Shown: piece after piece, positions 1 to 20,407 of the stretch
Layout: each line of letters starts with the position of its first letter
Numbering within the stretch: position 1 is the first letter of the stretch
Position numbers and translations under genes: made by a program
The notes under the pieces: model-generated
What the model saw: the letters and a program-made list of their open reading frames with translations, nothing else
Told to the model about the DNA's origin: nothing
Databases searched by the model: none
IMG/VR virus record: IMGVR_UViG_3300033550_000158
Span: 1 to 20,407 of that record
Length of the DNA stretch: 20,407 nucleotides
DNA from: a virus
Direction: 5' to 3' (one strand)

Positions 1-38
1 CACCGACCAAGCGGGCCGGCGCCAGCATCCTGCCGTAA
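1..38 (+). CDS. C-terminal end of an upstream gene (partial)
   Basis: Reading frame 3 is open from the window edge and ends in TAA at 36-38, encoding an 11-residue tail (PTKRAGASILP). The stop sits just before the hairpin at 50-99 and about 90 bases before the primase start, which suits the end of a preceding rightward gene. Frames 1 and 2 also stay open across this stretch, so the assignment is weak. No function can be inferred from so short a piece. Confidence 0.35.
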   Translation, partial: PTKRAGASILP

Positions 39-49
39 CACAAGAAGAC

Positions 50-99
50 GTACCGCCCAAGAGTTGGAACGTGGTAGGGGAACGACTCTTGGGCGGTAC
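50..99 (+). terminator. Perfect 15-bp inverted repeat before the primase gene
   Basis: The arms GTACCGCCCAAGAGT (50-64) and its exact reverse complement (85-99) flank a 20-base loop. The hairpin lies between the stop at 36-38 and the GTG start at 126, and ends before the purine-rich ribosome binding site at 111-120. No T-run follows, so it is not a classical intrinsic terminator. It could be a terminator, an mRNA-stabilising 5' structure or an operator for a dimeric repressor. The structure is seen directly; its role is inferred. Confidence 0.6.
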
Positions 100-125
100 C
101 TTGTACCCAAAAGAGAGGGGAACAT

Positions 126-2339
126 GTGGACCTTTCGAGTTGTGGTACGCCAGAAGCTCGCCGCGACCGAGAGGTCTTCTTCCGTGGCGTCTTTGGAGCA
201 GGAGAAGGCATCATCTGCATAGGTGTATCCCCCGTCCCTCTACCTGGCACAAAACGGAAGTTGTACCGCAGGTACTTCAATTACCCAGGCGAGCTTAATT
301 CAGCACTCGACCTGATCGAAACGAACATCACTGTGGCAGACTTGTACTTCTGTCCACAACTCCTAAATGAACAAAACCTTCATAAGGGCGCAGTTGTCAG
401 TTGTCCTAACGCTTGGGCTGACCTTGATGATTGTACGCCCATCAAGTTGCTGGTACCACCTTCGATTGCCTGGGAGACATCTCCAGGACGATTTCAGGCC
501 ATCTGGCGACTAGATCCCAACCTCGATCCGTTAGAAGCGGAAGCGCTATCGCGTCGCATAGCCTACTATCACGCAGGCGATGGTGCTGATCGAAGTGGGT
601 GGGACCTCACACAGTTTCTCCGTGTCCCGAGAACTGGTAACTTCAAACACGTTGACGACCTCTCAGGTAACCCGGCAATCGTTCGAATCGTAACTGGTAC
701 GACGATCAAGTATCGACTCGCCGACTTTGAAAAGTATCCCGACGTTAAACGAGTCGAATTCCTTGAACTACCCCTTCCGTCAGTCATACCGACAGAAGAC
801 CCGTTGGAGATCATTCAACGGTACAGGCGGACAATCAGTCCACTTGTGTTCAGCTTGTTCGAGACAGAACCGCAGGGAACCTGGAGCGAGAAACTCTGGC
901 GCCTTATGATCCTATGCTTCGAAGCAGGCATGGAGATGCCAGAGGTTTTGCACATCGCAAACCAGTCTGCCTGCAACAAGTATCGTCGAGACGGTCGACC
1001 AATCGACTACCTCTGGCGAGACGTATGTCGTGCCTACGTTCGAGTTCAGCAGAACGCAGGTGCGGTAATCATTCCAGCAGCACCTCAAGTCGAACTCCTT
1101 ACGCCGGACGAGCAAAACAGTTCGCCCGGTGAAACGTTCATCGAGCGGTACATCAGGTGGGCAAGTGACCTAGGTGATGCCGCTCCGCAGTACCATACGG
1201 CTGGAGCGTTCATCGCACTTAGCTCCATCCTGTCAGGGCACGTACGTCTTCCGACATCATTCGGAACGATGGTACCTAACCTGTGGTTCATGATTCTTGC
1301 CGACACAACACTCACTCGGAAGTCCACGGCAATGGACATCGCTATGGACTTGGTCAACGACATCGACGATGATGTCCTCTTGGCAACCGACGGATCACTT
1401 GAAGGGATGATGCAAGCACTATCTACCCGTCCAGGTCAACCGTCAGTCTTCCTCCGTGACGAATTCAGCGGACTACTGGAGATGATGACGAAGCGTGACT
1501 ACTACGCTGGTATGGCAGAGATGCTGACCAAGCTGTATGACGGGAAGATTCAGAAGAGAATCCTACGGAAAGAAACTGTCGAGGTACGTGAACCGGTACT
1601 ACTCATCTTTGCAGGAGGCATCAGGAACCGCGTTCAAGCACTTCTGACAACGGAACATATCTCGTCAGGCTTCATGCCACGATTCGTATTCATCACGGCT
1701 GAGTCTGACGCTGCACGTGTTCGACCACTCGGGCCGCCAATGCTGGCTGACACGTCTAGACGTGACGGTCTTCTAGCAGAGCTGTCAAGTATGGTGGCTC
1801 ATTACCACGTGATCGACGGAACGCGAAACACAACCAAGAAGACCCAGGCAGAGCTTTCCCCAGCTGCTTGGGCAAGGTACAACAAGTTAGAGTCAGACAT
1901 GCTGGTCGCCGGCCTTGATTCCGAAAGGCCAGACCTCATGACACCTGTGTTCGATCGTTTGTCCAAGTCAACGTTGAAGGCTGCACTACTCATAGCAGCC
2001 TCACGTCAACGAGACGAAAGGGTTTGTGTTACTGAAGAGGACATCGTCGACGCGATTCGATTCACCGTTCAATGGCGAACGTACGCAATCGAGGTCATCA
2101 ATGGTGTGGGCAAGTCAGCTGTCGAACGTGATCTGGACAGAGTACTTGGATCCATCGTACGCGGTCCTGGTGTGTCTAGGTCACAACTCATGCGCAGCTA
2201 CCACCTGACAGCAAGACAGGCCGATGCCATCTTCGATACACTCATCCAGCGCGGACTGATTGCTATGTCAAGACTAGGTGGGACTACAACATTCATGCCG
2301 CTAGCACCGGCTAAGGACGACAGAAAGGTTGGGAAATGA
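126..2339 (+). CDS. PrimPol-DUF3987 type DNA primase-helicase
   Basis: This 737-residue replication protein probably primes and unwinds phage DNA. The N-terminal part resembles archaeo-eukaryotic (RepB/PrimPol) primases: WADLDD gives the metal-binding D99 and D101, SPGRF lies near 119-123, and the third acidic region is GWDLTQFLRVPRTGN (D160). The second half resembles DUF3987 helicase-like ATPases, with a deviant Walker A (ADTTLTRKST, 392-401) and a Walker B ending in DE (445-446). The last ~60 residues look like a winged helix that could bind DNA. GTG at 126 is chosen because the frame has a stop just upstream, no earlier start codon exists, and AGAGAGGGG lies 5 bases before it. An ATG at 124 in another frame closes after 32 codons. 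The stop overlaps the queC start (ATGA), so the two are probably translationally coupled. Family placement is by motif only. Confidence 0.8.
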   Translation: MDLSSCGTPEARRDREVFFRGVFGAGEGIICIGVSPVPLPGTKRKLYRRYFNYPGELNSALDLIETNITVADLYFCPQLLNEQNLHKGAVVSCPNAWADLDDCTPIKLLVPPSIAWETSPGRFQAIWRLDPNLDPLEAEALSRRIAYYHAGDGADRSGWDLTQFLRVPRTGNFKHVDDLSGNPAIVRIVTGTTIKYRLADFEKYPDVKRVEFLELPLPSVIPTEDPLEIIQRYRRTISPLVFSLFETEPQGTWSEKLWRLMILCFEAGMEMPEVLHIANQSACNKYRRDGRPIDYLWRDVCRAYVRVQQNAGAVIIPAAPQVELLTPDEQNSSPGETFIERYIRWASDLGDAAPQYHTAGAFIALSSILSGHVRLPTSFGTMVPNLWFMILADTTLTRKSTAMDIAMDLVNDIDDDVLLATDGSLEGMMQALSTRPGQPSVFLRDEFSGLLEMMTKRDYYAGMAEMLTKLYDGKIQKRILRKETVEVREPVLLIFAGGIRNRVQALLTTEHISSGFMPRFVFITAESDAARVRPLGPPMLADTSRRDGLLAELSSMVAHYHVIDGTRNTTKKTQAELSPAAWARYNKLESDMLVAGLDSERPDLMTPVFDRLSKSTLKAALLIAASRQRDERVCVTEEDIVDAIRFTVQWRTYAIEVINGVGKSAVERDLDRVLGSIVRGPGVSRSQLMRSYHLTARQADAIFDTLIQRGLIAMSRLGGTTTFMPLAPAKDDRKVGK

Positions 2340-3148
2340 CTAAGTACGATAGCGTTGCCATTTGCAGTGGCGGTCTCGACAGCTCAACTCTGGTCTACCA
2401 CATGGTCGACAACGGACTGCGACCGCACCTGTTGTCGTTCGACTACGGTCAGCGACACGTGAAGGAACTCGAGTACGCGGCGAACCTCGCAGAGCGTCTC
2501 GACTTGAAGTGGAACCGAATCGATCTGTCGGGCATCACGCAGCTGATCAGCAACTCGGCACTCACGTCGCAAGACAAGACAAGCCACCCAGAGATCCCGG
2601 CAAGGCACCGTGCAATCGAAGTTCCGGACGGACACTACGCCGAAGAGACCATGAAGGCCACGGTCGTACCGAATCGCAACATGATCATGCTGTCAATCGC
2701 GATCGGTGTCGCCGTCAGCAACAACTACCAGGAGATCGGCATCGGCGTCCACGGTGGTGACCACTTCATCTACCCGGACTGCCGTCCGAACTTCATCAGT
2801 CACATGAATCGTGTGGCTGAACTCGGCAACCTCGGCTTCGGCCCCTACGAGGAGGTCAAAGAGCCGGAATGGGGTGCTATGCCGTATGGTCTCATCAACG
2901 CTCCATTCCTCAACTGGACGAAGGCGGACATCGCCTATCGGGCACTCGAATTGAACTTACCACTGTTCGAGACGTGGAGCTGCTACAAGGGCGGCGAGAT
3001 CCACTGTGGACGATGCGGTACGTGTGTCGAGCGTCTCGAGGCCATCGACGAGGCCATCAAGCGGCACGAAGAGCGTGACCGGGACTTCATAGACTACACT
3101 CGATACCAAGACACCGAGTTCTGGAAGACGGCGGTGAAGGATGCCTAG
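2336..3148 (+). CDS. queC: QueC, 7-cyano-7-deazaguanine (preQ0) synthase
   Basis: QueC uses ATP and ammonia to turn 7-carboxy-7-deazaguanine into preQ0, the last step of preQ0 synthesis in the cytoplasm. The 270-residue protein has the N-type ATP pyrophosphatase P-loop SGGLDSS (11-17) close to the N-terminus. The C-terminal zinc site is complete: C216, C224, C227 and C230 in CYKGGEIHCGRCGTC. Length is close to ordinary bacterial QueC. There is no extra glutamine amidotransferase (Gat) domain of the kind fused to QueC in phages that make archaeosine-type DNA, so the product should stop at preQ0. The start overlaps the primase stop, and the end overlaps the 65-aa gene at 3141. Identification is firm. 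Confidence 0.96.
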   Translation: MTKYDSVAICSGGLDSSTLVYHMVDNGLRPHLLSFDYGQRHVKELEYAANLAERLDLKWNRIDLSGITQLISNSALTSQDKTSHPEIPARHRAIEVPDGHYAEETMKATVVPNRNMIMLSIAIGVAVSNNYQEIGIGVHGGDHFIYPDCRPNFISHMNRVAELGNLGFGPYEEVKEPEWGAMPYGLINAPFLNWTKADIAYRALELNLPLFETWSCYKGGEIHCGRCGTCVERLEAIDEAIKRHEERDRDFIDYTRYQDTEFWKTAVKDA

Positions 3149-3338
3149 GAAGCTGATCGGACGTCGCAAGTCTGCTGGCGACGTGATCATCGTCACACTA
3201 CGTGATGGCGACACATGGGAGGTGACAGGGGAATTCGTCACGATCTTCAACGACAAGGGCAACTCAGCGTTCCGGATCTACTCGGACGTTGTTCGCATCG
3301 TTGAGGTGGAAGTCGACGAAGAGCCGGTCTCTGTTTAA
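3141..3338 (+). CDS. 65-aa protein of unknown function in the preQ0 operon
   Basis: The gene starts with ATG inside the last codons of queC (8-base overlap) and ends 46 bases before queD. The protein is small and looks rich in beta strands: VIIVTLRDGDTWEV, GEFVTIF and VVRIVEVEVDEE alternate hydrophobic and polar residues, suggesting a small barrel such as an SH3- or LSm-like fold. The N-terminus is basic (PRKLIGRRK) and the C-terminus acidic. I do not recognise a family. Its position between queC and queD makes a link to base modification possible, but that is only guilt by association. Confidence 0.7.
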   Translation: MPRKLIGRRKSAGDVIIVTLRDGDTWEVTGEFVTIFNDKGNSAFRIYSDVVRIVEVEVDEEPVSV

Positions 3339-3357
3339 CTAGCTCCGCTCTTCAACA

Positions 3358-3384
3358 CAAACCACACACGGCGAGAGGAACGTA
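3358..3384 (+). promoter_or_regulatory. Leader/RBS element of queD, repeated upstream of the P-loop gene
   Basis: The 22 bases at 3358-3379 (CAAACCACACACGGCG then AGAGGA) match 10257-10278 at 21 of 22 positions; the only difference is G versus A inside the ribosome binding site. Each copy ends about 5-6 bases before an ATG (3385 and 10285), and each follows a non-coding gap, whereas most other genes here overlap their neighbours. The element therefore includes the Shine-Dalgarno sequence plus about 15 conserved bases 5' of it. It may be a conserved translational enhancer, protein-binding leader or promoter-proximal site. Confidence 0.7.
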
Positions 3385-3903
3385 ATGCCAAGATTTGGTG
3401 TTAAGAAGCACATCACCTTCGATGCCGGACATCGTGTGCCGGATCACGGAGGCAAGTGCTTCAGCCCGCACGGGCACACATACAAGCTCGAGCTCCACGT
3501 CAAGGGAAACGTACAGGTCGACGGCGTTGAGAACGGTATGGTTCTCGACTTCACACGGATCAAGGAGATCCTGACCGAGATTCACGACATGTTCGACCAC
3601 GCCTCGATCGCCTACGAGATGGACTGGCCCTATCTGGTTTCGCTCGGCGAAGCCAACTACTACGGGTTCGATGACCCCAGCGTGCCACCCGTTCTGATCG
3701 ATCGAGAGCGCGGCGACGAAAACCGCTACGGCTGGAAGGTCGCGGTTGTCCCGTTCGTGCCAACCGCTGAGAATCTCGCCCTGTGGTGCTTCGAGTACGC
3801 CACGAACAGATTCAAGGAGTTGAACTTGCCTGGAACGGTGACACGTGCTGACATCTGGGAGACGCCTACTTCGATGGCGTGCTTCCCTGTCAACGGCGAC
3901 TAA
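3385..3903 (+). CDS. queD: QueD, 6-carboxy-5,6,7,8-tetrahydropterin synthase
   Basis: QueD converts 7,8-dihydroneopterin triphosphate, made by FolE, into 6-carboxytetrahydropterin, the second step to preQ0. Zinc ligands H16, H29 and H31 are present in FDAGHRV and PHGHTY, with catalytic C25 in KCFSPHGH. The FDH pair (D71-H72), the PTAEN motif (126-130) and the pterin-binding E159 in WETPTS follow the family order. At 172 residues it is longer than typical QueD (about 120). The extra length falls around 75-120, between the DH and PTAEN motifs. ATG 3385 is preceded by GAGAGGAACGTA, part of the repeated leader element. The stop is followed at once by the 74-aa gene. Confidence 0.94.
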   Translation: MPRFGVKKHITFDAGHRVPDHGGKCFSPHGHTYKLELHVKGNVQVDGVENGMVLDFTRIKEILTEIHDMFDHASIAYEMDWPYLVSLGEANYYGFDDPSVPPVLIDRERGDENRYGWKVAVVPFVPTAENLALWCFEYATNRFKELNLPGTVTRADIWETPTSMACFPVNGD

Positions 3904-3904
3904 C

Positions 3905-4129
3905 ATGTCGGCAGGCTTCTTCCGCGTCAGCATCATTATCAAACCACCTCGGGCGAGGGCAAGCAAGGTCGTCACGCTACTCGTCCCAGACAATCTCCTC
4001 GAAGAAACGGACGGCAATGAGTTTCGCCGTAAGCGGGCCGAGGAGACTGTCGCAACATCGTTCGCCACCTTGTACGTGCAAGTCGTAAGGGCAGAGGAGC
4101 AACGTGCTACGCGTCGTCGAAAGGTATGA
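3905..4129 (+). CDS. 74-aa protein of unknown function between queD and queE
   Basis: An ATG one base after the queD stop opens a 74-codon frame that fills the gap up to queE and overlaps the queE start by 26 bases. The N-terminal half is hydrophobic and basic (FFRVSIIIKPPRARASKVVTLLVPDN). The C-terminal half alternates charges and ends in a basic ATRRRKV, so nucleic-acid or partner binding is possible. No strong ribosome binding site precedes it; translation may depend on coupling to queD. It would otherwise leave an unusual 200-base gap in a tightly packed operon. No family recognised. Confidence 0.6.
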   Translation: MSAGFFRVSIIIKPPRARASKVVTLLVPDNLLEETDGNEFRRKRAEETVATSFATLYVQVVRAEEQRATRRRKV

Positions 4130-4808
4130 CAGCTTCCAGGGTGAAGGACCCAACACCGGGAAGCCTACCATGTTCGTCCGCTTTGCCGGCTGCAACTTCA
4201 AGTGCGCCGGCTGGGCATGCGACACACAGCATGCCATCGATCCCAAGCTGTTCACTGTGACACAGCAAGTGCTGGATCCGCAAGTCCTGATCGATCGTAT
4301 CCTCGCCGACAGTAGTGCTGGCGGTGTCAACAACATCTGCTTCACCGGCGGCGAACCCTTCCTGCAGAGGCATGACGAGCTGCTGGAAGTGTGGTCGGCC
4401 CTCAAGGCTCGCGACCGTACGATCGAAGTCTTCACGAACGGTTCACTTGCGTGGCCGAACGTGGACTTGGTCGACAACATCATCTTGGACTGGAAGCTTC
4501 CAGGCTCAGGTGAATTCCCTGACGACAACTTCTTGCTGACGAACGTCGGCAAACTTGGTGAGAACGACGCCATCAAGTTCACGATCAAGAACCGTGCAGA
4601 CTTCGACCGCGCAATGGATAACTACCAAGTAGTTCGGCAGATGTACGAAGTCCTCGGTCGACCAAGCCCGCAGATCTGGTGTGGCCCTGTGTGGGGTGCG
4701 CTAACCGCTGAGAAGGTCGCGCGCTGGATCCTCGCAGCAGGTCTGCGGTGGCACTTGAACGTGCAGACCCACAAGTTCATCTTCGGAGCCGACACGCAAG
4801 GGGTGTAA
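4104..4808 (+). CDS. queE: QueE, 7-carboxy-7-deazaguanine synthase (radical SAM)
   Basis: QueE is a radical SAM enzyme that rearranges 6-carboxytetrahydropterin into 7-carboxy-7-deazaguanine. The N-terminal ERYDSFQGEGPNTG (6-19) is typical of the family. The iron-sulphur cysteines are C30, C34 and C39 in AGCNFKCAGWACDT. Spacing is therefore CX3CX4C rather than the usual CX3CX2C; QueE is known to tolerate variants here. The SAM-binding GGEP lies at 82-85, and EVFTNGS and DWKLPGSGE follow as expected. At 234 residues the length is normal. GTG 4104 is chosen because GAGGAG at 4094-4099 lies 4 bases upstream. Two bases after its stop lies the TTG of folE. Confidence 0.93.
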   Translation: MLRVVERYDSFQGEGPNTGKPTMFVRFAGCNFKCAGWACDTQHAIDPKLFTVTQQVLDPQVLIDRILADSSAGGVNNICFTGGEPFLQRHDELLEVWSALKARDRTIEVFTNGSLAWPNVDLVDNIILDWKLPGSGEFPDDNFLLTNVGKLGENDAIKFTIKNRADFDRAMDNYQVVRQMYEVLGRPSPQIWCGPVWGALTAEKVARWILAAGLRWHLNVQTHKFIFGADTQGV

Positions 4809-4810
4809 CT

Positions 4811-5464
4811 TTGTCCTCTTACTCCTCCTCCGCCCCCTTCGTCGGCGGAGAAAATCCCCCACCCACCGTACAGCAGATTACTAAGTGGCCTGACCCGGTA
4901 GTCGATTGGGCTCGGGAGGCGTTGCAGCACTATGCCGGCTTGGAACACGACGAGCACGGTGCCGACACGCCCAAGCGGTTCCTGGGCATGCTTGACGAAC
5001 TGACACAGTGTAAGGATGACTCACCCGAGCATCTTGAACTGTGCGTCAAGTGGAAGCAGTTCAAGAACGATAGCATGGACGAGATGATCGTCATGACGAA
5101 CATTCCGTTCGTGTCTTTGTGCAACCATCATGTGGTCCCATTTGTGGGCAAGGTACACGTAGCCTACATCCCCGGGACGACAATATGCGGACTTAGTAAG
5201 CTGGGTCGAGTAGTGCGCCACTTCGCCCGCCGACTGCAGTTGCAGGAACGCATGACCGAGCAGATCGCCTCCTTCCTCACCGACAGGCTTCAACCTCTCG
5301 GTGTGGCAGTCCAAGTCGAGGCCGAGCACCTCTGCATGACCATCCGGGGTGTGCAGCTTCCCGGCGCGTTGACGACGACCTCAAGCATGTGGGGCGTCTT
5401 TGGTGACCACAGCAGGACGGCCAAGGCAGAGTTCCTGCAGATCGTACAAGGAGGCAGAGCGTGA
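4811..5464 (+). CDS. folE: FolE, GTP cyclohydrolase I
   Basis: FolE opens GTP to 7,8-dihydroneopterin triphosphate, the entry step to preQ0 (and folate). With the TTG start the protein has 217 residues, close to E. coli FolE (222). The zinc site is intact: C104 and H107 in SLCNHH, and C175 in EHLC with H173 beside it. GLSKLGRVVRHFARR (127-141) and QERMTEQIA match the conserved family core, as does RGVQLPGALTTTS near the end. TTG 4811 is preferred over a GTG at 4748 because AAGGGG (4798-4803) lies 7 bases upstream and the extra N-terminus would only shadow queE. Its last four bases (GTGA) are the start of the next gene. Confidence 0.93.
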   Translation: MSSYSSSAPFVGGENPPPTVQQITKWPDPVVDWAREALQHYAGLEHDEHGADTPKRFLGMLDELTQCKDDSPEHLELCVKWKQFKNDSMDEMIVMTNIPFVSLCNHHVVPFVGKVHVAYIPGTTICGLSKLGRVVRHFARRLQLQERMTEQIASFLTDRLQPLGVAVQVEAEHLCMTIRGVQLPGALTTTSSMWGVFGDHSRTAKAEFLQIVQGGRA

Positions 5465-5943
5465 GCAACGGTTTGACCGAGGACCAAATGATTTCACTGG
5501 CCAAGCCTGCCCATGACAGGCGGTGCTCGTGCGACGCGAAGTACATCATGGCCTGCTCCATCATGGCCGCCGAGATCCTGAAGTTGGGAAAGGTTAACCA
5601 GAAGCCAACCACCATGGAAGAGCTGGTCAAGCAGTGCATCGTTGACAGCCGTCGTTGGTTCCCCAGGAGCTTCGAGACAGACCTGTTAGGCATCACGTCC
5701 TTTCTCACCCTGTGCGTGAACGGCGAGTCGGGCGAGCTGGCCAACAAGGTCAAGAAGATCCTCCGCGGCTCGGTGTCGTTCAGTGATGGTGTCGAGGCCG
5801 TCATCGAAGAGGCCATGGACATCCAGATCTACCTCGCCAACCTGTTCGGTGAGCTGGGCGTCGACGTGTTCGAGGAGTACTGGAAGAAGCGGCAGCGCAA
5901 CGAGGAGCGGTTCGGAGGGAGGACAGCACAATGGCCGATCTAG
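5461..5943 (+). CDS. MazG-like nucleotide pyrophosphohydrolase
   Basis: This 160-residue protein appears to be an all-alpha NTP pyrophosphatase of the MazG superfamily, which hydrolyses nucleoside triphosphates to monophosphates using Mg2+. The metal-binding signature is visible as E89-x2-E92 in GESGELANKVKK and E117-x2-D120 in EEAMDIQIYLANL, followed by a helical stretch to the end. The N-terminal 40 residues carry an unusual HDRRCSCDAK...C cluster (H18, C22, C24, C32) that could bind a metal; this is not part of the standard fold. The GTG start overlaps the folE stop by four bases. A role in shaping the nucleotide pool beside the modification genes is inferred. Confidence 0.78.
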   Translation: MSNGLTEDQMISLAKPAHDRRCSCDAKYIMACSIMAAEILKLGKVNQKPTTMEELVKQCIVDSRRWFPRSFETDLLGITSFLTLCVNGESGELANKVKKILRGSVSFSDGVEAVIEEAMDIQIYLANLFGELGVDVFEEYWKKRQRNEERFGGRTAQWPI

Positions 5944-6284
5944 GAGAGGCGCAACGCGAAGAACTCACCGAGTTGTCGGGTGCGACACTCATCGAGGTCA
6001 TCCAGGAGGCATCTGAAGCCTTCGAGCTGATGATGCAGGAGCGCCACGACGCTGGCGCAGAGAAGTACGGTCCGGCGAAGTTTTTGACCGTCGATACGAT
6101 CGACGAAGCCTTGGCAGAATTGGTCGACTTGGCCAACTACGCCAGGTTCACCTTCATCAAGCTGGTCATACTCAAGATCAAACTCCAGGAGGTCGTTGCT
6201 ACGGCCGAAGACAGCGCCGGTATTCCCGACCGACCACAAATGCTGGGCGCTAGCACCATCTTCAACCCACAAGTGAAGGGGTAA
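5931..6284 (+). CDS. Small MazG-like or related helical phage protein
   Basis: The 117-residue protein overlaps the previous gene by 13 bases and has GGAGG 8 bases before its ATG. The segment ERHDAGAEKYGPAKFLTVDTIDEALAELVDLANYARF (37-73) resembles phage MazG-like and related nucleotide-pyrophosphohydrolase proteins, with E63-x2-D66 as a possible metal pair and acidic E22, E26, E29 upstream. The full E-x2-E/E-x2-D arrangement is less clear than in the neighbour at 5461, so it could be a non-catalytic partner. Two such genes side by side, between folE and dpdA, suggest a paired or heteromeric enzyme. Function is tentative. Confidence 0.68.
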   Translation: MADLGEAQREELTELSGATLIEVIQEASEAFELMMQERHDAGAEKYGPAKFLTVDTIDEALAELVDLANYARFTFIKLVILKIKLQEVVATAEDSAGIPDRPQMLGASTIFNPQVKG

Positions 6285-6286
6285 CC

Positions 6287-7069
6287 ATGCAACTTGCTCT
6301 GATTCCTCCCAAGGGGTTGGAGGCACGACTTCTCGATACGACAGCGCAGATGGCGCTTCCGATCGTCGCGCAGAACCCAACCTACGTCCAGACAATCAAC
6401 GCTGCCAAGAACCGCGGCGACTTCATCATGATGGACAACGGTGCAGCTGAGCACATGCCGATTCCGACGACGAAGCGCCTGTGTACACAGGCCCTATTGT
6501 TTGGTGCGGACGAGGTTGTACTGCCTGACGTGTTGTACGACGGCCCCAACACCATGCAACTCACGAGGCAGTTCTTCGACGAGTTGAAGTACCTCCCCAT
6601 CGAATTCAAGGGCGCACTGGCCTTCGCAGGTGTCGCGCAAGGGAAAAACATCAACGAGGCAAAGGTCACAATCACTGAGCTGGCCGAGATATCGTCCGTC
6701 GACACCATTTGCCTGCCTCGGCTCCTGATCTCGCAGCAGTACAAAGCCATCCGCATCGACCTCGCCGACTGGATCACGGAGAACTTCCCTGACCGGTTCA
6801 AGATCCACCTACTCGGTACCAGCCCGGTCTGGCCTGCCGAGATCCAAGCTGTGTCGCGGTACGCCAGGTACGTGCGATCGGTCGATACGTCACTACCTTT
6901 CAACTACGCCATCGCAGGCGTTCCGCTAGCACGTAAGTCCGTCCCACCCATCCACCGGCCCAGCACCTACTTCAGTGAGAGCTGGGCACGCATCATGAAC
7001 TACACGCTGCTACAGGCAAACATCAACACCATGCTGGAGTGGCTTGATGCAGAAGCACCCGTTGGCTGA
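6287..7069 (+). CDS. dpdA: DpdA-like 7-deazaguanine DNA transglycosylase
   Basis: DpdA is the phage relative of tRNA-guanine transglycosylase; it exchanges guanine in DNA for preQ0 or a related base. This 260-residue protein shows FIMMDNGAAE (46-55), ADEVVLPDVLYDG (74-86), FAGVAQGKNINEA around Q118-G119, IHLLGTSPVWP and RSVDTSLP (197-204), a series typical of the TIM-barrel phage TGT-like family. The four-residue zinc site of bacterial tRNA-TGT is absent, as is normal for short phage DpdA. AAGGGG six bases before ATG 6287 supports the start. It closes the row of preQ0 genes and overlaps the polymerase gene. Identification by motif and context is strong; which 7-deazaguanine it inserts is inferred from the pathway genes. 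Confidence 0.88.
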   Translation: MQLALIPPKGLEARLLDTTAQMALPIVAQNPTYVQTINAAKNRGDFIMMDNGAAEHMPIPTTKRLCTQALLFGADEVVLPDVLYDGPNTMQLTRQFFDELKYLPIEFKGALAFAGVAQGKNINEAKVTITELAEISSVDTICLPRLLISQQYKAIRIDLADWITENFPDRFKIHLLGTSPVWPAEIQAVSRYARYVRSVDTSLPFNYAIAGVPLARKSVPPIHRPSTYFSESWARIMNYTLLQANINTMLEWLDAEAPVG

Positions 7070-9377
7070 TTGTGACAAATGTCCTCTCTCGGATGAGAAG
7101 TACGTTCCATCCGAGATCCCTGACAATCCACGCCTCGTCGTCGTAGGCGAGGCTCCAGGCTTCCAGGAGGCTGTACGTGGCAGGCCGTTCACCGGCCCAT
7201 CGGGCCAGCTCCTCGACCGAGTCCTTAAGCACCATGGTTATCCCCGTCATCAGGTGGCGTATACCAATGTGGTCTCGTGTCGCCCTCAGAACAATGCGAC
7301 TCCTCCTAAGAGTGCGATTACTGCATGTCGAGGGCGGCTCATGGGAGAACTTGGACTCGTCGGAGTCCGTGATATCGTTGCACTTGGCGGGACGGCGGCA
7401 TCGGCTCTCGTTGAGGATTCGAGGGCAATTACCAACCTCCGAGTCGGTCCCCCTAAGGCCGCAACGCGGGGGTTATCCACAATTCCTGGTGCACGCGTTG
7501 TTGCAACATGGCACCCTGCCTATTGCCTTCGAACTCCGGACGCGTTCCCCTCACTCGTCACGGACATCGGCAAGCTAACGAGGAGAGACGTCGATGTATG
7601 GACTCCACCGACATGGCGATACTTTGACGACCCTGCTGATGCGCGACGAGCCATCGGAGAGTTGGCCCGTACAGCGGATCGACTTGTCGTGGACATTGAG
7701 GTCGGCATTGACAAGGACGTTAGTTTCGGCCACCCAAACGAGTACGATCTCCTATGCGTGGGACTCGCTTACGCAAAAGGAAAGGCAGTGGTACTTGGGT
7801 CTGGTGCACTTGCCGACAGGACTGTTCTGGATGACCTCGGGCAACTCCTACGCCAAACACGAATCATTGCTCATAACGGCAAGTTCGATCTGGCGGGACT
7901 TTTTCCGACACTCGGACCGTTGGAGCTCTGGTTTGATACCATGCTCGCCTCCTATGCCTTGGATGAAAGGCCGGGGCAGCACGGGCTTAAAGTCCTTGCA
8001 GTGGAACGTCTCGGCGCTCCGAAGTACGACGACGAAATCTTCCAGTTCATACCTAAAGGCGGAAACTACGCCGACATCCCAAGAGAGGTCCTCTACAGGT
8101 ACAACGCCTTCGACGTAGCTTGTACTTGGGACTTGTACGAGCTGTTTGAACCTGAACTCGAAGCTCAGGACCTCAGACGGGTTCATGACTACATGGTGGC
8201 TGCGTCGAACCAACTTATGTACCTCGAGATGAACGGCATCAAGATCGACAAGGAGTACAGCCGTAAGCTCGATGGCGAATACCTCCAGAGGCTGGAGGAA
8301 CTAGAGCAGGAGCTCGGAACGTATGTCAGTGCTGCCACCAACGGAGAAGTCGACTTTCTCAATCCGCGATCCCCTCAACAGATCAAACGATTCCTGGCTA
8401 GGTGTGGAATTAACGTTGGATCTACGGACGTGGATCACCTCACTCCCCTCCTGGCGCGGTTGGCTCCCGGACCGGTCCAGGATTTCGTGTCTGGGCTGCT
8501 ACGGCACAGACGCGAACAGAAACTCTACGGTACATATGTCAAAGGTATTAGAAAACGGCTGTACCGCGGTCGGGTGTATACAACTTACATGCTGCACGGA
8601 AGCACATCCGGACGGCTTGCTAGTCGCAATCCGAATCTGCAAAATATCGTGCGAAGTAAGGAGATCCGACGGCAGTTTACTGTCGCGAAGCCAGGCCATG
8701 TATTAATCCAGGCCGACTACAAGCAGGCCGAAGGACGCATCATCGCAACCATGGCACAGGACGAATACTTGCGCCGTGTGCTCAGCGATCCGGAGATCGA
8801 CATCTTCGATGACATGTCCGACCTACTCTACGGGCCAGGTAACTGGCGCAAGGAAGTCGAACGCATCAGAACGAAGGCGTACTTCTACGGACTGAGCTAT
8901 GGGCGTGAGGCATTCTCTATCGCCATGGAGTACAAGATCCCTGTCGCAGAAGCCGAACGCAGACTTCGGGAGTTCCGAGATCTGATTCCGGCAACATCGC
9001 GATGGCAACAGATGGTTCGCCAACAAGTCTTGGACGGTGAGGACCTTGTCACCCCATTTGGACGAAAGAGACGCTTCTGGCTCATCACCAAGGAGAACAA
9101 GAAGGACGTGCTCAACGAGGCCTTGTCCTTTTTGCCACAGTCCACTGCATCCGACATTTGCCTCGGGTCGCTGGTACATCTGCGTCCTATGCTTCGTGGT
9201 ATGGGATGGATCCGACTTACGATTCATGACGCTCTTGTCGTGGAGTGTCCCGAATCTCGTATTGACCAGGTGTCGGAGTTGCTGCGGCAAGCAATGGTCA
9301 GCGAGGCCGCTAAGTACACCGACTACGTACCGTTCCCGGTAGACATCTCAATCGGCACAACGTGGGGTGACCTATGA
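7047..9377 (+). CDS. UDG-PolA fusion: family A DNA polymerase with N-terminal uracil-DNA glycosylase-like domain
   Basis: This is the 776-residue replicative polymerase. Residues 1-180 match family-4 uracil-DNA glycosylases: four cluster cysteines (C9, C12, C78, C94), GEAPG (34-38), GRPFTGPSGQLLD and a TWHPAYCLR motif. A 3'-5' proofreading domain follows with all expected residues: D216-x-E218, N277...D281, and Y352-x3-D356. The polymerase domain has motif A ADYKQAEGR (D557), motif B R606-x3-K610-x3-Y614-G615, and motif C IHDALVVE (H727-D728). Y614 occupies the O-helix position that is Phe in E. coli Pol I. There is no 5'-3' exonuclease domain. ATG 7047 is preferred over TTG 7044 because GGAG lies 7 bases before it. 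Such fusions are known, for example in the SPO1 polymerase. The gene overlaps dpdA and the next gene. Confidence 0.93.
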   Translation: MQKHPLADCDKCPLSDEKYVPSEIPDNPRLVVVGEAPGFQEAVRGRPFTGPSGQLLDRVLKHHGYPRHQVAYTNVVSCRPQNNATPPKSAITACRGRLMGELGLVGVRDIVALGGTAASALVEDSRAITNLRVGPPKAATRGLSTIPGARVVATWHPAYCLRTPDAFPSLVTDIGKLTRRDVDVWTPPTWRYFDDPADARRAIGELARTADRLVVDIEVGIDKDVSFGHPNEYDLLCVGLAYAKGKAVVLGSGALADRTVLDDLGQLLRQTRIIAHNGKFDLAGLFPTLGPLELWFDTMLASYALDERPGQHGLKVLAVERLGAPKYDDEIFQFIPKGGNYADIPREVLYRYNAFDVACTWDLYELFEPELEAQDLRRVHDYMVAASNQLMYLEMNGIKIDKEYSRKLDGEYLQRLEELEQELGTYVSAATNGEVDFLNPRSPQQIKRFLARCGINVGSTDVDHLTPLLARLAPGPVQDFVSGLLRHRREQKLYGTYVKGIRKRLYRGRVYTTYMLHGSTSGRLASRNPNLQNIVRSKEIRRQFTVAKPGHVLIQADYKQAEGRIIATMAQDEYLRRVLSDPEIDIFDDMSDLLYGPGNWRKEVERIRTKAYFYGLSYGREAFSIAMEYKIPVAEAERRLREFRDLIPATSRWQQMVRQQVLDGEDLVTPFGRKRRFWLITKENKKDVLNEALSFLPQSTASDICLGSLVHLRPMLRGMGWIRLTIHDALVVECPESRIDQVSELLRQAMVSEAAKYTDYVPFPVDISIGTTWGDL

Positions 9378-9592
9378 TCGTACTCGGCGTTAGCCTTAAC
9401 GCCTGGCTGATTGCCCTCGTCAACTTCGTTCTGGCACTCTTCAACATCCTTGTCGTGTTCCTGATTGATCTGACTGAGACACGTACGCCAGGTTTGCACC
9501 GCCTGGGTACAGCTCACCCACGTCAGGAGCAGTACTACGTCGGACAGCGCCAGTACGTCCGAACAAAGCTTGGGAGACCGCCATATGCCTAG
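9374..9592 (+). CDS. Small single-span membrane protein
   Basis: The 72-residue protein starts in an ATGA overlap with the polymerase stop. A long hydrophobic stretch (about 8-31, LNAWLIALVNFVLALFNILVVFLI) is a clear transmembrane helix, followed by a polar, basic tail ending GRPPYA. No family recognised. Its place directly after the polymerase might point to membrane anchoring of replication, but nothing in the sequence proves that. Confidence 0.72.
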   Translation: MIVLGVSLNAWLIALVNFVLALFNILVVFLIDLTETRTPGLHRLGTAHPRQEQYYVGQRQYVRTKLGRPPYA

Positions 9593-9902
9593 AGGTCGCA
9601 CTAGCAAGCCTGGCGACACGATGGTCAATGCTAATGGCTACCACCACACGCGCACCACTGAAGGGTGGAGACTGACGCACCATCTTATCGCCGAGGCTAA
9701 GCTCGGTCGGCCATTGGGTCCTGGTGAAATGACACGGTTCGCGGATGGTGATCGTGCTAACCTCGACCCAGACAACATCGAAGTCTTCGAACGTGGGCGG
9801 GCGAGCATTCGTGCTCGCCTTGCCGTAATCGAGGCTCGGTTGGCCGAATTGTATGCCGAGAAAGCGAAACTAGAAAGGGAGCTCAATGGGCGTCCTAGAT
9901 GA
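9585..9902 (+). CDS. Degenerate HNH-type protein with C-terminal coiled coil
   Basis: GGGAG at 9572-9576 lies 8 bases before ATG 9585, giving 105 residues. Residues 13-67 follow the layout of phage HNH proteins: NGYHHTRTTEGWRLTHHLIAEAKLGRPLGPGE, then the hairpin, DGDRANLDPDNIEV. The usual catalytic His-His before the DGD turn is R51-F52 here, while N59 and N64 remain, so nuclease activity is probably lost. A charged heptad-rich helix (about 75-103) follows. It may serve as a DNA-binding protein derived from an HNH enzyme. It overlaps the genes on both sides. Confidence 0.75.
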   Translation: MPRGRTSKPGDTMVNANGYHHTRTTEGWRLTHHLIAEAKLGRPLGPGEMTRFADGDRANLDPDNIEVFERGRASIRARLAVIEARLAELYAEKAKLERELNGRPR

Positions 9903-10098
9903 TGACGACGTCATCAAACAGGTCCTGGATCAACTAATCGCCAGAACGCAAGAAGCACGACTCAACAGCGACGCACCTCGTGAGGTCCTGATCGCCACGC
10001 ACAAGGACGTCATCCTTGAGGTCTATCCAGACCGGGCGCAAATCGCGTATCTGTTGGCTGCCCTGGTTCATCGCACGTGCGAACTACTCGAAACGTAG
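9886..10098 (+). CDS. 70-aa acidic helical protein, function unknown
   Basis: AAAGGGAG precedes ATG 9886 and the gene overlaps the HNH-like gene by 17 bases. The protein begins with an acidic run (GVLDDDDV) and is predicted to be mainly helical, with LLAALVHRTCELLE at the end. I do not recognise it. It is the last gene before the 186-base gap that holds the first copy of the repeated intergenic element. Confidence 0.68.
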   Translation: MGVLDDDDVIKQVLDQLIARTQEARLNSDAPREVLIATHKDVILEVYPDRAQIAYLLAALVHRTCELLET

Positions 10099-10112
10099 TT
10101 AGAGCTCTACTA

Positions 10113-10219
10113 ACCTGAGACGATCGAAGAGACCAGATAGAACGCTAGATAGACCAAAGGACTTCACGATCTAACGGCTTAGGTAAGCTTAGGGATCTTG
10201 CGATTCTAACTCGCGTCTA
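10113..10219 (+). promoter_or_regulatory. Repeated intergenic element, copy A
   Basis: This non-coding stretch shares four ordered blocks with 19113-19220 on the minus strand: ACCTGAGACGA (10113-10123), AGACCAGATAGA (10130-10141), AGATAGAC (10147-10154) and TCTAACTCGCGTCTA (10205-10219). Identity is 45 of 46 bases, with spacers of 6, 5 and 50 bases against 6, 4 and 52. AGATAGA occurs twice about one helical turn apart, as in a tandem protein-binding site. TAGAC can pair with GTCTA to close a structure, and a small GCTT/AAGC hairpin lies inside. It may act as a promoter/operator or a structured RNA leader. Function unknown. Confidence 0.75.
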
Positions 10220-10225
10220 CGTTTC

Positions 10226-10241
10226 ACGTTGTTACACGTGC
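10226..10241 (+). other. Small hairpin before the P-loop gene leader
   Basis: CACGT and ACGTG form a 5-bp stem around a 6-base loop, between intergenic element A and the shared 22-bp leader. No T-run follows. It could be part of the 5' leader structure of the gene at 10285. Confidence 0.35.
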
Positions 10242-10256
10242 TTCCGCACATCAAGG

Positions 10257-10284
10257 CAAACCACACACGGCGAAAGGAGCCAAG
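10257..10284 (+). promoter_or_regulatory. Second copy of the queD-type leader/RBS element
   Basis: Bases 10257-10278 repeat the queD leader at 3358-3379 with one change (AAAGGA in place of AGAGGA). The ATG of the P-loop gene is 6 bases further on. The gap from 10099 to 10284 otherwise holds only the repeated intergenic element and the small hairpin. Confidence 0.7.
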
Positions 10285-10743
10285 ATGCGTGACACAATGC
10301 AAGTCATTGTCACTGGTAGACAAGGAGGTAAGACAAGCGCTATTGTTGACTGGCTCCTCGAGGGTCACTCAATTGCACCGTACCCCGGCTGGTCGCGTGT
10401 CATTCTGTGCGCATCCCATCGGGAGGTCGTACGCGTGACGGGACTTGTCCGCGAAGCCACTGAAGGCTTTGAGCCCGGTACGTGGGCTGAGCTGACGATC
10501 GCCGACATCCGTAAGTGTGTTTGGAGCGTCGACGACTTGACAGGGGTAATACGGAGCGGACACGGCGCAATGCCTGGTATTCAGGTTGGCGTCGACGACG
10601 TCGATCTCGTCATTGCCAACATGTTGGGTTGGCAACCATCACTCATAACCATGACAGGAGAACTTCATGACATCAATCCCGAGGGACCCACTAATTCCGA
10701 TCAACAACCACTTCCAACACCGGCTACAGATTCCCAAACTTGA
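10285..10743 (+). CDS. P-loop phage protein of unknown function
   Basis: The 152-residue protein has a near-N-terminal phosphate-binding loop, TGRQGGKTS (10-18), of the deviant type seen in terminase-like and other phage ATPases, followed by WSRVILCASHREVVRV, which reads as the next strand and helix of such a fold. VGVDDVDLVIA near 110-120 could be a Walker B equivalent. The protein is too short for a full helicase or terminase and lacks other recognisable motifs. The C-terminal 25 residues are proline- and polar-rich and overlap the next gene by 77 bases. It starts behind the repeated leader element and so may head its own transcript. Confidence 0.72.
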   Translation: MRDTMQVIVTGRQGGKTSAIVDWLLEGHSIAPYPGWSRVILCASHREVVRVTGLVREATEGFEPGTWAELTIADIRKCVWSVDDLTGVIRSGHGAMPGIQVGVDDVDLVIANMLGWQPSLITMTGELHDINPEGPTNSDQQPLPTPATDSQT

Positions 10744-11227
10744 CACGGGCATCGTAGCTGTTGATCCTGGTCCTGGACTAGGTATCGCCACATTTCACCC
10801 GTGGCCTGCAGCATCACGTCAGCACTTCGACTCGATGACCTACTCGATCGGCCGGGACGGCCACAGCTACCTGGACATCATCCTCCGCGATCTGCGTGGG
10901 TACTTCTCCGGTATCGAGTTCATCACCCTGATCATCGAGAAGTTCGAGTTCCGGAAGGACGACGCCGAGTTCCGTGACCGGATCGACTTCACCGCAGCTG
11001 AGTACGTCGGCATCAGCAAACTCGTCGGATGGCGCGAGTACGACAGTACAGTGATGCAGGGCGCAGCTGAAGCGAAAGGGTTCTGGGACGCTACTAAAAT
11101 GCGGAAGCTGGGACTCTACGCACCAGGACAACGTCACGCCAACGATGCCATGCGACACCTACTGAAGTACATGGCATTCGATCGGAACCAGAAGTGGCTG
11201 TTCACACCCCTGAAGGACAAGTCATGA
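10667..11227 (+). CDS. RuvC-like Holliday junction resolvase (RNase H fold)
   Basis: This enzyme would cut four-way junctions during phage recombination and before packaging. The RNase H-fold acidic residues appear in order: D33 in GIVAVDPGPGLGIA, E91 in LIIEKFEF, and D160 in RHANDAMRHLLKY. Length (186) is near that of RuvC (about 173) and of phage RuvC-like proteins. ATG 10667 has AGGAG about 7 bases upstream; the first 20 residues precede the fold and overlap the P-loop gene's end. It shares an ATGA junction with the small membrane gene downstream. Confidence 0.82.
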   Translation: MTSIPRDPLIPINNHFQHRLQIPKLDTGIVAVDPGPGLGIATFHPWPAASRQHFDSMTYSIGRDGHSYLDIILRDLRGYFSGIEFITLIIEKFEFRKDDAEFRDRIDFTAAEYVGISKLVGWREYDSTVMQGAAEAKGFWDATKMRKLGLYAPGQRHANDAMRHLLKYMAFDRNQKWLFTPLKDKS

Positions 11228-11412
11228 CCCCAGAAGAGATGGAGGCCCTCGTCAACGAGGAAGAAGCCTCAGGTATGCGGCGCGACTACCTTATCGGCAG
11301 AGCCATCGGCTGGATCCTCGGCCTTGCAATGTTGTTCACCGTCTGTTCGTGCCTTGCCGGGCTGTTCTTCGTGGTCTTCCAGGACAGCGCCGGACTATTT
11401 CTACAACCGTGA
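11224..11412 (+). CDS. Small membrane protein, last gene of the rightward block
   Basis: ATG 11224 overlaps the resolvase stop (ATGA) and has GAAGGA 6 bases upstream, so it is preferred over a GTG at 11194. The 62-residue product has an acidic N-terminal arm (TPEEMEALVNEEEA), then a hydrophobic helix at about 28-52 containing two cysteines (CSC). No family recognised. Lysis-related or membrane-anchor roles are possible but unsupported. Confidence 0.7.
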   Translation: MTPEEMEALVNEEEASGMRRDYLIGRAIGWILGLAMLFTVCSCLAGLFFVVFQDSAGLFLQP

Positions 11413-11418
11413 AGATGG

Positions 11419-11473
11419 GCCGAGCCGGCCATCAAGAGGGACTCCGGCGGGAGGAGTTGATGACCGGCTCGGC
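11419..11473. terminator. Large hairpin between the convergent gene blocks
   Basis: Arms at 11419-11435 (GCCGAGCCGGCCATCAA) and 11457-11473 are complementary at 16 of 17 positions, with a 21-base loop that has its own short ACTCC/GGAGT pairing. The hairpin lies just after the last rightward gene and 64 bases beyond the stop of the last leftward gene, where a bidirectional terminator is expected. No T-run follows on either strand. A second small stem, GTTAC/GTAAC, lies at about 11475-11493. Confidence 0.65.
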
Positions 11474-11536
11474 TGTTACACGGGAAAAGTAACCTATTTG
11501 AAGTTGACTTACCTCAAAGGCCGTGTGGGGTTTGCG

Positions 11537-11839
11537 TTAGACCTCAGGAGGAGGTTTAACAGAGGTACTCACCTCGATCTGCTTGGTGATGTCCAGGTTC
11601 TTCGCCAAGCCGACATAAGTGCCGATCGCTGCGAAGAAGATGGTGAGGATGCTCGTCGTCAGGTTTGCGAAGTCGAGTCCGCCCTCGACCATCGCTGTGA
11701 TGACACCCGCCACGACCGCGTACAGGAATGTGACAGCGGATCGGACCTGCTTCGACCAGAATGGCTGCTGCAGGAGCGGGATGATGAAAATGGACGATAT
11801 GAAGCCAACGATGGCACTCCACATCATGGTGTTGCTCAC
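11537..11839 (-). CDS. Holin-like membrane protein
   Basis: The 100-residue protein has three likely membrane helices (about 7-23, 33-51 and 58-78) separated by the motif QQPFWSKQVRS, and a polar tail ending in KPPPEV. This pattern (helix, basic W-S-K loop, two more helices) is common in holins and holin-like membrane proteins of actinobacteriophages, often next to the tail genes. GTG 11839 lies behind an excellent GGAGGTGG and overlaps the upstream stop (GTGA). No endolysin gene is visible beside it, so the holin role is likely but unproven. Confidence 0.7.
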   Translation of the reverse strand: MSNTMMWSAIVGFISSIFIIPLLQQPFWSKQVRSAVTFLYAVVAGVITAMVEGGLDFANLTTSILTIFFAAIGTYVGLAKNLDITKQIEVSTSVKPPPEV

Positions 11840-12570
11840 AAGCCACCTCCGTAGTTGATAACGAAGTAGATCAGTGTTCGGATGCTAGCTGCTCCCGCCG
11901 TTCTCCTGACTTCGACGAGGAACTGTGTGAAGTCCTCGTATGCGCCAGGCACAACTGTTCCTGTCACGTCCCATTCAAACGTGATCGTCGTGTTAGCAGC
12001 CACTCCTACTGCGGTCGGACCAGCAACCACCTCCGATGTCGCTAGGGACCAAACCCTGACCTCGCTCGAGCAACCGGCGTCATTCAGAACACGGACACCG
12101 ATGCGCATCTTGACTGCCTGAATGTGACAGGAGATCCGCCACAGTGCAACGAACGAGGTCGAAGTTGTGGTCACGGGTGGTGCGATGTACTCGGACTCGC
12201 GATCGACGAAGGCAGGAATGATGGGCCTTACGATGCCGAAGTCCGTATCATTCACAGAGAAGACAGGGTTGCCTTCCTGGTCATAGAACTCCAGTCGGCT
12301 GTTGCCGCTGTCATCGCTGCCGAACACGCCAGCCAGCGAACCATCGGGGTCGCGAATTGTAACGCCCCAATAGTCTGTGCCGTCGATGTCTTCCTTACCC
12401 AGAATGGCTACAGGATTGCCGTCCGGGTGGATTATTCGGACAGCACCCTTGTCGACAGAGGTGTTGTTCGCACGTGGCTGTGTTTCGAGCGTCTTCAGAC
12501 GTCGTTCGAGTTCGGCGATGCGCCCTACCAAGTCAGGTGATTCACCACGGTGCCTGTCTGATCTAGGCAA
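11836..12570 (-). CDS. Minor tail protein with N-terminal coiled coil
   Basis: TTG 12570 is chosen as the start because it overlaps the upstream stop (TTGCCTAG) and is preceded by AGGGAG; the longer reading frame back to 12747 only shadows the upstream gene. The 244-residue protein opens with a charged segment and a short coiled coil (VGRIAELERRLKTLE, about 14-28). It continues with repeated Gly/Asp-rich turns of the form HPDGNPVAILG, DPDGSLAGVFG and DQEGNPVFSV, a layout typical of tail spike or fibre stems. The C-terminal half is beta-rich and may be the exposed domain. Position after the Gp37-like gene suits a distal tail component. Exact role unknown. Confidence 0.75.
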   Translation of the reverse strand: MPRSDRHRGESPDLVGRIAELERRLKTLETQPRANNTSVDKGAVRIIHPDGNPVAILGKEDIDGTDYWGVTIRDPDGSLAGVFGSDDSGNSRLEFYDQEGNPVFSVNDTDFGIVRPIIPAFVDRESEYIAPPVTTTSTSFVALWRISCHIQAVKMRIGVRVLNDAGCSSEVRVWSLATSEVVAGPTAVGVAANTTITFEWDVTGTVVPGAYEDFTQFLVEVRRTAGAASIRTLIYFVINYGGGL

Positions 12571-13654
12571 TTTCGTCTCCCTCGAAGATGAGGTCAGCTT
12601 CCTCAACCTGCTCGCTCGTTGGAGGACGCACCTTCCAGGCCACAAGACGCATGTCCTTCTCAAACCCTTCCGGGTTCCTGGCGTCCTGTATGGTGACGCG
12701 TGCTGTGTCGCCGAGACTGAAACTACCAATCTCAGGCACACGATCACCCTTTACGGTGACCTTGACAGTCACCATCGGTGGCCTACGGATAATGCCTTGA
12801 GCGTTTGCGACAGTGGCAAGGAGCGCTGTGTTGTCGATGTCCTTACGCACCACGTCGATGTCCCATCGAGGGAAGCCACCTGCGATGAGGTCAGTGTGTG
12901 CGACCTCTGCTGCAAGCATGTCCGTGCCCTCGCCCGCACCCACTGTTAGAACATGGGTGCCAGCGTCCGCCATGGACTCGGTCATGTAGTACTGCGTGAT
13001 ATTACCTGGGTAGTCGAAAGTTGGCATACCCGGATGAACGCCCGTACCCAAATATGGATAGCCGATGAGTAGGTCCTTACGATACCACTGACCGTCTTTA
13101 ACCACAGCAATACGCCAGTCAAATCCATCGGACGAGTCCGAGATGCTGGACATGACTTCACCGTAGTACTTAACTTCGTACGGATAGACCTCCACTGACT
13201 TAGTCACAGGCGTGCTAGGTCCTGAAGGTATAATGATGTTGATGTTACGTCCCGCAACGATCATCATATCCGTCCACAGTGTTTTGAATAGGAGTACCTG
13301 CTCCATATCCGTGTATACTGTGTTGGAAATGATTCGCTGCCTTCGTGGGTAGGATTCGAACGAGATGCCATGCATCTGTAGAGTCTTGGACTGTGCTGAG
13401 TAGACACGGCTCCAGATAATCCATGCGCCTACAGGAATGCCGTTACGCTCCACTACAACGAAGGTACGGCCTGGGTGGGTTGCCTCGATAAGGTCAACGT
13501 TGCGCTTACCTGTTTGGTCGAGTTGGAACGTCCCGTCGAACTGACTGTCGGCACCGTTCAGGCTGTGACTCATATACACGCCGTACAAGTCAATTTCCTG
13601 AATGACTCGCTCGTCGCGTAGCGTGAGAAACACGTACCTGTACTTGGCAACCAT
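12563..13654 (-). CDS. Minor tail protein resembling ReqiPepy6 Gp37-like family
   Basis: The 363-residue protein resembles the siphovirus ReqiPepy6 Gp37-like family, thought to lie at the tail tip in a baseplate-hub position. Supporting features are the beta-rich N-terminus beginning VAKYRYVFLTLRDERVIQEIDLYG, the RTFVVVERNGIPVGAWIIWSR stretch near 64-84, the middle segment MHGISFESYPRRQRI, and a C-terminal half rich in beta strands (VTVKVTVKGDRVPEIGSFSLGD). ATG 13654 shares its A with the upstream stop (TGATG). The gene follows the Dit-like and minor tail genes as in other siphoviruses. Assignment rests on pattern and position. Confidence 0.75.
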   Translation of the reverse strand: MVAKYRYVFLTLRDERVIQEIDLYGVYMSHSLNGADSQFDGTFQLDQTGKRNVDLIEATHPGRTFVVVERNGIPVGAWIIWSRVYSAQSKTLQMHGISFESYPRRQRIISNTVYTDMEQVLLFKTLWTDMMIVAGRNINIIIPSGPSTPVTKSVEVYPYEVKYYGEVMSSISDSSDGFDWRIAVVKDGQWYRKDLLIGYPYLGTGVHPGMPTFDYPGNITQYYMTESMADAGTHVLTVGAGEGTDMLAAEVAHTDLIAGGFPRWDIDVVRKDIDNTALLATVANAQGIIRRPPMVTVKVTVKGDRVPEIGSFSLGDTARVTIQDARNPEGFEKDMRLVAWKVRPPTSEQVEEADLIFEGDEIA

Positions 13655-14766
13655 CAGATATCCACACCCGTGTCAGTCACATCAGGACCCAAGTCGATGA
13701 CAAGGATCTCGATCGGGTTCGTGGCACTACCGCTGATCTGGGCGTTGCCAGATCCTGAAACTCGCTGAATGCTAAGAAGCAAGCTCAACGTCTCGTCTAC
13801 TGTAGGTGTGTAAGACACGCTAACCACTTGTGACATACCCGTAGTGCTGTTATCCTGACCGTCTCGACTGTAATTCAGGATGGTGCTGGAAGTCGTCGGC
13901 GTTGATCCATCCGTCGTGTAGCGCATGTTCGCCGACAGACCATCAGTAGCACCACTACTCGTGACCTGCAACGAGGACGTGATAATGTGGTAGGTGCGGT
14001 TAGCCTTGATAGGAATGTCATCAAGGCGCAGGACACCAACCTCGGTTGTCGTTGTCGTGCTGGTAGTGGTTCGACGAGCACGAGCAATGATGCTGCCCGC
14101 TGTCTCGAGTGTAACCCACGCCGATCCGTTGTGAACCTTGATCTTGTCCAGGTCGCGCTGGTAGACCATCATTGACTCGAAGGCCGTAAGTGTGGCAAGC
14201 TCAGTCGAGTCCTTGATCGAAACCAAGCCGCCCAGTGCTGACATGTAGATACGTGTGTCGGTGATCTCGCCCGTTGTGATGGACGTGTCGTTGGCGACGA
14301 TTAACACCTGCGCCAACGTGATCGAGTTGGCAGGAGCCGAAGGTGCCGCAGGCGAGCTTGCCGGCGTACCCGACACAACAACCAGCGAACTAGTATTGGC
14401 GCCACCCGAGTAGGCCGAGTCTTCGACCTTGAAGCAGACAAGGTCGATCCGATTCAGAGTTGCGTGCGCCGCAGCGATGCTTAGGGTGACGTCTCCATCG
14501 TTGAGGACGCTGTATACACCCTGCTTCGACCCTTCTGAGCCAGGAATCGTTGCATGGCCCGACTTGACAATCACAGCCATCGAGGGTGAGCCGGTCTGTG
14601 TGACTTGCAAAGCATTACCCAGAGCTGGGTTTACACCACCTCGTGGCAGGAGTGATGTTGCACCACCCTTACCATTGACGAGAAGAGCGTGCCAGTTACG
14701 CATCTGCTCAGCGGTATGCGTTGCACCGGCATTCTGTAGGAACCCGCAAGGGTTGACTTCTGTCAT
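13654..14766 (-). CDS. Minor tail protein, possible receptor-binding or fibre subunit
   Basis: The 370-residue protein starts at ATG 14766, seven bases after GGAGGTAG and three bases after the Dit-like stop. Its N-terminus NPCGFLQNAGATHTAEQMRNWHALL resembles the start of conserved minor tail proteins of actinobacteriophages. A low-complexity stretch of Ala, Pro and Ser (about 130-145) and a Thr run (TTTSTTTTTEVG) look like linkers between beta-rich domains. The C-terminal domain is rich in Ser, Thr and Asn, typical of fibre-like or host-contacting regions. It probably sits at the tail tip with the Dit-like and Gp37-like proteins. Confidence 0.75.
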   Translation of the reverse strand: MTEVNPCGFLQNAGATHTAEQMRNWHALLVNGKGGATSLLPRGGVNPALGNALQVTQTGSPSMAVIVKSGHATIPGSEGSKQGVYSVLNDGDVTLSIAAAHATLNRIDLVCFKVEDSAYSGGANTSSLVVVSGTPASSPAAPSAPANSITLAQVLIVANDTSITTGEITDTRIYMSALGGLVSIKDSTELATLTAFESMMVYQRDLDKIKVHNGSAWVTLETAGSIIARARRTTTSTTTTTEVGVLRLDDIPIKANRTYHIITSSLQVTSSGATDGLSANMRYTTDGSTPTTSSTILNYSRDGQDNSTTGMSQVVSVSYTPTVDETLSLLLSIQRVSGSGNAQISGSATNPIEILVIDLGPDVTDTGVDI

Positions 14767-14769
14767 GTG

Positions 14770-15627
14770 CTACCTCCACGCATTCCGATATGAAACAGTC
14801 AACTGGCTACCTGTTCCATCGGTGCCGCCGAATCGAATGAAGTTCAAGCCCGGATCTAGTAGGAACCAGTCCGGCTGAACAAGAGTGGCGCGACGGTTTG
14901 TCGTACCGTTTAGTAATACTGTCTTAGCCGCGAGGTCGATCACCAACACATCTGAGGCACCAAGGTTGATTTCAAAGCTGAGCAGTCCACCGTTCGTATC
15001 GTTCGCGATCAGTGGGTTGATGATGGGTCCTGCGATGGTGAGGATTGCTGGTGTGGGTCTGTTGCCGGCGTTGTCAATATACTGCCCCGCAGGTTCAGCG
15101 CCACCACCGAAATCCAAGTCAAACTCGAAGTCGAACGCAAAACCGATGCCGGCTTCGCCACCGTAGGCGATATTGATGTCCTGCTCGACAGCATCGTAGA
15201 TGCGAGGGTCTTCAGCGTACATGACGAACTGTACACGGACTACGCCTCGACGACGATCCCCTGCCCAGTCGTATCGAAGGCCTCGTGGCTTGACGAAGAT
15301 AACACGATCCTGCTGACCAGGAGCCCTAAGGTAGAATGGCACTGCGACGGTGCTGGGTGACCATTCGTACTTCAGCTGGTCGAGGTAGTCCTCCAGCGTT
15401 GCCGCTGTTGCGAAGGCTTCACCGTCCATCATCATTGGACGGCCCTTCTCGAACTCCGCATCCATGAAGCCGCCGTCCACACCTTCGTGGTCGCGCTCGG
15501 TTTCGCGAATTGGGGCTGAGTCGAGTCCGTACACCCGAAGGATATCGACGAAGGGCAGCGACACGTCAGTGTTCAGCTCGGTGCCAGTGTCACCCAGCTT
15601 GAAGACTAGCTCGTCAGTGACCGACAC
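14770..15627 (-). CDS. Distal tail (Dit)-like protein
   Basis: This gene follows the tape measure in the place where siphoviruses encode the distal tail protein that connects tail tube to tip. The 285-residue product has an N-terminal half with features of the family: DGGFMDAEFEKGRPMMMDGEAF, VPFYLRAPGQQDRVIFVKPRGLRYDW and VVRVQFVMYAEDPRIYD, the last being a common Dit-type motif. A Gly/Asp/Phe-rich linker near 160-175 precedes a beta-sandwich-like C-terminal domain. GTG 15627 overlaps the tape measure stop (TAGTG) and has GGAGG just upstream. Confidence 0.8.
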   Translation of the reverse strand: MSVTDELVFKLGDTGTELNTDVSLPFVDILRVYGLDSAPIRETERDHEGVDGGFMDAEFEKGRPMMMDGEAFATAATLEDYLDQLKYEWSPSTVAVPFYLRAPGQQDRVIFVKPRGLRYDWAGDRRRGVVRVQFVMYAEDPRIYDAVEQDINIAYGGEAGIGFAFDFEFDLDFGGGAEPAGQYIDNAGNRPTPAILTIAGPIINPLIANDTNGGLLSFEINLGASDVLVIDLAAKTVLLNGTTNRRATLVQPDWFLLDPGLNFIRFGGTDGTGSQLTVSYRNAWR

Positions 15628-18362
15628 TACATCCTCCCAGCCAATTCCCAGCCCAGCATTTCAGCCTGCGCACGTGCGTCAAGTTCCTGTGTGTTGACGG
15701 TAATGTTGTTGTGGATGACCTTGGTGGGATTCGTGTCCGTCAATGCGCTCCGAGCATCTTCCACACCCCCCACACGGCCTTGGTCAACAGGAACCATTGC
15801 TTGTGGCCGCAAGCCAAGGAACGAGTCGTTGCCGAACATCGCATCGGCCATCGTCCTCTTGTAGCCGAGGATGTAGCCTTCTGCTGACTGTGAGCCAAGT
15901 ACCATCATCCGACGGCTTGGTGAACCAATTTCCAGTACGTCCTTCAGCATGCCGACTGCGTTCTCACCGAAGTCGCTGATCTCTGCCAAGGCGTTCGTGA
16001 ACTTACTCTTCATACCCTGGATAAAGCCACCGATGAAGTCCTCACCGACGTCGTACAGCCACCCAGGAACACCACGGAAGAAGGCTGGGACGTCCACGGT
16101 GAAGAAGACCGTGATGGCTGTCATCGCACCTGTGAACTGCTCGCGAATCCAGCCGTAGAAGTCACGTGCCTGGTTGTACAGGAACTGGATGCCTTCCCAG
16201 ATCTTGCCGAAGACCCAAATGACGCCCTGTACGATCTCGACAAGAAGAACGAACGCGGCAACCACTGCCATGATGCCAAGCACAAGTGGTCCGATAAACG
16301 CCATCGCCAACACACCAGTGATGACCGCTGCAACGATGGCTGCCCACTTGCCAAACTGAATCAGGAACTCGATGACGGGCATCATCGATTCCTTGTTGCG
16401 CCCCCACCACTCAGTAAGTGCCCGGATGGCAGGGATGATGATGTTGTTGATGATGTCGCCAATGAACTGGAAGCCTTCCTTGGCGATGCTAACGAGGATT
16501 CTACCAGCTTCCTCGATCTTCGGCTTCATGCGGTCCCAGACTTCGTTCCGGAACTCGTTGAAAGCCGGCAGGACCTTCTCTTCGAACAGCTTCGCCAGGT
16601 TCTTGAGCGGTGGGAGCAAGTGCTCCTTGAACGCCTTGGCAATGTCACGTCCTGTGTTAAGGACGATGCTACCAAGCGACTTGACATCTTCCCACAAGTC
16701 CTTGACGATTTGCCTGAAGGTGCTGCTGACTTGCCAAGCGACGGCGAAGCTTGTAACCAAGAAGGTGATGGCTGCGACTAGGGCGCCAACGATAGCGACC
16801 ATCGGTGCCATAACCGACCAAGTGGCTGCCAGCGAGGCAATAAAGACAGCCATGAGACCGATGCCAGTGAGGATGACACCGAACACAACTGCCAGGATTG
16901 AACCCCAGAGCAGGAACTGGGCAATCGTGTCTTTGACGCTCTGCGGCAGCCTGTCGAACCAGTCAAGCCCACGTTCGATGGTGCTGAGCAACCGGTTGAA
17001 GGCCGGAAGTAGTGCCTCGCCAATAGATTCCTTTACAATGGCGAACTTGTTGGCGAGGATTTGTGACCGCATAGCCGTCGTGTCGGCCATCATTGCGTAG
17101 GCGTTCTCGAACGCGCCTGTGTCGCCCGTCATTTCCGAAAGCATCAGGTCGAGTGTCTCAAGACCAGATTCAGTCAGAAGCAGTGTCTGCAGGAACTTGC
17201 GTGCCTGGATAGTGCTACCGGCACCGCGGAAGACATCGAGGATAGTCTCGACGCGCTCTGCCTCAGGTATGTCACGCAGAACATCACGGAACTGCCGAAT
17301 AACCTCGTTGAAGGGTCTAAGTGACCCATCTGCGTTCCTGATTTCGATGCCGAGCTCTTCCATCCGCTCGACAGCTGTCGGGTTTGAGAATGCGTCAAAG
17401 GCACGTGCAACAGCCGTCGCCGACTGTGCTGCCGGAATACCAAATCGGGTCGATGCTGCGAGGGCCGCGAGCATCTGCTCCAGCGACTGGCTTGCTCGAA
17501 CAGCCGACGGCGAAACGCTGCCGATGCGTGCCGTCCACTCTTCGTACGAGCCAATACCTTCCTGGACTAGCTGGAACTGCAAGTCAAGAACTCGGTTCAC
17601 TTCCTCGACAGGGATAGTGAACGCGTTCATGATACCGATAGTGGCACGTGAAGCTGCCTGGATGTCCGTCTGACCGGCAACAGCTGCCTTAGCAAACGCC
17701 TCCAACAGAAGCTCGGCACCCATAACGTCGACTTCCATCGACGAGAAGATGTCGAACAACGCGCTCTGAACCGACATGAACGGAATGGCGAAGTTGCGTG
17801 CGATGTCCTTACCAACATCGGCAATCTGCCGCAGGTTACCGTCGAAGTGGTCGATCTGGGTTGCTGTGAGTCTAACTTGCCGCTCGTACTCAACGGCAGA
17901 GTCGATCAGGTTATTCATCGTAGCGAATCCCGCAACACCCACGAAGCCAAATGCGACACCGATAGTCTCTAGTGCGACACCTGTCTGTGTTAGAGTGTTC
18001 GTAAAGTGCGAGAAGCGTTGCGTGTTCCGCGTGATGAGTGTAGCTTGCCGGTCGTAGTCCTGTGCCTGCCTTTCGAGGGCTGTGGCCTCTGACTGTAGAG
18101 CAGCAATGGCAGACTGACGTCCAGCAAGAACAGCCTTGGAAGCGCCGGCTTCCCTCAAGCGAGCCACTTCCAACCGCTTGACAGCGATCTCGGTTCGCTT
18201 GAGGGCCGCCTCTTCGCGTACGGCGTCGGCACGAGCTTTCAGTGCCGCAATACGTGCAGCAGTACCTGTACGGACAAGTTCCTGAGCGAAGCGCTGGAGG
18301 TTACGTGTTCCCTCGTCACGAACGCGAAGAGCCAAGTACAGCTCGCGTGTGCTGAGCGACAC
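15627..18362 (-). CDS. Tail tape measure protein
   Basis: At 911 residues this is the longest gene in the window. It sets tail length; at about 0.15 nm per residue the tail would be near 137 nm. Residues 30-110 form a long charged coiled coil, followed by the PhageMin_Tail-type region (about 140-420). Two blocks of hydrophobic helices lie at about 480-545 and 672-720, as expected for a protein that enters the host membrane. The C-terminal part has the frequent motif IGSPSRRMMVLGSQSAEGY. GTG 18362 lies 4 bases after GGAGGTGA, in the end of the chaperone frame. Order (chaperones, tape measure, Dit) is canonical. Confidence 0.95.
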   Translation of the reverse strand: MSLSTRELYLALRVRDEGTRNLQRFAQELVRTGTAARIAALKARADAVREEAALKRTEIAVKRLEVARLREAGASKAVLAGRQSAIAALQSEATALERQAQDYDRQATLITRNTQRFSHFTNTLTQTGVALETIGVAFGFVGVAGFATMNNLIDSAVEYERQVRLTATQIDHFDGNLRQIADVGKDIARNFAIPFMSVQSALFDIFSSMEVDVMGAELLLEAFAKAAVAGQTDIQAASRATIGIMNAFTIPVEEVNRVLDLQFQLVQEGIGSYEEWTARIGSVSPSAVRASQSLEQMLAALAASTRFGIPAAQSATAVARAFDAFSNPTAVERMEELGIEIRNADGSLRPFNEVIRQFRDVLRDIPEAERVETILDVFRGAGSTIQARKFLQTLLLTESGLETLDLMLSEMTGDTGAFENAYAMMADTTAMRSQILANKFAIVKESIGEALLPAFNRLLSTIERGLDWFDRLPQSVKDTIAQFLLWGSILAVVFGVILTGIGLMAVFIASLAATWSVMAPMVAIVGALVAAITFLVTSFAVAWQVSSTFRQIVKDLWEDVKSLGSIVLNTGRDIAKAFKEHLLPPLKNLAKLFEEKVLPAFNEFRNEVWDRMKPKIEEAGRILVSIAKEGFQFIGDIINNIIIPAIRALTEWWGRNKESMMPVIEFLIQFGKWAAIVAAVITGVLAMAFIGPLVLGIMAVVAAFVLLVEIVQGVIWVFGKIWEGIQFLYNQARDFYGWIREQFTGAMTAITVFFTVDVPAFFRGVPGWLYDVGEDFIGGFIQGMKSKFTNALAEISDFGENAVGMLKDVLEIGSPSRRMMVLGSQSAEGYILGYKRTMADAMFGNDSFLGLRPQAMVPVDQGRVGGVEDARSALTDTNPTKVIHNNITVNTQELDARAQAEMLGWELAGRM

Positions 18363-18365
18363 GGT

Positions 18366-19048
18366 TCACCTCCGGTTGCGCATTGCCTTCAACTTCGCAT
18401 CCAACTCGGCACGCTTGGCGTTCATGCGGTTGTTCTCCATCGACTGGGCTTCAGCATCCGCATCGAACACCGCTTGGAACAAGTGCATTAGATATGAATC
18501 TTGGTCGAGAAGTCCGCCAGAGTCGGGCAGTGTGCCCAGTTTCTCACACACCCGAACGAGCTTTAGGACTTCTCGGGCATCGTACTCGATGGGACGTTGG
18601 AGGACGATTCCGGCGCGGAGCCGGAAGGTGAGTTTTTTACCTCCTCGTCCTCCTCGAAGTTGTTCAGCTTGTCCATCCGGGACGAGATTTCCTCGCCGAT
18701 CTGCGCCGCCAGTAGCTCGACGTCCTGCTGGTTCTTGAAGTTGAGCGGCCGGATGGGACAGCTGCACTTGCCGGCATAGCAGTCGCTCTGCTCGGTGTGC
18801 TGCTGGTGTTCGAGGTTGTGCTCCAGGATCAGGTTGGCGAACTCCCAAAGCTGAACCTGCTTCTGCATCATGTTGATCTCGCCGACAGCGTCCTTATCCA
18901 CCTTGTTGGACAGGATCCGCATCTTGCCGGAGAGTTCCGCACGAGACAGCTTCTCGCCGTAGGTCATACGTCGTACGATGACGTATCCCCCCGGACAACT
19001 TGTCAGGTCGATCCTCTCGGTCTTCTTGACCAGGGTTGCAACTGGCAC
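18366..19048 (-). CDS. Tail assembly chaperone, long form made by -1 frameshift
   Basis: Ribosomes slipping back one base at 18632-18638 leave the short frame after 139 codons and read 88 more to the TGA at 18366-18368, giving a fusion of about 227 residues (equivalent to lambda gpGT). The added part begins LTFRLRAGIVLQRP, has a helical region, and ends in a charged helix, ...MNAKRAELDAKLKAMRNRR. The second frame has no start codon with a ribosome binding site near its functional part. Its own upstream frame (to 18848) reads as low-complexity shadow. The stop lies just before the tape measure start, in the standard place. Confidence 0.88.
18563..19048 (-). CDS. Tail assembly chaperone, short form
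   Basis: The 161-residue product is the zero-frame form of the tail chaperone that coats the tape measure during tail assembly (equivalent to lambda gpG). GTG 19048 is chosen because AGGGAGGA lies about 7 bases upstream; an ATG at 19177 has no ribosome binding site and adds a stretch that overlaps the intergenic element. The protein contains RRMTYGEKLSRAELSGKM, a Cys cluster (CYAGKCSC) and an acidic end (NNFEEDEEVKN) where the frameshift site lies. The zero-frame tail after the slip is short and polar. Confidence 0.85.
   Translation of the reverse strand: MPVATLVKKTERIDLTSCPGGYVIVRRMTYGEKLSRAELSGKMRILSNKVDKDAVGEINMMQKQVQLWEFANLILEHNLEHQQHTEQSDCYAGKCSCPIRPLNFKNQQDVELLAAQIGEEISSRMDKLNNFEEDEEVKNSPSGSAPESSSNVPSSTMPEKS
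18608..18638 (-). promoter_or_regulatory. Programmed -1 ribosomal frameshift signal
   Basis: On the minus strand the zero-frame codons are GTA AAA AAC, giving the classical slippery heptamer A-AAA-AAC at 18638-18632. After a 5-base spacer comes a perfect 7-bp stem: TTCCGGC (18626-18620), loop TCCGC, GCCGGAA (18614-18608). Heptamer, spacer and stem all match known -1 frameshift sites in phage tail chaperone genes. Confidence 0.92.
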
Positions 19049-19053
19049 TCTTC

Positions 19054-19070
19054 GTTCCTCCCTCAGGAAC
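19054..19070 (-). promoter_or_regulatory. Hairpin covering the chaperone ribosome binding site
   Basis: On the minus strand GTTCCT and AGGAAC form a 6-bp stem with loop GAGGG. The Shine-Dalgarno GAGGGAGGA is spread over the loop and 3' arm, and GTG 19048 follows 5 bases later. The hairpin could limit translation of the chaperone relative to the major tail protein upstream. Confidence 0.5.
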
Positions 19071-19106
19071 AAGACCCACCTAAACCAAATGGGCCAACCA
19101 ATGTCT

Positions 19107-19201
19107 ACCAGATAGACTCGAGTTAGACCTACAGAGGTCCAAGCTATACATAGAGCTACGAGGTTTAGGGTGTTCATCAGTCTATCTCGAGTCTATCTGG
19201 T
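19107..19201. repeat. 16-bp perfect inverted repeat after the major tail gene
   Basis: ACCAGATAGACTCGAG at 19107-19122 is exactly reverse-complementary to 19186-19201, with 63 bases between. Smaller pairings lie inside: a near-palindromic AGCTCTATGTATAGCT and a GACCT/AGGTC pair. The repeat overlaps element B. It may fold in the mRNA 3' of the major tail gene as a partial terminator or stability element, or act as a DNA site. Confidence 0.75.
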
Positions 19202-19220
19202 CTAACAGCTCGTCTCAGGT
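19113..19220 (-). promoter_or_regulatory. Repeated intergenic element, copy B
   Basis: On the minus strand this region carries the same four ordered blocks as 10113-10219: ACCTGAGACGA (19220-19210), AGACCAGATAGA (19203-19192), AGATAGAC (19187-19180) and TCTAACTCGAGTCTA (19127-19113). It lies between the major tail gene and the tail chaperone gene, in the sense direction of those genes. The gap 19049-19240 contains no convincing gene: it holds this element, the inverted repeat and the chaperone leader hairpin. Confidence 0.75.
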
Positions 19221-19240
19221 AAAAGTAACCCTTAGCGAGC

Positions 19241-20182
19241 TTACGGTGTGATGTCGGCCTGCGTCTTCACGGCAATCTCGAACGCCTTCTGAGGCGAACC
19301 GCTGTCGAGGACTGCCTGGTAGTTAATCTGCGCCCGCAGCAGATCGCCTTGACCAGACAAACCGACTTCGTAGGATTCCTTGATTGCGGCCGGGATCAGC
19401 ATCGTGATGCTGTTGTTGGCCCCCTTCGACGCGATCAAGGTGATGCTCTGAGCCGTCACTGCCTTGAAGGCGTCGTAGTCAGTTCGCGTCAGGAAGTCGC
19501 GTGCCATCATCAGCGTTGTGGCACGCTCTCCGAGCTTGATGAAGTCCGCTCCGCGTCCGGTGTTCTTCAACCGGAACTGCGGCTCGCCGCCATCGTCGAC
19601 CGTGAACTCGAACGAGTCGGTGTCCGTTACCGGTGTGGCTGTCGGCACCTGGATTGCGTAGGTACCCATGCCGTACGGTGTGGTTGTCGGCCACGACGGA
19701 GTCGGAGCTGACTGCGTCGCTTCGCTGCGACCGATGATGGACACCGTGAAGATCAGGATGCCCTCGGCGATGCTGAACTTGTAGCCCGCCACCACACACC
19801 CGGTGTAGGCGAACACCTCGCCGTTGCGCACGATCGTGATAGAGAGCGTCTCCGCCGGCACAGCATCGGCGTTGCCGGTGAACGTGTACGTGAAGTTCAC
19901 CGCGCCGGACTTTACCACATCCAGTCGTGCTGCGTGCAGGAAGTACGCCACGAGGTCCTCGCGAGCGTCCATCTCGATGTCGCCAGCCGGGTGCTCGTTG
20001 CCGGCGACCGCATTGACGATGTCGACTGTCTGCCGGATCGGGCGACGGAACTGCGTCTCCTCCTGCATCGTGATCGACTCGTTGTTGATTGGCGCGAACA
20101 CCGTTGCGGCTTCGAACGTGCCAGATGTCGCCTCGAGAGCGACGCCGACGATGCCTCCACCACCAATGCCAGGACTGGTCAC
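19241..20182 (-). CDS. Major tail (tube) protein
   Basis: The 313-residue protein has the pattern of siphovirus tail tube subunits of the Phage_tube_2 type: N-terminal GGGGIVGVALEATSGTFEAATVFAPINNES, then QEETQFRRPIRQTVDI, and alternating beta strands to the end. It would polymerise around the tape measure to form the tail tube. Position directly upstream of the tail chaperone and tape measure genes is the canonical one. GTG 20182 overlaps the upstream stop (GTGA) and is preceded by AGGAGGGG. Codon use appears richer in G and C than in the minor tail genes, as expected for a strongly expressed gene. Confidence 0.85.
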   Translation of the reverse strand: MTSPGIGGGGIVGVALEATSGTFEAATVFAPINNESITMQEETQFRRPIRQTVDIVNAVAGNEHPAGDIEMDAREDLVAYFLHAARLDVVKSGAVNFTYTFTGNADAVPAETLSITIVRNGEVFAYTGCVVAGYKFSIAEGILIFTVSIIGRSEATQSAPTPSWPTTTPYGMGTYAIQVPTATPVTDTDSFEFTVDDGGEPQFRLKNTGRGADFIKLGERATTLMMARDFLTRTDYDAFKAVTAQSITLIASKGANNSITMLIPAAIKESYEVGLSGQGDLLRAQINYQAVLDSGSPQKAFEIAVKTQADITP

Positions 20183-20367
20183 TCCTCATCCCCTCCTGTC
20201 AGCATCGTGAACTCGAGACCGGGCAGTTCGTGCTCTCCCGGAGGAATTCCACGGTAGGCGAAGAAGGCCTCGACCTCCTCCTTCGTGAACGTCCGTGTCT
20301 CACCTTTGGCGAACACAGCCAGACCGTCCACGGTTTGTGCCCTGTCGGATGTTACTTCGATCTTCAT
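20179..20367 (-). CDS. 62-aa protein upstream of the major tail gene, function unknown
   Basis: ATG 20367 is chosen over a GTG 15 bases earlier because GAGGAGG lies 6 bases upstream. The product is acidic and contains VFAKGETRTFTKEEVEAFFAYRGIPPGEHELPGLEFTML, probably a small mixed alpha-beta fold. It shares a four-base overlap with the major tail gene. In siphoviruses this place is used for head-tail connection genes, but the sequence is not recognised. Confidence 0.7.
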   Translation of the reverse strand: MKIEVTSDRAQTVDGLAVFAKGETRTFTKEEVEAFFAYRGIPPGEHELPGLEFTMLTGGDEE

Positions 20368-20378
20368 GCTTGACCTCC

Positions 20379-20407
20379 TCACGGGCCAAATCGTAGGCTG
20401 GTCTTGG
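20379..20407 (-). CDS. C-terminal end of an upstream gene (partial)
   Basis: One minus-strand frame entering the window reads KTSLRFGP and stops with TGA at 20381-20379, 11 bases before the start of the 62-aa gene. This fits the end of a head-tail connector or tail completion gene, but only eight residues are visible. Confidence 0.35.

Follow-up and report, generated by a model that had tools for sequence, protein, structure and literature searches.

A plus-strand operon in the window, a 20,407-nt stretch of viral DNA (IMG/VR record IMGVR_UViG_3300033550_000158) that is a fragment of a genome of ~50 kb, encodes a complete preQ0 synthesis pathway together with an enzyme predicted to adopt a guanine transglycosylase fold. 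The initial annotation predicted a 7-deazaguanine in virion DNA, and this combination of genes supports it: the operon very probably introduces a preQ0-derived base into phage DNA through the modeled transglycosylase (positions 6287–7069). This enzyme belongs to a branch distinct from that of the textbook DpdA proteins and barely annotated.

Organization of the operon

The initial annotation assigned FolE, QueD, QueE, QueC, and a transglycosylase to a single strand within positions 2336–7069, and these assignments were confirmed, by profiles, motifs, and solved chains for the four preQ0 synthesis enzymes, whose motifs are all intact, and by the predicted fold for the transglycosylase. The gene run starts outside the modification pathway, with a DNA primase/helicase-like protein (126–2339; RepB-type primase and DUF3987; PF13148, PF16793; phrog_10514 DNA primase, E = 1.4e-83). 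QueC (7-cyano-7-deazaguanine synthase; 2336–3148) lacks a Gat domain, scored 166.7 bits against TIGR00364 (above the cut-off), and carries all five motifs (SGGLDS, YGQRHVKE, VPNRN, YPDC, and C-x7-CxxCxxC) of the canonical signature defined in PMC13329287. Its nearest relatives are mycobacteriophage QueC proteins (~40–43% identity), including that of phage Arbiter, which is filed under the species Rosebushvirus rosebush. QueD (6-carboxytetrahydropterin synthase; 3385–3903) matches PF01242 (E = 1.2e-27), phrog_2389, and PDB entries 2oba and 4ntm and contains the CxxxHGH motif as CFSPHGH. The radical-SAM 7-carboxy-7-deazaguanine synthase QueE (4104–4808) was identified by phrog_2076 (E = 1.6e-29) and solved QueE chains (4njg, E = 4e-8), with additional matches to TIGR04349 and TIGR03963 below the cut-off; its cluster motif, GCNFKCAGWACD (CX3CX4C), is common to many relatives in a motif census. 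FolE (GTP cyclohydrolase I; 4748–5464) matches PF01227 (E = 2.5e-55) and solved FolE chains (E = 6e-39) and has the CNHH and HLCM ligand motifs. The FolE domain begins near residue 59 of this ORF, and the true start may lie 3' of the QueE stop codon. Between queC and queD is a small ORF (3141–3338; 65 amino acids) with no family match but with a counterpart at the equivalent position in one relative (G004, 30181–30405, 39% identity; loci L027–L029).

Two genes that the initial annotation did not list separate folE from the transglycosylase gene. The first encodes MazG1 (5461–5943), a nucleotide pyrophosphohydrolase of the MazG/dCTP-pyrophosphatase type (phrog_229, E = 1.3e-8) with the motifs GESGE ... 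EEAMD, an ExxE/ExxD metal motif, and similarity to the MazG superfamily; its family profile matched PDB 2q73 (4.6e-11) and dCTP pyrophosphatase 1 (1.8e-9). The product of the second, designated MazG2 (5931–6284), is a conserved small helical protein that is possibly MazG-like and carries conserved RHxxGxxKYGP ... ExxDxxNY motifs. Its structure model (pLDDT 68.9) was too poor for a fold search, and a profile comparison of MazG1 with MazG2 revealed no significant similarity. Downstream, a gene for a fusion of a uracil-DNA glycosylase (UDG, family 4-like), a 3'-5' exonuclease, and a family A DNA polymerase (7044–9377; PF03167, PF01612, PF00476) overlaps the end of the transglycosylase gene, and the same neighbor is found in the relatives and in phages Youna2 and BSP7. 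The polymerase was also considered as an aminoadenine DpoZ, but it scored far below the cut-off of that model and has ordinary PolA similarity.

The order FolE-MazG1-MazG2-DpdA-polymerase is fixed across 30 related loci, with MazG2 in all 30 and MazG1 in 28. Dozens of independent contigs, as well as the isolates Youna2 and BSP7, share the order of the pathway and transglycosylase genes. The E-values and the recurrent gene order exclude a chance origin for these identifications. A search of the bacterial genomes in the collection returned no relatives, and thus no host or prophage. The initial suggestion that the phage carries all four synthesis genes because its host may lack them is conjectural.

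A predicted transglycosylase outside the Rosebush/9g clade

The 260-residue product of 6287–7069 had no confident match among Pfam, PHROG, or NCBIfam models, but its predicted structure (pLDDT 92.6) is a TGT/DpdA TIM barrel, in agreement with its initial designation as DpdA-like. The top PDB fold matches were all TGT (Foldseek, E = 2e-7), and the model superimposed on TGT with a Z score of 16.9 and on DpdA (7ui4), a bacterial enzyme that inserts preQ0 into DNA, with one of 16.6; these searches speak to the folds in the lists examined, and folds absent from them are not excluded. In a profile alignment, D50, D81, H174, and D200 pair with D72, D114, H196, and D215 of the Enterobacteria phage 9g enzyme, and D200 also aligns with the aspartate of the fDcvmpt motif of E. 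coli TGT. All four residues are invariant in 22/22 relatives. The TGT zinc site (three Cys and one His) is absent, the protein having only two cysteines, neither of them conserved in the alignment; this argues against a plain TGT but not against a DpdA. Identity to any named homologue is only ~25–30%. An hmmsearch of the PDB with a DpdA profile returned only chance matches, so the DpdA assignment rests on the fold, the motifs, and the BLAST similarity to the DpdA of Flavobacterium phage immuto (tblastn, 5e-8). A 15-member DpdA alignment contained no stretch conserved enough for scanning. The fold and the catalytic aspartates place the protein in the TGT/DpdA guanine transglycosylase superfamily.

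Within that superfamily, the parallel with mycobacteriophage Rosebush drawn in the initial annotation did not hold for the enzyme. Rosebush/9g-type DpdA (DpdA1) forms a separate clade with tree support of 100/99, which rules out an assignment to this type, and tblastn of the window enzyme against Rosebush and 9g DpdA gave no match even at E = 5. The systems share the preQ0 pathway enzymes and the H196-type histidine, whereas H141 of 9g is replaced by Q or other residues in the window group and most DpdA1 genes have no MazG or kinase gene nearby. The window enzyme falls in a 22-member group that a branch with 96/88 support separates from DpdA1 and TGT, although the tree has long branches, and it groups with proteins of BSP7, Youna2, immuto, Campylobacter phage CP220, and Cellulophaga phage phiST. 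The immuto/CP220 group is DpdA3, which is reportedly tied to complete guanine replacement. Annotated immuto DpdA is 43–44% identical to the Campylobacter phage proteins; these small TGT-fold enzymes share the invariant D50/D81/H174/D200 set with the window enzyme and are ~25% identical to it. According to its title, one report (Crippen 2019) describes Campylobacter phages in which deoxyguanosine is replaced. Because the enzyme falls with a group that includes these phages, it does not follow that only part of the guanine is exchanged, as was initially proposed.

The closest cultured parallels in gene order are Weizmannia phage Youna2 and Bacillus phage BSP7, which share the arrangement primase-QueC-QueD-QueE-FolE-DpdA-like-UDG-type PolA but have a thymidylate-kinase-like gene directly before dpdA, where the window has MazG1 and MazG2. 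Their transglycosylases, annotated as hypothetical proteins in both phages, are 27–28% identical to that of the window. A search for uncultured relatives of the pair found none, and the publications located for Youna2 and BSP7 make no mention of restriction or of queuosine-pathway genes. The nearest viral fold match is CGPG_00065 of phiST (TM 0.82, 17% identity), to which BFVD model M4SLA5 was assigned from its equal length of 259 amino acids; QueD-QueE-FolE-MazG lie near this gene, with an AAA_18 kinase between. DpdA2 of Vibrio phage nt-1, compared solely through the BFVD fold list, belongs to the same superfamily but is a weak fold match (TM 0.47) and lacks H196, whose equivalent the window enzyme keeps.

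The predicted base in phage DNA

As members of established enzyme families, FolE, QueD, QueE, and QueC would convert GTP to preQ0. The fold and invariant residues of the transglycosylase suggest that it would release guanine from deoxyribose by forming a covalent intermediate at Asp200 and then insert preQ0 in its place. The resulting DNA would contain dPreQ0, probably in large amounts, and would resist restriction enzymes that read guanine. MazG1 and its possible partner MazG2, as a fixed part of the module, would probably adjust the (d)GTP pool. Some phages carry the preQ0 pathway with no recognized DpdA and without proven DNA modification, and for such phages a contribution to queuosine in tRNA has been suggested. 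It is highly improbable that the window genes merely boost host queuosine while the DpdA-like protein serves another role, given that the operon has, as a fixed component, a TGT-fold enzyme whose catalytic residues are all present and whose gene is inherited together with that of the phage polymerase.

That the base is dPreQ0 itself is somewhat more likely than not. The initial annotation recognized no Gat-QueC or QueF-type enzyme, which agrees with the Gat-free QueC and with the contigs of relatives (mostly ~50–54 kb), where QueF, class-II glutamine amidotransferase (GATase_6), and formyltransferase (Formyl_trans_N, of the DpdN kind) were all lacking; ArcS-type enzymes, DpdL, and DpdM lay outside this search and could be missed. 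All eight QueF matches in relatives were below the cut-off and, where checked, sit at FolE, which has a common fold with QueF. Since no QueF, amidotransferase, or formyltransferase was found, preQ0 is the likeliest end product, in line with the initial choice of dPreQ0, and dADG is a less likely alternative. Campylobacter phages with a homologous enzyme are reported to contain dADG and not dPreQ0, and the pathway in the window could likewise end at dADG (the amide) or dCDG (the carboxylate). Such an ending is rather unlikely for the window phage, whose QueC signature is complete for the full CDG-to-preQ0 reaction and whose QueC is nearer the Rosebush type (~40%) than Campylobacter phage QueC (~34%).

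Exchange on DNA or on nucleotides

The minimal set of FolE, QueD, QueE, QueC, and DpdA yields dPreQ0 at 28% of G in Rosebush and 32% in CAjan, and 9g DpdA modifies plasmid DNA in E. coli; insertion by DpdA is reportedly post-replicative. By analogy, the window transglycosylase could act on finished DNA and substitute preQ0 for part of the guanine only, which would fit the mycobacteriophage affinity of its QueC and the lack of a recognized kinase in its lineage. That it works in just this way is doubtful, however, as the enzyme lies outside the Rosebush/9g clade, its group is reportedly linked to guanine replacement, and the fixed MazG pair would be left without a role.

The neighborhoods of DpdA3-like genes provide a new line of evidence. 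These genes recurrently adjoin NTP pyrophosphohydrolases and/or nucleotide kinases, whereas Rosebush/9g-type dpdA genes rarely do and most of their loci have neither, which suggests base exchange on nucleotides ahead of DNA synthesis. DpdA3-like enzymes would then act on a free guanine nucleotide, putting preQ0 or one of its derivatives in place of the guanine: MazG1/MazG2 would convert dGTP to dGMP and deplete dGTP, host kinases (or phage kinases in other lineages) would make dPreQ0TP, and the UDG-exonuclease-polymerase would build fully substituted DNA. Beyond the MazG genes beside dpdA in the window family, the immuto group (clustered at 90%) has a kinase in 32/32 loci and a pyrophosphohydrolase in 31/32. 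Phage-encoded (d)NMP kinases occur in BSP7 and Youna2 (the thymidylate-kinase-like gene, which overlaps dpdA), phiST (AAA_18, with MazG), MA9V-3 (AAA_18), CP220 (AAA_28, with HD-AAA_33), immuto, and Ahp1 (a dNMP kinase with a dCTP-deaminase-fold gene), and a modified-dGTP pathway has been proposed for Campylobacter phages.

Several observations weigh against exchange on nucleotides, which we regard as a plausible but tentative reading. In 12–14 long contigs of near-complete window-phage relatives, no AAA_18, AAA_28, DNMK, or thymidylate/guanylate kinase scored over the cut-off and no phosphoribosyltransferase was found, and phosphorylation would therefore have to rely on host kinases; immuto phages, in contrast, add QueF, a formyltransferase, a phosphoribosyltransferase, and a kinase. 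Two loci (L001 and L002) have no recognizable adjoining kinase or MazG gene, and the T4-like group has a kinase in only three loci. Gene neighborhood is also not biochemistry, and post-replicative insertion is the mode reportedly favored. Because the window lineage has no recognizable kinase, exchange at the DNA level is placed slightly ahead for the window phage. Were nucleotide exchange to apply to DpdA3-like enzymes, which we put forward with reserve, it would constitute a transglycosylase-based pre-replicative route, contrary to the post-replicative mode said to have been inferred for all DpdA.

At least 30 uncultured loci carrying a preQ0/transglycosylase operon make up the lineage described here, and the same operon is available in culture in Youna2 and in BSP7, which infects Bacillus subtilis. 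This lineage and its relatives bear on the way in which certain phages exchange all of their guanine for 7-deazaguanines. The DpdA branches differ, one keeping nucleotide-pool enzymes of several families nearby and the other mostly not, and this difference turns the choice between exchange on DNA and exchange on nucleotides into a directly assayable question. If the nucleotide route is true, these enzymes would be tools for making 7-deaza-dGTP.

Gene content and conservation of the preQ0 operon

The IMG/VR virus record of 20,407 bases is a fragment of a tailed-phage genome, and many longer relatives were found as contigs of ~50–54 kb. The plus strand at 2336–7069 carries, in order, QueC, a 65-aa ORF, QueD, QueE, FolE, MazG1 (5461–5943), MazG2 (5931–6284) and a DpdA-like gene (6287–7069), followed by a UDG-exonuclease-polymerase A gene (7044–9377, also plus strand). 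The co-occurrence on one strand of QueC, QueD, QueE, FolE and the DpdA-like gene, proposed in the initial annotation, was confirmed by profiles, motifs, solved structures and fold. QueC exceeded the equivalog cut-off in a profile search and, in a motif check, carried all motifs of an experimentally refined QueC signature (PMC13329287); its zinc motif has 7 residues, rather than 8, ahead of CxxCxxC. QueD, QueE and FolE each match solved structures of the same enzyme. The cluster motif of QueE (4104–4808) is CX3CX4C in the window (GCNFKCAGWACD) and in many relatives, and CX3CX2C in the related loci L045, L046, L060 and L072.

Scans returned 11 loci with the polymerase query and 42 with the transglycosylase query. 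MazG2, which is possibly but not clearly MazG-like, was present in 30/30 loci having both FolE and DpdA, and MazG1, a MazG/dCTP-pyrophosphatase-type protein (profile match E 4.6e-11; GESGE and ExxD motifs), in 28/30. Phages Youna2 and BSP7 share the gene order of the window operon but differ from it by a thymidylate-kinase-like gene, the 3' end of which overlaps the 5' end of dpdA.

The polymerase gene is a fusion of a family-4-like uracil-DNA glycosylase (UDG), a 3'-5' exonuclease and PolA, and is kept in relatives and in Youna2/BSP7. In contig IMGVR_UViG_3300043313_000586 (L016 3057–6209; L030 2967–6212), an intein-like insert (CVDPGTKILTADLRW ... YIAEGLLSHN, then C) interrupts the UDG domain directly after its HPAY motif and lengthens the ORF to 1081 aa; the version in L065 has 1028 aa. 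In Youna2 and BSP7 (L004 8764–12033; L005 8683–11586) the polymerase is annotated as two genes, divided at the same residue (~616–619 of the window protein) by a gap of roughly 300–680 bp, which looks like an intron or gene split. The right part of the window (from ~7527 into the end region) was also assembled independently in contig IMGVR_UViG_3300033551_000084 (L010), where the encoded proteins show 98–100% identity; the portion of L010 analysed excludes the operon.

Identity and branch of the transglycosylase

The 260-aa protein encoded by 6287–7069 had no confident match in Pfam, PHROG or NCBIfam, and tblastn against 50,697 phage records matched only Weizmannia phage Youna2, Bacillus BSP7/BSTP phages, Flavobacterium immuto phages and a Chryseobacterium phage. 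The immuto match is annotated as a DNA guanine transglycosylase; the BSTP genes (GenBank MW354678, MW354669, MW354677) are labelled NadR, integrase/recombinase and polynucleotide kinase, apparently annotation mistakes. The top PDB fold matches of an AlphaFold2 model (12 sequences; pLDDT 92.6, pTM 0.90) were tRNA-guanine transglycosylases (TGTs; Z 16.9); DpdA (7ui4), which inserts preQ0 into DNA in bacteria, scored Z 16.6. Profile alignment with 9g-type DpdA paired D50/D81/H174/D200 with D72/D114/H196/D215, and D200 aligned with the aspartate of the fDcvmpt motif in E. coli TGT; all four residues are invariant in 22/22 relatives. With just two cysteines, the protein lacks the TGT zinc site.

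Enzymes of the immuto/CP220 type were reportedly named DpdA3 by Cui in 2023 and tied to complete replacement; the name serves here as a provisional label for the window enzyme and its relatives. In a 33-row tree, 22 DpdA3-like proteins were split with full support from 10 9g/Rosebush-type proteins; E. coli TGT attached via a very long branch, and long branches leave the deep order unsure. Proteins without annotation in Campylobacter phages CP220, CPt10 and CP21 are 43–44% identical to the immuto enzyme, and CP220-type phages presumably belong to the C. jejuni phages that replace deoxyguanosine. A high level of dADG modification is reported for Campylobacter phages that carry preQ0 genes but lack a recognised DpdA (Hutinet 2019), and the title of Crippen 2019 states that genomic deoxyguanosine is replaced in two subfamilies of C. 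jejuni phages.

Neighboring genes and the exchange step

Nucleotide-pool genes recur beside DpdA3-like genes, suggesting that these enzymes might act on nucleotides before replication, a route resembling the modified-dGTP route cited as a proposal for Campylobacter phages. The 32 clusters tested from the immuto group contain a kinase (32), pyrophosphohydrolase (31), phosphoribosyltransferase (26), QueF (31) and formyltransferase (30). The order in phiST is MazG, AAA_18 kinase, dpdA; in Chryseobacterium phage MA9V-3 an AAA_18 kinase lies immediately 5' of dpdA; and CP220 has an HD-AAA_33 fusion before the dpdA-like gene and an AAA_28 kinase after it. In Aeromonas phage Ahp1 the dpdA-like gene is followed by a dNMP kinase and then a dCTP-deaminase-fold gene; at other T4-like loci the kinase was mostly not seen and the dCTP-deaminase-fold gene is retained. 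Among 17 control loci of 9g/Rosebush type (a small set, fewer after merging near-copies; kinases sought solely through BLAST, the P-loop motif and annotation), none of the neighbor genes named above adjoined dpdA, with three distant exceptions: an annotated adenylate kinase ~2.4 kb off in Funsized, a weak MazG match ~2.3 kb off in L171 and a MazG-like match ~5 kb off in L170. Against nucleotide-level exchange, 12–14 long contigs of window relatives yielded no kinase over the cut-off and no phosphoribosyltransferase, and L001 and L002 have neither a recognisable kinase nor MazG next to the DpdA3-like gene. Action on nucleotides is therefore regarded as a tentative reading, short of an even chance.

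Separately, the DpdA3-like gene is close to the dCTP-deaminase-fold gene in T4-like loci L038 (8995–10978) and L182–L202, with a dNMP kinase also nearby in L038, L182 and L183. All three genes are annotated as hypothetical in Ahp1.

The predicted DNA modification

The identity of the base is a separate question from the route of exchange, and the likelihoods given to the rival readings overlap in part. The initial annotation had predicted dPreQ0, which the gene content favors because QueC is complete and neither QueF nor a class-II amidotransferase domain nor a formyltransferase was found in the relatives' contigs. The search for later modifiers covered the families QueF, GATase_6 and Formyl_trans_N only, and these absences are judged from environmental contigs of unstated completeness, the window itself being a fragment. 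A final base of dADG is a less likely alternative to dPreQ0. The broader part of that prediction, that the phage would put a preQ0-derived 7-deazaguanine into its own DNA, is well supported by the gene families and their motifs, by the protein fold and by conservation.

Follow-up and report, generated by a model that had tools for sequence, protein, structure and literature searches.

Two related elements in the window

The window, that is, the whole stretch of DNA analysed, is a virus record of 20,407 bases in which two similar segments, here called copies A and B, lie on opposite strands. The features that surround them are as follows.

9585-9902, + strand: gene of an HNH-fold protein of 105 residues without the catalytic histidine, the candidate binder of the element (PF13392 at 24.7 bits, cut-off 24.8)
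10113-10219, + strand: element copy A, site c1 (model R1, 68.6 bits)
10285-10743, + strand: P-loop protein gene downstream of A (GRQGGKTS visible; no family match)
10667-11227, + strand: gene with a DPGxxxG motif, assigned by sequence to phrog_1981 (unknown function)
18563-19048, - strand: gene downstream of B, a putative tail assembly chaperone by its position between tail tube and tape measure
19113-19220, - strand: element copy B, site c2, which follows the tail tube gene (R1, 68.3 bits)
19241-20182, - strand: tail tube protein gene upstream of B (PF18906, Phage_tube_2, E 5.9e-19)

The product of the gene at 10667-11227 is one which we take to be RuvC-like. A DNA polymerase A with an N-terminal uracil-DNA glycosylase domain is encoded at 7044-9377 (+), its Pfam domains being UDG (E 1e-27), exonuclease and DNA_pol_A. 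The rightward and leftward gene blocks converge at 11412-11537.

Copies A and B share, in order, the blocks ACCTGAGACGA, AGACCAGATAGA, AGATAGAC and TCTAACTCG(N)GTCTA. The four-block match described in the initial annotation was reproduced, with 45 of 46 positions identical, the order kept and the spacing nearly kept. The pair is the top-ranked inverted repeat in a repeat search of the window, and its global alignment score is 29, against a mean of 3.4 (sd 1.8, maximum 15) for 2000 dinucleotide shuffles of B. Both copies had been placed in true non-coding gaps and in the sense direction of their own operons, and both statements hold. A contains no coding sequence. In the case of B, the ORF list gives an open reading frame (18563-19177) whose ATG start falls within the copy, but this start is doubtful, and the GTG at 19048 is the likely start codon, because the downstream protein is colinear with its G002 counterpart, which begins MPVATIIKK after the element. 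Each copy ends approximately 65 bp upstream of the likely start codon of the following gene.

Geometry and placing of the array in relatives

The DNA around A and B had no match in cultured phages apart from one 28-base chance match, and neither the tail tube nor the RuvC-like protein had a match among cultured phages. The window polymerase has cultured-phage relatives at less than 60% identity only, and a scan of genome contigs for a host, using the polymerase alignment, found no relative. In IMG/VR, the polymerase as a single protein query gave 11 loci, and 80 were kept when an alignment of eight served as query. Three other records are near-identical to the window over the overlap and do not constitute independent evidence. 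The order of genes after the polymerase is conserved, with small genes, a short HNH-like gene, a non-coding gap and a P-loop or RuvC-like gene; the element within this gap defines site c1. The model R1, built from nine copies of the element, found additional copies (three in G002, five in G008) and at E<=0.01 matched 17 of 38 records in one further set and 5 of 24 in another. Three to five intergenic copies per genome are present in G002, G008, G021, G031, G066, G073 and others. The initial annotation had made its proposal depend on further copies and conservation in related phages, and both were found among the IMG/VR relatives.

A set of 54 copies was curated by hand from the hits of a half-site scan that takes no account of pairing (score >= 26.2). 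Lower or ambiguous hits, such as L130 and the copies at 54740 in G016 and 40070 in G020, were left out of it, and the proximal half-site of several hits with gaps of 60-62 was re-anchored by hand beside the AAAGGAAT motif. The half-sites of the two window copies are listed below, those of B as read from its sequence.

10117-10121, + strand: A half-site 1, GAGAC (offset -33 from the proximal half-site)
10129-10133, + strand: A half-site 2, GAGAC (offset -21)
10138-10142, + strand: A half-site 3, TAGAA (offset -12)
10150-10154, + strand: A half-site 4, TAGAC, proximal (offset 0)
10156-10162, + strand: A central motif AAAGGAC, conserved after the proximal half-site
10193-10203, + strand: A motif GGATCTTGCGA, common to G002 copies c1 and c3
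10204-10208, - strand: A inverted half-site 5, TTCTA on the + strand, 49 bp after half-site 4
10215-10219, - strand: A inverted half-site 6, GTCTA on the + strand, assigned by sequence and offset class
19212-19216, - strand: B half-site 1, GAGAC
19200-19204, - strand: B half-site 2, TAGAC
19191-19195, - strand: B half-site 3, TAGAC
19180-19184, - strand: B half-site 4, TAGAC, proximal
19124-19128, + strand: B inverted half-site 5, 51 bp after half-site 4
19113-19117, + strand: B inverted half-site 6

Across the 54 copies, the element of about 100 bases is a rigid array of KAGAC half-sites. Its front module holds up to four of them, at 0, 11-12, 20-21 and 32-33 bp, and two more lie beyond a gap. 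Half-sites in the same direction as the proximal one were recorded at offsets -11/-12 (39 hits), -20/-21 (19) and -32/-33 (21), while copies with an inverted front pair have them at -23 (13) and -34 (13). The proximal half-site is followed by the motif AAAGGAAT/AAAGGAC, and behind the centre the second half-site stands +10/+11 bp from the first (44 hits). The centre measures 39 (5 copies), 40 (19), 49 (6), 50 (15) or 51 bp (9, one of which is the mis-anchored copy G21a, with a gap of 39 by reading), and no other value occurs in 54 of 54 copies. The two classes, 39-40 and 49-51 bp, differ by one turn of DNA. The short class comprises one clade plus L130, and the one-turn change arose at least twice, with two changes on the polymerase tree and two on the HNH tree. 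Changes of module order number four on the HNH tree against five on the polymerase tree, which are small numbers.

The orientation of the modules is itself variable. By reading, they are direct in L085, L092, L094 and L148, everted in L036, L091 and L127, and both reversed in L082, and the changed orientations keep the spacing near 50-52 bp. In the early-arm arrays of G050 (41006-41140) and G064 (41683-41795) the half-sites all point the same way and the centre spans about 39-40 bp, against 50 at c1 of the same two genomes.

A Rayleigh test on the offsets singled out no 10.5-bp period, its strength climbing up to 13 bp, because the offsets fall into no more than two or three clusters; the case for helical phasing is drawn from the offsets themselves and the one-turn gap classes. 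This is the geometry that would be expected for proteins bound to one face of B-DNA. The suggestion of a DNA-binding protein, first made from TAGA repeats one helical turn apart, has thus gained strong support, there being KAGAC half-sites at fixed helical spacing in 54 copies.

According to the codon-model gene caller, from which all strand assignments were taken, the genes form two arms, which run apart from one region and meet at another. In G021, G066 and G073 the gap between the diverging arms contains copies of the element, and in G031 the distance to it is no more than about 0.35 kb; in G016 and G020 this gap has weaker hits to the element. The copies that could be placed number 41 (the other 13 of the 54 are in records outside the mapped set). 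Of these, 23 are sense, 7 antisense, 3 divergent and 1 convergent, while a called ORF overlaps the remaining 7; the ORFs in the overlapping and convergent cases are small or over-extended. The counterpart of B in G002 is c2, each of the two lying directly 3' of the tail tube gene (313 residues in G002), and this position is used in 9 of 15 mapped records. The same place is occupied in G008, G016, G021, G031, G063, G066 and G073, where a gene of 418-425 residues is taken, by its size and order, to be that of the tail tube. No copy was found after the tail tube gene in G003, G009, G010, G020, G050 and G064, three of which are records of 35-43 kb.

The placed c1 and c2 copies are on the same strand as the preceding HNH or tail tube gene, an agreement that hints at directionality and counts against an orientation-free array. 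The element as a whole does not keep to one orientation in the manner of stoperators. Seven of the 11 early-arm copies outside c1 are antisense (G2c3, G16b, G20b, G21b, G31b, G63c and G73b) and four are sense (G3c3, G8c5, G8c6 and G66a), and G2c3 and G3c3 occupy one gene pair in opposite orientations. These observations bear on the earlier idea of a shared phage promoter or promoter-operator for the downstream genes. The sense position of A and B shortly before likely start codons, and of c1 and c2 in the relatives, is what such a function would call for. Nevertheless, sigma-70-like pairs number 1 per region, against 1.1 and 0.7 expected, and none falls inside A or B, in a scan confined to promoters of the sigma-70 type. 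Together with the antisense early-arm copies this weakens the promoter claim, to which we give a slim chance.

A replication origin was considered as well, in which the arrays would act as initiator-bound iterons and each genome would have several origins. The helical spacing of the half-sites is iteron-like, c1 sits in the block of replication genes, and the cumulative GC-skew minimum lies <=0.3 kb from one copy in G008, G016, G031 and G073 and <=0.5 kb in G066. However, the minimum falls where the gene arms diverge, which can by itself explain the proximity, and the remaining copies of every genome lie at other places, including one among the tail genes. Origin function as the general role of the arrays is in our judgement improbable, whereas an origin at the GC-skew minimum of G008, G016, G031 and G073 is possible. 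The loci of these four records are L071-L073 (G008), L174-L176 (G016), L149-L151 (G031) and L155-L157 (G073).

Pairing of the two arms

The TAGAC/GTCTA pairing of the element had also been read as a sign of RNA structure. Such a structured regulatory RNA would pair its arms within the downstream gene's leader and serve as an attenuator, a processing site or a protein-binding RNA. Copy B, G002 c1, L034, L037, L039 and L040 do fold far below shuffles (z -3.7 to -7.2), but A, L036, L038 and L041 have z values of only -1.4 to +0.1. In an alignment of nine sequences, 10 of 16 pairs vary on both sides, with a covariation of 0.375 against 0.156 when shuffled, in a set biased to pairing since several of its members were found through an inverted-arm search. 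The covariance check was positive within this set. Own arms outpair arms swapped within the same genome (mean -24.5 against -22.6 kcal/mol in 37 copies; 16 of 5000 permutations as low). The ranks are mixed, with 13 of the 54 copies first among all arms and 16 placed 38th or lower out of 54. Roughly half form near-perfect hairpins, and the others pair no better than swapped arms.

Orthologous copies flip between the two states, A being poor where G002 c1 is perfect and B perfect where G002 c2 is poor. Direct and everted module orders are incapable of forming the stem, and the antisense early-arm copies would place it on the strand opposite to the genes, although the sense c1 and c2 copies are in keeping with a leader RNA. 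A stem kept by compensatory change in all members was not found. In the window, the Rfam scan returned no match at the gathering score and the tRNA scan was empty. RNA as the general explanation was dropped in view of the unpaired copies, the direct and everted orders and the antisense copies; the structured-RNA reading has support in no more than about half of the copies and does not stand as the conserved feature, and we regard it as an improbable account of the element.

Because of the switching of states, the direct and everted modules and the antisense copies, we consider the constant feature to be a protein-binding DNA array and not an RNA fold. The hairpin would be a secondary feature, favoured by selection at a subset of copies or produced incidentally where template switching perfects inverted repeats. 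The better pairing of own arms is not predicted by a pure binding-site model without some palindrome-perfecting process. In L095 (12985-13067) and L141 (6797-6879) the arms pair out of register, with TAGCC/GGCTA replacing TAGAC/GTCTA, and look as if the local palindrome had been re-made by template switching. Near-perfect hairpins may thus arise on protein-binding arrays, putative in the present case, and mislead RNA predictions.

A candidate partner protein and possible function

The gene that precedes c1 specifies an HNH-fold protein of 98-124 residues with a match to HNH_3 (PF13392), at 36.8, 31.3 and 37.4 bits in three members (cut-off 24.8). It is present in 45 of 81 sequences examined, the window included, and as one gene per genome in each of 16 mapped records. 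G015, G020 and G066 have a second HNH_3 hit; G050 has none by Pfam, yet its protein aligns. The second H of the HHxD motif is the catalytic histidine of this family. Phenylalanine occupies this column in 26 of 26 aligned members (xFxD), whereas cultured-phage relatives have HH at the same column in 4 of 4. Judged from the alignment, the HNH-fold protein has lost its catalytic histidine and is predicted to be nuclease-dead. Its AlphaFold model (mean pLDDT 89) ends in a 28-residue helix, through which the protein probably dimerises as a coiled coil. The best PDB match of the model is the HNH homing endonuclease I-HmuI (E 0.28, probability 0.85), and viral models named HNH match it down to E 1.7e-7.

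Gene and element occur together. Among the scanned records, R1 matched (E<=0.01) 31 of the 43 that have the HNH-fold gene and 0 of the 29 that lack it, a count that includes near-duplicates and, among the gene-less records, some short fragments, and that leaves out the window-like fragments L003 and L006, which do not reach the gene, seven loci ending inside the polymerase, and L033, the window's own sequence. This linkage is confounded by descent, the gene-less records being also more distant in polymerase. The dead-HNH protein is the most likely candidate for the binder of the array.

An HNH-fold gene adjoining one copy, and several copies per genome, could also be expected of a homing target, that is, of small selfish palindromes spread by an HNH endonuclease. 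The candidate protein does resemble HNH_3 homing endonucleases such as I-HmuI in fold. It differs from them in the missing catalytic residue, in its long C-terminal helix and in its one conserved locus, and the same stations are kept in phages whose polymerases are only about 57-78% identical to that of the window. A mobile element of this kind is very improbable.

The reading we prefer, and to which we give roughly even chances, is that the element is a phased DNA docking array for the dead-HNH protein that most likely controls transcription. Paired KAGAC half-sites one turn apart, at fixed helical distances, would let several subunits share one DNA face, with subunits of the one phage protein sitting on both sides of the 39-51 bp centre. 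The dead-HNH protein, encoded just before c1, would load the arrays at stations close to where the arms diverge, within the early arm, and downstream of the HNH and tail tube genes. Loaded arrays may then control transcription as stoperator-like roadblocks or linked operators, a role that would fit best because the array tolerates either orientation and occurs inside operons as well as at the divergent region.

A bolder and unlikely version is that of a dead homing endonuclease turned genome organiser, whose coiled-coil dimers would bridge stations and so loop early, replication and late genes apart from one another. If true, this would amount to a centromere- or insulator-like system, of which no description in phages is known. 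A search of 18 records revealed no tyrosine (PF00589) or serine (PF00239) recombinase and no ParB family gene, and lysogeny, recombination and P1-type partition are therefore unsupported. Integron attC sites have the boxes GTCTAAC/GTTAGAC; they were dropped as a candidate identity since the box order is opposite and the tyrosine recombinase is lacking.

The docking array has partial likenesses among known systems. In P1 parS and in plasmid iteron origins, phased boxes flank a bendable centre and the site lies beside the gene of the binding protein. The element likewise has phased boxes on both sides of a centre and a candidate binder gene adjacent to it, but the 18 records are without ParB, unlike the P1 system, and there are several stations per genome. 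Stoperators, as in Cluster A mycobacteriophages, are short asymmetric sites that occur singly and bind an immunity repressor. The element resembles them as a set of scattered phage-genome sites for one phage-coded DNA-binding protein (putative here) and differs in being a phased array of about 100 bp, with three to five copies per genome and no recombinase in 18 records. The repressors of these phages are described as terminating transcription elongation at many sites (PMC9283540).

The ESAS of Cluster K mycobacteriophages are imperfect 17-bp inverted repeats with a consensus for each subcluster and of unknown function (PMC3203893). The vast majority have spacers of 4-13 bp, the repeats adjoin a 13-bp start-associated sequence and, as with the element, they are conserved before the same genes (PMC3203893). 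By comparison, the element has a centre of 39-51 bp, half-sites in KAGAC pairs and antisense copies. The 17-bp dyad repeats of Cluster O (Corndog) are characterised as having no clear orientation to transcription (PMC4351075), a trait in which the element resembles them. There, a terminator-like hairpin is placed after the major tail subunit gene, which is the position of the element after the tail tube gene; unlike the element, however, the Corndog repeats are simple palindromes that number over 30 in a genome, some of them inside genes (PMC4351075).

Dispersed phage repeats bound by one protein, or thought to be so, are thus already known in stoperators, ESAS and Corndog. No description of the element or of a dead-HNH phage regulator was found in a literature search that had most subscription papers outside its scope, nor was a printed precedent found for a phased array of many half-sites at a few conserved stations with a linked dead-HNH gene. 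What began as a two-copy oddity has become a family-wide rigid DNA element with a testable candidate partner protein. Should the dead-HNH protein bind it, a selfish nuclease would have been tamed into a DNA-binding regulator, and gene control would become approachable in a group of phages that has no close cultured member.

Several other features were seen in the course of this work. In the window, genes for QueC, PTPS (QueD-like), radical SAM (a match just under the cut-off) and GTP cyclohydrolase I stand in a row at 2336-5464 (+). By their sequences they likely encode a 7-deazaguanine (preQ0) route, which suggests that the phage DNA may be modified. A second leader repeat (86% over 36 nt) places AACCACACACGGCGAnAGGA before two start codons, at 3344-3379 and 10243-10278 (+). 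In many of the related records a CCACAGGGC-type motif lies 11-45 nt upstream of the gene that follows c1; the motif is over-represented in gaps, with 11 of 15 hits in the 12% of G002 that is non-coding and 7 of 8 in the corresponding 9% of G009.
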